In this document: piece after piece, positions 1-64,000 of the stretch
Position numbering within the stretch: the first letter of the stretch is position 1
How the letters are laid out: each line of letters opens with the position of its first letter
Assembly (NCBI GenBank): GCA_016647705.1
Contig: CM028332.1
Location: 29,455,300-29,519,299, forward strand
Length of the DNA: 64,000 nucleotides
Direction of reading: 5' to 3'
From: Eucommia ulmoides
Lineage: Eukaryota > Streptophyta > Magnoliopsida > Garryales > Eucommiaceae
The notes under the pieces: generated by a model
The model's database searches: none
Told to the model about the DNA's origin: nothing
The model's input: the letters and a program-made list of their open reading frames with translations, nothing else
Program-made: the position numbers and the translations under genes

Positions 1-489
1 TACTTATCATAGTGATTAGCATGGTTCTTATACTAAATGATTTTGCATAAAACTTATATATAGTGCTTTATTCTCACTGCCAATATTATGAAATTTTTTG
101 CGAGCTACGTAATGTTTGCATATTTAAAGCTTGATCTATTTAGATATTACATAATAACTTATAATTACTATAAAAATGTGTTACTAAGAAGGCAGTACAC
201 TCGCAGGTACAACAGCTAGGAGTAGGTCCCCTACTGGCACTAGGTTGAGCTACGTGATGGAGTCATATAGGCGATTGAGAGAAGTGGTTAAAGGCAAGCC
301 TATAAAAGGTTCATGAATAAATAATTTTACTTAGTAAAAAATTTCGGGACGGGTGTGTCCCCCATAGTAGATGTTTGTATTATACAGTAAGTGTATATTG
401 TCATTTATATATTTATTTGGGTATAGGTGATGTCATGTTGTAGTCATGCCAGTCTCGGGATGACGGGGGTTCCGGGATAGGTTGTGACA
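1..489 (+). repeat. Possible degraded LTR end
   Basis: No coding sequence is visible here. The stretch ends near 489 with GGGATAGGTTGTGACA, which resembles the GGGGTGTGACA terminus of the gypsy LTRs further along the window (reverse complement of 21896 onward). GC-richer pieces around 345-365 and 450-489 fit the U5 end of a gypsy LTR. There is no second copy in the window, so the call rests on terminal similarity alone. It could equally be part of the 5' region of the coiled-coil ORF that follows. Confidence 0.2.
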
Positions 490-684
490 AAGGGACTGGT
501 AGCTATGGTACACCTATTTTTCTCTGGTGATTGGGAATTCCTTCATAAAGAGATGGGGCAGCCTCAATTGTGTTGAGGCACTTCAATACCCTAAGTAATT
601 TCACATCATTCACCTAACAATTTGTTTCTCGTTTGACGTTATGTTAAACTAATATTAATTTTCTTTCTGGGATTTCAAATGTAG

Positions 685-2373
685 GTGATAGTATTTGTTG
701 AAACCTTGGCCTCACTTCCAGAATTAAGGAGGAATTGGGAAGATTACTGGTCCCAACAGAGCGTTCTTACACAGAGTTAACTTATCATCCATTTGATAAG
801 TCTGAAATTGATCTTTCCCGCTTCAATGAATTGGCTGAACTTCAAATTGTCACAAAGGAAAGGAAGAGGTTAGCTAAGAAGCTTACCAAGAAGACTGGTT
901 AATCGTTATCCCAGCCTACTGGTAATACTGCCCCTAGTCCAGCGATCCCTCATTCTTCTAAGGCTCCTACTATCCCAGAAGTCCAACAACCAGTCCTCCA
1001 TGTTGAACCAGAAGCTGCTATGTTAGATGATGATTATTAGTCTCTTAGCGTATGTTGGCGGAGAGTAATTTCAGTTACAGTCCCATCCCTGGCAGCTCCC
1101 AGTGGGTAAACACATGAGGAGCCAGAATCTACTTCAAGATCAGCAAAAATTCCTATTGTCGATCCTCCTTACACTAGCTATCAAACCTTCCCAGCTCCCG
1201 CCCCCCAGCTAGAAGACTTCCAATGGGCTAGGAATGATAAAGCAACAAATGCATCAACTCATTGATGAGGTTGGACCTTCTATCCTAGGTCACTATACTA
1301 TTTTTTATGATTCCATCAAGTTTTTGTACGTACAATCTTGGGAGATAGGCAATAAGACAATTAAGGGTCGAAACAGGTCTGAGATATTCCGTATGGTGAT
1401 CTACGCTCTTTTCTAGATAATTATACAACTCTTACTACTTTTTTCAGTTGTGCCAAATTGCTTGGCTGATCCCTCCTGTTAATGGTTTCATTGTCACAGT
1501 GTATGCACATATCGTCTACCTTGGTCAACTGCGTTGAAGATGAAAATCAAACTGGACACCCAGCTGATGCACCAAATGACTGAGTTCAACAAACTTGAGG
1601 CAAATAACCAAACCTTGGAGAATGAGAAGCTGAGCCTTGCTACAGATCTTGCACTGGCTAGATCTTCTCAAGAGCAGTATAGAGTAGAGATGCATTCTAC
1701 TAATGAGCAAATGGAGGCCCTTCAAAAGAGCAATGCGCTCTTCTGCTCAGAGAATAGCGAGCTCAAGTCAGATATCACTGATGTCAGAGGAGAATGCTCA
1801 TCTTTAGGGGAGAATGCCCGCATCTTTGCTGAAGATCTTGTCTCAGCCCGCCTAATAATTTACCAAAAAGATGTCGATATTAAAGATAAGGATGCTTCCC
1901 TTTAGACCAAGGACGATGTACTTCGAGAGAAAGAGGTCGCCCTTCAGCAATTGCAATCTGAAAAGGATTACTTATCTACCGAACTGACAGTCGCGACCAA
2001 GAAAGCCCAACAGGACATCAAAAACCTCTGGACCTACTTCAGAGGTAAATCGAAGATACTTTAGAAAGGTGACTTCTCCTTCTGCCAAAGGCGAATATCC
2101 GAAGAATTCCCTGATATGAACCTTTATTTCTTGGAACTTGACGATGAGCCAGAAGGAGAAAACGTCAAAGAAGACGAAGATGTGATTGCTCAAGCCGAAG
2201 AGGAATTACCCACTTTGGCAGTTGAGGTACCAATAGAGAGTTCAGTGCAGACCTTGAACCAAGCCTCAATAGCTGACGGGGCTAACGTCAAATCAACTAA
2301 AAGTCACCGATCAAAACACTACTCTCTGAATAATTTTTATGTCTTTTCAACTTTTCTTCCCACTCGTCTATAA
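685..2373 (+). pseudogene. Antisense coiled-coil ORF of a Tat-type gypsy element, copy 1
   Basis: This is a broken multi-exon ORF. A TGTAG acceptor-like end precedes 685. The stretch to 1040 encodes a basic Lys/Arg-rich segment and then a Pro/Ala-rich linker, with stops. A piece at 1234-1416 follows. The clearest part is 1534-2373, one frame with two in-frame TAGs (1903-1905 and near 2062). It encodes a long charged coiled coil with heptad-like Leu spacing, then an acidic tail after FPDMNLYFLELDDE. Plant proteins of this shape are annotated as putative gypsy-type transposon proteins (Pfam Transposase_28-like). It lies downstream of, and antisense to, the minus-strand Tat pol at 4572-6506. The minus-strand ORF at 56-58 kb has the same layout. 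The function of such ORFs is unknown, and this copy cannot make a full protein. Confidence 0.5.
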
Positions 2374-2755
2374 TTAATTGTCATTAATAACAATACTTTA
2401 TCATCATAACCTGTATTTGAACAGTAACCGCCATTTTAAGTTCCACGAATTTTGTGATAATTGTAGCATGTATTTATCAGTACATGTCATTCGCCCATTT
2501 AATGCGTACTTTTTAACGCTTCATTTTATTCTCTCTCTTCGTTTATCTAGCTATTTAAAGTTAAACCAGGTGTTGACAATTTCTTCAGGCTTCCAAATGT
2601 TTTTTTTTTTTACTTGATTTTCCAAGAACTCTTTTTTTTTTCCCTACGACAGTCATGGGCTCCTCTTCATGGAACAACCCTTCTACCTTCGCGAGGATTC
2701 AATCTGAAAGATGCAATGAAGTAAAATTGGGGGACTGTTCCATTCCTTGATATTG
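2374..2755. other. Non-coding spacer with T-rich tracts
   Basis: AT-rich sequence between two coiled-coil pseudogene segments. T-runs near 2598-2610 and 2632-2642 look like a polypyrimidine or intron-like tract. An ATG at 2656 opens only about 30 codons before a stop. I see no other feature. Confidence 0.4.
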
Positions 2756-3115
2756 GTAGCAAAAACTGTCAAGGAAGATTATCCACTTCTTCGTGCCGTT
2801 GAGGAGGCTTCTTCAGTTTTCTCCGCCATGGAAACAACACACTTTCAGGCCATCTCCCATCTTTTCGAACTCAGGGATGAACTGAAATAGGTTGATAGGA
2901 GCAAAAAAGACGTAGCCACTGACGTCAACTACCAAAAACTCTTTTCCGACACTAAGAAGACAAAGCAAGACAAACTCCTAGAGAAGAATGAGCAAAAGAG
3001 GGAGAAGATTAATAAATTAATCAACAAACTCAACAAGTATGAGGAGCATGCCTTCTACTTATCCAACTCAGATTTAGAGGATCTGGGTTCACTTGCTTCT
3101 TTGGAGTCGGATTGA
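2756..3115 (+). pseudogene. Coiled-coil ORF fragment associated with the Tat element
   Basis: One reading frame of 120 codons ends at TGA 3113-3115 and contains a single in-frame TAG about 45 codons in. The encoded stretch is a Lys/Glu-rich coiled coil with segments such as KEDYPLLRAVEEASSVFS and INKLINKLNKYEEHAFYLSN, ending in an acidic LEDLGSLASLESD tail. It is the same kind of coiled coil plus acidic tail as 1534-2373, so it may be a second exon block or a duplicated copy of the antisense ORF. A polyadenylation-like AT-rich region follows. No catalytic motif is visible. Identity with a specific protein is not established. Confidence 0.4.
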
Positions 3116-3147
3116 AACTCCTTTCTCAGCCCTGGATAAAGATGAAA

Positions 3148-3194
<47 letters not shown>

Positions 3195-3640
3195 TTGAAA
3201 GAACAACCTTGTTTTTGTTCTTGAGAACAGTTCTTTCTAATTTTTTTGATCATGTACCCCCTTTTTGTTATGAATGAAAATACACAGAGTTCTTGATAAA
3301 TTCTTGATTTCTTGATCTCGTGCTGTCTCTTTAATTATTTGAGTTGCACCCATGCCTGTCGCTCTTCATAACTAGATTAGACAAGTTGAACTAGTTATAA
3401 ATTATCTTTTTAGGCTCGATATAATTCCATAGTTTCCAAAATTTCCATAAGATGACCAATCTTAAACCCACAAATATGATAAGTTTTCAGGACATTTCTT
3501 ATAGACTTGGTGATGAAGTTCAAAACTAGTGCCATGAGCTTGAATTGAGAGCTAAATTAGTTAATTAAAATATGATTTCAAGGAATCAGTTGATGCTAGG
3601 TTGAGGTGTTTGACAACATGCTAAGTCTCCGTTTGAGCCA
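3116..3640. other. AT-rich flank with (TA)n microsatellite
   Basis: Non-coding. A (TA)n and TATG microsatellite spans roughly 3150-3191, directly after the coiled-coil ORF. The rest is unremarkable AT-rich sequence leading into the 75-bp tandem array. Confidence 0.6.
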
Positions 3641-4405
3641 TTGCACTCAATAAATTTCTGAGTTAGAGAACTCAATCGCTTGTTGGGCTAAGGTACCTAG
3701 TTAAGTGATGGTCTTACATACTCAGTTAAACTCTGAGTTAGGAAACTCAGTAATTTGTTGAGTTGAGGTGCCCAGTTAAGTATTGAGCTTCCATGCTCAA
3801 TTAAACTCTGAGTTAGAGAACGTACTTGTTTGCTGGGCTGAGGTACCCAGTTAATTGCTAAGCTTACATGCTCAGTTAAACTCTGAGTTAGAGAACTCTA
3901 TTGGTTGCTGAGCTGAGGTGCCCAGTTAAGTATTGAGCTTATATGCTCAGTTAAACTCTGAGTTAGACAACTCTGTTGTTTGTTGGGCTGAGATGCCCAA
4001 TTAAGTGTTGAGCTTACATGCTCAGTTAAACTCTGAGTTAGAGAACTCTGTTGGTTGCTGGGCTGAGGTGCCTAGTTAAGTACTGAGCTTACATGCTCAG
4101 TTAAACCTTTGAGTTAGAGAACTCAGTTGTTTGCTGGCCTGAGTTACCCAGTTAAGTGTTGAGCTTTTATGATTAGTTAAACTCTGAGTTAGAGAACTCA
4201 GTTGTTTGCTAGGCTGAGGTACTCAGTTAAGTGCTAATCTTACATGCTCAGTTAAATTCTTAGGGAGAGAACTCAGTTGTTTGCTGGGCTGAGGTGCCCA
4301 GTTAAGTGTTGAGCTTACACGCTCAGTTAAACTCTGAGTTAAAGAACGTAGTTGTTTGCTGGCCTGAAGTGCCCAGTTAAGTGATGAGCTTACATACTCA
4401 GTTGT
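3640..4405. repeat. 75-bp tandem repeat array
   Basis: About ten units share the core CTCAGTTAAACTCTGAGTTA. Unit anchors fall at 3721, 3796, 3871, 3946, 4021, 4096, 4172, 4247, 4322 and 4397, a period of 75 bp with a single 76-bp step. Each unit contains a TTAACTGAG/CTCAGTTAA-type inverted motif and a GGGCTGAGGTGCCCAG stem-like segment. The array sits just past the 3' end of the minus-strand Tat pol, between pol and the antisense coiled-coil ORFs, the place where plant Tat elements often carry variable tandem repeats. A period of 75 is a multiple of three, but stops interrupt the frames. Confidence 0.9.
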
Positions 4406-4571
4406 TGGTGGAACACTAACTTTGAGTCATGAAGTGTTTAGAAAACACAAAAGTATAATAATGCAATAGTCGTAAATTTGTGAGAAAGAAAATTGATTTC
4501 CTTTATTCTAAGTGTTTTCTCAAAACAAAAGAGAATAATTTAAAAATACTGATTAAAAATAGAAATTCAGA

Positions 4572-6506
4572 TTAAATGATCAAGAATTGTACGAAATACT
4601 TGCGTAGATGAGAGATGTTCCAAGGTCTGGGGATAGCTACTCCATCAAGGTCTTCAAGCCAATAAGTTCCTAGTCTGTTTACTTTGGTTACACAATAAGG
4701 GTCTTCCCATTTAGAGCGAGCTTTCCCAAGCGAGCTTCTGGGCGATGAGGAATTACCCTTCGAAGTACCAGGTCTTCAACGGTGAAGTATCTTGTACGAA
4801 CTGCATAATTAAACATTCGTGCCATCCTTGACTTGAAAGCTACCATCCGCATTAGTGCCTTGTCTCGCTTCTCTTCCAGCTAGTCCATTTTTCTCGTATG
4901 AGTTCTTCATTTTTCACCATATTAACCGTATCGTCTCTTCTAGATGGCATCACTATCTCCACTTGAACGACAACTGCAGTTCCATAAGTGAAGGAGAAGG
5001 GTGTTTCTCTAATTTTAGACGTTGGGGGTGGTTCAGTGAGCCCATAAAACTCCAGGGAGTTTTTCTACCCACTTTCCTTTGGTATCGTCTAATCGTTTCT
5101 TGAGCGCCTCTTTAATAGAACGGTTTGTCACATCTACTTGTTTGGTAGCTTGTAGATATGCTGGACTACACGTCCGATGTTGTATCTTTAGCTCATTGTA
5201 CATCCAAGCTATTTTGCCACTGATAAAGGTTATCCCATTATCAGAAATGAGAATCGTAGGTATATCAAAATGACAGACGATGTTTTTCCAAAGAAAATTA
5301 TTCACTTCGTTCTCTCCCACTGTTGTAAATGCTTCCGCTTCAGCCTATTTGGCGAAATATTCAATTACCACTAGTAGGTACTTTTTGTTTCCAGGTGCTG
5401 GTGTGAACGAACCAAACACATCCATCCCTCATTGAGAAAATGACAATGGGATGATTATTAGCGTTTGTTGTTGTGTAGGAACTTTGATGTCATTGGAGAA
5501 TCGTTGGCATTTATCACATTTTCTAACATATTCTTGCGTGTCAGCGTGCATGATTAGCCAACAATACCCCAATCTCAACACTTTGTGTACCAAGGTTCTA
5601 CCCCCTTGGTGGTTCCTACAAACTCCTTTATGTATTTCTTGTAGGACATAATTTGCTTCTTTCAGTCCTAAACAAAGCAACAATAGCTGGGAAAAAGATC
5701 GTCTATACAATTTATCGTTGGTTAACACATACCTTGATGATTTGTATAAGACCTTCCTGGCGGTGTCCTTGTCTTCTGGCAGAATTTCATTCTTCAAGCA
5801 TTGAACTATAGGAGTTCTCCAGTCTACTTCTTGATGTAGCTAGCCTATGTACGCACATTGGCTAACTAGGGCAACAACAGATGGTTGATCAAGGAATTCC
5901 ACCAGTTCATATTTTTTATCTGCTCCCAACGTACAAGCTAATACAGATAAGGCGTTTGCCTTAGTATTATCTGTTCTTGGGATGACCTCAAAATTACAGC
6001 TCCGAAATAGGGAGGCTAGCTCTGTCACTTTTCAGCGTAAATTCGTAACTTCTATCCATTAATGATGATGTTACCCATTGATTTGGTTGACCACCGGTTG
6101 GGAGTTTGATTTTACCTCCTAATATTGGGCCCCCATTTCCTTTGCAACAATCAACCCAATAATTACAACTTCGTACTCAACTTCATTATTGGAGGTCTGG
6201 AAACAGAGTTACACAACTTTTTCAAGCTGATCTCTTTCAGGCGTTTGCAATACTATTCCTACCTACACTCTTTCATGTTTGAAGCACCATCAACCCATAA
6301 CTTCCATTGAGAAATAGATAGGGAAGTCGCTTTTCGTCCAATTGAGGGGTTAGTTCAACATTGAAGTCAGCCAGAGCTTGTCCTTTGATTGTTGCTCTAG
6401 GCTTATACTTGATGAAAAATTCACCAAGTTCCACAGTCCATTTCATAAGATGACCAGAAGTTTTTGGCCTGTGCATTATCGCTCGGAGTGGGTATGAGGT
6501 CAACAC
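4572..6506 (-). pseudogene. Tat-type Ty3/gypsy pol fragment: RNase H and integrase
   Basis: Read on the minus strand, the domains run in normal pol order. The tail of RT/RNase H (6506-6273) has the SGHLMKWTVELGEF and IKGQALADF motifs typical of Tat elements. The RNase H C-terminal part lies at about 6030-5840. The HHCC zinc-binding part of integrase lies at 5797-5429, with the cysteine pair in KCDKCQRF. The integrase core is at 5320-5033, with an ISDNGITF motif holding a catalytic Asp. A C-terminal piece ends ISHLRKYF before the stop at 4572-4574. Gag, protease and most of RT are absent above 6506, so the element is 5'-truncated. Several frame breaks and stops show that it is dead. The 75-bp repeat follows it directly. 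Confidence 0.9.
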
Positions 6507-7004
6507 ATGTTTAAACCTTATTTAAGATTTACTATATCAAATTAACCAATAAAAGAGTTATGTTGGTAAAAAAAAAAAAAAAAAATCATTCTAAAACAGT
6601 TTGTGGAAATTAGTCCTCAACGATTGATAAAATGAAAAGAACTATCATTACTACTCTCCCATAAATCATGACGACTACAATCGAATGTTTATTCAATCTC
6701 TCTCATCTCACTAAAACATCTCTTGTTATTGCTTACATGAGAAAATTCATACTATTGTGTTTAATTTGAATATTCAGAAACCTATAATTTTTTAAAAACA
6801 TATTCAATAGGTATATCAAAATAAAGAGCGTGGGTCGTACATTAAAATGACATTTTTTTTTAAAATTTTATAACCATGAAAATGTTCACAATTTCAGTTT
6901 CTATGATAAATGGACTTTCCATTTTAATTTTTACGGTTATAGATTTGTAGAGTGACATATTACGTAAATTAGGAGAACTCACTAGACAAAAAATAGGGAC
7001 TGTT
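6507..7004 (+). repeat. Dispersed repeat family R, terminal piece
   Basis: A poly(A) run lies near 6568-6586. From about 6650 to 7004 the sequence matches 63150-63425 nearly base for base in places, for example TTGTGTTTAATTTGAA and AAACCTATAATTTTTT. It shares the AAATTAGGAG...GGGAC terminal segment with the full units at 44, 47, 61 and 62 kb. The unit is cut at 7004 by the copia-type LTR that starts at 7005. It has no coding potential. Confidence 0.65.
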
Positions 7005-7444
7005 TGTTAGGGAATTAATTATTTCCTATTGTGGGCTTATATGATTAATTAAACCGTTATATTATGGACTATCAATTTTATAAGGGCCCAAATAAGTGAT
7101 TTAATTAATGTGATCAAGAAACATTAAATCGGTATGGGCTCTGCAATGTGTAGTTGCCCATATTAGGCAATTAGGTTCAATAGGGCCTAGGTTGATCTAT
7201 ATATAAAGAACATTGCAAGGGTTATGGTCCCCGAGACTAATCAGACGGCTACTCATCTTTTTTTTTTCCCATCTAAGAGACAGAACTCATTAAGTAACAT
7301 TAAGTGATTAGTCTGCAGAAGACTTCTACCCTGACGATTCATCGCCATGAATTCAGTTACGCTTGTTTATGTGTTAAAAGAACTTTTGATGATTTGACAT
7401 GTTGATTTAATAAATCTATTGAGATTTGGGATTCATTCCCAACA
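7005..7444 (+). repeat. Copia-type LTR with downstream primer-binding-like site
   Basis: The segment begins TGTTAGGGAATTAATT and ends ATTCCCAACA, the TG...CA ends of an LTR. It is followed by TGGGTATTAGAGTC, a decayed form of the TGGTATCAGAGC initiator-Met primer site. A second copy of its 3' three quarters lies at 7875-8237. The interior holds the sequence TATATATAAAG near 7199, a candidate TATA region. Orientation is plus. No gag or pol follows, so only the 5' end of an element is present. Confidence 0.6.
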
Positions 7445-7874
7445 ATGGGTATTAGAGTCTATTTCATGTTAAATCATTAGGATTCTTAAAACCTTCATGT
7501 TCATGATATATTTTTCTTTTGGATTTGAGTTTTTTCTCTTACGGTTTATTCCTTATAGAATTGTAGGAGAAAACATTGAGATTATGCATTACTTGATTTA
7601 TGATTGTTGAAAATTATGGATTTGAGGAAGGAAAACGTCATTTTTGTGGAATTTTAGGGTATTTTTCCCACTGCAGAACATAAGGAACCAAGGAAGGTCG
7701 GTCAACTGACCCATAGGTTGGTCAACCGATGGCATCGTATTTTTGAAAGAGTTGGTTACTAAACAAAATGGTCAACAGACAGCATTTGATCAACTAACTG
7801 ACTGGGAGAGGGTGACCGATTAAGAGACGGGCAACCGGTTAGGCCACTAGCCGAATCGGTCAACCGATCGATAA
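7445..7874. other. Copia leader with W-box-like cluster
   Basis: Non-coding leader-like sequence between two LTR copies. The first 60 bases match the sequence after the second copy (8238-8298). From about 7700 to 7870 it carries at least four GGTCAA motifs (reverse TTGACC, the W-box core) in the setting GGTCAACCGA. The same motif cluster occurs in the Sirevirus-like LTRs at 10.4 and 15.8 kb. Confidence 0.5.
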
Positions 7875-8298
7875 CCCAAATAAGTGATTTAATTAATTGG
7901 CTCAAAAAACACTAAATTGGTATGGTCTTTGCAATGTGTAGTTGCCCGTATTAGGCAATTAGGGTCAAATGGGTCTGGGTTAGCCAAATATATAAAGAAC
8001 ATTACAAGGGTTATGGTCCCCGAGACTAATCAGATGGCTACTCATCTCTTCTTTCCCATCTAAGAGAAAGAACCCATTGATGAACATTAAGTGATTAGTA
8101 TGCAGAATACCTCTACCCCGACAATTCATCACCATGATTCAGGTATGCTTGTTTTTGTGTTAAAAGAACTTTTGATGATTTGACATATTGATTTAGGATT
8201 AAGAAATCTATTAAGATTTTGGGATTCATTCCCAACAAGTGGTATCAAATCCTGTTTCATGTTAAATTATTAGGGTTCTTAAAACCTTCATGTTCATG
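7875..8298 (+). repeat. Second, partial copy of the 7005 LTR plus primer site
   Basis: Direct repeat of 7087-7500, offset by about 790 bases. It ends ATTCCCAACA at 8237 and is followed by AGTGGTATCAAATCC, a better preserved initiator-Met primer site than the first copy has. Similarity stops at about 8298, where the truncated Tekay LTR A begins. Two LTR-plus-primer-site units in direct tandem suggest LTR recombination or partial duplication. Confidence 0.65.
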
Positions 8299-8612
8299 GT
8301 ATTCCGAAATTTTCTTAATTATATAAAATTTATTAAAATTATGCGCTCTATTTTCGCATCCCAATATTAATTTTATAACTAAAATATTATAGTTACATTT
8401 ATAAAATTCATCAATTAATAATAATTTAGCTATAGAAAATATATCAATTAACTATTAACAATATATCTAAATAATAAAATAAAATTTATAATTTTACTTT
8501 AAATTCAATTCTTCACAATTTTAATATTTTCATTTATCAATATAATTCTTGTTTATGTATGTATGTATATATATGTGTGTGCGTTTGGGGGGAGGAGGTG
8601 GGTGTATATATT
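8299..8612 (-). repeat. Tekay LTR A, left part
   Basis: This is the low-coordinate part of a Ty3/gypsy Tekay/Del LTR. It matches 23040-23330 in LTR B and 33340-33620 in LTR C, sharing AATTTATTAAAATT and TTTATAACTAAAATATTA. About 1.1 kb that LTR B has at this end is missing. The LTR is interrupted at 8612 by the Sirevirus-like copia element. The pre-insertion ATATT (8608-8612) is duplicated at 16550-16554, and the LTR resumes at 16555. Confidence 0.85.
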
Positions 8613-9554
8613 TGTTGACTCAAAGAGCTACTCAAGAAAATGGTGAATTGGATAGTTATAAAATTTAAACAATTAAACTTTGAAACACAAATAATCAATT
8701 TTCTTAAATCAATTATTATCTTATTACGCAGCAGAAATGTGTTTAATTCTAAATAAACACGCAAACAAAATATAAGGAAATTAATAATCACAACGATATA
8801 TCCCAGTTCGATAAGCTACTTTTACCTACATCTAGCCCCCCGATCACCACGAAGATTTGTAATCCACTAAACCCCTAATTCCTTTCTCAGGTAGGAACCA
8901 AACTCTTACAATCTTGATTCTTTACACAGGCTCCAAATCAACCTTTACAATTATCCTTTTCACAGGCTCAAGAAGAATCATATCTTTTTATCAAGCTCAA
9001 GACTAACCTAATTCTACTACAGGAAGAATCAAAACCTAATCCTTCTAATAGACTAAAGATCAAACTTACCACTCCCTCACACTTTTACACTTATCCCTTT
9101 CTCAAGCTTAGGAAGAACTTTCAGAATCACTATTTAATTCTATTATAGGAAAAATCAAGATCTAGTTCTTTTCAAGGGAAAAAAATAACCTAACATTTTT
9201 ACAGGATAAATATCAGACCTTAATCTTTTTCACAATAAAAACATCAAAACCTTAGCTACCCTAACTACACACCGTCCCAAACGTAGCCAATCCTCTCAAA
9301 CTCATGAATACAAAAATTGTAAGTTTCTTCCCACAAGAAATTTCTATCACTTCAATACAGAGATATTTAATTAATGGCCCAAATAATTACTAAGTGACAA
9401 ATACAATGTGAGTCAAATAAAATATTATTTAAATAATAAAGTGGAAAATACAAATTAAGCACGTAATTAGATAATCAAGCTAAAACTGTTTAAAAGATTT
9501 TCAGTACTTTAAGTTCAAAACGATTTTCCAAACAATCCTAAACCAAGAAATCAG

Positions 9555-9585
<31 letters not shown>

Positions 9586-11180
9586 AAGTAAAAAGACTTG
9601 GAAAACTCTCATCGAGAAACACCGAAGACAAGAAGGATTTCGCAATCAGAACTCAAACAGGTTACGCCAATAGTAAGTGCTTTAGATCAAGAACTTTGAA
9701 AATAATCTCTTGTAGAAATCTCATTAATATTTTTCACTCTAAGAAAGATAAAAATTTATGTACTTGGCATTTTAAATTCAATCCCACTGGTCTATTTAAA
9801 TAGATCTAAAACTGGACCTTAAATGGCTAGTTTTCAAATATTATGTTAATACAGACCCCATATATCATATAACTTTGTAACGGCTATTTTTGGCCAATAA
9901 TACAACTTTTACAACTCTCAATTTAGTCCCAAAAAAAATTGGTCTTAGTTAATAAAAGTATAGAAATAATTATATTTAATTATATGGATTAAATTGTAAG
10001 GTCAAATAAATTTCATAAATATCTCCCATATCTTTGACCCCAAATATTCTCCACTAAAATAACAATATTTAAACTCAAAATTCACAAGTTTAATTATAAA
10101 AAATTTAAAGTTATCTTATAATGGCTACTTTTCAAATACTATGCCATTAAATTATACCTTAAGACCCCATATATCATATATGTTCAAAATATATATTTTT
10201 CATTAAAAAATATTCTTGGGAAATCTCATTTTGGTCCTTAAAATATTTTTAAATCCAAATCCATCAAAATATGAAATATTAAATCATTTTAATTAAAAGA
10301 ACCAAATAATTAGGAATCTTTAAAAAAACTTTTTATACTGAAATAATTCAAATTCCAATAAAATCTCCCTAAGATCCTTAAAAAAAGGATATAAATTGAC
10401 CTGTCAATTTCTCAGTCTGACCACGTCGATCAACCGGCATCACGCCATCGGTTGACCGACCCTTTCTCATTGGCCATCAAACCAACATACTGGTCTGATC
10501 GTTTGACCGACCCTCTTTGGTTGGTGGACTGATTAGATCATAGATTCTATCCTCAATCCATTTCCAGCTATTGTTCAAGTTGGTTGACCGACCATTCCTT
10601 TTCAGTTGACCGAATAAACCAGATAACGTTTCTTGTTTAATTTTTCAGCTATTGCTCTCCTTGGTTGACCGACCCTTATTCGTCAATTGACCGAAAGGTT
10701 TAGAGAGTTTCCCATTCCATTTTCAAAACGCACTATTTTGGTTAGTCGATTGACCCCTTATACCAGTTAACCGAATTTACCTGAAAACTTATTAATTTAT
10801 ACTTTAAAACCCAATTTTAATTTAGTTTAACCAAAACTATTTCACATAATTTAGCACATAATAAAACACATTTTAGGATCTTAAACTTATCACTTCTTAC
10901 TAGCACTCATAAAATTAATTCATTTTAAGTGTCGTGCGTGATCTTAATTTGGGTTGCATTAAGAGTATATAGATAAATAATTGTTTTCACCTAGTTGTCT
11001 TCAATGTCTTCAAAACTCTTCACGTCTTCATCATTTCTATCTTACACCCATTATATTTTCTTCGAAGATTCCTCTTCTTGAAAACATTGCATGGAACTAT
11101 AAATCTAAAATCACTCAGTAAAAATATTAGTCCCATAAAAAAAAATCAACACTTAAATTATTCATCAAAACATTGGATTC
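8613..11180 (-). repeat. 3' LTR of the Sirevirus-like element
   Basis: It begins TGTTGACTCAAAGAGC in plus-strand reading and aligns with 14075-16549 throughout, with point differences and indels. A (TA)n run lies at about 9555-9580. Between 10440 and 10760 there are seven TTGACC motifs, four of them in the composite TTGACCGACC (10452, 10502, 10583 and 10665). The terminal CA of the canonical end is lost near 11180, where a purine tract begins on the minus strand. Confidence 0.85.
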
Positions 11181-12204
11181 CCTAATCTCCTTCTTTTTAA
11201 TGATGACAGTTAACTTTGATATTTTCTCAAAAATATAATATAACCACGATCCCCCTAAATCCGAGGATGGGTATTTAAAATCATTTAGGAAAAATAATGA
11301 AAACATAATTAAAGTATTTAACATAAGCTCCAAATAATAATTTTTCCTTTAATCAATGCAATACTTAGTCGAACAAATCCCTAAACTTCAAGTTCTCCTT
11401 AAATATCAACTTCTACCCCTTTGTCATCTCAAAAAGTGGGGACGGAGAATAAAAAATATCACTCTAGTCATACCAAAATCTTGAATGATTTTCACGAATT
11501 GATCTGTAGCTAGAGATTCGGGGAAAATATTAGCAAGCTAATCGGAGGTATCAACATATTCAATTGATACATTCCTTTTTTCAATTGAAGCATAACATAT
11601 TATTGTTCCACCTATAAAAACTTCTCCCCCTATATAATTAAAAACATTAATTCATGCTAGGCAGTACAAAAATTCATAACATCATATTTTCTCCCCCAAT
11701 AGTATTAGAATAAAAAATTTACATTCTATCAAAAAGTGGGGATCATGGAGAAAACAATTTTTTAAGATTAATATAATCATTTTCAGACAATTTCAAAGGA
11801 TCATCAAAACATTTCAATGAAATCATATAATTTTAAATTAGTCAACATGCTTTATTTCACGATATTAATTAATAACTCCCCTTTAAATATACTCAAACGC
11901 ATTTCAACAATAAATCCCAAAGACCTGAAGTATATTTCGATCGGGATGATTTATGAATATGCCGACAAATAATATCATACTTAGTACTGATTTTATCAAA
12001 CAACTCTTAATAACATGTGATACAAGAAATAAACATCACCTGACTCAGTTTTAATCAATAAACCAGTATTTTCTAACAATTAAATTCCATGTGGAACATA
12101 ATCAAGGCATGATATTCATAATGATGCGAATGAATTTCCATGAGTAAGATTTTTTAATGATAATTTCACATCACATAAATTTAACATATTTTCAAACATA
12201 GCAC
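11181..12204 (-). other. 3' internal region of the Sirevirus-like element with G-rich tracts
   Basis: There is no recognisable coding sequence; integrase, RT and RNase H are gone. The minus strand beside the 3' LTR reads AAAAAGAAGGAGATTAGG (about 11181-11198), a polypurine tract for plus-strand priming. Further purine or G-rich stretches, seen on the plus strand as CTCCCCC or CTTCTCCCCC near 11621-11632 and 11690-11697 and as AAAAAGTGGGGA near 11433-11442 and 11731-11741, recall the multiple polypurine tracts described in Sireviruses. The remainder is AT-rich. Confidence 0.5.
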
Positions 12205-12429
12205 TTATATGATAATCAAGCAATAATTCCAAGATAACAAAAGAACATGCAAAACAGCACAGGTCTTAAAAATTCTTACCAGCTTATTTAAACTGATTTT
12301 CTTACTCAAGGCATAGCCTCTAAAAATCACATGACTTTCGTCTTTAGGCATCAAAGACGTAAATTTTACTTTATCTTCTGTCACATGCAGAGAACAACCA
12401 CTTCCTAGGAATAATATGTCCTTACTCAT
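12205..12429 (-). pseudogene. Copia aspartic protease remnant
   Basis: The minus-strand frame holds FLGSGCSLHVTEDKVKFTSL, the copia protease active-site region. The usual D(S/T)G triad reads GSG, so the catalytic Asp is replaced by Gly. The normal family pattern continues with a KFTSL and KDES...VIFRG stretch and then decays. Pol is lost below 12205. The copy lies between the gag zinc knuckle (12880 onward) and the 3' LTR, as expected for copia order gag-PR. Confidence 0.75.
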
Positions 12430-12879
12430 AGATGTTTATTAGACTAACCTGCAAGGAGCACCTCAAAAAGTTCCAAGGTAGTACCCAATCTAAGTAAGTC
12501 TGATCTTGTTAGCCGAGACAATTTTAGGTTCTTTGGGAACCCAAACTTATCTACAGTTAGATACTTTTGGAAAATATTTTTTTACGGTCTGCCCCACAAT
12601 GTTACATTTAAAACATCTAACAAGATTTCTAGTTTCAAAAAAGAATTTACGAAATCTCTTTTATTTAAGATTTTTCTGAAACGCAATTTCAGCTTTATCA
12701 AAAATCTGTCTTGAACTCCCCAAAAATATTTTCAAATTATTTTCACCACCCGTGAACTTGAGAACAATGTAATGTAAATCCTAAATGTTGGATTTCAATT
12801 CATTATTTTCTTATTCGAATTTCATCACTTGCTTGTTGAATGTGTTAATTATACTTCGTAGGACATTAATTTGAGATAA
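12430..12879 (-). other. Degenerate gag-protease linker
   Basis: This stretch lies between the zinc knuckle and the protease remnant. Only short broken frames are visible, in keeping with the variable gag-pol linker of copia elements. Nothing else is seen. Confidence 0.4.
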
Positions 12880-14016
12880 CTAGTTTTTATAATCATGCGT
12901 TAGTTCTTGATAAATATCAAATGACTCATCAAAATCTAAAGGACAAGAACTAGAACATTTCATTACCTCATCTCTAGTGGCCATGAAAACAAGCATGGAC
13001 GAATCATCACTACTCAATTTTTCTATGCTACGCGACTCTGAGTCCTCTCGGGTGGCTTTCATTGATTTCTTCCTACTGTTCTCCACCTTTTTCTTTTCCT
13101 TTTTCTTTTTCTCATTTTCCTTCTTGGGCTCGGAACAGTTAGATTGAAAATGACCTATTTTGTTACAATTGAAGCATTTAATATTATTCATGTTGAAGTT
13201 CTTCTTTCAACAGAACGTTTGTTGGGTCATTTTTCTAAAAACTTTCATGAGCAGCACCATATCATTTTCTTGCTTACTGTCAAGACTGATGTCATCACTA
13301 ACATATCTTTCCTTATTCTTTTAAACTTTCAATGCCAATGACTACTTTTTGATATTTCATGTGTTAACCTCGTATCCTTATATAGCTGTCTCATGGGTCA
13401 TTACGTTGCCAATAAGTTCATCAATGGTATATATTGTGAGATCTTTAACTTCCTCGATTGCAGTTAATTTTGAGTCCCAGACTTTCGTCAACGATCTCAG
13501 AATTTTTTGTACTTTGTCCTCAACAGAATAAAGCTTGCCAAGTTAACCAAGGTTGTTGCAAATAATTTTGAATCTCATGTACATTTTCGGAATTGATTCT
13601 GTATCACCCATTTTGAATAGCCCGAATTGACGAACTAAGACATCAATTTTAGATTGTTTTACCTAATTTATCCCTTCGTGTGTGATTTGCAATGTGTCCC
13701 ACATCTCTTTTGTCTATCCACAACCTAAAACCCTGCTATATTCATTTGCATCTAAAGAACAAAAGAAAAAGTTAATAGCTTGAGAATTGATAGATAATTT
13801 TTGTTTATCCGAGAGAATCAACTATTCATTCTTCTTAATAACTCCATGCTCCATAGGAATAAATGAACCATTCTCAATGGCCAACCATACATCATAATTA
13901 GTGGCTTGAAGAAAAGCGATCATTTTGGCCTTCCAAAATGAATTATTATCACCTATAAACAAAGGTGGACGGTACATAGACTGCCCCACACCTAGAGTGC
14001 CTATGGGGTGTGCCAT
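12880..14016 (-). pseudogene. Copia gag (UBN2-type) with CCHC zinc knuckle, decayed
   Basis: The gag reads from 14016 toward lower coordinates. The N-terminal segment contains RPPLFIGDNNSFWKAKM and a YDVWLAIENG stretch, typical of plant copia gag. The middle part (13810-13200) carries several stops but keeps recognisable pieces such as ANEYSRVLGCG, KEMWDTLQITHEG and YTIDELIGN. The C-terminal part (13191-12880) has a zinc knuckle CFNCNKIGHFQSNC (CX2CX4HX4C), followed by a Lys/Glu-rich region and a Ser/Asp-rich tail. Gag would form the virus-like particle, with the knuckle binding RNA. At least six stops separate the N-terminal piece from the knuckle, so the gene is dead. The start ATG lies about 45 bases below the primer site. 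Confidence 0.85.
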
Positions 14017-14060
14017 GTGATCTTTCTTAGTTTGGATATTAGATCAAACGAGCTATACCA

Positions 14061-14072
14061 GTTCTGATACCA
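14061..14072 (-). other. tRNA-iMet primer-binding site
   Basis: The minus-strand sequence TGGTATCAGAAC lies just inside the 5' LTR end at 14075, separated by two bases. It matches the TGGTATCAGAGC primer site complementary to initiator Met-tRNA, except near its 3' end. It fixes the element orientation as minus. Confidence 0.85.
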
Positions 14073-14074
14073 AT

Positions 14075-16549
14075 TGTTGGCTCAAAGAGCTACCCAAGAA
14101 GGAGTGAATTGGGTAGTAATAGAAGTTAAACAATTAAACTCTTAAATACAAATAATCAATTTTCCTAAGTTAATTCTTATCTTATTAAACAGTAAAAATG
14201 TGTTTAATTTTAAATGCACACGTAAAGAAAATATAACGAAATAATCACAACGACATTTCCTGATTCGGTAAGCTACTCTTACCTACATCTAGTCTCTTGT
14301 ACTCCACGGAGATTTGCAATCCACTAAACCCTTTATTCCTTTCCCAGCTAATTATAATCTCGATTCTTTTCATAGGCTCATAACCAACCTTAACAATTAT
14401 CCTTTTCACAAGCTCAGGAAGAATCCTATCTTTTCACCAGACTCAAGGTTAACCTAATTCTAATGCATGAAAAATCAAAATCTAATCCTTTTAACAGGCT
14501 AAATATCAAACATACTACTCCCTCATACTTTTACACTTATCTTTTTCTCAGGTTAAAGAAGAACTTTTACAATCACTCTTTAATTCAATTACAGGAAGAA
14601 TCAAAACCAATTTTTTTCAAAAAAAAAAATAACCTAATTTTTTTTATTGGACAAAGTGAGACAAATAAGATATGATTTAAATAATAAAGTGGGTAGCAAA
14701 ATTAAGCAAGTAATTAGATAATCAACCAAAAATCGTTTAAAAGATTTTCAGGACTTTAAGTTCAAAATGATTTTCTAAACAATCCTAAACCAAGTAATCA
14801 ATATATATATATATATATATGTATGTATATTTGAAAGAAAATAAAAAAGATTTAGAAATATTCTCACCGAGAAATATCGAATATATATATGTATATTTGA
14901 AAGAAAATAAAAAAGATTTAGAAATATTCTCACCGAGAAATATCGAATACAAGAATGATTTCACAATTAGAACTCAGACCGGTGATGCCAACAACAAGCG
15001 CTTTAGATTAAGAACTTTGAAAATAATCTCTTGTGGAAATGTGAATAATATTTTCAGTCTTAGAAAACTCAAAGATAATGTTCTTTATATTTTAAATTCA
15101 ATCCCGCAGATCTCTTTAAATAGACCAAAAACTAGAACTCTAATGGCTAGTTTTCAAATGTTAAGTCAATAAAAGACATATATAGACCCCATATATCATA
15201 TAATTTGTAACGGTTATTTTTTACCAATAATATAACTTTTAAATCTCTCAATTGAGTCCCAAAAATAATTTGATCTTAGTTAATGAAAGTATAAAAAAAA
15301 ATATGTTTAAGTATATGAACTAAATAATAACGTCAAATAAAATTTCAAAAATATCTCCCAGATCTTTCACCCCCAATATTCTCTATCAAGATAGCAATAT
15401 TTAAAATCAAAATTCAAAGGTTTAATTATAGGAATTTTAAAGTTATCTTATAATGGCTACTTTTTAAATACTATGTCCTTAAATGACACTCCAAGACCCT
15501 ATATATCATATATATTCAAAATATATTTTTTTCATTTAAAAATATTTTTGGAAAATTTTAGTTTGGCCTTTAAGACATTTTTAAATTGTAATCCATCAAA
15601 ATAGGAAGTATTAAATCACTTTAATTAAAAGAATATTTAATTAAATTAACCAAATAGTTAGGAATCTTTAAAAACCTTATTCATACCAAAATAATTCAAA
15701 TTCCAATAAAATATCCCTAAAATCCTTAAAAAAATAGATATAAATTAACCAGTCAAGTTCTCAGTTTGACCACATAGGTCGACCAGAATCACGCCATCGG
15801 TTTATCGATCCTCTTTGCATTAGGCATCAGACCAACATACTGGTTTGTTCGGTTAACCGACCCACTTTAGTCAGTTGACCGATTGGACCAAAGAGTTCTA
15901 TCCTTAATCTATTTCCAGCCACTATTCAAGTCGATTGACCAACCATTCCCTATCTGTTGACTGAGTAAACCCGAGAACTTCTCGCATTCAATATTTGGCT
16001 ACTACTCCCCTCGGTTGATCGACCCTTCTTCGTTGGTTAACCGAATGCTCCAGAGAGTTTCCCATTCCATTTTCAAAATACACTATTTTGGTTAGTCAAC
16101 CGACCCCTTTTTCTAGTTGACCAAATTCCCAACCGAAAGCTTTTCAATTTATACATTAAAATACATTTTTTATTTAGTTCATTAACCAAAATCATTTCAC
16201 ATAATTAACATATAATAAAAGACACTTCAAGATCTCAAACTTATCGTTTCTCACTAACACACATAAAATTAATTCATTTTAAGTATCATGCGTTATCCTA
16301 ATTCGGGTTGCATTAAGAGTATGTAGGTAAAGAATTGTTTTCACCTAATTGTCTTTAATGCCTTTAAAACACTTCACATCTTCATCATTTCCAACTTTTG
16401 CCAGTTATATTTTCTTCGATTATTCCTCTTTAATGATTTCTCTTCTTAAAAACTTTACATGGAACTATACATCTTAAAACACTTAGTAAAAATATAAGTC
16501 TCATAAAAATATCAACGTTTAATTGTTCATCAAAATATTGGATTCAACA
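14075..16549 (-). repeat. 5' LTR of the Sirevirus-like element
   Basis: 2475 bp, TGTTGGCTCAAAGAGC...GATTCAACA in plus-strand reading, with intact TG...CA ends. It matches the 3' LTR at 8613-11180. It contains a perfect 66-bp duplication starting near 14825 and 14891 that the other LTR lacks. The W-box cluster at 15760-16130 is present but more mutated than in the other LTR, with TTAACCGACC and TTGACCAACC variants. Confidence 0.9.
14820..14950. repeat. 66-bp tandem duplication inside the 5' LTR
   Basis: The segment GTATATTTGAAAGAAAATAA...ATATCGAA occurs at 14825 and again at 14891 with no visible differences. It follows a (TA)n tract, suggesting replication slippage. The 3' LTR has a single copy at about 9570-9630, so the duplication arose after insertion or during the last reverse transcription. 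Confidence 0.85.
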
Positions 16550-16554
16550 ATATT

Positions 16555-17147
16555 GCTTCACGAAAATAAAACAAAGAGGGCAAAAAAATTATCTTTACAA
16601 TTGAACTGCAAGAAAGACTCTTTTAATGTTTAGAGAGAGAGAAAGAAAATAGGATAAGAGATCAAAAGATTTAGAACCCATGTGTGTGTATATATATATG
16701 ATTGTGGGTTTTATCATTTCATTTTATTTCATTTTTTTTTAATGATATGCACGTGTGTTGTGTATATATACACAACACACAAATCATCATCACCATTTCT
16801 ATGGTCGTGAATTTTGGCAAGGACACTTGTGTCCCTGTCATCAATTTTTATATATATATTTATATATTATCTATTTACACCAACTACCCACTAAAATAAA
16901 GAAAATAGTAATTATATCTCAAAATTCATAAAATTATATTTTAAATAACACAATAGTCCCAAAAACTTTTAAAAATTATTTTAAAATTAATATATTAATC
17001 CTCAAAGCTTTTAAAACCAAATTTTTAAATACCAAAGTAATGCCTAAAAATTTAAAGTAAAACTTATATAACACAATAGACCCTATTATTTTCTTAATGT
17101 TTTAAAATGCAATTCAAAATATGCACATGCAAAAGTCGTGTCTTAGA
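16555..17147 (-). repeat. Tekay LTR A, right part
   Basis: This continues LTR A after the copia insertion (GCTTCACGAAAATAAAAC) and matches 23325-23970 and 33615-34184. It contains the perfect palindrome TTGTGTATATATACACAA at about 16759-16776, also a candidate TATA region of the LTR promoter on the minus strand. A near-palindrome, AGGACACTTGTGTCCCT, lies near 16819. It ends at 17147 at the U3 boundary next to the polypurine tract. Confidence 0.85.
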
Positions 17148-17169
17148 ATCCTTTCCCCCTAAGAGAAAT

Positions 17170-20092
17170 TTTGCCCAGAAATTTAGTTATCTTAAATGAA
17201 TAGATGTGGATATTTACTCCTCATTTCATATTCTCTTTCCCATATTGTTTCTTCTACTATGTGACTGCGCTATAGCACTTTCACCAACGGAATCATTTTC
17301 TTTCTCAATACTAGACTTTTACGATTTAGAATCTGTATTGGCTCTTCAATGTATGACAATTTTTCTTTCAATTCAATTGGCTAAGAAGTCAAAACGTACG
17401 TAGGGTCTGACACATATTTTTTGAGCATCAAAACGTGAAAAATATCGTGTAATCTAGACAATTCTAGCAGTAGGGCTAGTCAATATATCGTTGTAATGAC
17501 CCTTTCTAGAATCTCGTACAGTCTAATGTACCTTGGACTTAGTTTTCCCTTCTTCCCAAATCTCATTATACCTTTCCACGAAGATATATGTAAAAATTCG
17601 TAATCACACACCTCAAACTTCAACTCACGTCTTCGCTTATTGGCATAACTCTTTTGTAGACTTTGGGTAGTCTTCAGTCTTTCCTGAATCACTTTTACTT
17701 TTACCGTTGTCATTTGAGTTATGTTAGGTCTCATTAATTTTTGTTCCCTAACTTCAGCCTAACAGACTAGAGTTCTATATCTTCTTCCATACAACGCTTC
17801 ATAAGGTGTTATTTCATTTGTTGAATGATAGTTATTGTTATAAGAAAACTCCATCAATGTCAAATGATCATCTCAGCTACTAGGAAATTCTGGTACTCAA
17901 CCCCTCAACATATCCTCAAGTGTCTGAATTGTATGCTCTGATTGACCGTTTGTTTGAGGGTAAAAAGCTATACTGAATCTTCATTTGGTACCCTGAGCAG
18001 TCTGAAGACTCTACCAGAATTTTGACGTAAATCCCAGATCTCTATCCGAAACTATGGAAATCAGCGCCCCATACAATCGGACAATCTTGTCAATATACAA
18101 TTTTGCATACATGTCCATGGAGTATGTGATTTTTACAGTCAGAAAAGGAGTAAACTTTTTAAATCTATCAATAATCATCCAAATTGAATTATGTCCCTTT
18201 TGAGTATGGGACAATTCCAAAACAAAATTCATCGTAATATATTCCCACTTCCATTATAGAATAGGCAAAGGCTGCAACAACCCTCTTGGACGTTAGTGCT
18301 CGATTTTGACTTGTTCAAAGATAAGAAACCTAGCAACAAATTCTATAATTTCGCATTTCTTCCATTCCACCACTATGGTTCTCGTAAATCCCAATACATT
18401 TTGATGCTTCCTAGATACAATAAATACATTGAGTTGTGCATTTATTCGAAGATATTTTTCTTTCGATGACATTATTAGGCACACAAAATCTTTTCCCAAA
18501 CATCAAGATTTCATAATTATATGAAACACGATAGTCGGTTCTCTTACATTTTTTCATTTCATCCCTGATCTTTCCCAATTGGGCATTTGACTTACGCGCT
18601 TCTATAATGCAGTCAATTAACATTAGTCTTAAGGTTAAAGTCACAAATGACAATGTTGTCTGACCCACTACTAATTGTACTCACAGGGATTTCAGTTCGA
18701 CAAATACATTAGTATGAACGACTTAATGCATCTACTGCAACATTGACCTTTCCAAGGTGATAATGGATACTACAATCATAATATCTGATCAATTCCATCC
18801 AACGCCTCTTTCTCAAATTTAGTTCTTTTTTAGTAAACAAATATTTTAAACTCTGGTGATCGGTGTATATCTCGCAGATCTCACCATAAAGATAATGTCT
18901 TTAGAGTTTCAAGATATACACAATCCCTGCAAGCTCTAAATCATGCATCAGGTAGTTAAACTTATGTTGTTCTAATTACCAAGAGGCATATCCAATCACA
19001 TGGCCATATTGCATCAATACATAACCTAGGCTTCGGTGATAAGCGTCACCGTATATCAGAAAACCACTACCTTATATCGAGAGAGAAAGTATTGGTCCTG
19101 ATATCAATTTGTTCTTCAGCTCACGGAAACTTTGTTCACATTTGTCAGTCCATTAAAATTTAGCTTCCTTGCGGGCTAACATGGCAGCTATAATTGAAAA
19201 TCCATGTAAAAATCGAAGGTAATAACCTGTCAATCCTATGAATTTTCGAACTTTTGTCACACTTTTTGGCCTTTCCCATCGAACAAAGGCTTCGAATTTC
19301 TTTAGGTCAACTTTTATACCATTACCCGAGATAACATGCCCCAAATATATGACTCTATCAAGCCAAAATTCACAATTACTAAACTTTGGATACAATTATT
19401 TCTCTCTCAAAATCTGTGGCACAATTTTGAGAAGCTTTGTATGTTTTTCTCTATTTTAGGAGTAAATTAGTATATCATCAATGAATATTATCATAAATTG
19501 ATCTAAATAAGGCTGGAAGACCCAATTCGTCAGATGCATAAATGAAGTGGGAGCATTCGTTAACCCAAATGGCATAACTAAAAATTTGTAATGTCCATAC
19601 CTTATACAAAACGCCTTCGTTAATACATCACTGCTTCGGATTTTCAGTTGGTGATATCCTAATCGAAAATCTATTTTGGAAATGCCCTATACTTCTGCAA
19701 CTAATCGAACAAATCATTAATTCTATAATTCTAGGCAATGAGTATTTATTACGAATCGTCATCTTATTCAGTTGTTGATAATCGATGCACATCCTCAGAG
19801 TACCATCCTTCATTTTTACAAACAACACTGGAGCTCCCCACAGAGAAATAGTGGGTTTGATAAACTCACAGTCTAACAAATCTTAAAACTAAATCTTCAG
19901 TTCTTCCAGCTAGGTAGGTACCATACGATAGGGTGGAATTGATGTAGGAGACGTACTGGGAAGTAATTCAATAGTGAACTTAATTTCTCTATCCACTGGA
20001 AACCCTGGAAATTCTTTTGGAAATATATCAGGATAATCCCCGATCACAAGGATATCTGCCAATTGTATCTCATTTTGACTAATGTCAAGCAC
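17170..20092 (-). pseudogene. Tekay/Del pol: RT, RNase H, integrase, chromodomain-like tail
   Basis: The RT region starts near 20092 with a DYPDIFPKEFPGFPVDREI stretch. The palm continues at 19879-19730 ([19 protein letters not shown]), with FIDDILIYS, the catalytic Asp pair, at about 19460-19490. YLGHVIS and VRKFIGLTGYYLRF lie at 19395-19153. RNase H follows at about 19150-18760. The integrase zinc region is at 18668-18293 and the core at 18232-18011, with an IVSDRDLGFTSKFW catalytic segment. The C-terminal GPY-like region LSPRYIRLYEILERV is at 17734-17480, and the EEATWERE tail ends near 17190. RT motif residues survive, but at least a dozen frame breaks prevent expression. Pol copies the RNA and integrates the cDNA, and the tail directs chromatin targeting in this lineage. 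Confidence 0.9.
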
Positions 20093-20690
20093 TTGCTTTA
20101 GATATCCCAGACATCTTTTTTTTTAATAATTTTCTGGCTTCTAGGACAGAAATCCAGGTGACAGTGGTAGTGATTCTATCCCCAAAAAACACAAATTATG
20201 ACTTGCCTTGGACTCGAAAAATAACTTTCTTTTTAAAATAATCAACTGTGGCAAAATAACCCGATAGCCAACTCAGTATTTTATCAAAATCATGAATACT
20301 CAGGGGTAATAGATCTGTTGAATCAACCACAGTAGGTCAAAATAATAATACCATATGACGAGGAGTAGGGACTCTTTATAGATGCATCATGAATATCGTA
20401 GAAATAAATAAATAAGTGGAACTTGGATCAATAAGTGCACGTGTATCTCTATCACATAACGACATAATATCGGTAGCCACATCTGAGGCAGCCTGAGCAT
20501 CTTATTGGGTAGTAGCAACTATGCCCCCTTGAGTTAGATGTGTACCATCTAATCCTATAACTCGCCCCTAAACACTGCTAGGGTCAACAATGCCTACACT
20601 ACTCACAGAAGGTATAGGTATAGGTATGGCAGTAGGTTTTAAACAATATAGGGGATGTGTGTCACGATTTATGACAACAAAAATATATTG
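20093..20690 (-). pseudogene. Tekay/Del protease region, degenerate
   Basis: Between the CCHC knuckle (about 20735-20790) and RT, short minus-strand frames hold scattered remnants of the aspartic protease region, such as a stretch encoding DTRALIDPSS-like sequence near 20410-20450. Stops are frequent. The corresponding sequence is missing from internal region 2, where a deletion of about 740 bases joins gag directly to RT near 26958. Confidence 0.5.
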
Positions 20691-21640
20691 GGCCCGCCAT
20701 AGGAAAATTACTAATAAAGTGATCCGGTGATCCACATTAATAGCACACGGCTATCCCGGTTCGACTAGACGTTTGTCCCTTACCTTTCCCTTGTTAGCCT
20801 GAACTTTGTCCAGATATATTCTGTCTTCGCTCGGAATATGATTGTCATTGGACTAGGCACTTAGTCGACTGGTCGACTATCTGAGATCGAGAAAATTGAG
20901 ATCAAGGGCCAAATCCCCAAAAAGTGCCATCTTGGTATTTGCTAGACGAATCAAATTTGCTCTTCTTATATTGTTAACGATTCTGGGTAGCTTCCTGCAC
21001 GTATTGTTCGATTCATTTCGCCGTGTTCACAAATTCAGCATAACTTTTGATTGGCCGGCTAGTCAACCTTGAATGTATTTGCAAATCTAGTCCTTTTTGG
21101 AATCTTCTACATCACAATTCCTTGATCTTTACCAATTTAGGGAAAAATCTAGAGAAAGCATCGAATTTAATTTTATATTACAGAACTGACATATTCATTT
21201 GCCTCGGTAGTATAAATTCTTTTTCCATCTCGAACTAGTAGGATTTAGGGAAATATATTTCCTTAAATGCTGTAAAAAGTTGATCCCATGTGATCTCCTA
21301 GTTGGGAATTGAAATTAAGTGCATTATTTTCTCCCACAAATGTTCGACTTTCCCCTTTAGTTAGAAGGTGGCGAGAGGAACTCGACTGTCGTCAGTAATG
21401 CCAATCATCTCGAATGCGTGCCCTATATTCTTCAACCAATTCTCAGCATCAGCCGGACCCACAGTTTTTATAAAAGTTGGAGGGTCCAACTCCTTAAATC
21501 TTGTCAAGAGTACAGTCTGAGGATTGGTTATTTCGGTTTGGACCCTCCGGCATTCTATCGTCTTTGTCGGCTACTCTGTCAGTTGCGCAACAACTTGTAA
21601 TATTCGTTCGACAGCATCCAATCTTTTTCGCGCCCTACCC
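20691..21640 (-). pseudogene. Tekay/Del gag with CCHC zinc knuckle
   Basis: The minus-strand reading from about 21600 shows the plant gypsy gag pattern PPTF...GPADAENWLKNIGHAFEMIG. It continues with a KFDAFSRFFPKLVKIKELR-type capsid segment (21180-21110) and a basic linker. The zinc knuckle CYxCGSPDHFISNFP follows at about 20735-20790, where the codon after the first Cys-Tyr is TAG and the final Cys is changed. Gag forms the particle and packages RNA. Stops in the capsid and knuckle make it a pseudogene. Internal region 2 has a matching N-terminal piece at 27470-27670. Confidence 0.8.
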
Positions 21641-21895
21641 TTTTTTGGGGGGGGTTCAGAATTCCCACTACTTTATTTCCACATTCCATATTCAATATCT
21701 GAAATGAAGTTTAATAAATAAAATGCTAATAATGTAGTAAATAGTGCATAATGTAAATGTACTATTTAATCAAGTAAAAATAACTGCAACTCATGTGCTG
21801 AATTAACCTATCAACACTCTATCTTACGGTCCACAACTGACAAAACAGCCTGATAATTCTATAGAACCTATAACCTAGGATCTGATACCAAAAAT

Positions 21896-23286
21896 TGTCA
21901 CACCCCATCTTGGGCCCCATGCCTAAGGTTAGGCGTGACCTTGACTCGATGTTACTCAACCAGAAACAAACGAATATGTACCATTTTATAAAAATGATTT
22001 TTTTTTCTTTTTCTAATATTTATATAACCCAAAATTCACCAATTACACATATCCACTATTCCATGACAAAACTACAAAAGTCCAATCTTTCAGTACTAAC
22101 ACCTATATTGATTGCCACAAAAGCAAAACCATACCCTAACTCTATTTAATGCTAGTAGTGGACCCGTCTCTACATGGAATACATGAGACAAAATATTTTA
22201 TCTGTGTAATATCTTTATAATATAAAAATAATTTATAGATAAAATACATTTAACAAAATCCATGTTTCGAAACAGAATATAACCACAATAATACTTTCTA
22301 GAATAAAACATGACCATATACTGAGCAGTGTCAAATCCACAATATTGTCAAGATATAGAAATTGAATATAAATCAACCAATCAAGTCACTTTTACCTAAT
22401 AAAATACTAGAAACATACTTCCCTACTAATCTTAGGATCGTTTTACCTTATGATTGGGAGTTATAACAGTATCGTAACCTATACAACTGTGTGATCTAAG
22501 GTTATCATCAGTGTCAGAGCCATTCAATATCTCTAATGGTAGGAGCCAACACGTTGTATAAATCACCATATCATTATGATAATCATCATCATCAATAGCA
22601 ATAACAATATATATCTATCACCTGCAAGACTTTCCCTTCAGTCAGATCACAACACAACGTCCTATAGGACAATACCCTCTTGTTAGGACTACCAACATCT
22701 CGCAGGACATATCCTCCTGTCGGGATCATAATATGACATAGTAGTACAATAATAAAAATCACTTCTCACATTTCACCATCTACTTTATCTATTTAACATT
22801 ATAAAACAATTCATTTTAATAAATCTTTTTTTTTCACAATTTAGTACGGAAATATAATTTGACAGTTTATATAGAAAACAATACATTCACCTAAAAAATT
22901 ATGCTGCTATTAGACTATTGTCGAAATACTATTATAGTTATCGTCGTTTGAGAACCTAACAATGATATGGCCTAAACTAAGAATTTATTTAAATATATCT
23001 AATATGCAATGTGTGACACTAAAATATATTTTTTTCCATTTCCAAGTTTTTGTAATTATATAAATTTTATTAAAATTAAACGTTCTATTTTCTTAACCCA
23101 ATATTAATTTTATAACTAAAATATTATAGTTATATTTATAAAATTAATCAATTAATAATTTAGTTATAGAGAAAAATATCAACTAACTATTAATAATATT
23201 ACTAGCCAACGAAATAAAAAATTTAATTTTTAATTTAAATTATATTTTTTGCAATTTAAATATTTTTATTTATCAATATAAATCTA

Positions 23287-23322
<36 letters not shown>

Positions 23323-23970
23323 TACTTAACGAAAATAAAGCAATGAAGACAAAAAAATTACCTTTAAAATTGAACTGTAAGAGACTCTTTTAATGCTTTT
23401 AGAGAGAGAAAAAAAAAAGGACAAGAGATTAAAAATGTTATAACCCCCCTCTCCCCCCCCCCCCCCTCCCCCCCCCCCCCACACACACACATATATATAT
23501 ATATAGTTGCAGTTTCTACCATTTCAGTTTAGTATTCTTTTTTCTTTTTTTTCTTAATGATCTACATGTTTGTTGTGTATATATACACAGCACACAAATC
23601 ATCACCACCCTTTGTGGTGGAGAATTTTGGCAAGGACACTTGTGTCCTTATCATCAATTTTTATTTTATTTTATTTTATATATTTATATATTAACTATTT
23701 AAATCAACTACCCTCTAAAATAAAGGTAGCATTAATTATATCTCAAAATTCTTAAAATTATATTTTAAATAACACAATAGTCCTAAAACTTTTAAAAGTC
23801 ATTTTAAAATTAACATATTAACCCCCAAAGTTTTTAAAACTAAAATTTTAAATACCAAAGTAATACCTATAAAGTTAAGGTAAAAGTTAAATAACACAAT
23901 AGACCCTATTATTTTCTAAATGTTCTAAAATGCGATTTAGAATATGCGAATGCAAAAGTCAAGTCTTACA
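21896..23970 (-). repeat. Tekay LTR B, shared by two internal regions
   Basis: 2075 bp, from TGTCACACCCC at 21896 to GTCAAGTCTTACA at 23970 in plus reading. On the minus strand it starts TGTAAGAC and ends GTGTGACA. It serves as the 5' LTR of internal region 1 (primer site just below 21896) and as the 3' LTR of internal region 2 (purine tract just above 23970). It contains the TATA palindrome at about 23573-23590, a (GT)n tract at 23287-23320, and a C-rich run at about 23446-23480 followed by (AC)n/(AT)n. No host sequence or target duplication lies on either side. Confidence 0.9.
23446..23505. repeat. C-run microsatellite with (AC)n and (AT)n
   Basis: Runs of 8 to 15 C separated by single T bases, followed by (AC)n and (AT)n. 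Only LTR B has this tract; LTRs A and C have short (GT)/(AT) or A-rich sequence at the same place. On the minus strand it forms long G-runs, a potential quadruplex in the LTR. Confidence 0.8.
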
Positions 23971-24029
23971 ATCCTTCCCCCCTAAAAGACATTTTGCCCC
24001 GAAATTTAGTTACCTTAAATGAATAGATG

Positions 24030-26957
24030 TGGATATTTCCTCCTCATTTCCTCTTCTCTTTCCAATATTGCTTCTTCTACTCTGTGACTGTGCCATAGCA
24101 CGTTCACCAACGGAATCGTTTTCGTTCGCAATACTTGATTTTTATGCTTTAGAATCTGTATTGGCTCTTCAACGTATGATAAGTCTTCATTTAATATGAT
24201 TAGCTAAGAAGTCAACACATACGAAGGGTCTTACACTTATTTTCTGAACATCAAAATATGAAAAATATCGTGTAATCTAGACAATTCTAGCGGTAGGGCT
24301 AGTCGATATGTTGTTGTGTTGACCCTTTCTAAAATCTCATATGGCTCAATGTACCTTGAACTTAGTTTTCCGTTCTTCCCATATCGCACTATGCCTTTCC
24401 ACTGAGATATGGATAAAAATACGTAAGCAGCCACCTCAAACTCCAACTCATGTTCACGCTTGTAGGCCTAGCTCACTTATCGACTTTGGGCAATCTTCAG
24501 TCTTTAATGAATAAATTTTACTTTTTCTGTATCATCTGAGCTATATCAAGCATCATTAATTTTTTCTCCCTAACTTCAGTCCAACAGACAAGAGTTTTGC
24601 ATCTGCTACCACGCAACAATTCATACAGTGCCATTTCAATTACCAAATGATAGCAATTTTTATAAGCAAATTTCATTAACGTCAAATGACTGTCCAAGGT
24701 ACCAGAATGTTCTAGAATGCAAACCCTCAACATATCCTCTTGTGTATGAATTGTACACTCTGATTGGTCGTATGTCTAAGGGTGAAAAGAAGTACTGAAT
24801 CTTAATTTGGTACCCAAAGTAGCCTGAAGTCTCAACCCGAATTTCAACATAAATATCGATTCATTATCCAACACTATGGAAACCGGCGCAGCATACAATC
24901 TGATAATCTCGTCAATATACAATTTTGCATATTTGTTTATGGAGTATGTGGTTTTTACATCCATAAAATGAGCAGACTTTGTAAGTCTATCAATAATCAC
25001 CCAAAGAGAATTATGTCCTTTTTTAGTACAGAACAATCCCGAAATAAAATCCATCGTGATATATTCTCACTTCTATTCTGGAATAGGTAAAGGCTGCAAT
25101 AACTTTCCCGGACGTTGGTGCTCGATCTTGACTTGCTGACAGATAAGACACCTGACAATAATTTTTACAATTTCTCGCTTCATTCCATTTCCACTTGTTC
25201 TCACAAATCCTGATATATTTTGGTGCTTCTGGATGCATTGCATACGCTGAGTTGTGCGCTTATTCCAAGATGTCATTTTTCAAATTGACATTATTAGGCA
25301 CACACAATATATTCCCAAACATCAAGGTTTTGTCATTATCTCTGACACGATAGTTAGTTCTCTGATTATTTTTTACTTTATCCCAAATCTTTCCCAATTG
25401 GGCATCTAACTTCTGCGCTTCTATAATATGGTCAATTAGTGTTGGTCTTAAGGTTAAAGTCACAAACAACGATGCAATCAGACCCACTGCCAATTGTACT
25501 CGCAGTGATCTCGGTTCAACATATAGGTTCGTATAAAGGACTTGAAGGTGCGGAACGAAACCTATCGATTTTTTACTTAATGTATCTGTTACAATATTTG
25601 TCTTTCCAGGGTGATAATAGATAGTGCAATCGTAATCCTTGATCAATTCCATCCAATGTCTCTGTCTCAGATTTAGTCTTTTTGGAGTAAACAAATATTT
25701 TAAACTCTAGTGATCAGTGTATATCTTACACATCTCTCCATAAAGATAATGTTTGTAGCGTTTCAAGGCAAACACAATTGTCGGAAGCTCCAAATCATGT
25801 GTTAGGCAGTTATACCTATGAATTTTCAATTGTCGAGATGCATACGCAATCACGTGGCTAAGTTGCATCAATACACAACCTAGGCCCTGGTATGAAACGT
25901 CACTGTATATCACAAAAATCAAAATCACCCCTTCTGTTGGGAGAGAAAATATTGACCTTGATATTAGTCTATTCTTCAGCTCCTGGAAACTCTGTTTACA
26001 TTTTTCAGTCAACTCAAATTTATCTTCCTTACTAGTCAAACGGGTCGATGGGGTAGCTATAAGAGAATATCTTTGTACAAACTGATGATAATATCCTGCC
26101 AATCCTAAGAAGCTTCAAACTTTCGTCATACGTTTTGGCATTTTTCACTGAACAACGACTTCGATTTTCATTGGGTCGACTTGTATACCATCACCTGAGG
26201 TAACGTGTCCCAAAAATACAACTCTATCCAGCCAAAACTCACATTTATTAAACTTTTCATACAATTATTTTTATCTCAAAATCTGTAGCACAATTTTGAG
26301 ATATTTTGCATATGTTCTTTTATTTTGGAGTAAATCAATATATCATCAATAACTACTATGATAAACTAATCTAAATAAGACTGTAAGATCTGATTCATCA
26401 GATCTATAGATGCAGTGAGGCATTCGTCATCCCAAATGGCATAACTTAAAATTTGTAATGTCCTTAACTCGTACAGAACGCCGTCTTCAACTTATCACTA
26501 CTTCTGATTTTCAACTAGTGATATCCTAATCAAAGATCTATTTTAGAAATACCCTAGCCTTCTACAACTGATCGAACAAATTATCAATTCTAGGTAATGG
26601 GTATTTATTACGAATCCTTACCTTGTTCAATTGTCGGTAATCAATACATATCCTCATAGTGTGATCCTTCTTTCCTATAAACAACACTGGAGCTCCCCAC
26701 GGAGAAACACTAGGTTTGATAAACTCATGGTTTAACTGATGTTGCAACTGAATCTTCAATTCCTTCAACTTGGTAGGTGTCATACAATAGGGTAGAATTG
26801 ATATAGAAGATGTACTAGGAATTAATTCGATGGTGAATTCAATTTTCCTATCCACTAGCAACCCCGGTAATTCTTCTGGAAGTATATCAAGATAATCTCT
26901 AACCCCTAGGATATCTGTCATTTGTACCTTATTTTGACTAGTGTCAAGCCCTTGCAT
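24030..26957 (-). pseudogene. Tekay/Del pol, second copy
   Basis: The RT N-terminal part at 26957-26562 is one open frame ([19 protein letters not shown] through [25 protein letters not shown]). The Asp pair VIDDILIYS is near 26320-26350. RNase H at 26102-25560 keeps YSDVSYQGLGCVLMQ, THDLEL and [12 protein letters not shown], so the acidic residues are in place, but ADALSRK reads TDTLSKK. The integrase zinc Cys pair is CLICQQ near 25140, and the core at 25054-24518 has MDFISGL, an altered IVLDNES and QEDMLR. The C-terminal part is at 24446-24237 and the tail ends near 24030. Frames are longer than in copy 1, so this copy decayed more slowly or is younger, but stops still break it. Confidence 0.9.
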
Positions 26958-26989
26958 TAGACTAGGCTCTTAGCCTACTAGTCAGCTAT

Positions 26990-27670
26990 CAAAGCTCGAG
27001 AAAATTGAGATTGAGGGCCAGATCCTCAAGACGTGCCATCTGGTTATTTGCTAGATGACTCAAATATATGCTTCTTTTGTTGTTCACGATTCTAGGCGGC
27101 TTCCTACAAATCTTTGTTTACTAATTTTGTCGTGTTTACAAGTTCAATGTAACCTTTGATCCTTTCGCCAATCAACCTTGAACGTATTTGCAAATCTAGT
27201 CTTTTTTGGAATCTTCTACATCTCGTTTCCTTGGTCTTTACCAGTTCGGGGGCAAATCGAGAGAAGCATCGAATTTAATTTCATATTACAGAACTGCCAT
27301 CTTCCACTACCTTAGTAGTATGAATTCTTCTTCCATCTCGAATTGATAGGATTCAAGAAAATATTTTTCCTTAAATACTACAACAAATTGATCCCATGTG
27401 ATCTTCGAGTCTGAAATTGAAATTAAGCCCTTTTATTTTCTCCTACCAATACTCAGCTTCGCCTTTTAGCTAGAAGGTGGCAAGAGGAACTCGAATGTCA
27501 TCATTAATACCCATCACCTCGAATGCGTACCCTATGCTCCTCAACCAATTCTCACCATCAGCAGGACCCATAGTTCCCATGAAAGTTGGAGGGTCCGTCT
27601 TCTTAAATCTTTTCAAGAGTACAGTTTGAAGATTAACTATTTCGGTTTGGACCCTTTGGCATTCGATCAT
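26990..27670 (-). pseudogene. Tekay/Del gag fragment, second copy
   Basis: From 27670 downward the frame reads KKTDPPTFMGTMGPADGEN and WLRSIGYAFEVMGINDDIRV, the gypsy gag capsid N-terminus. The remaining capsid part to about 27000 aligns with 20870-21460 of copy 1 but is broken by stops. It is then cut by the internal deletion, so no zinc knuckle remains. Upstream, 27671-27828 is a short leader next to the LTR. Confidence 0.8.
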
Positions 27671-27828
27671 CTTTGTCTGTTGCTCTGTCAGTTATGCAAC
27701 AATCTATAATAAATAACTACCACTCACGTGCTGAACCAACCTATCAACACCCTACCTTAATGTTTACTATTGACAAAACAGCTTGACAAGTTTACAAAAC
27801 CTATAATCTAAACTCTTATACCAAAAAC

Positions 27829-27979
27829 TATCATACCCCTCCCCGGGCCCCACGCCCGAGGTTAGGTATGACCTTGAATTAATGTTAGTCAACTAGAAAC
27901 AAACATACATGTACCATGTTATACAACTATTTTTTTTTTTCTAGTATTTATACAACCAAAATTTAGTGATTATACATAT
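27829..27979 (-). repeat. Tekay LTR C, left part
   Basis: It starts TATCATACCCC (TG mutated to TA) and matches 21896 onward of LTR B, including GGGCCCCA and AGGTTAGG. It is interrupted at 27979 by the 4.2-kb element with duplication CATAT and resumes at 32221. Confidence 0.85.
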
Positions 27980-29297
27980 TGTCACCGGGTTAAAATTTCC
28001 AGCACCAATTTTAAACCAAGTGATGGCCTGATCGTTGGCACAATCAGTCAGTCACGGTGAATGTCCTGCGACGCAGTGGAATTATACTGACATGGTTGTA
28101 ACGCACGCACGTCCCTGCAACGTGACACAACGGGAATACACCGAAACACTACCGAAACGCACCCACGCAACGGCACACACACGTTTACGGGAAAACCCAA
28201 CCTTGTATTACATAACTCGGGTTACAAGGAACCAATTACAACACTCAGCCTGCAAATCCGCAGGGATTCCCTCAGCCTCTCAAAAACAGACCATACGTTA
28301 CAATTTATAGGCAAAAAGGGCAGTTGATAGCCCCAACTGCATAGGCAGACTGATGACACCTGTCCCGACATGTGTCAGCACCCTGGGAGTTGGTTTTCCT
28401 GTCTGAAAACCAACCAAAAACCACCAGAAAATGCCCAGAACTGCCCAGAACCGTCTGGTAACCAACAGTCTACCAGCTTACCACAAGCTCAGCATTCTTC
28501 CAGCGTTTTTGCACCGTCCCAGCATCTGCCCGTTGTCGTCTCGTCCTAAAATTAGCCAACGTTCTCTAACGTCTTACCATGCTGCTTGCATGGCCGGAAT
28601 GCATCATTGCACCCAACGACTGCCAACATTTCGTGTGCTATATCCGTACCAGAATGCACAGCCGCCTAACGGTGCGTCATGTTCCTACATGACTCTGCCA
28701 AAAACATAGCGTTGTGCCTACGTTCTATTTTGTTGCATCGTTCTACCCAATGACGTCCCAACGCCGTATGCATTTTTTGCGCTAAAATGCATCGTCGTTC
28801 TCAACAGTCTGTCATGTCGCACACATAACACTGTTTACCACGTATCATTGCACCTTTGTTGCACCATTTTGCCTCGGTACCGCACCGAGGTCTTCCTTTG
28901 GTCCCGTGACTCTCCACGAAAACCCCATTATCAGTAACCTCTGCCAACGCCGCCAACGTGCGTCCACGTTGCCCAACAGCGCACAGTTTTGCCAACGCCT
29001 ATCCAACAGCTTGGTCCAGCACTTCCCCGCTCCTCCAACGCATGTTGCCGTGTCCAAGGCACCGTTTACAACGTAGTGTTGCACCTACGTTGCACCATTT
29101 TACCGAGGTCCCGAACCGAGGTCTTCCACACTGCCCAACACCCGCCGATGTTGTGCAACAACGCTGCTGCCCACCAATAGGCACCAAGTTGGTGCCCTTT
29201 TTGCCAACGAACCCATCCTTACCGCATGAACCATGTTCGGTAGAAAATCGCACCAAGTCGGTGCTGTTTGGTCCTCCAGCATTGTTAAGGTCTAACA
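27980..29297 (-). repeat. 3' LTR of the non-autonomous element
   Basis: Starts TGTCACCGGGTTAAAATT and ends TAAGGTCTAACA. It aligns with 30904-32220 almost throughout. It contains small perfect hairpins such as GGCACCAAGTTGGTGCC (29180-29196) and CCTCGGTACCGCACCGAGG (near 28872-28890), both repeated in the other LTR. Confidence 0.9.
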
Positions 29298-30889
29298 AAC
29301 CACCCCCACTAAAAGAACCCGATGTCCTCGTCGGATCGTGCCCAGCATAATCCACTGGATTTGGCATGCACCGATGCCACCCGTTCTGCCACAGTCTTTT
29401 CATTCTGTCAGTAGTATTTTCACCATTCGTTGCAACCCGTTGCAACATGTTTGTTAACTCGTTTACAACTTGTTTGTCAAATTACGTCTGTCACAGCCTA
29501 CACATCTACCGACAGACTTGAATCGTTTTGTTGCAACTTGTTTGCAACATGTTTATCAATTCGGTCTGCCACAGTCTTCTCAACCTGCCCACAACCATTT
29601 GTTAAAAAGCCTGTCACAGTCTCCTCAATCTGCCCACAGACTTGCACCGTTCTGTTGCAACCCCGTTGTAATATATTTGTTAATTTTGTCTGCCACAGTC
29701 TCCTCGTTCTGCCCGCAGACTCCTACCTGTCCGTTGTAACTTGTTACAACGTGTTTGTAAATTGCGTCTGTCACAGCCTACACAATCTGCCCACAGACTT
29801 GCACCATTCCGTTGCAACTCCCTGCAATGTGTTCATCAATTGCGTCAGCCACAGTCTTCACAATCTGTCAGCCAACTTGACCCATATCCGTTGCACCTCA
29901 CTACAACGTTTTCATCAAATGCGTCAGCCACAGTCTTCACAATCTGTCCGCCGACTTGAGCCATATTTGTTGCACCTCACTACAACGTTTTCATCAAATG
30001 CGTCAGCCAGAGTCTTCACAATCTGCCTGCCGACTTGACCCCTATCTGTTGCACCTCACTGCAATGTTTTCATCAATTGCGTCAGCCACAGTCTTCACAA
30101 TCTGCCCGCCGACTTGACCCCTATCTGTTGTACCTCACTGTAACGTTTTTCCCACAAAAACCCGTCCGTGACCAGACTGACCACCAACCTAATTGCTACC
30201 GCAGCAATCGAATTTGGCATACACCTATGCCGATGATACTACCACAGCCTCCTCATTCTGCAAGCAGTAGTTTTCCACCAGTTCGTTGCAATCCGTTGCA
30301 ACGTGTTAGCCACAAAGCACCATCCATGACCGGAATGTCCACCAGTCTGCTACCGCAGCAAACCCCATATGGAAATCACAATGATAACCAGCCACCGCCG
30401 GTTATTTTTCAGAGTGGTATAGGATGTTTTTGAGAATCCAAATGCCCCAAATCAGGAAACACCGCATACCTGATTTTAGACCACACATGGTTCGAATTGT
30501 TGTCCACTGACAACGTATTTCCAACGTGCACCCAACGACTTGGTCTAACGCTCCGACGTTCTTCAAATGATGTAAGGTGTCCGTTTGCAGATTGGCATTA
30601 CGCAGCCAATTTCAGACCGCTCCTGGTCTGTCCGTTGCGCTCCAGCAACGCAGTGTCAACGTTCGTCCAACGACTTGGTCCAACGCTCCAACGTTTCTCC
30701 GACGAAGTCAGACGCCCGTTTGCAAATCAGCATCACATAGCTGATTTCAGACCGCTCCTGGTCTGCTCGTTGTTGTTTATCAACAACAAAAATATCGACG
30801 AACGCCCAACAGCTTGGTCCAATGCCTTCGCCCGTTCTTCCAACGTTGTTGGTCGTTCGTGCACCGACGCAGAGCCCACTCGTAGCCAT
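29298..30889. repeat. Internal region of the non-autonomous element with a 79-bp tandem array
   Basis: From about 29560 to 30150 the interior is a tandem array with the recurring core GCGTCAGCCACAGTCTTCAC. Anchors at 29842, 29921, 30000 and 30079 are exactly 79 bases apart. Earlier, more diverged units (near 29566, 29610, 29688 and 29764) use GTCTGCCACAGTCTCCTC. The rest of the interior (30150-30889) has scattered repeats of CCAACG and TTGCAAC. No gag, protease or RT motif is present on either strand; a 203-codon plus-strand open frame at 29430-30038 is a product of the repeat. Confidence 0.85.
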
Positions 30890-30901
30890 GCTCTGATACC
30901 A
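30890..30901 (-). other. tRNA-iMet primer-binding site of the non-autonomous element
   Basis: Minus-strand TGGTATCAGAGC, a perfect match to the common plant initiator-Met primer site, two bases from the 5' LTR that ends at 30904. It shows that the element can be primed in trans by an autonomous partner. Confidence 0.95.
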
Positions 30902-30903
30902 AC

Positions 30904-32220
30904 TGTCACCGGGTTAAAATTTTCACCACCAATTTTAAATCAAGTGATGGCCTGATCGTTAGCACAATCAGTCAGCCACGGTGAATGTCCTGCGACGCAG
31001 CGAAATTATACCGACATGGTTGTAATGCACGCACGTCCCTGCAACGTAACACAGCAGGAATACACCAAAACACTACCGAAACGTACCCACGCAATGGCAC
31101 ACACACGTTTACGGGAAAACCCAACCTTGTATTACATAACTCGGGTTACAAGGAACCAATTACAATACTCAGCCTGCAAATCCGCAGGGATTCCCTCAGC
31201 CTCTCAAAAACAGACCATACGTTACAATTTATAGGCAAAAACGGCAGTTGACAGCCCCAACTGCATAGGCAGACAGATGACACCTGTCCCGACATGTGTC
31301 AACACCCTGGGAGTCGGTTTTCCTGTCTGAAAACCAACCAAAAACCACCAGAAAATGCCCAGAACTACCCAGAACAATCTGGTAACCAACAGTCCACCAG
31401 CTTTCCACAAGCTTAGCATCCTTCCAGCGTTTTTGCACCATCCCAGCATCTGCCCGTTGCTGTCTCGTCCGAAAATTAGCCAACGTTCTCTAACGTCTTA
31501 CCATGCCGCCTACATGGCCAGAATGCATCGTTGCACCCAACAACTGCGAACATTCCGTGTGCTATATCCGCACCAGAATGTACCGCCCCTAACGGTGCGT
31601 CATGTTCCTACATGACTCTGCCAAAAACGTAGCGTTGCGCCTATGTTCTGTTTTGTTGCATCGTTCTGCCCAACGACGTCCCAATGCCGTATGTATTTTT
31701 TGCGCCAAAATGCACTGTCATTCCCAACAGTCCGTCATGTCGCACACATGACACTGTGTACCACATATCGTTCCACCTCCGTTGCACCATTTTGCCTCGG
31801 TACCGCACCGAGGTCTTCCTTTGGTCCCATGACTCCCCACGAAAACCCCATTATCAGCAACCTCTGCCAACGCCGCCAACGTGCGTCCACGTTGTCCAAC
31901 AGCGTACCGTTTTGCCAACGCCTACCCAACAGCTTGGTCCAACACCTCCCCGCTCCTCCAACGCATGTTACCGCGTCCAAGGCACCGTTTACATCGTAGT
32001 GTTGCACCTACGTTGTACCATTTTGCCTCGGTCCCGCACCGAGGTCTTCCACACTGCCCAACACCCGCCGGTGTTGTGCAACAACGCTGCTGCCCACCAA
32101 TAGGCACCAAGTTGGTGCCCTTTTTGCCAACGAACCCATCCTCGCCGCATGCACCATGTCCGGTAGCAAATCGCACCAAGTCGGTGCTGTTTAGTCCTCT
32201 AACATTGTTAGGGTCTAACA
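30904..32220 (-). repeat. 5' LTR of the non-autonomous element
   Basis: 1317 bp, TGTCACCGGGTTAAAATT to TAGGGTCTAACA. It is followed by the target duplication CATAT and the resumed Tekay LTR C. Differences from the 3' LTR are scattered substitutions and few indels. Confidence 0.9.
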
Positions 32221-33579
32221 CATATCCACTATTCCGCGATAAAACTATAAAAGTCCAACCTTTCAATACTAACACTTGCCCTAATTCCACCTAAAGCTAA
32301 ACCACTCTCTGACTCTATCTAATGCCAGTAGTGGACCCGTCTCTACATGGAGTACCTGAAATAAAATATTTTATCGGTTTAATGTCTTCATAATATAAAA
32401 ATAATTTATGGATCAAGTACATTTAACAAAATCCACTTTACGAAACAGAACATAACCACAATAATACTTTCCAAAACAAAAGGTTACCACACACTAAGCA
32501 GTATCAAATCCACAAATATCGTTAGGATATAGCAACTAAACATAAATCAACCAATCAAGTAAGTTTTATATAATAAAGTACCAGAAATATGCTTCTTTAC
32601 TAACCATATGATCATTTCACTTCACGAATGGGAATTATAACTGTACTGTAACATGTACAACTGTGCAATCCAAGGTTGTCATCAGTGTTAGGGCCATTCA
32701 ATATCTCTAATAAAATGAGTCAACAGGTGGTATAAATCACCATATCATAATGATAATCATCATCATCAACAACTACAACAGCAACAACAGTATATATATC
32801 AATCACCTACAGGACTTTTCCTCCTGTCAGGTGGTATAAATCACCATATCATAATGATAATCATCATCATCAACAACTACAACAGCAACAACAGTATATA
32901 TATCAATCACCTACAGGACTTTTCCTCCTGTCAGGTCACAACAGAATGTCCTGCAAGGCATGCCCTCCTATTAGTACTAACAATATCCCGCTAGACATAC
33001 CCTCATGTTGGGATCACACTATGGCATAGTAGTATAATAATAAAAATCACTTTCCATATTTAACCATTTACTTGATCCATTTAATGTTACAAAATAATCC
33101 AATTTAATAAATATTTTCCTTTCACAATTTAATGCAAAAATACAATTTGACAATTTATATTGAAGACGGTACACCAACCTCAAAAATTGCGCTACTATTA
33201 GGCTATCATTGAAATATTAGCATAGTCGGCGTCGCCTTTGTACCTAACAACGATAGGGTCTAAACTAAGAATTTATTTAAATAAATCTAATATGCAATGT
33301 GTGACTAAAATACAATTTTTTTCATTCCAAATTTTTCTTAATTATGTAAAATTTATTAAAATTAAACGTTCTATTTTCTCAACCCATTATTAGTTTTATA
33401 ACTAAAATATTATTGTTACATCTACAAAGTTCATTAATTAATAATTTATCGATAAACAAAATTATCAACTAACTATTAAGAATATTACTAGACAATGAAA
33501 TAAGATTTATAATTTTTACTTTAAATTAAATTCTTCACAATTTTAATATTTTCATTTGTTAATATAAATCTATTGTGTG

Positions 33580-33614
<35 letters not shown>

Positions 33615-34184
33615 ATTACTTAACGAAAATAAAACAAAGATGGCATAAAAATTACCTTTACATTGGAACTGCAAGAGAGACTCTTTTAATGTTTAGAGAG
33701 AGATAGAAAACAAGATAAGAGATTAAAAAAAAAGTTAGAACCCATATATATCTATGGTTGTGTTTTCAATCATTTCAATTTTCTTTAATCTACACGTGGG
33801 TTGTGTATATATACACAGCACACAAATCATCACCACACTTTTTGGTGGTGAATTTTGGCAAGGACACTTGTGTCCTTACCATTAATTGTTTATTTTTTTA
33901 TATATTTATATATTAACTATTTACATCAACTATCCTCTAAAATAAAGGAAGTAATAATTATATCTCAAAGTTATTAAAATTATATTTTGAATAACACAAT
34001 AGTCCAATAACTTTTAAAAGTCAATTTAAAATTAATATATTAACCTCCAAAGTTTTAAAAACCTAATTTTTAAATACCCAAGTAATACTTAAAAAGTTGT
34101 AAATAACACAATAGACCCTTTTTTTTTTTTTAAATACTCTAAAATGCGATTAAAAATATGCACATGCAAAAGTCAAGTCTTACA
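32221..34184 (-). repeat. Tekay LTR C, right part
   Basis: It resumes LTR C after the insertion (CATATCCACTATTCC) and matches 22050-23970. It carries the palindrome TTGTGTATATATACACA near 33801 and a (GT)n tract near 33586-33614. It ends GTCAAGTCTTACA at 34184, followed by the purine tract of a third internal region. Confidence 0.9.
32726..32933. repeat. Perfect 104-bp tandem duplication in LTR C
   Basis: The 104-base segment starting GGTGGTATAAATCACC at 32726 is repeated at 32830 without visible change. LTR B has one copy (about 22555-22660). The lack of divergence points to a recent slippage or unequal exchange. Confidence 0.9.
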
Positions 34185-35013
34185 ATTCTTTCCACCTAAA
34201 AGAAATTTTGCCCCGAAATTTACTTACCTTAAACAAATAGATGTGGATATTTACTCCCCATTTTCTTTTCTCATTCCCATGTTGCTTCCTCTACTGTGTG
34301 ACTGCGCTATGCCACTTTCACCAATGGAATGATTTTCATTCGCAATACTTAATTTTTACGGTTTAAAATATGTACTGGCTCTTCAATGTATGACAAGTCT
34401 TCCTCAATTAGATTGGCTGAGAAGTCAACACATGTAAAGGGTCTGACACATATTTTCTAAGCATCGAAAGTGAAAGACATTGTGCAATTTAGATAATTCT
34501 GGCGATAGAGCTCTTTGATAGGACACTATATCAACCCTTTCTAGAATCTCGTACACCCAATGTACCTAGGACTTAGTTTTTCCTTCTTCCCAAATCTCAT
34601 TATGCCTTTCCACGGAGATATACGTAAAAATACGTAATCACCCACCTCAAACTCTAACTTACGTCCACACTTGTCCGCATAGCTCTTTTGTCGACTTTGG
34701 GCAATCTTCAGTCTTTCCTAAATTATTTTCATGTTTTCCGCTGTTATCATAGCTATGCGGGCATAATCAATTTTTTTTTCCACAACTTCAGTCTAACAGA
34801 ATGGAGTTCTATATCTTTTTCCATACAACGCTTCATACGATGACATTTTAATTGCTGAATGATGGCCATTGTTATAGGCAAACTCCATCCACGTCAAATA
34901 ATCATCCTAACTAACAGGAAATTCTTGAACGCAACCCCTCAACATATTCTCTAGTGTCTAAATTGTACGCTTTGATTGGCTATCTATTTTAGGGTGAAAA
35001 GTTGTATTGAATC
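34185..35013 (-). pseudogene. Tekay/Del internal region 3, truncated pol C-terminus
   Basis: This matches 17148-17990 and 23971-24800. It has the purine tract next to LTR C, then on the minus strand the chromodomain-like tail and the integrase C-terminal and core pieces, decayed by stops. It ends abruptly near 35013, where plus-strand copia sequence begins. It shows that LTR C is followed by another Tekay copy, not by host DNA, so at least three internal regions were in tandem. Confidence 0.85.
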
Positions 35014-36058
35014 ACAATACAAGATAGTAATGAAAAACACCATATTCAAAATTGAGATATTGCTCTTGAAAAGCAAACTCAGCAGCCTCAAGAGGAAGTT
35101 CCACTAAGGCAATCCACTAGAGAAACGAGAAGTGAGATTCAAGTGATTATATAGTCTTTCTCCAAGAACATGAGTTTGACATAGGGTCAATGGAAGATGA
35201 TCCAATCAACTTCCATCAAGTCAAATAAAGTCATGACTCTCAAAAGTAGATTGATACCATGAATGATAAGATGAAATCTATGAATGATAATGACGTTTGG
35301 GATCTTGTCAAGTTACCAAAAGATGCGAAGCCTATTGGTTGCAAATGGATATTTAAAACCAAAAGGGACTCGAAAGGTAATGTTGAGATATATAAGGCTC
35401 CTCTAGTTGCCAAGGGTTTTATTAAAAAAAGATAATAAAAAAAAAGGCATTGATAATAAAGAGATTTTCTCTCTAGTTTTATTAAAAGACTCTTTTAGGA
35501 TCACAACGGCACTTGTAGGTTATTCTGATTTAGAGTTACACCAGATGGATGTGAAGACTGTGTTTCTCAATGAAGACATTAATGAAACGGTATATATAGT
35601 GCAACTAGAAAACTTTGTATCAGGCGATCCAAAGTCAACGATTTGCAAGCTAAAGAAATTCATCTATGGTCTCAAACTAGCATCTTGTCAATGGTATCAC
35701 AAATCATTATCTCATATGGTTTTAAGGTAAATCCAGTTGATAATAGTATATACTACAAGTTCAATGGGAGTAAATTTATTTTTCTTGTGCTTAAATTCAT
35801 TTTTCTTGTGCTATATGTCGATGACATACTGATGGCTAGCAATAATATAGGCTTATAGCACGAAACCAAGAGATTTCTAACTAAGAACTTTAAAATGAAA
35901 GATTTTGGGGACGCCTCTTTTGTATTAGGAATAAAGATACATCGAGATCGCTCTCGGCTATATCGAAAAAGCGTTTGCTTTGATTTGACATCAAATATTA
36001 TGCAGTAGGAGATACTCCAGTCACTAAAAGTGACAAGTTTAATCTCACTCAATGCCCT
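35014..36058 (+). pseudogene. Copia reverse transcriptase fragment
   Basis: A plus-strand copia piece that runs from the integrase-RT linker (Arg/Ser-rich near 35100) into RT. Recognisable motifs are IGCKWIFKTKRDSKGNVE (35335-35390), LHQMDVKTVFLNEDI (35538-35580), CKLKKFIYGLK (35645-35680) and YVDDILMASNN (35814-35850), the intact catalytic Asp pair. An insertion of A-rich sequence near 35420-35445 breaks the frame (LVAKGF is followed by stops), and a 21-base segment near 35775-35810 is duplicated. The fragment ends at about 36058 within the region after RT (GDTPVTKSDKFNL). Integrase, RNase H and both LTRs are missing. Confidence 0.85.
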
Positions 36059-37020
36059 AACAACAATGTCTGTCGGTTCTTCGATCATTGTCAATGCCAA
36101 AGAGGGTTCAGATCGTACCTCCACTACTGTTACCAAATCTATTACAAATATGGCTTCACTCCTCCATCATATTTTCTATAAAAATGGTATAGATCATTTA
36201 CCTGCTCTCTTACTTACTATAGGTAACTGTTCTTGGTTCTTTGATTCTACCTACTATAATCATATGACATCTAATGATGATTTTCAAATAAACTCTCTAC
36301 TATGAATACCCCTAGTATTCATACCGCTGATGATTTTCAAATGCGTGTTACTCATACCGGTCAGGTTTCTATTTCTCATCTTTCTATTCCTGAGACGTAT
36401 TTGATTCTGAAACTCACCTTAAATCTCTTGTCTGTTAGGCAACTTTGTGGATTGAGATTTGAAGTCATATTTTCTAATACTGGTTGTCGTGTGCAAAATC
36501 CTCAGACAGGAGAACCCTTAGGACTGGTCGTAAAGTTGGATGTCTATTTGACTCAACAATTTGCACCTTCCATCTCAAACTCCACGACCACCAAATCCAC
36601 ATATCCCTTCATCAATCTGTGCAACCTCACCACCACCAATAGTATCCTCCTCCTCATCATCATCATCGTCATTATTCCCACAATTACTATTGTTGCTATT
36701 GCCATCCCATATTTGACACTCTTGGTTAGGCCACACTTCATCTAGCTGACTCAAATTGCTTATCTCTAGCAATCAGTTAGGTTCAGTTCAGCATAAGTCC
36801 TTCTAATATATCCATTGCCAACTTGAAAAACAACCATCCCTACCTTTTAAAGTGAGTCAGTTTATTTCTCTTGCACCCTTTGATCCAATTCATTCTAATG
36901 TTTGGGGGCCTTCTCCTCATGCCTCGATGGGTGGTCGTCGTTACTTTGTTGTCTTTGTGGACGACTACTCTCGATATACATAGTTTTTTCTTACGAAACA
37001 TCAATCTGAACTATTCCAAC
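36059..37020 (+). pseudogene. Copia gag-protease and integrase N-terminal fragment
   Basis: A different copia family starts abruptly here. The frame at 36060-36305 ends the gag linker and enters protease: CSWFFDSTYYNHMTSND carries the catalytic Asp of the DSG/DSA position. The next frame (36302-36560) has LKLTLNLLSVRQLCGL and CRVQNPQTGEPLG, typical post-active-site protease motifs. After a Thr/Asn/Ile-rich low-complexity stretch (36570-36720), integrase resumes at 36840-37020 with FDPIHSNVWGPSPH-like and FVVFVDDYSRYT motifs, then stops at 37020. The same family continues on the opposite strand from about 39770 downward. Confidence 0.8.
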
Positions 37021-37216
37021 TATATATTCTAAAATAACATGAATAATATATTGGGAAGTAGGAAGTTGGGAGAACATGCACAATATATTGATATTCAAGA
37101 AAATCGTATGTATTACAATGATATACAATATGTATTTATAAGAGAAGTGGAGAATCCTACGGTTAAGGTTTTGACCTAATGGGACAAGTGGGCCAAGCCC
37201 ATATATTACATTAACA
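37021..37216 (-). repeat. Short copia LTR (3') of the minus-strand fragment
   Basis: On the minus strand a polypurine tract (GAAGGGGGA, about 37217-37225) is followed by TGTTAATGTAATATATGGGC, a standard copia LTR start. About 190 bases of AT-rich sequence follow to 37021, where plus-strand integrase sequence begins. The distal LTR end is not sharp, so the right border is the certain one. Confidence 0.65.
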
Positions 37217-39870
37217 TCCCCCTTCAAACTCAAGACGCTAAATGAGAGGTGAACTTGAGTTTAGAAACCATAGAGTGAAAGCGTCCGGAGTCTTAGTGAA
37301 AATGTCTATTGTCTGATCGTCTGAACTGATGGATTGGAGACAAACTGTATTTTGGAGAATGTGATGATGAATAAAGTGGCAATCAGTCTCAATGTGTTTG
37401 GTACGCTCGTAAAATACATAATTGTGGGTGATCTAAATGACACTCCTATTGTCACAGTGTAAAATAGTGGCAGTAGGAGAAGAGATTCTCATGTCAGCGA
37501 GGAGCCACCAAAGCCAAAATAATTCTTGAGTTGGATTAGTCATGGCACAATAATCAGCTTTAGTACTGAACGAACAACCACAGTTTGTTTCTTACTATGC
37601 CAGGAAATGAGAGAGTTACCCAAAAAGAACTAATAACCAGTGGTTGAACGTTTGTTGGTGGGATCTCCGGCCCAATCGGCATCAGAATAAGCTTGTAAGG
37701 TGGGAGCAGATTAGGCTGAAAAATGAAGTCCATGAAATATGGTACCCTTGACATACCAAAGGATGGGAAGAACAACCAAGTAATGAGTGGTACGAGGAGC
37801 GGATAAGAACTGGCTGACTTGATAAATGGCGTAAGCGATATTTGGACGAGTGACAATGAGGTATACCAGACTTCCAACCAGTTAGCAATATAGAGTGACA
37901 TACTAAATTGTGATCTGTCTAGTGGAGTGAGTCCAATATTCGGCTCGAGATGAGTAATGGCAGTGTTGGAGTCAGTAATGCCAGCCTTGGAAAGAAGATC
38001 TAAGGCATATTTTGCCTCAGAGATAAAATATCCATCTGAACTGGATGAGACTTCGAGACCAAAAAAATAAGTGAGCACGCCAAGATCTTTCATCTTGAAT
38101 TATTCGTTGAGAAACTGTTTGAGTTCAAAGATACCGAATAGATCAACCCCAATAATAAGAATGTCATTCACGTATAACAAAAGAAGAATAATACCATTGT
38201 CAGTGTGGTGAATAAACAGGGTTGAATTATGAGCACTGGATGTGAACTCAAACAGATAAATGGTAGTGTTGAATTTTGCGAACCAGGCACGTGGAGATTT
38301 TTTCAAACCATATAAGGCACGGCGAAGGCAATAAACTTTATTTCGAGGGGCAATTAGGGAAAGAGGAGTATGCATATAAAGTTCCTCAAGAAGATTGCCA
38401 TTGATAAATTCATTTTTGATATCTATCTAAAAGAGAGTCCATTTTCAAATGGCAATGACAGAAAGAAGAGTACGGATAAATGTGAGCCTCGCTACTTGAG
38501 CAAATGTCTTTTCATAGTCAATTTCATATTCCTGCGCAAATCGCTTGACAACAAGTCGGGCATTATATCCTTCAATAGAACCATCAGAAAATGCTTTGAT
38601 CTTAAACACCCATTTACACCTTGAGAGTTTTCCCAGGGAGATGATTGACAATATCCTAGGTGTGAGTTTTGGCGAGGGCCTGTAGTTCTTCGTCTATTAT
38701 TTTCTACCAAAGATGATTAGTACTAGCCTCCTTATAGGATTGAGGCCTATGCATATGAAGTATAGTATAAAAACAATGAAAATCAGAAAGGTAAGGTGGA
38801 GGATAAGTTACCCTGGTAGAGCGGCGGGGGTGATTTGGAGCATGGGTCTCAGAGGCAGTCGGTATAGAATCATCGACCACAAGAGAAGTATCATGCATGG
38901 TCGATGGAGTTGGAGGGGTGAGATCAGCTGATGGTTCTAGAGTGGGTTCAATTACTGGATCTAGGTTGGACTTAGCGTAAGGTGCAAGACTATGCTCAAC
39001 TAGTGGTACTGGAGTGGACTCAATAGTACCTGGAACTATATGCTCAGGAAATAACTCAATAGATGGATCAGTAAAAAATCTGGAGTTGGTGATGGTTGAC
39101 GTGTCAAATGACCATAAGGAAGAAAACATTTCATATTCCCAAAAAATGACATATCGAGAGATACGACGAGTTTTAGAAATGGGATCTCAGCACTGATACC
39201 CTTTATGCTCAATGCCATATCCAAGAAAATAACACAAGCGAGCCCTTGGTTCCAGTTTGTTGTGTACATGTGGTTTGAGAAGAACAAAATAATCGCAACT
39301 AAAGACTCTAAGTTTAGAGTAATCGGAAGGTTTACCGAAAAGATGCTCAAATGGAGATTGATGTTGGATTGTAGTGGAAGGGATACAGTTCATTGTGTAG
39401 ACGGTTGTGAAGGCAGTATCACCCCAAAAACGCTCAAGACAGGATGAAGAAATGAGAAGAGCATGAAATGTGTCAAGAATATGTCTATGTTTGTATTTGG
39501 CTCGTCCATTTTGTTGGGATGTACTAGGACACGAGCGATGGGGGAGAGTGTCATTTTTGCGAAGTAGGTTAGGAAAGGCACGATCCTTGTATTCCATTGC
39601 ATTATCTGAGCGGAAAATTTTGATATTTCTAGAAAATTAGGTTTGAATCATAGAGGAAAACTCAAAATATATTTGGAATAGTTCGGATCGATGTTTCATA
39701 AAAAACAACCATGTATATCGAGAGTGGTCGTCCACAAAGATAACAAAGTAATGACAAAGAAAAAAAAGGACAAATGTTGCAACCAAACGTATTTTCTTGT
39801 TTTTGTTCTCGTAAATAAAAAAAATAAAAAATAAATTAAGATAATGATCATTACAAAACATGTTTCTATT
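37217..39870 (-). pseudogene. Copia integrase, RT and RNase H fragment
   Basis: On the minus strand, from 39770 downward: integrase core (VIFVDDHSRYTWLFFMKHRSE, then STSQQNGRAKYKHRHILD, 39597-39187), and a Pro/Ser-rich linker (39129-38704). RT follows at 38651-38100, with CKWVFKIK, ARLVVKRFAQEYEIDY and CLRRALYGLKKSPRAW. The RT active site reads YVNDILI instead of YVDD (about 38160-38175), so a catalytic Asp is replaced by Asn. The RNase H region runs from 38093, with MKDLGVLTYFFGLEV, and ends near 37240 with a QTIDIFTK motif. Gag and protease are missing above 39870; they match the plus-strand piece at 36059-37020. Confidence 0.9.
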
Positions 39871-39970
39871 TCCAGAATACTCTAGAACGGAAACTTAATT
39901 CTCATCTCATCCCAATTTATTGGAAGTAGAAACAGAAAAACAGAAACACTAACCAAATGCCACCTTAACT
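39871..39970. repeat. Tourist-like MITE end fragment
   Basis: The sequence ending ACTAACCAAATGCCACCTTA at 39966 resembles the right end of the PIF/Harbinger-like element at 41233 (GGTTACCAAACGGGGCCTTA), with CAGAAACAG and TCCCAATTTATTGG nearby. No matching left terminus is found, so it is a fragment at best. Confidence 0.35.
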
Positions 39971-40504
39971 GTCCAGCTGAACATACCCAACCAAAAATTC
40001 AGCACTTAATTTTATAAAACAAGTCTCAAATATTTTCAAAAGTTATAATTTCCAGCACTTAAAACTTAAGTGTTATCAAACAGGCTTAAATTTGTTATAT
40101 GACATTTCCATAAATTCATTAATTCTCGCAAAGAAGAGCTGAAACATGCAGGAGAGGCCTTTTACCTTTTTTTGCTTTCTTCTATTTCGTATTTTGGGGC
40201 TTTCTGTTCTTGTATTTTTCCTCCCCTCAGTTTCAACCACCAATGGCTTCATCCTAATTTCTTAAAAAAAAAAAATCGACGTCTAGGTTTCGAAGAACCT
40301 TAGAAATTTAAGTAATTACTTACTTTTAATCTGACTGGGATGGAAAGCTGAAGGAAGTGAAGGAGCGCAAAACAAATCATAGGCCAGGAATTTCAATGAA
40401 GTAAGAGCCATTATTTGCAGCTAGTGTCACCCGCAAGGAAACAAAATCAGCCACCTCAAATTCCGGCAAAGTTTCTGGAATCAGACGAAACAACAAGTTT
40501 TTTA
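39971..40504. other. Unassigned AT-rich spacer
   Basis: There is no coding potential and no recognised repeat. The TTA at 40502-40504 is the left target duplication of the MITE that follows. A run of A lies at about 40265-40275. Confidence 0.4.
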
Positions 40505-41233
40505 GGTGGTGTTTGGTAACCGTTTCTGTTTCCATTCCAGCAGTAGGATAGGAATGGAATGGGATGGGATGAGAATTTTGTTTTCTTCTTGGGAGTAGAA
40601 TCGCGTTTGGTAACGATAATGTTTTTTTGTTTTAGGAAGGGAATGTGTTTGGTAACGATTTTATCCTAAAATCTTTTTTTTTTTTTTTTTTTTCTTCTTT
40701 CTGTTTTGGCGTGACGGCGGTGGCGCCGTCACCGGCCGGCCGGCGGTCTGGCGGTGGCTCCGGCGACGACTGGCCGGCGGTGGCTCCGGCGCCGGCGACG
40801 ACTGGCCGGTGGTGGCTCCGGCCGGCGACGACCTGCCAGAGACGACCGGACGGCGGTGGCGCTGGCACCGGCGACGCAGGCCGGAAGGCATTGGCGCCAT
40901 CGCCGGCGACGGCGGGTGGGTGACAGTGGGCGGAGACCGGATGTGGCCGAAAATTTTCGGCCGGACGGTGATCGGCGACGATCACCGGAGATGACCGACG
41001 GCGGCAGAAGGCAGTGGTCGGCCGGCGGATAAACAGTGACCATGTGTTTTGGGAATGGAATGGGAATAATGAGAAACAACTTTTTTTGGTTTCTCATTTC
41101 TTAAGAAAAAAGTGGGCACAATTCTCAAATAGGAATAAAATGGAAACGGAAACAAAAATTATCAAACGCTATTCCCAAAAATCTGAAAATGGAATGGGAA
41201 TTTCTGGAATGGAAATGGTTACCAAACGGGGCC
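40505..41233. mobile_element. PIF/Harbinger-like MITE with GC-rich core
   Basis: 729 bp bounded by TTA on both sides (40502-40504 and 41234-41236), the duplication used by PIF/Harbinger elements. The terminal inverted repeats read GGTGGTGTTTGGTAACC (left) and GGCCCCGTTTGGTAACC (right, reversed), followed on both sides by a TTTCCATTCCAG block. The interior has a T-run (about 40672-40693) and a core at 40710-41030 that is extremely GC-rich, repeating units like CGGCGACGACTGGCCGGC. No transposase is encoded. The long Arg/Pro/Ala open frames in the core, on both strands, are effects of composition. Confidence 0.85.
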
Positions 41234-41397
41234 TTAATGTCTTAGGTAGTCATAAAAACATGTTTCAATGTATAATGAGCTGAGAAAACGTGAATTAGTT
41301 CGTTCAGTGTTCTTTTAGGCATTTTAACAAACAGGACGTCGAGACGTTAAGAGAAAGAGAAAGAGAGAGAGAGAGAGATTGTGGCTCTAACGTTGCG
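41234..41397. other. Spacer between MITE and MADS fragment
   Basis: A (GA)n tract at about 41350-41378 precedes the MADS-like sequence. It corresponds in inverse orientation to the (CT)n at 43748-43765. Confidence 0.5.
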
Positions 41398-41613
41398 AGC
41401 GATGATGCTTCCGAGATCCAAAGGTGTTTTGATGACGGACGTCGACCTTTGCCTCGTAGGTGGGAGAGGGAGCCAGATGGGGTGACGGAGAATAAGGTGT
41501 TTTGGTGGAGCGAATCAGTAGATGAGATGGGGTTGGAGGAGTTGGAAAAGTACTTGGCTTTGATCGAGGAGTTGAAACAGAAGGTGGAGATAAGGGTTGC
41601 GGCTGAAAATTAA
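41398..41613 (+). pseudogene. Type I MADS-box gene 3' fragment (M-alpha/AGL62-like), copy 1
   Basis: An open frame of 71 codons ends at TAA 41611-41613. It contains CFDDGRRPLPRRWE, then NKVFWWSESVDEMGLEELEK and a helical EELKQKVEIRV end. The FWW-x-x-V/I-D/E-x-M/L-x-L-E-E-L-E pattern followed by a short helix matches the C-terminal region of plant type I (M-alpha, AGL62-like) MADS proteins, which act in female gametophyte and endosperm development. The DNA-binding MADS domain is absent, so this is a fragment. Two further copies in inverse orientation (43490 and 59800) sit inside the same dispersed repeat, which suggests capture of gene sequence by a mobile repeat. The family assignment is from motif memory and should be searched. 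Confidence 0.6.
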
Positions 41614-42530
41614 GAGAGAGAGAGCGAGAGAGAAAGAGTGAGAGAGAGGTCGGCTGAAAAATGAAAAGAAATATTAGTGTTTTTAATTATATATTTGAAA
41701 TTCCCAGGTCTATTTAATTTATTTTAAAATAAACCCTCTAACGGTTAGTTTTCTCAAGTTATTATATTAAAATGTACCTATAGACCCCATATATTAATAC
41801 CATTTAATCCTTGTCAATATGATTTTTAAAATATTCAATTTAGTCCCCAAATTATTTCTCAAACACAAATAGAATAGATAGGAAGTATTAAATGCACTTA
41901 ATTGTTTTATGTATCATATCTATAGGGATATCTAAATAAGTGTATTATATCATTAATATATCCAAATCCCTACAATATCTCACTCAGATATCTGAAAAAC
42001 GACTAGTTAACGGTTAGTTTTTTAGTAGGTCCTCGAAATCCTCAAACCTGTAACAGCACAGTCGGTTCAACGACCTCTGTCCATCGGTCGACCGATCGAT
42101 ACAGAAAGTTTTCATTTCGACCATCGATTGACCGATCTTCCCTGGTCCGGTTGACCGATCGATTTACAAACAACCTTTTTCCTGCCATTGCCCATCGGTT
42201 AACCGAACCCTTATGGTCGGTTGACCAATTACTGTTGGAATACATTTTCTCAAATTATTTCAACTCCAAAACTTTGACGTTTTAAACTTTTTAACCAATT
42301 TTTTTTCTCGGTTAACTTAATTGACACTAATATTTAATTTTGAACATTGATCTTGCTTAAGTCAATTTTTCTTTTTCAATTTCACGTTGGAGAAAATATT
42401 TGAACTTAATTAGGACCTTAATTAGCATTGAAAATTAAACTCATATCTTTAGATTTTGAGAAAGGTTTTAAGAGCCTTATCAAATCTTAGGGATCAGATT
42501 TTCGACATCGAATGTTGAGAGAGAGCAAAA
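41614..42530 (+). repeat. Diverged Sirevirus-like LTR fragment with W-box motifs
   Basis: From about 41670 to 42500 the sequence follows the second half of the LTR at 14075-16549. It has the TATAGACCCCATATAT segment, then a decayed middle, then TTGACCGATC and GGTTGACCAATT near 42130-42230. At least three TTGACC motifs remain. It starts and ends within other repeats and has no target duplication. Confidence 0.55.
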
Positions 42531-43489
42531 ACTCACTAGTGCAGCAAAAACGTGACCAATGACTTTCCGTATTCAGAGGCTTCTCATGTTAAGTTCGACA
42601 ACCAAGAACAACCTTCAGGCAACAAACAACAATATTATGGTGATCCATGGTGACCAAAGGCAATCTTACATAGTTTGAGAAGCAGAAGGACAAGTGTGTC
42701 TTTGAGAGATATTGAAAGGATTTACTAAATTTCTTAGTTTCTATACTTAGACCTTGAATACTTGCCGTTAAAAATATTTTTTTTACATTTTAAATTAAAC
42801 TTGTAACAGTTTTCAATAATTATTGGTTAAAATATGAAGGTAAAATTAAAATTGAAGAGTAATAGTAATTTTTATTAATACTAAAGTTAATTTAATAATT
42901 TTCTTAAATTATTCCTTAAGATATAAAGACAAAACTTAAATTGAGGAGTAAAAATAATTTTAATTAATACTAAATTTACTTTTAGTAATTTTCAAAAATT
43001 ATTCGTTTAAATATGAAGTCAAAACTAAAATTAAAGAGTAAACATATTTTCCAATAATATTAAAATTGAAGAGTAATTTACAAAAATCATTCCTTAAAAT
43101 ATAGAGACAAAATTAAAATTGAAGAGTAAAAATAATTTCTACTATTAATAATTTTAATTGGAGGAAATTAATTTAAGGAAAACTTATTTTTAAAATATTT
43201 AATGGAATAGATTATACGAGTAGATTAAATATGTGGTTATTTATAGAATGGATTTATATATATAGATTAAATGTATAATATATTTTCTCTTCTTAATTAA
43301 GTATAAGATATAGAGGTATTTATTGTTTAACCTTTATTTAAGAGTTAATGAAGAAATTAAACCAAACGAATGGTTAGGTTGTTTGTTTGTCCAATCCATA
43401 CAAGTAATTTATGTTTTAAGTCTTGACAGTTAAAAAAGAATAATAGATGGAATATATAATGAAAAAACACTAACATTTCGTTTCATTTT
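42531..43489 (+). repeat. Dispersed repeat block, AT-rich linker (copy 1)
   Basis: Aligns with 58890-59770, for example GAGTTCGACAACCAAGAACA against AAGTTCGACAACCAAGAACA and CTTAGACCTTGAATACTTGCC in both. It contains repeated TTAAAATTGAAGAGTAA motifs (four near 42850-43130), an internal short tandem repeat. It has no coding potential. Confidence 0.7.
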
Positions 43490-43740
43490 TCAGCCAACCT
43501 CTCTATCTATCTCGATTTTCATTCGCAACCCTCATCTCCACCTTCTTTTTCAACTTTTCCATCAAATCCAAGTGCTTTTCTAACTCCTCACCCCATCTCG
43601 TCTACCGGTTTGCTCCACCAAAATTCCATATTCTCTATCACCCTATTCGGCTACCTCTCCCACCCGTGAGGTAAAGGTCGACGACGACGGCGGTGCTAGA
43701 AACTTTGGTTCCCAGAAGTATCGACACTCACGACGTTAGA
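43490..43740 (-). pseudogene. Type I MADS-box fragment, copy 2 (inverse orientation)
   Basis: The minus-strand sequence is collinear with 41398-41613. It keeps NMEFWWSKPVDEMG, then a one-base frameshift, then EELEKHLDLMEKLKKKVEMR. Several stops lie upstream. Together with copy 1 it forms an inverted pair spaced by about 1.9 kb, and both are flanked by GA/CT tracts. Confidence 0.6.
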
Positions 43741-43799
43741 GCCACGATCTCTCTCTCTCTCTCAACGTCTTGATGTTTGTATCCACGTTGTTTGTTTTT

Positions 43800-44935
43800 G
43801 TAGTCGTCGGACAAGACAACGAAGATGACAATATGTTCTTCTAGATTTGGTTTTATTTTTGTCGATTTTATTTTCTAGTTTCCCAGATCTGTTTCCAGAT
43901 TCGATTTTTTATTTTTCCAGATTTGTTCAGCGATTTGATTTTTGTCGATGGTTGTTCTGGGTTGTTCTTGATTTGATTTCACTGATTGTTATTCTTGGAA
44001 TTTTGTTTGTGTTTAGATTTAGAAAGGACGCGATGTGTTAAGAACTGGATTTGATCTCGTTTCGATTGACATCATGATTGGTTCCATCAAATTCCAATCT
44101 GCCTTCGCTAACTTGATTTCGCCGATTTGATTTTTCCGTCGTCCTCTTTCTCTCTCTCTCTCTCTCTCTCTCAATCACAAGCGTCCCATCATTTTCAGAT
44201 TTGTAAATGTTTATATGAATTTTTCATGATTTTTGTGGTTTTTTTTTTTGTGAATGTTTATATCAGATTGTGGTTTGGTAAATATTCACACTAATTTGTT
44301 TTTATTGAGATTAGGATTTTTTTCAATATTCTTTTAGTTGTTCTCAAATACTAAGTGCACATTCATACAAAAATGTATATTCATAACTATTTTTTGATTA
44401 AATGAGCAAAGTATTGAGTGAACATTGAGAGGAATATTATTCTGAATTATTGAATGGAATATTGAGTGAACATTGAATAAAATATTATTCCCAAATTTTT
44501 AGTAAAATATTAAGTGAACATTCACACAGAAGTAGAGATTTACAACAACACAATTAGCCCCGTTAACATTTATTAAATGTTAAAAATAACAAAATATATT
44601 AAACATTTTATAGTGAATGAATGTTTATGTGTTGTTATATCTCACAAAATGGCATTTTATGTAAATTAGGAGAAAATGATGATCAAAGATCAGGGACTAT
44701 TTTCTAAAAAATCTTCGATGGCTAAAAAATTAATTAAAGTAGTAGAAGGTCTATTTAATAGTTTCTATATCTTTAGAGGGCTAAATAATAAAATTTCTAA
44801 ATTTCTAAATATATATTTTATATTTATGTTATATTTTAGTTTAATCTACACTGTCCTTTGTCTACTAAGGCACCAGACGGATGAAAAATGTCTAAGTTTC
44901 TTATGTCCTTGCTTGAAGGCACAGTTGTTTAAAAA
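43800..44935 (+). repeat. Dispersed repeat family R, unit 1
   Basis: A 1.1-kb unit beginning near TTCTTCTAGATTTGGTTTT. It has several GAACATTCAC motifs (about 44420-44530), a TGGCATTTTATGTAAATTAG end segment, and a 3' part ACTAAATAATAAAATTTC. It aligns with the units at 46490, 60060 and 61330. No transposase or terminal inverted repeat is recognised. Confidence 0.7.
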
Positions 44936-44944
44936 AAAAAATTG

Positions 44945-45925
44945 CACCTAATTTCATATTATTTCTTTAATTTAATTTCTATAAATTAATATTTTAGTAT
45001 CATTAATTTAATATCCATATATTATGTGTATAATTTTCGTAAATTTAATGCCCATAATTTTAGTATATTATATTTTCTCTTTACATTATTTCTTTAATTT
45101 AAATTTCACAAATTTAATGTTTCATTATTATTATTAAGTTAGATGTTAATATCTTATTTCTTTAATTTTCTTAAACTTAACATTCATAATTTTAGTATAT
45201 TATATTTGCTCTTTCACATTATTCTTTAATATAATTTTTATAAATTTAATATGTTAATATTATTACTAAATTTAATGTCGATATATTATTTCTATAATCT
45301 TTTTGTAAATTTAATGTCCATAATTTCCGTATATTCTATTTTTTCTTTTATATTATTTCTTTAATTTAATTTTGATAAAATTTAATATTTTTGTATTGCT
45401 ATTAAATTTAATGTCCATATATTAATTTTATAATTTTTGTAAGTTTAACGTCCATAATTTTGCATATTATATTTTCTCTTTTATATTATTTCTTCAATTT
45501 TATTTTTGTAAATATAATGTTTTAGTATCATTACTAAATTTAATGAGCATATATTAATTTTATAATTTTCACAAAGTTAATGTCCATAATTTTTGTATAT
45601 TACTTTTTTATATTCTTTTTTAAAATTAATTTTCGTATTTTTAATATTTTGCATTATTACTAAATTTAACGTCCATATATTATTTCTATAATTTCCATAA
45701 ATTAAAGTACATAATTGTTATATATTATATATATATATTTTATATAATTTCTTTAATTTATTTTTTAGAAATTTAATGTCCATATGTTCTATATATTATA
45801 TTTTCTCTTTCATATTATTTTTTAATTTAATTTCTATAAATTTAATATTTTTGTATTATTATTGAATTTAATGTCCATATATTATCTCTATAATTTTCAT
45901 AAATTTAATAATTTGAGTTGTTTAC
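44945..45925. repeat. AT-rich tandem array, period about 130 bp
   Basis: Diverged repeats of a unit containing TTTAATGTCCATATATTATT and TATATTATATTTTCTCTTT. Successive CCATAT/GATAT anchors lie 126-136 bases apart (for example ends at 45284, 45420, 45552 and 45678). A related array is at 47575-48650, and a short remnant is at 61180-61330. It is non-coding. Confidence 0.8.
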
Positions 45926-45926
<1 letters not shown>

Positions 45927-45978
<52 letters not shown>

Positions 45979-45980
45979 CA
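45927..45980. repeat. (TAA)n microsatellite
   Basis: Roughly 16 perfect TAA units, followed by AACAACAACTT and an A-run. It marks the end of the first AT-rich array. Confidence 0.95.
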
Positions 45981-46489
45981 ACTTAAATTCTGAAAAAAAA
46001 AAAAAAAAGTAGATTTCTCACTTATTTACCAAACCAGAACAAGTTGGTGTGGGTAACATCAGCAAACTAAAGCCAGTGTTCTCAACACCGACATTTAAAA
46101 AAATAAAAACAGAAAACCCGGGGTTAACTACTTTGGGTATAAGTCTTTTTTTTTTTTTTTTTTTTTTAGGTGAAGCAGATGTTCATAACACTGACTTCAC
46201 CCATTCCACACCCTTAAACTGGGGTTTATAACCCTGGTTCCACCACCTCCTATACACCCCATTACACCCCATTATCTTATATAGTGATGCTTCACATGAA
46301 TAGTTTGTTAAGGATTAAAATATAGTAACAAAATTATTTTTAAGGCCAAATTATATGGTAAGCCCCTGAATTTTGTCAATCATTTCAAACCATCTCTTTA
46401 ATTTGGATATTTTTCAATTAAGCCCCCAATTTTTTTTAAAATATTACTAACCTTTTTATATGCTTCAATTGATTTTTTTACTTTTCCAT
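45981..46489. other. Unassigned spacer with T-run
   Basis: It holds a T-run at about 46147-46166 and CACCCCATTACACCCC near 46254-46270. No homologous copy and no coding motif are seen in the window. Confidence 0.4.
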
Positions 46490-47530
46490 AGATTTGTTTG
46501 CCCATTTATTTTTTTTAGATCTGTTTGACTATTTGATTTTTTTCGATGGTTGTTCTTGGTTGTTCATGATTTAATTTCCCTGATTTTTTGTTCTTGGAAT
46601 ATTGTTTATTTTTAGATTTGGAAAACATGAAACGCCTTCAGATTTGGATTGGATATTATTCTGATTTTCGTTGTGTTTGGCCCTATCGGATTTTGATCTG
46701 TCTTCGCTGATTTGATTTCGCTATTTGATTTTGCTAACGTGCTTTCTCTTTCTGTATCTCTCAGTTGCAAGCCCCACATTATTTTTGCCACCGCGAACCA
46801 TTACCGCCTTGGAACTATTGATCGTCGCCCTCTCTCTCTATCAAATCTGGAAAATCTAGATCTAGAATTTTCAGATTTGTGAATGTTTATGTCAATTTTT
46901 GCTTATTTTTTGGGTTTTTTGTGAATGATTACATTGGATTGTGGTTACGTGAATGTTTACACCGATTTGTTTTATTGATCTTATGATTTTTTTAATGTTT
47001 TTTATTTATTCTGAAATATTGAATGAACATTCACATGAAATTGTACATTCATAACTATTTTTTTATTAAATTAGTGAAATATTTAGTGAACATTGAGTAA
47101 AATATTCTTCTAAAATATTGAATGAAATATTGAGTGACCATTGAATGATATATTATTCTGAAATATTGAGTAAACATTCACACGGAAGTGAAAATTCACA
47201 GCAACACAATCAGCCTCGTTAATATATATTAAACGTTAAAAATAGCAAAATATGTTAAATTTATATCAAGTGAATGTTCACACATTGTTATATCTCACAA
47301 AATGGTTATTTTATGTAAATTAGGAAAAAGTGATAATCAAAGATCAATTACTATTTTTTAAAAAATCTTCGAGGCCTGAAAACTTAATTAAAGTAATTAG
47401 ATGTCTATTTTATAGCCTCTATATCTTTGGAGGACTAAATAATAAAATTCATAAATATATATTTTATATTTATGTTATATTTTAGTTTAATCTATATCGT
47501 TTCCTATGTTCGTTCTTAAAGGCACAAGCG
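46490..47530 (+). repeat. Dispersed repeat family R, unit 2
   Basis: Aligns with 43830-44930 and 61330-62040, starting near TTTGACTATTTGATTTTTTT and ending with GAGGACTAAATAATAAAATT. It is followed by an A-run and a second AT-rich tandem array, the same order as after unit 1. Confidence 0.7.
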
Positions 47531-47574
47531 CCAAAAAAAAAAAAAAAAAGAAGGGAAAAATAAAACCCAACTAA

Positions 47575-48650
47575 TTTAATATCATTTCTTTAATTTAATT
47601 TCTATAAATTAATGTTCCAGTATCATTAATTTAATATCCATATATTATTTATATAATTTTTGTAAATTTAATGTCTATAATTTTAGTATATTATATTTTG
47701 TCTTTATATTATTTTTTTAATTTAAATTCCCTAAATTTAATGTTTCATTATTATTACTAAGTTAGATGTCTATATATTATTTCTATAATTTTCCTAAATT
47801 TGATGTTCATAACTTTCGTATGTTATATTTGCTCTTATTACCTTAATATATTTTTTATAAATTTAATATTTCAGCATTATTATTAAATTTAAGGTCGATA
47901 TATTATTTGTACATTTTTTTTAAAATTTAGTGTCCATAATGTTCGTATATTACATTTCTTATTTTATATTATTTCTTTAATTTAATTTTGGTAAAATTTA
48001 ATATTTCTGTATTATTATTAAATTTAATATCCATATATTATTTTTATAATTTCTGTAAGTTTAATGTCTATAATTTTTTGTATATTATATTATTTCTTCA
48101 ATTTCATTTATGTAAATATAATGTTTTAGTTTTATTACTAAATTTAATGAGCATATATTATTATTATAATTTGCACATTTAATGTCCATAATTTTCGTAT
48201 GTTACTTTATATTATTTTTTAAATTAATTTTCACAAATTAAATAGTGTATTATTATTAAATTTAATATTCATATATTATTTCTGTAATTTCCAGAAATTA
48301 AAGTCCATAATTGTTATATATTATATTTTTCGTTCATATTATTTCTTCAAATTATTTTTTATAAATTTAATTCCCTTACGTTCCATACATTATATTTCTT
48401 CTTTCATATTATTTCTTTAATTTAATATCCATATATTATTTTTATAATTTTTATACATTTCATCTCTTTAATTTTCATATATTATATTTTCTTTTTATAT
48501 TATTTTTAATTTAATTTTCATAAATTTAATGTCCATAATTTTCGTATATTATATGTTATCCTTTATATTACTTCTTGAATTTAATTTCCATATATATATA
48601 TTATCCTTATCATTAAAAAAAAATGTATTCTCTTTTTTCGATTAGGTATA
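47575..48650. repeat. AT-rich tandem array, second block
   Basis: Repeats of the same ~130-bp unit as 44945-45925, with AATTTAATGTCCATAATTTT and TATATTATATTTTCTTT. It is AT-rich enough that short open frames in it are meaningless. Confidence 0.8.
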
Positions 48651-49400
48651 AGAAATATAAGGTTAAATATAAATTTACATTTTATATTTATATTATATTT
48701 TATATTAATCTAGACCGTTTTTCATGTCTGAAAATAAAGAACAGTTGAGATTTATCTAGAGAAATTATATCCTTTTGGTAGCTGCTAATTAAGCGCTGCC
48801 ACTTTCACGGTAAGCATACGGATCACGTTTTAGTATAATGGACCTTTCGGTTGGGTATCGTATCCATAGGGATTGGTTGAGATTACTATCGAGTACCGCG
48901 ATTGTCATAACCCGACTTTATCTAAGCGAAAAAAATGGAATACAATTAATACTAATACTAATACTAAAATACTACTTTAACTATACTAATTACTAATACG
49001 AGATAGTTATGGGATGGATTATCTAGGGATTAACTCTATTTACTTAAACGCGTTTGATTTCGTTTAGTTTACAATAATGGTGTTTGACCTATTTGACAAT
49101 TTCAGTATCTAAAACTCCTCTGCCACCTCTCCCGAGTGTTAGACGGGGGATGTAATGCAATTTCGTGTCAACGAAGAAGTCCCCCTCAACGTCTTAACGA
49201 CCCTAGGTTGCGTGAGTCTTGCCCCAACCTCATTAATTGCACACAAAACCTCAGTTCATAAACTCTCTCGCCACCTCTCCCGAGTGTAAGACGAGGGATG
49301 TAACATGACTTCGAATCAACGAAAAAGTCCCCCTCAACGTCTTAATGACTCTAGGCCACGTGAGTCTCGCCCCAACGTCATTGACCAACTCGGGAATGGG
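48651..49400 (+). other. Leader-like region of the plus-strand Tat element with a ~158-bp direct repeat
   Basis: Two copies of a ~125-base segment start at about 49106 and 49264 with CCACCTCTCCCGAGTGT and end with CCCCAAC.TCATT; they differ by scattered changes. Upstream, 48800-48910 contains GGTATCGTATCCATAGGGAT, a short motif that also occurs in other plant repeat leaders, and (TAC/TAATAC)n simple sequence near 48945-48990. It is non-coding, and gag follows at about 49400. Confidence 0.6.
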
Positions 49401-50150
49401 AGGCTTGGGCAGCGGCTAGCCAAGTTGAGGCACTGCCTAGGGATAACACTGTTGTAAAACGTCACCTTGCTGAGGTGGAGGTAGCTCTCCATTAGTTACA
49501 AGGCTCAAGGGGGGCAAATCGATTGTCTGAAGAGGTGACGTCTCCTTTCACAAATGATATCGTAGACGAGGTGGTACCTTATAGGTTCCAAAGCCCTCAA
49601 ATGGCTCTGTCTGAAGGGACTATAAACCCAATGGACCACTTCTCAATCTTCATATCTTATATAAACATGTACATGGCCTCAATAGCGGTGCGATGTAAGT
49701 CTTTCCCCCTCACTCTCACTGGAATGGCTAGGTCGTAGTTCCAAGACCTCACTCCAACCTCAATCTATACTTTTTCCTAGATCGAGCTACTCTTTCTAGC
49801 TCAGTTAAGTCATTCTTGATAAAGGCCGAAGACCAAAACTCACATCATGTCACTCTAGCATGAGGTCGGTGAAAGTCTGGGAGATTACATAGATAGGTTC
49901 CATAGGGAGATGCTTTCCTATGAAGATCTCTCAGAAGTGGTGGCATTGAATTCCTTCATCGATAGGTTGAGGCACCGAAGGTTATCCTACGATCTCTGCT
50001 CATGTCTTGCGCCAAACTTGTGTCTTTACCTTGACCAGGGCACCAATTTCTATGAGGCCTGTCTGAGAGACATCATAAAGAGAGACCAAGAAGAAAACCA
50101 AAAGAAGAAAGACCGAGCTGAAGAGGGACTGAGTCGATCTTAAGGCTCAT
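49401..50150 (+). pseudogene. Tat-type gypsy gag
   Basis: Plus-strand gag with the Tat-lineage pattern. SPFTNDIVDEVVPYRFQSPQ (49540-49600) is followed by MDHFSIFISYINMYMASIAV and CKSFPLTLTGMA, which match the plant gag capsid core (the family usually has ...LCRAFPLTLSGAARRWF). The second half (49800-50143) has GDYIDRFHREML and a basic tail KRDQEENQKKKDRAEEG. Stops near 49736 and after 50143 and frameshifts make it non-functional. There is no zinc knuckle in view. Confidence 0.8.
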
Positions 50151-51370
50151 GAAGACTCCAAGATTAATGTTGGTTAGGACCTTTTCCTAGGGATTGGAGA
50201 CCTCTCCTACCCCAAGAAATCAACAATAAGAGCTCACCTCCCCTAACGGCTTCAGTAGCAATAATTTTTGCTGAGAAATCCGGGAAATGGATCTTTCCAC
50301 CTACCTTTCCCCAAAGAGAAAAACCCATGGGCTGGTCTGTCAACAAGTACTATGAGTTTCACCAAGACGAGGGTTACTCAACCAAGGACTACTTCTAACT
50401 CAATGAAGAGATAGAAGCCACAATTAGAAGGGGCTACCTTTCAAGTTATGTTCGCAAGATGAATAAGGAGCCCCAGTTCGAAGATAATGATCGCCTGAAG
50501 AACGTAGAGGTCAGCGTAGAAGGAGAAATCATAGCTAACCTCCACCCCAGGAGAATGAGATCGGTCATGATAATAACCAGCGGGTGGATGGAAAAATCAA
50601 TGTCATTCACTGCGGGTTGACCTAGAGGGTGTGACCTCCTCCTATCGGAAGAGGTATGAGCATAAGGCCAAGAGGAAGGCTGATTAGGATGTGTACAAGG
50701 TTTGCACAGTTGATGCAAGCTCACACAATGTCATCTCCTTCAGTGAAGATGATTTCTGTGGAGTTCACGTGCCTCATTACGATACCCTGGTTATCTCTCA
50801 TCTGATCAACCATTATAAGACGGGGTGTATTCTGATTGACAGAGGTAGCTCGACTGATATCATCTTCAAGTGGGCATTTGACAAGAGAAAGATGGACCTG
50901 AGCTCTGTTCAGCCTAGAAAATCTCCCTTTGTTGGTTTTGGGGGAGATGTCGTCAACTTGCTCGGGGGGGTTTCTCTGCCTGTCACGGTGGGTTCAAAGC
51001 CTAAATCTGCTATGGTCTTGGCTAACTTCCTCCTCATAGACAAACCTTCCCCTTAAAACGCCATCTTTGAATGGCCAACTGTGGCTGCCTTGAAGGCCAT
51101 CTACTCCCCATACCACCAAGTGATGAAGTTCCCTACCAATCATGGGGTTTAAGAAGTGCGAGGAGATCAAGAGTTAGCCCAATCATGTTCCTGGAGAGTA
51201 CTAGAAAAGAAAAAATAGCAATTTCCAAATAGGGCAGGGCACGGTGACATTAAGCCAGGATGTCCCGAGTTCATGGCCCTAGACAGCGATGTCGGGCTCA
51301 CACCCATCGACGATCCCCGAAAAGAATAAACTGGCCCCCCGACCTCATGAGGATCTATCGAAAATACCTA
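50151..51370 (+). pseudogene. Tat-type protease region
   Basis: The frame at 50691-51056 contains CILIDRGSSTDIIFKWAFDK, the aspartic protease active site. The usual D-G/T-G-S-S reads D-R-G-S-S. VGFGGDVVNLLGGVSLPVTV and FLLIDKPSP follow, as expected. The linker between gag and protease (50151-50690) and the piece to RT (51057-51370) hold only broken frames. Confidence 0.75.
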
Positions 51371-54300
51371 TTTACCCTTCCATCAAAGAAAGGACTATAA
51401 CAATATGGGCTAAGCTCTGTCCCAAGTAATGAGCTGAGCTTATCAATATGCTGAGGAAAAATTACAACGTCTTCGCCTAATCCCGTAACAAGCTCCCAGG
51501 AATTGATCCCAGGTTAGCCATGTACTTGCTATATGCCAATGTGCATCATCCTCCAGTTCGACAGAAGCAAAGAAATTTCCACCCTGATTGGCAGAAGATT
51601 ATTGAAGAGAAAATAGACAAGTTGATCAAGTCTGATGTCGTTGAAGAAGCGAAATTTTTAGATTGGCAAGCTTACGTAGTCCTCGCTCCTAAGTTGGAAA
51701 CAAGTGGCATCTTTAAATAGATTTGAAGGATCTAAACAAGGCCTCCCCAAAAGACTTTTTCCCCTTACTGAGGATAGACATCGTGATAGACACCACTGCT
51801 GGATACGAGCAGCTCAGCTTCTTCGATGCGTATGTTGGCTACAATTAGATATCGATGTACCTAATTGATAAAAGTATGAACTCATTCATTACTGACCAGG
51901 GTACCTATTGCTACAAGGTTATGCCGTTTGGTCTATGCCATACCAGAGCAACATATCAATGTTTGGTCAGCAAGATGGTCAAAGAAGAGATCGGTTAAAC
52001 CATGGAGGTGTATATAGATGACATGTTGGTCAAAATCCGTCAGGCTCAAGACCACCTCAAGCACCTCCAGGCCTCATCGACAAGCTTCGATCACATCGTA
52101 TGAAGCTCAACCCGAGCAAATGCATATTTGGGTTAGCCGCGGGCAAATTTCTCGGGTTTATGGTGTCTCTGCGTGGTATCGATGCAAACCCCACCCAGAT
52201 CAGTGTAGTGTTCGGGATAGATTCACCTCGTACCGAAAATGAGATCCAAATGCTTACGAGAAGGCTGGAAAATTTGAATCACTTCATCTCCCGATTCTCT
52301 AAGAAGTGCCTACTATTTTTCAAAGTCCCTAAAGGCAACAAGGCATTTGATTGGACCAAGGAGTATGAACAGGCCTTTCAAGAGCTCAAGAAGTACCTCT
52401 CATTGGCTCCCCTTCCCAGCACACCGAGAAGACGATAGGAACTATTCCTCTACATTGCGATGTCCACCACGATAGTCAGCACGACCTCAATGAGAGAGGA
52501 TAATGGCATTTAAAGCTCGGTGTACTACTCCAGCAAGCTCCTCACCATTGCCGAGACCAGATTCTCACGATTCTAAAAACTGGTTTAGGCCTTACTGATT
52601 ACCTTAAGGAAGTTAAGACAGTATTGTCTAGCCCACGTCATCGTCATTTTGACCAATCAACCTTTGAGACAAATCCTCTATTCCCCTAATGTCTCTTGGC
52701 GATTAATGAAGTACAACCTTGAGCTCGGGCAATTTCATATTGATTATTGACCTAGGATAGCAATCAAGGGGAAGGTCTTAGCTGACTTCATCGTTGAGCT
52801 AACCTTCTTGGAAAAAAAGTCAAATGTCTACTTGGAATCTGCCGAGGAAAATCCTTCCCTCAATAATGAGGTCGGTGAAGCTCCGAGGATGGTAACTGAC
52901 CTGAGACCGAATTCCTGGCAATTATTCACAGACGGTTCATCCAATTAGAATAGTTGTGGGGCCCGAATAGTCCTTGTTACCCTAGATAAGGAGGAGGTAG
53001 AATACGTTATCCGTATAGGATTTTGGGCCACGAATAACGAGGCATAGTACTTATCCCTTCTCACTAGGCTGAGGTTAGCCCAGGATTTCAATGCGAAGAC
53101 CCTCCAGGTCCTGTGCAATTCCTAACTCCTGGTCAACTAAGTAAACGGTGAATACCTAGCCAACAACCCGAGTATGGTTACCGACCTATAGAGGGTAAAA
53201 ACTATGATGAGGGACTCCAAAAAGGTTTAAGTCTCCCAAATTTCCCGAGAAGAAAATAGGCATGCCGATGCACTGGATAACCTGGCCTCCGTGGTTGAAT
53301 ATACCCTAAAGCAAGTTGTTCTCGTGTAGTATCTGGCCGAGCCAGGTACCATGTCATCATATGAGATCGAGACCATTTATGCACTTAATAGCTGGATCCG
53401 ATCAAAGATTACCTCGAGTGACCGAGCTAAGGACAAGAATCTGTGATGTCGAGCTACTAGGTACACCCTTCTTGATGGGGTGTTGTGCCAAAATTCCTTA
53501 TCGGGCCCCTACTCTAAATGTCTCTGACCTAAGGTGGTTGATTATGTGATGTAGAAAATAAATGAAGGAGTTTGCGGCAATAATTCGGGGGGCATATTGT
53601 TAGTTCTGAAGTTTCTCTAGGATGAGTACTACTGGTCTAAGATGCTAGAGAATGCGAGCAAGTTTATGAAGAAATGTGACAAGTGCCTGAGATTCGCTGC
53701 CTACCCTCACGCTCTGCCCTTCGAGTTGGTTCTCATAACTAACCCATGGCGATTCGCCCAGTAGGAAATCGATCTCCTCCGACCGTTCTACCAAGGCACC
53801 GGCTAAAGAAAGTTCATGGTCGTAGCAATCGACTACTTCACGAAGTGAGTGGAAGACGAGCCCCTGGCCAAGATCACCAAGAAAAATATCTGAGCTTTTG
53901 TGTGAAAAAACCTGATCTGCTGGTTCGGCGTCCCCAGGTCTATAATCTTGTACAACGATAAGCAGTTCGATAACGACCTCTTTGTCGATCTCTGCTCGGG
54001 ATTGGGAATCAGCACGCACTTCTCCTATACAAGTTATCCTTAGGCAAACGGTCAGGTTGAGGTCACCAACTGGACAATCCTACAAAACCTCAAGACAATA
54101 CTTGATAAATCTAAGGGGTTATGGGTGGAAGGCTTCTACACTATTCTGTAGGCGTATAACACAACGGCTAGGACAGCAACCAGAGAAACGCCCTTCGCTA
54201 TGACATATAGGTCTGAGGTCATCATCCTAGTTGAGATCAGTATGCCAATGCAAAGAACCTCAGTTTACTATGATCGAGCTGAGAACAAAGCGATGCTGGC

Positions 54301-54628
54301 ATTGAACCTGGATCTCCTGGTGGAAAAGAGAGAAGAAACTCAGTTGCATCAGGCTGCTTACAAACAAATAGACGCAAAACACTACTAATATAGGGTCCGA
54401 CTATGCTCATTTAACGTTGGTGACCTTGTCCTCTAGAAGGTCTCCCTTGTCACCAAAGATCAAAATGCCGACAAGCTCTCCCCTACCTGAGAAGGACCAT
54501 ACCGAGTCACTTGTATAGCTTATCCCTACATGTACGACTTGGAAACTAAAGAAAGGGTACCTCTGAGACACTGCTGGAATGCCAAACACCTGAAATGTTA
54601 CTTCCTTAGAGAGGAAATGTCTATGTAA
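51371..54628 (+). pseudogene. Tat-type pol: RT, RNase H, integrase
   Basis: Domain order is standard. RT starts near 51520 (HHPPVRQKQRNFHPDWQKII) and includes DLNKASPKDFFPL, YLIDKSMNSFITDQGTYCYK, MPFGLCHTRATYQ and the active site YIDDMLVK (about 52009-52032), with both Asp present. The archaic RNase H/linker follows (FHIDY.PRIAIKGKVLADFIVE, 52730-52800), with LFTDGSSN at about 52922-52945 as the RNase H active-site Asp region. Integrase has KCDKCLRFA (53670-53700), VAIDYFTK near 53825-53850, LYNDKQFDNDL (53945-53985) and the usual ANGQVEVTNWTIL (54040-54080) in the core. The C-terminal part ends at TAA 54626-54628. Stops are frequent, many TAG at former Trp/Gln codons. The order gag-PR-RT-RH-IN and these motifs place it in Tat. 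Confidence 0.9.
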
Positions 54629-56102
54629 ATGTTGTAGAAAATTCCAGTTTCAAAGCTTGTAATGAAATTTTCTATCAATTAAAAAAGTGTTCGGATAAAC
54701 GCCTTCTCAATTTCCAAGACTACATAGTGGCTTACACCCTACCGTACACTGCCGAAGGTGATAACAAAACCCCCAACTAGGTCAGTAGTTTATGCCCGAG
54801 GTCTGACCACTGTTGTCTTTTGAAGGCGGATCATCGATCGAGTCCGAGGACCTGTAGACAAGCATCTCATCCCTCACAGCCAAGCTGAGCTCAGGCGAAA
54901 CAAATGAAAGATGCTCCTACAAGGAAGAACTTGAGTAAACCCGAAAAGGCTCAAATATGAGCCTGACTAAGGAGAACTCACCTATAACCGGCTACCAAAA
55001 TCTGCCGATGTGTTGAGATCTTGTGGACTGAGTGGTCCTGACTCAAGACGAACACCCTTACTAGTTAACCGACCACACAAGAACGACCTTATCGAGCTCG
55101 TGTCGTCGGCTGGGGGCAGAATGGCTAAAGAGGGTTAAGGGCTATAGGACCGATTTGATAACTAGTCACTTGAGTGAGACTTTCTTCTCCTCAGTGCGGT
55201 ATACGATTGAATTAAAATTATTCTCAGTGTTGCACTTGATTGAAGTATAACTTCTCGGTGTTGAAATATTGTAGTCAGAATGGTCCTAGGTCCAAATTAT
55301 ATCTAAAACCTGCTCAGTATTAAAATCAAGGCCAATGTAAAACTCTGCCAAGTTCTTGAAATCTTTAAGGCTGGTGTAAAACTCTACCAGGTTCTTGAAA
55401 TCATAAATTGAATTGTTGTATGAAGAATTTCTTTTAAGTATTGAAACGTGACCGAGCTGAGTTTCTAGTTCTGAGGAAATTTAATTCTGACTAAGTTGAA
55501 TGTCTGCTCGGTTACTGAAATTTGTTCAGTTCTTAAGGTTCTTGAAGAGACTGAGTTTTGGAATTTTCTAAGATTAATAATGACCGATTTGAGCCCCGAT
55601 GCTAAGGCCGGTTAGATTGGGCCGGTCAGTTAATTAAGTGTTGGAATTTTCCAAGATTAATAATGACCGATCTGAGCCCCGATGGTGAGGTCGGTTAGAT
55701 TGAGTTGGTCAGTTAAGTTATATTCCCAGAGTTCGTTCGGAAATTTTCGAAAGTTATTATTTCCAAAAGTTGTGTTTAAAAGTGTCCGATTTGATTTGCA
55801 ACTACAAATACATTTGGTTAAGGTCAGTATGCCTGGACCAATGTTGTTATTACGTGACTGATTTTTGAAGTAACAAATACAAATGCAAAAGTAATGGAAA
55901 TGCACCGACCTAAAACGACTACCGAGTAGAGGAGAAATTATCAAGGAAAAGCAATTCATTCATTACAAAAAATGTATTTACAACGGGATCTAAGCCCGGA
56001 TTTACAAGCCCAAACTGGGCCAAAAATAAAAAAATAAGGAGAAAAACCTACAAGGTATTAGTTTTGTTGGGTTGGTTAGCTGAATTACTGGGCTGCCCCG
56101 GG
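54629..56102 (+). other. 3' spacer of the Tat element with 83-bp duplication
   Basis: Non-coding spacer between integrase and the antisense ORF. An 83-base segment GGAATTTTCTAAGATTAATA...ATTAAGTGTT occurs at 55560 and again at 55643. Upstream, GAGCTGAGTTT and CGGTGTTGAAATATTG occur in loose repeats. The position matches the 75-bp array of the other Tat element (3640-4405). The remaining 54630-55540 shows nothing else. Confidence 0.6.
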
Positions 56103-58389
56103 CTAACCTCCACCAGCACCGGCATTTGAGCTCAATCCATCCCTACCGCCCTGGGCTCCCTTTTTCTCCTCTTTGTCATTTGAAAACTCCATTTGTATGA
56201 GCTGGTAGGGGATCTGCAGGAACTAGCAACGAAAAGATCGGATTGTGGCGTCATGGTCATTCTTCATTACGTCGGCCCCAATCTTCATCTCAATGTCTTT
56301 GTATTCTTGGCTCTGCTTCCAGTTCTCCACTACCACCCTTTCAACCAGAGCCACGACATCCCTCTTCTCTGCCTCAGTAGCCTCAAGCCGATCTATCAAC
56401 TCAGCCAGGTCATTCTTCAACTTCCCATAGTGGTTTCGGAGTTGTTCCTTGTCTTTCCTGAGCTACTCGATCTAAGCCTTTTATTTTACATCTTTAATAC
56501 TCAGCTCGCACATCTGATAATGTGATTCATTCAAGTCTCTTACCGCATTGGATTTTTTCTCGGTGAGGAACGTGTTCTCCACAGTGGCCTGGTGCAAGCG
56601 CAGGCCCAATTCGGTGACTTAGAAGAGGTTATGCATCAAAAGATGAAAGGGAGTCAGTACGTTGTGAAGGAAAAATTTTATGAAGTTAAATGAAGTCGCC
56701 GAGGAGAAAACTTACCGCCATGGCGTCTTTATAAACCTCAGTGATCAAATTCATGTTGCTCTTCGAAGCGATCTTCTCCTTGCCATCAGGGGGCATGATC
56801 TTGTGGATGAAGCTCGGGAGGATCTCAAAGAGGTCTAGGATCCATTGGTGGAGCTTAAGGCCAATGTCTGGGATGGAGAATGGTCTGCTCTTCTCCTTCT
56901 GCTTCTGCTGGTCGTTTATCTTGTTGCGCTTTGAGGTCGGCTCAACCATTGCCTCCATCACTTTTCTTTTGCCCTTGTTCCTCATCTCCACTGGGGCTGG
57001 GTTTTTCTCCTCCACAGTGATGACAGGAGCAACAAGGGAAAGTGTTGCCACCTCCGGCATCAGCCTAGCTGGGGTGGTAATGGGCATGGCCCGGGCTGAG
57101 GTGGGCTCCCTATTCGGAGACACCATCAATAGCAGCAGTAGTGACCTCTTGGGCCTACCTTTCCTTGGATAACCTCTTCATGGCAGCTTGGTCCATGACT
57201 GTAGAAAAAACCACAGCTCGGTTAAAAAAAAGCAATGGAAAATGACCAAGTATTTGAAAATAAACAAGAATAGGTGGAACAACTTACTGTTGATGGATGT
57301 TTCGTCGAAGACAGGCTCGCGAAGAGATGGGTCACTCCAGAAATAGAAGTTGTACAGGGACGAATTAATCAATATTTTCACGTGCGTGAAGACTGTCTTC
57401 AAGACACGATTTTGGTCTGCCATAATTTTCGGGCTGAGAACTAACTTCTTTGACTTTGCAAACACAAAGGAAAAGAATAAGTAACCAGAACAAACCGAGA
57501 TGAAATTATGTAAAAGAGGTCAGGACAGGTACTTACCCATTTTTCCTTAGTGCATTTGGACGAGGTAGTTTATGTCCGCAACCAAACTGAATTGCCATCT
57601 AGTTCCCCCGAGAAAGAAGAACTTGGGCTTCCAGTACTTGATCGACTAGTCGTAAACGCCCAGGAACTGTTACCGAGCTATTATGTAGCACTAGCCCTGA
57701 CCCCCAGATATAGCCGTAGTAAGGAAAAGATCCCAGAAAAGGCCTAGAGAATGGTCAACACCTTCGGCGCAGAAGATGATGTGGGTTACACCACCACCAT
57801 CCTCATGCTATTGGCAGCGAGCTGTCACGGACACAGCCCGAAATCCCAACAGACAACCTGAACCCATGGATGAATAGGAAATCGTAGGCCGACCATGAGC
57901 TTGTCTTCGTAGACCGTGATGTGCCCCTTGGGAGGTGCACAGGCATGGTCCTCGGCCTAGGGAACCCTCAGCTTCACTGAGCTAGGAAAGGCATATTTGG
58001 TCCAGAGCTTTTCATCCTCGTCTTTTTTTTTTTGTCATATTCGACTCAATTTCCCAGACCAAACTGATTAGGAGAACTTGGTAGATGGGTTGTTCAAGAG
58101 CGACGTTAGCCAATGGAACCTGACCAAAGGAGGTAGGAGGAAGATTAGCTTCTAGAATGGTTGGGTCCATGGAACCAAGATCTCCAGTAGGACCTATACC
58201 GAGTTCAGCTAGGGTACCCCTAGAAGAACTAGCCCCACTCCGGGCTCTAGGCCGACCAGGGCTGTTGGTTGCTATTGGAGACTGGGGGGGCCCAGCTCCA
58301 GCGGACCTACGGGCCCTTTTTAGCAATGAGGTCGTCCAGTCGACCTCTTTAGATGAGTTGAGCTCGATTTGCTAGGTTGGGGATACCAT
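56103..58389 (-). pseudogene. Antisense ORF (Transposase_28-like) of the Tat element
   Basis: A minus-strand ORF opposite to pol, downstream of it. A start ATG at 58387-58389 is followed by an in-frame stop at codon 6, then a Ser/Ala/Arg-rich region (58326-58012). The middle (57970-57540) holds remnants of the plant mobile domain, such as a KPKFFFLGGTRWQF segment. At 57129-56686 a basic linker leads to a helix-rich part with LDLFEILPSFIHKIMPPDGK, and 56420-56223 is a coiled coil (AELIDRLEATEAEKRDVVAL). After one TAG at 56223-56225 the frame continues to the stop at 56103-56105. Introns are likely. Known relatives: gene 23 of Grande and the antisense ORFs of Retand. Function unknown. Confidence 0.65.
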
Positions 58390-58414
58390 CTTGGTCCGTT
58401 CAGAAGAACCAAAT

Positions 58415-58889
58415 TGTTGGCTTAGTGAGCTACCCAAGAGGGGGAAGTGAATTGGCTAGATATAAAAAAATTTAAACAAATTCTTTATCTTTCAACATTT
58501 AAATAATCAAATAAGTAATTTAATCCTAAATAAATTATTTATCTTTATAAAGCAGTGGATAAGTGTAAATAATACTAGATCCATACCAAAACAGCAATAT
58601 GTAAACAAAGTAAACAATGTAGCACATAAGGATATATCTTGTTTCACCAAACTACTTTTGGCTAATCCAGTCATCTGAGCCCCATAGAGATTCGCACCTA
58701 CTAAACTCAAGATTCATTTACCAGGTAGGAACCAAACCCTTACACTGATTCTTTTCTAGGCTCAGAATCAACCTTTACAATTCTCTTTTTACAGGCTAAG
58801 GAAGAACTCTATCTTTTTATCAAACTAAAGACTAACCTATTTCTATTATAGGAAGAATCACAACCTAATCTTTTTACACCTTAGGCTAA
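58415..58889 (+). repeat. Sirevirus-like LTR fragment (first part)
   Basis: It starts TGTTGGCTTAGTGAGC and matches 14075-14530 and 8613-9070, including GAGCTACCCAAGA, GGTAGGAACCAAAC and CTTTTTATCAAACTAAAGAC. The rest of the LTR is missing; sequence at about 58890 joins the dispersed repeat block. It could be a truncated solo LTR. Confidence 0.75.
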
Positions 58890-59785
58890 GAATCAAACCT
58901 CACCAGCGAAGCAAAAACATGACCATTAACTTCTCGCATTCAGAAGCTTCCCATGCTGAGTTCGACAACCAAGAACAGCATTTATGCTGCCAACGATAAT
59001 CTTCTGGTGATCTACGGTGACCAAAGGCAATCTTACACAGTTTGCGAGGGAGAAAGACAGGTGTGTGTTCGAGAGATATTGAGATGATTTAATATATTTC
59101 TTAGTTTCTATACTTAGACCTTGAATACTTGCCATTAAAAATAAAAATAAAAAAATCATATTAAATTAAACTTGTAGCAGTTTCCAATAATTATTCATTA
59201 AAATATGGAGGTAAAATTAAAATTGAAGAGTAATAATAATTTTAATTAATACTAAATTTATTTTTAGTAATTTTCAAAAATTATTCCTTTAAATATGAAG
59301 TCAAAACTAAAATTGAAGAGTAAACATATTTTCCAATAATACTAAAATTGAAGAGTAATTTACTAAAATCATTCATTAAAATATAGAGACAAAATTAAAA
59401 TTGAAGAGTAAAAATAATTTTTACTATTAATAATTTTAATTGGAGGAAATAAATGTAAGGAAGATTTATATTTAATAGAATAGATTATACTAGTAGATTA
59501 AATATGCTATTACTTATAGAATGGATTTATATATATAGATTAAATATATTCTCTATCTTCTATTATACAAAAAAATATATTTTTGTTCTTAATTAAGTAT
59601 AAGATATAGAGGTATTTATTGTTTAATCTTTATTTTAGAGTTAATGTAGAAATTAAATCAAACAAACAGTTAGGTTGTTTGTTTATTGAATCCATACAAG
59701 TAATTTATTTTTTAAGCCTTGACAGATAAAAAAAAAAAAAACAATAGACGGAATATATAATGAAAAAGAAATAATATTTCCTTTC
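58890..59785 (+). repeat. Dispersed repeat block, AT-rich linker (copy 2)
   Basis: Collinear with 42531-43489, with the same internal TTAAAATTGAAGAGTAA repeats at about 59215, 59310 and 59395. A poly(A)-like tract lies near 59728-59740. Confidence 0.75.
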
Positions 59786-60005
59786 ATTTTTCAGTCAACC
59801 TCTCTATCTATCTTGAGTTTCAACTGCAACCCTCATCTCCACCATCTATTTCAACCCCTCTATTGAAGCCAAGTACTTTTCCACCCTAATGACCTATTCT
59901 CTATCACCACTTTCAGCTCCCTCTCCCACTCGCGAGGCAAAGGTCGATGACAACGGTGGATCTCGGAAGCATCAGCACTCGCAATGTCAGAGCGACAATC
60001 TCTCT
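59786..60005 (-). pseudogene. Type I MADS-box fragment, copy 3
   Basis: Minus-strand sequence collinear with the two copies at 41.4 and 43.6 kb. The FWW core is lost, but VEKYLAS.EGLK.MVEMRVAVE-like sequence is preserved at the 3' end and the acidic/GA tracts are in place. It shows that the captured MADS piece travels with the repeat block. Confidence 0.5.
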
Positions 60006-60059
60006 CTCAACGTATCGACGTCAGAGCCAAGTTGTCTGTTCTTCCAGTCGCTGGATGAA

Positions 60060-61135
60060 ACGACGAACACGACGATCTGTTCTTCTAGATTTGGTTTGAT
60101 TTTTGCCAATTTTATTTTTTATTTTCCCAGATCTGTTTGCCGATTTGATTTTTTATTTTTTTGGATCTATTCAACGATTTGATTTTTGCTGATGATTGTT
60201 CTAGGTTGTTCTTGATTTTATTTCGCTGATTTGTTGTTATTGGAATTTTGTTTGTGTTTAGATTTATAAAACACGAAATGTGTTCAAATCCTGATTTGAT
60301 CTCATTTGGATTGGCTCCATCAGATTCCAATCAGCATTTGCTGATTTGATTTCGCTGTTTTTTATTTTGTCGCTTTGCTCTCTCTCTCTCTCGCTCTCAA
60401 CTTCAAGCCCCACATCATTTTCAGATCTGTCAATTTTTATATGAATTTCTTTTTGTGTTTTTTTTTTTGTGTCAATGTTCATATCACATTGTGGTTTAGT
60501 GAATGTTTATACCGATTTATTTTTACTAAGCTTAGGATTTTTTGTTAATTTGTTTTTTATTTGTTCTTAAATACTGAGTGCACATTCATACAAAAATGTA
60601 CATTCATAAATATTTCTTAATTAAATGGGTAAAGTATTGAGTGAACGTTGAGTGAAATATTGTTCTGAATTATTGAATGAAATATTGAGTGAACGTTGAA
60701 TAAAATATTGTTCTGAAATATTTAGTGAACATTCACACAGAAGTAAAGATTCACAACAACACAATCAGACCCATTAACATATATTAAATGTTAAGAATAA
60801 CAAAATATATTAAACATTTTATAATGTTTATGTGATGTTATATCTCTTAAAATGGCATTTAACGTAAATTAGGAGAAAAATATGGTCAAAGATTAGGGAT
60901 TATTTTCTAAAAAATCTTCGAGGGCTAAAAAATTAATTAAAGTAGTTGGAGGTTTTTTTTTTATAATTTATGTATCTTTGGAGGACTAAATAATAAAATT
61001 TCTAAATATATATTTTATATTTATGTTATATTTTAGTTTAATCTACATTGTCCTTTGCCCTTTGTCTACTAAGGCATCATACAGATGAAAAATGTCTAAG
61101 TTTCTTATGTCCGTGCTTGAAGGCACGGTTGTAAA
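60060..61135 (+). repeat. Dispersed repeat family R, unit 3
   Basis: Aligns with unit 1 (43830-44930), including TTTGGTGTGAATGTT-like GAATGTT motifs, GAACATTCACACAGAAGT and ACTAAATAATAAAATTTC. It is followed by an AT-rich remnant (61150-61330). Confidence 0.75.
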
Positions 61136-61329
61136 AAAATAAAAAATAAATATATAAATTGAACCTAATTTCATATTATTTCTTTAATTTAATTTATATA
61201 AATTAATATTTCATTATCTTTAATTTAATATCCATATATTATTTGTATAATTTTTGAAAATTTAATGCCCAAAATTTTAGTATATTATATTGTCTCTTTA
61301 TATTATTTTCTCTTTATATTATTTCTTGA

Positions 61330-62040
61330 TCTACCTTTGTTGATTTGATTTCACAATTTGTTTTCGTTGGCGTGCTTTCCTTTTCTCTATCTCTCAATCG
61401 CAAGCCTCACGTCATTTTTGCCATGGCGAACCATCGCTGCCGTGAAACCGTTGACCATCGCGCCCTCTCTCTCTCTCAAATGTGGAAAATTCCAGATTTA
61501 GAATTTTTAGATCTCTGAATATTTATTTGAATTTTGCTGATTTTTGTGAATGCTTTGTGAATGTTCATATCGGATTGTAGTTTGGTGAATGTTTACACCG
61601 ATTTGTTTTCACTGATCTTATGATTTTTTTCAATGTTTTTTATTTGTTTTGAAATATTGAGTGAATATTCACATAAAATTGTACATTCATAACTTTTTTT
61701 TTTAATTAAATGAGTGAAATATTGAGTGAAGATTAAGTTAAATATTCTTCTAAAATACTGAATAAAATATTGAGTGAAATTTGAATGAAATATTATTCTA
61801 AAATATTGAGTAAATATTCACACAAAAGTGAAGATTCACAGCAATACAATCAGCCTCATTAATATATATTAAATGTTAAAAATAGAAAAATATGTTAAAT
61901 TTATATCAAGTGAATGTTCACGTGTTGTTATATCTAACAAAATGGCACTTGATGTAAATTAGGAGAAAGTGATTATCAAAGATCAATGACTATTTTCTAA
62001 AAAATCTTCGAGGACTGAAAACTTAATTAAAATATCTTTT
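61330..62040 (+). repeat. Dispersed repeat family R, unit 4
   Basis: Aligns with unit 2 at 46490-47530 (GATCTACCTTTGTTGATTTG start, TGGCACTTGATGTAAATTAG end). It is the second unit of the block, in the same order as at 42-47 kb. Confidence 0.7.
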
Positions 62041-62690
62041 ATCTTATAAAACATCTCTCTCCGCCTCCGGAAATCCTAGATCGGTGATGTCACTTCTTTT
62101 GATAATCGTTTCGATTCAGATTCAAAGGTATGGTTTGACAATCAGTTAGCAACCCTAAACCCTATTTCGATGCATCTCAAATCGGGAAGTTTCAAATAGG
62201 AAAAATTCAGATTCTAAGGTATGGACCAACAATTTGTAAGTAATCATTTTGATTTAGATTCGAAAAGCACAGTGATGGAAGGTTCAATGCTTGATCTAAT
62301 CGAAAAACCCTATCCCTACTTCAATTCATCCCAAAACCTTCAAATGTGATCTGTTCAGTTCATCTCTTGTTTTATTGAGATTCGAAGGTATGGAACGACA
62401 ATCTCCTTAACTATAGGGTTCTAAAATCGATTATTAAAAAGCAGTGACAACTCCTCTTCACCTTCATCGTTGTTCGTCATTCTTCCCCTTCGTGTTTTCC
62501 ATTCTTCACATTTTGTTTTTAGGTTTCACACCATTGATGCAACACCACCAACGATTCTTGGAAGGCGACGGATCCAAAAAGGGATTTGGATCCAAACAAT
62601 ACAATTATTCCTCCGTTAGGGTGCATGTCATCGCCAGTCTTCACATCTTCTTTTTGGGTTCCCTTTTAATGAAGAAAATTTATTTAAAAT
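62041..62690. other. Unassigned spacer
   Basis: Repeated short phrases such as GATTCGAAGGTATGG and AGATTCAAAGGTATGG (near 62110, 62210 and 62385) suggest a decayed tandem repeat. An open frame at 62444-62698 has no family resemblance. Confidence 0.4.
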
Positions 62691-63170
62691 CCATATAAAT
62701 TATATTTTCTCCCTTGAACATTCACAATTATTCAAATAGTGGTATGAATATTCATATTGGTAATCGATATTAAATTTGGTTCGAACCATTCTTTCGAAAT
62801 AGTGTGAATATTCACAACAGTTCACAGAAGTGTGAAAGTTCACATGATAACCTATTAAATCTAGTGCGGTGCAAGTTTCTAGTTTCATAATATTTGTGAA
62901 CATTCAAAACATTGAATTATTATCGAATCCCACACTATTGTGAATATTGTTTGAGCGTAAATATTAACAGTGTGAATAGTTACAATACGATTTATGTTAG
63001 TGTGAATGTTCACATAACTTTTGAAATAACAATTTTAAAACACCAGACTTAATAATTATTTATCAGTGTGAACATTCACAACATTATTTATATTAGTGTG
63101 AATGTTCACATCACTTTGAGAGTAATAACTCATTCAGTAGAATATGTGATCATTGACATTGTTATTGCTC
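62691..63170. repeat. Cluster of GTGAAxxTTCAC palindromes
   Basis: Within this stretch GTGAATGTTCAC, GTGAACATTCAC and GTGAATATTCAC occur repeatedly (about 62807, 62890, 63001, 63068 and 63100). Each is an inverted GAA..TTC pair. They continue those of family R units. The sequence is non-coding. Confidence 0.65.
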
Positions 63171-63530
63171 ACATGAGAAAATTCATATTGTTGTGTTTAA
63201 TTTGAACATTCAGAAACCTATAATTTTTTTAAAAATATACAATATGTATATCAAAATAAAGAGTATGAGTTGTACATTAAAATGATTTTTTTTAACATTG
63301 GAAATGTTCACCGTTTTGATTTTTATGATAAATGGACTTCCCATTTTTATTTGTACTGTTACAGATTTGTAGAATAACATATTCTGTAAATTAGGAGAAG
63401 CCACTAGACAAAAAATCGGGACTATTTTCTAAAATATATTTGAGGACCAAAAAATTATTTTTGGCAGTTGGGAGTCTTTTTAATAATTTCTATTACTTTA
63501 GAGAACTAAATAATAAAAATCTTTTATTAA
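63150..63530 (+). repeat. Dispersed repeat family R, terminal piece
   Basis: Matches 6730-7003 and the ends of units 1 to 4, including TTGAACATTCAGAAACCTAT, AAATTAGGAGAAGCCACTAG and ACTAAATAATAAAAATC. It lies to the left of the copia fragment and has no coding potential. Confidence 0.65.
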
Positions 63531-63674
63531 AGCATCGGTTTTCTCAAAAAAAAATGCTTAGATCATTTTAAAGTCGACATATAGCATTGGGTTCAATTGA
63601 TGTGCTAGGTCACATAATTTTTTAAAAACATAAATAATTTAAAAGGCCTAAATAACAAAAAAAGAAAAAAAATA

Positions 63675-64000
63675 TGGTTGAGACATCAATGGTTTGGGCA
63701 TGCTTCTTTCAGTTATCTAAAAAGATTATTTCCTAGTTTATTTACAGATGCTAATGTTTCTAGTTTTCATTGTGATACTTGTGAACTTGCGAAAAGTGAT
63801 CGTGCTTCGTTTCCATTATGATTAAATAAAAGTCCACTTCCATTTATGATTATTCATTCCGATGTCTAGGGTCCCTCGAAAGTCACTACTTTGGGTGGGT
63901 CACATTGGTTTGTAACGTTTATTGATTATTGTAACAGAATAACATGACTTTACTTGATAAATTCCAAAAGTGAAGTAAACTCGATATTTCAAAAGTTTCA
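63675..64000 (+). pseudogene. Copia GAG-pre-integrase and integrase N-terminal fragment, runs off the window
   Basis: One plus-strand frame to the window end with three in-frame stops. It holds the pre-integrase HHCC zinc motif: HQWFGHASFSYLKRLFPSLF, then FHCDTCELAKSDRASFP. The integrase core start follows: MIIHSDVxGPS (the first catalytic Asp) and GSHWFVTFIDYCNRIT, where the second Asp of the usual VDD is Tyr. Only the 5' part of integrase is inside the window. No LTR is seen on the left side. Confidence 0.9.

What the first reader, a model, noticed from the sequence alone, without database searches (positions are those of the whole stretch)
27980..32220. GC-rich non-autonomous LTR element with 79-bp internal repeats and no coding capacity
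Seen: intact TG...CA ends, CATAT duplications, a perfect initiator-Met primer site, a purine tract, similar 1.3-kb LTRs, and a 1.6-kb interior that is mainly a 79-bp tandem array. Nothing resembles gag or pol. Inference: a recently active LARD-like family mobilised in trans. Its base composition differs sharply from the surrounding Tekay LTR, so the parental lineage is not obvious.
Basis: partly seen in the sequence, partly recalled or inferred. Interest (0 to 1): 0.75.

Follow-up and report, generated by a model that had tools for sequence, protein, structure and literature searches.

The report
Gene-less retrotransposon with chromovirus partner
This is a plant jumping element with no genes of its own; gag-bearing relatives and the gene-complete element that very probably moves it were found in the same genome, so it is a well-resolved new member of a known kind rather than something new in principle.

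Summary
In detail: 27980-32220 is a 4,241-bp LTR element (sense strand minus) with 93.0% identical LTRs, CATAT duplications, primer site and purine tract, and no detectable gag or pol. The 79-bp array fills about a third of the interior. A sister repeat keeps the empty site at 22048-22052. The family has many copies in a 947-Mb genome, and its relatives were found. (1) A gag-bearing, pol-less family shares leader, interior and LTR (84.6%, one copy compared); the gag-less copies lack gag between what are two imperfect 18-bp repeats in L030. (2) A 6.3-kb chromovirus shares the last 77 bp of the LTR (88-91%), the primer-site region, the purine tract and the end of pol. Its sampled insertion sites fit the motif of the gag-less family. 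One locus is a single-insertion chimera of both. The window copy is a mosaic: a gag-less body with a chromovirus-like LTR end, switching at bp 77 in both LTRs (p 8e-8 to 1e-14). Trans-mobilisation is supported; "recently active" (about 3-5 My) and "parent not obvious" are not. New member of a known kind (LARD / TR-GAG / autonomous system).

The parts
27975..27979 (.). target-site duplication CATAT
32221..32225 (.). target-site duplication CATAT
30904..32220 (-). 5' LTR in the sense direction (1317 bp)
   Evidence: 93.0% to the other LTR
27980..29297 (-). 3' LTR in the sense direction (1318 bp)
30904..30980 (-). last 77 bp of the LTR (U5 end), type B, like the gag-bearing family and the chromovirus
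   Evidence: 95% to L029, 91% to L031, 55-60% to four gag-less relatives; breakpoint at 77
27980..28056 (-). the same 77-bp type-B end in the other LTR
30890..30901 (-). primer binding site TGGTATCAGAGC
   Evidence: GGTATCAGAGC is exact in L030 and L032, one base off in L031, two in L029; the leading T is G in L030, L031 and L032. tRNA identity recalled
30781..30903 (-). 5' leader including the primer site
   Evidence: 88.6-94.3% to the leaders of 20 gag-bearing slices
30763..30785 (-). scar of the gag deletion (remnant of a direct repeat)
   Evidence: read by eye: in L030 gag is flanked by GTGAACAGTAACGAGCAG and GTGGACAACAACGAGCAG; one copy is left here
30511..30772 (-). short tandem array, period about 135 bp (2 copies, 77%)
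   Evidence: 2.7-3.9 copies of period 135 in L011, L015, L023, L027
29611..30149 (-). 79-bp tandem array (about 6.4 copies), decayed copies to about 29455
29298..29335 (-). remnant of the C-terminal end of pol plus purine tract (AGTGGGGGTGG about 29300-29310)
   Evidence: 84-87% over 36-38 bp to the chromovirus copies; one search shows the ends
22048..22052 (.). empty site (single CATAT) in a sister copy of the flanking repeat
   Evidence: joined-flank alignment to 21778-22637, 80%

Best explanation
The element is a gag-less, pol-less LTR retrotransposon that replicates as a parasite of a Ty3/gypsy chromovirus. Shown by sequence: it is closest to a gag-bearing, pol-less family of the same genome and lacks that family's gag between short direct repeats. 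It shares with a chromovirus the LTR end, most of the primer site, the purine tract and, in the samples taken, the insertion-site preference. A single-insertion chimera of the gag-less family with a chromovirus-type element exists, and the window copy has a mosaic LTR. Inferred: its RNA is packaged into particles built by chromovirus (and perhaps gag-only) Gag, copied by the chromovirus reverse transcriptase and inserted by the chromovirus integrase; the mosaic LTR end arose by a template switch between co-packaged RNAs early in minus-strand synthesis, which explains why both LTRs carry it.
For: Chromovirus copies L031/L032: LTRs 93.5-94% identical, 5-bp duplications; L031 pieces match Retrotrans_gag, aspartyl protease, RVT_1, RNase H, integrase zinc domain, Tf2-type SH3 and, in part, Chromo (E 1e-4, just under its cut-off; well above it in L016, E 6e-9). 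Shared with the window: last 72-77 bp of LTR 88-91%, first 24 bp of leader 87-92%, 36-38 bp at the purine tract 84-86%. L029/L030: gag 50% and 49% aa identical to the L031 gag, E 3e-116 and 6e-114; L030 vs L031 dN 0.32, dS 2.2, ratio 0.14. 20 of 20 sampled slices from the 36 remaining scored type-B leader hits are gag-bearing. Gag-deletion repeats. Motif from 19 gag-less units scores 9 chromovirus sites at 6.2 on average against -9.25 in background and 0.05 reversed; 0 of 20000 resamples and 0 of 20000 shuffles reach it. L016: outer LTRs of the gag-less family 95.5% identical, TTAGG on both sides, chromovirus-type LTR plus integrase/chromodomain inside. Mosaic: 12 of 12 tests p 8e-8 to 1e-14, breakpoint 77-78.
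Against: No expression or transposition data. Ages do not overlap in the copies read: L031 and L032 (K 0.039, 0.038), L030 (0.034) and L029 (0.059; part of the LTR for the last two) are all younger than the seven gag-less pairs (0.063-0.126). The first primer-site base differs between the window (T) and L030-L032 (G). Only one insertion of another LTR-like element was available as motif control (score -6.1), so the motif could be common to many chromoviruses; one of the 9 chromovirus sites scores low (-3.2, 87th percentile), and the gag-less sites themselves fall to the 69th percentile when left out in turn. The gag-less majority carries a different LTR end (type A), for which no complete partner could be sought because the pattern searches did not complete. 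Both chromovirus copies read are broken into several ORFs. Direction of the LTR-end exchange is not settled. bp 678-1317 of the window LTR are as close to L029 (88-92%) as to gag-less relatives.
Confidence: 0.82

Rival explanations
1. Simple internal-deletion derivative of a complete element with the same LTRs, without a gag-bearing stage.
For: The end of pol, purine tract, primer-site region and LTR termini match the chromovirus.
Against: LTR 1.3 kb against 0.87 kb and 56.6% identical overall. The interior between leader and purine tract gave no nucleotide match to L031 or L032 but matches L029 and L030.
Confidence: 0.07
2. The gag-less family depends on a different, unseen autonomous element carrying the type-A LTR end; the chromovirus moves only the gag-bearing family, and the window copy is a host-switch recombinant.
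For: Of 26 LTRs of the gag-less family, 24 are 50-58% identical to the window over the 77-bp end and two (L009, L013) are intermediate at 67-68%. All 12 sampled ends of the chromovirus LTR family are type B by eye, though the probe that found them was type B itself. The age gap would fit too.
Against: The outermost 11 bp or so, most of the primer site, the purine tract and the insertion motif are shared across types.
Confidence: 0.22
3. Dead relic whose copies were spread by segmental duplication or are an assembly artefact.
For: Repeat-rich surroundings.
Against: 19 of 19 units tested have their own 5-bp duplications (16 exact) at places on several contigs; empty site in the sister repeat.
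Confidence: 0.01

Closest known systems
Non-autonomous centromeric retrotransposons of Coffea (TRIM, LARD and TR-GAG beside autonomous CRM elements; PMC5818461, passages seen)
   Same: A chromovirus lineage with gag-only and non-coding derivatives in one eudicot genome.
   Different: Here the chromodomain lies upstream of the purine tract, which is not the CRM arrangement; a chimera, a shared insertion motif and an LTR-end mosaic link the tiers.
RLG_Cereba / RLG_Quinta of einkorn wheat (PMC11302176, passages seen)
   Same: Pair proposed from shared primer site, LTR termini and purine tract; the gag-only partner evolved from the complete one.
   Different: Quinta keeps gag; here a further tier lost gag.
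[quoted passage not shown]
   Same: Co-evolving autonomous and non-autonomous families with little homology left; host switch by LTR exchange is proposed there.
   Different: Here an LTR-end mosaic with a located breakpoint is seen.
Complex elements made by template switching in Triticeae (PMC1950507, abstract and results section seen)
   Same: L016 shows the signs given there: inner LTR, flanking duplications, similar outer LTRs.
   Different: Two different families are fused, and one of the two interiors is truncated.
LARD (Kalendar 2004) and TR-GAG (Chaparro 2015), both recalled and as cited in papers seen (PMC10552921, PMC8704663, passages)
   Same: The window copy fits LARD in lacking genes; L029/L030 fit TR-GAG.
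   Different: Interior only 1.6 kb; two relatives (L012, L017) are under 4 kb in all, near TRIM size (length limits recalled).

Membership tests
LTR retrotransposon | two LTRs with TG..CA ends and a 5-bp target duplication | tested here: met
LTR retrotransposon | primer site and purine tract next to the LTRs | tested here: met
   tRNA identity recalled
LARD | no gag or pol reading frame | tested here: met
   window. Relatives: tblastn with chromovirus integrase/chromodomain pieces against L009-L028 except L016 gave one hit, in L018 outside its LTR; gag was not searched there, but in the two-LTR copies the leader abuts the same interior
LARD | large size (limits vary; recalled, total over about 4 kb) | tested here: inconclusive
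   window 4241 bp; six relatives 3588-4866 bp
LARD | mobilised in trans by a complete element | tested here: inconclusive
   sequence, chimera and insertion-motif evidence only
TR-GAG | gag frame present, pol absent | tested here: not met
   not met by the window; relatives L029 (Retrotrans_gag) and L030 (homology) have gag, with internal stops now
Chromovirus (the partner) | Ty3/gypsy domain order with a chromodomain after integrase | tested here: met
   L031 pieces, (Chromo partial, 22.5 bits against 25.1); L016 pieces, (Chromo 36.2 bits)
CRM clade (the partner) | chromodomain downstream of the purine tract | tested here: not met
   chromodomain lies upstream of the tract; criterion from PMC3605345 section 7
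Galadriel or Reina clade (the partner) | place in an RT/INT tree | not tested
   no clade-labelled reference sequences at hand
Retrozyme | hammerhead ribozyme in the LTR | tested here: not met
   Rfam search of the window at gathering scores, 0 matches; no laxer search was run

The most novel reading that the evidence does not exclude
The terminal 77 bp of the LTR act as an exchangeable 'passport' module. They stay about 91% alike between the chromovirus LTR and the gag-bearing family, while the rest of those LTRs aligns only in part (71-72% over 200-226 bp). Gag-less copies can swap them (window breakpoint 77; L009 near 45, weaker support) by template switching and so change which helper copies or inserts them. 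The window copy would be a caught host switch.
Probability: 0.22. Interest if true: 0.65.

Novelty: new member of a known kind. Interest (0 to 1): 0.42.

Why it matters
Which complete element moves a given gene-less retrotransposon is usually inferred from a few shared bases. Here several lines point to one partner, and a shared insertion-site motif is offered as a test that needs no sequence similarity between the elements. The mosaic LTR end and the single-insertion chimera are DNA-level traces of co-packaging, which makes the proposed 'host switch by LTR exchange' testable in one genome.

Tried and rejected
Considered and rejected: copia affiliation (a first guess from the LTR start; the chimera and L031 point to a chromovirus); retrozyme; hidden protein in the interior (the only Pfam match below E 1 is ATP-synt_F, E 0.08, under its cut-off, in the repeat array, taken as chance); recent deletion derivative of the chromovirus. 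Led nowhere: genome patterns for a complete element with the type-A LTR end (not completed); a control set of other LTR insertions (only one found); clade naming of the chromovirus (4336 protein relatives, 120 listed, plant names among them but no clade labels). Rows dropped: 3 of 12 chromovirus LTRs were left out of the motif test because they showed no matching duplication or LTR ends; one of the 9 kept has one mismatch in its duplication. L018 and L021 were not among the 19 units (L018 shows ATAGT on both sides; L021 was not scored). In one search the truncated L016 LTR at 7669 was left out.
Full report
What is there. The element occupies 27980-32220 exactly as reported, read on the minus strand. 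LTRs of 1318 and 1317 bp are 93.0% identical, CATAT flanks it, and a sister copy of the flanking repeat keeps the uninterrupted site with one CATAT at 22048-22052. The 1606-bp interior holds a primer site, a 123-bp leader, a short ~135-bp array, a middle stretch, a 79-bp array of about 6.4 copies over 539 bp, and a purine tract. Four of 75 ORFs were scanned and have no Pfam match at its cut-off; chromovirus gag and integrase/chromodomain pieces find nothing inside the element. 68-bp modules repeat inside the LTR.

The family. The genome is held (946.7 Mb, 391 contigs; the window is C8:29455300-29519299). A 401-base LTR probe gave 1035 first-look candidates, 40 scored, the weakest E 1.3e-124. 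Of the 20 loci of 10 kb fetched, 7 have two LTRs of the family around the same interior (L011, L012, L015, L016, L017, L023, L027; L016 is a chimera) and 13 show one LTR only. 19 units (window plus 18 of these 20 loci) were tested for duplications: 16 exact 5-bp matches and 3 with one mismatch. LTR divergence K is 0.063-0.126 in seven pairs including the window, whose K 0.0735 gives 2.8 My at 1.3e-8 or 5.3 My at 7e-9 substitutions per site and year (rates recalled, the first also given in PMC5818461). Array copy numbers differ between copies.

The gag-bearing tier. A probe of leader plus LTR end (161 bases) gave 219 candidates, 40 scored. Two were read at length: L029 and L030 carry the window's leader (92.4 and 92.6%), interior pieces and LTR type, plus a gag region of about 1.1 kb between leader and interior. 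That gag is 50% and 49% identical in amino acids to the L031 gag, with Retrotrans_gag found in L029. L030 against L031 gives dN 0.32 and dS 2.2; L029 against L031 has saturated dS; L029 against L030 gives ratio 0.57. So gag was long under selection in this line while no pol was seen beside it in the copies read. Both copies have stops in the aligned part now (3 and 4). Twenty of the 36 other scored places (all but window, L016, L029, L030) were sampled as slices; 20 of 20 have the gag start (84-93% to L029). In L030 gag is flanked by two imperfect 18-bp direct repeats; the gag-less copies compared (window, L011, L015) keep one and nothing between (read by eye).

The complete tier. L016 holds an inner LTR of 857 bp followed by integrase and chromodomain. 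That LTR gave 826 candidates, 40 scored, with eight pairs 5.44-5.55 kb apart among them. Two pairs, fetched as L031 and L032, are 6.3-kb chromoviruses with 93.5-94% identical LTRs and duplications; L031 has gag, protease, RT, RNase H and integrase matches and a partial chromodomain match just under its cut-off, the L016 one being above it. Both copies are broken into several ORFs. The chromodomain is upstream of the purine tract, unlike the CRM arrangement described in PMC3605345. Shared with the window element: last 72-77 bp of LTR 88-91%, 262-290 bp further in at 68-71%, the first 24 bp of the leader 87-92%, and the pol end with the purine tract at 84-86%. The first base of the primer site differs (T in the window, G in L030-L032). 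Over the whole LTR, window against L031 is 56.6%.

Chimera. L016 is bounded by TTAGG on both sides. Its outer LTRs belong to the gag-less family and are 95.5% identical over 1198 aligned positions; inside lie the gag-less interior, a chromovirus-type LTR, and the 3' part of a chromovirus pol. One outer LTR lacks its end at the pol junction. This matches the signs of template switching between two co-packaged RNAs given in PMC1950507, followed by a deletion (inference).

Mosaic LTR. Over bp 1-77 the right-hand window LTR is 95% like L029 and 91% like L031, but 55-60% like four gag-less relatives; over bp 78-677 it is 86-92% like L011 and L015 and 73-82% like L029; over the rest (U3 side) it is about equally close to both. 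Twelve three-way tests (both window LTRs, two gag-bearing and three gag-less references) give Fisher p from 8e-8 to 1e-14 and a best breakpoint at 77 or 78. L009 shows a weaker mosaic with a breakpoint near 45 (p 0.03-0.08). The window shares one leader base (GAGTGGG) with L029 and L030 against six other gag-less leaders, but at the primer site's first base it goes with L011, L015 and L023, so how far the patch runs into the leader is open. Both LTRs carry the patch, as expected if it arose before or during reverse transcription. Direction is open: retention of an ancestral end is possible.

Insertion motif. In window orientation the 19 gag-less sites read roughly A..ATR, then duplication STAGG, then CCA. 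A weight matrix from them scores 9 chromovirus sites at a mean of 6.2 (range -3.2 to 14.2; 87th to 100th percentile of 61,864 background positions, mean -9.25; 0 of 20000 resamples reach it). The gag-less sites left out in turn average 5.6 (69th to 100th percentile). Shuffling letters within sites gives 0 of 20000, flanks alone 0 of 20000, and the reversed sites average 0.05. Against over-reading: 3 of 12 sampled chromovirus LTRs were dropped because they showed no matching duplication or LTR ends, and a single other LTR-like element served as control (score -6.1).

Age. The chromovirus copies read (K 0.039, 0.038) and L030 (0.034, part of the LTR) are younger than every gag-less pair measured (0.063-0.126); L029 (0.059, part of the LTR) is close. 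The chromovirus pair came from the top of a similarity list, so the sample is biased; but joint activity in time is not shown.

Known context. Complete, gag-only and non-coding tiers of one chromovirus lineage are in print for Coffea CRM elements (PMC5818461); pairs in wheat are in PMC11302176 and PMC9744471; transposition of a gag-only element in Arabidopsis ddm1 plants is in PMC8704663. I saw passages of these, not whole texts. Six library searches gave no listing that seemed to describe this family, but I saw listings and abstract starts only, had no species name to search with, and subscription papers are not held. Filed as a new member of a known kind.

Noticed in passing
27980-32220: Sense strand is enriched in GTTGG (43 seen, 15.0 expected) and CGTTG (35 seen, 8.6 expected), in LTRs and interior alike, with little CpG loss (observed/expected 0.96 against 0.69 in the rest of the window). 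Unexplained.
   Followed up: partly
L013, L022 (LTR ends): LTR ends that by eye look like a third kind between types A and B, in two single-LTR copies; over 77 bp L013 is 66.7% and L022 55.1% like the window.
   Followed up: no
L023: The ~135-bp array has grown to two runs of 3.4 and 3.8 copies, giving a 2254-bp interior.
   Followed up: no
32724-32936: A perfect 104-bp tandem duplication just outside the element, with CAT/CAA-rich sequence.
   Followed up: no
3657-4403: A 75-bp tandem array of about 10 copies.
   Followed up: no
44951-48595 and 59181-61818: AT-rich related arrays (periods about 48, 90 and 127-132 bp) occurring in several places.
   Followed up: no
   Followed up: partly
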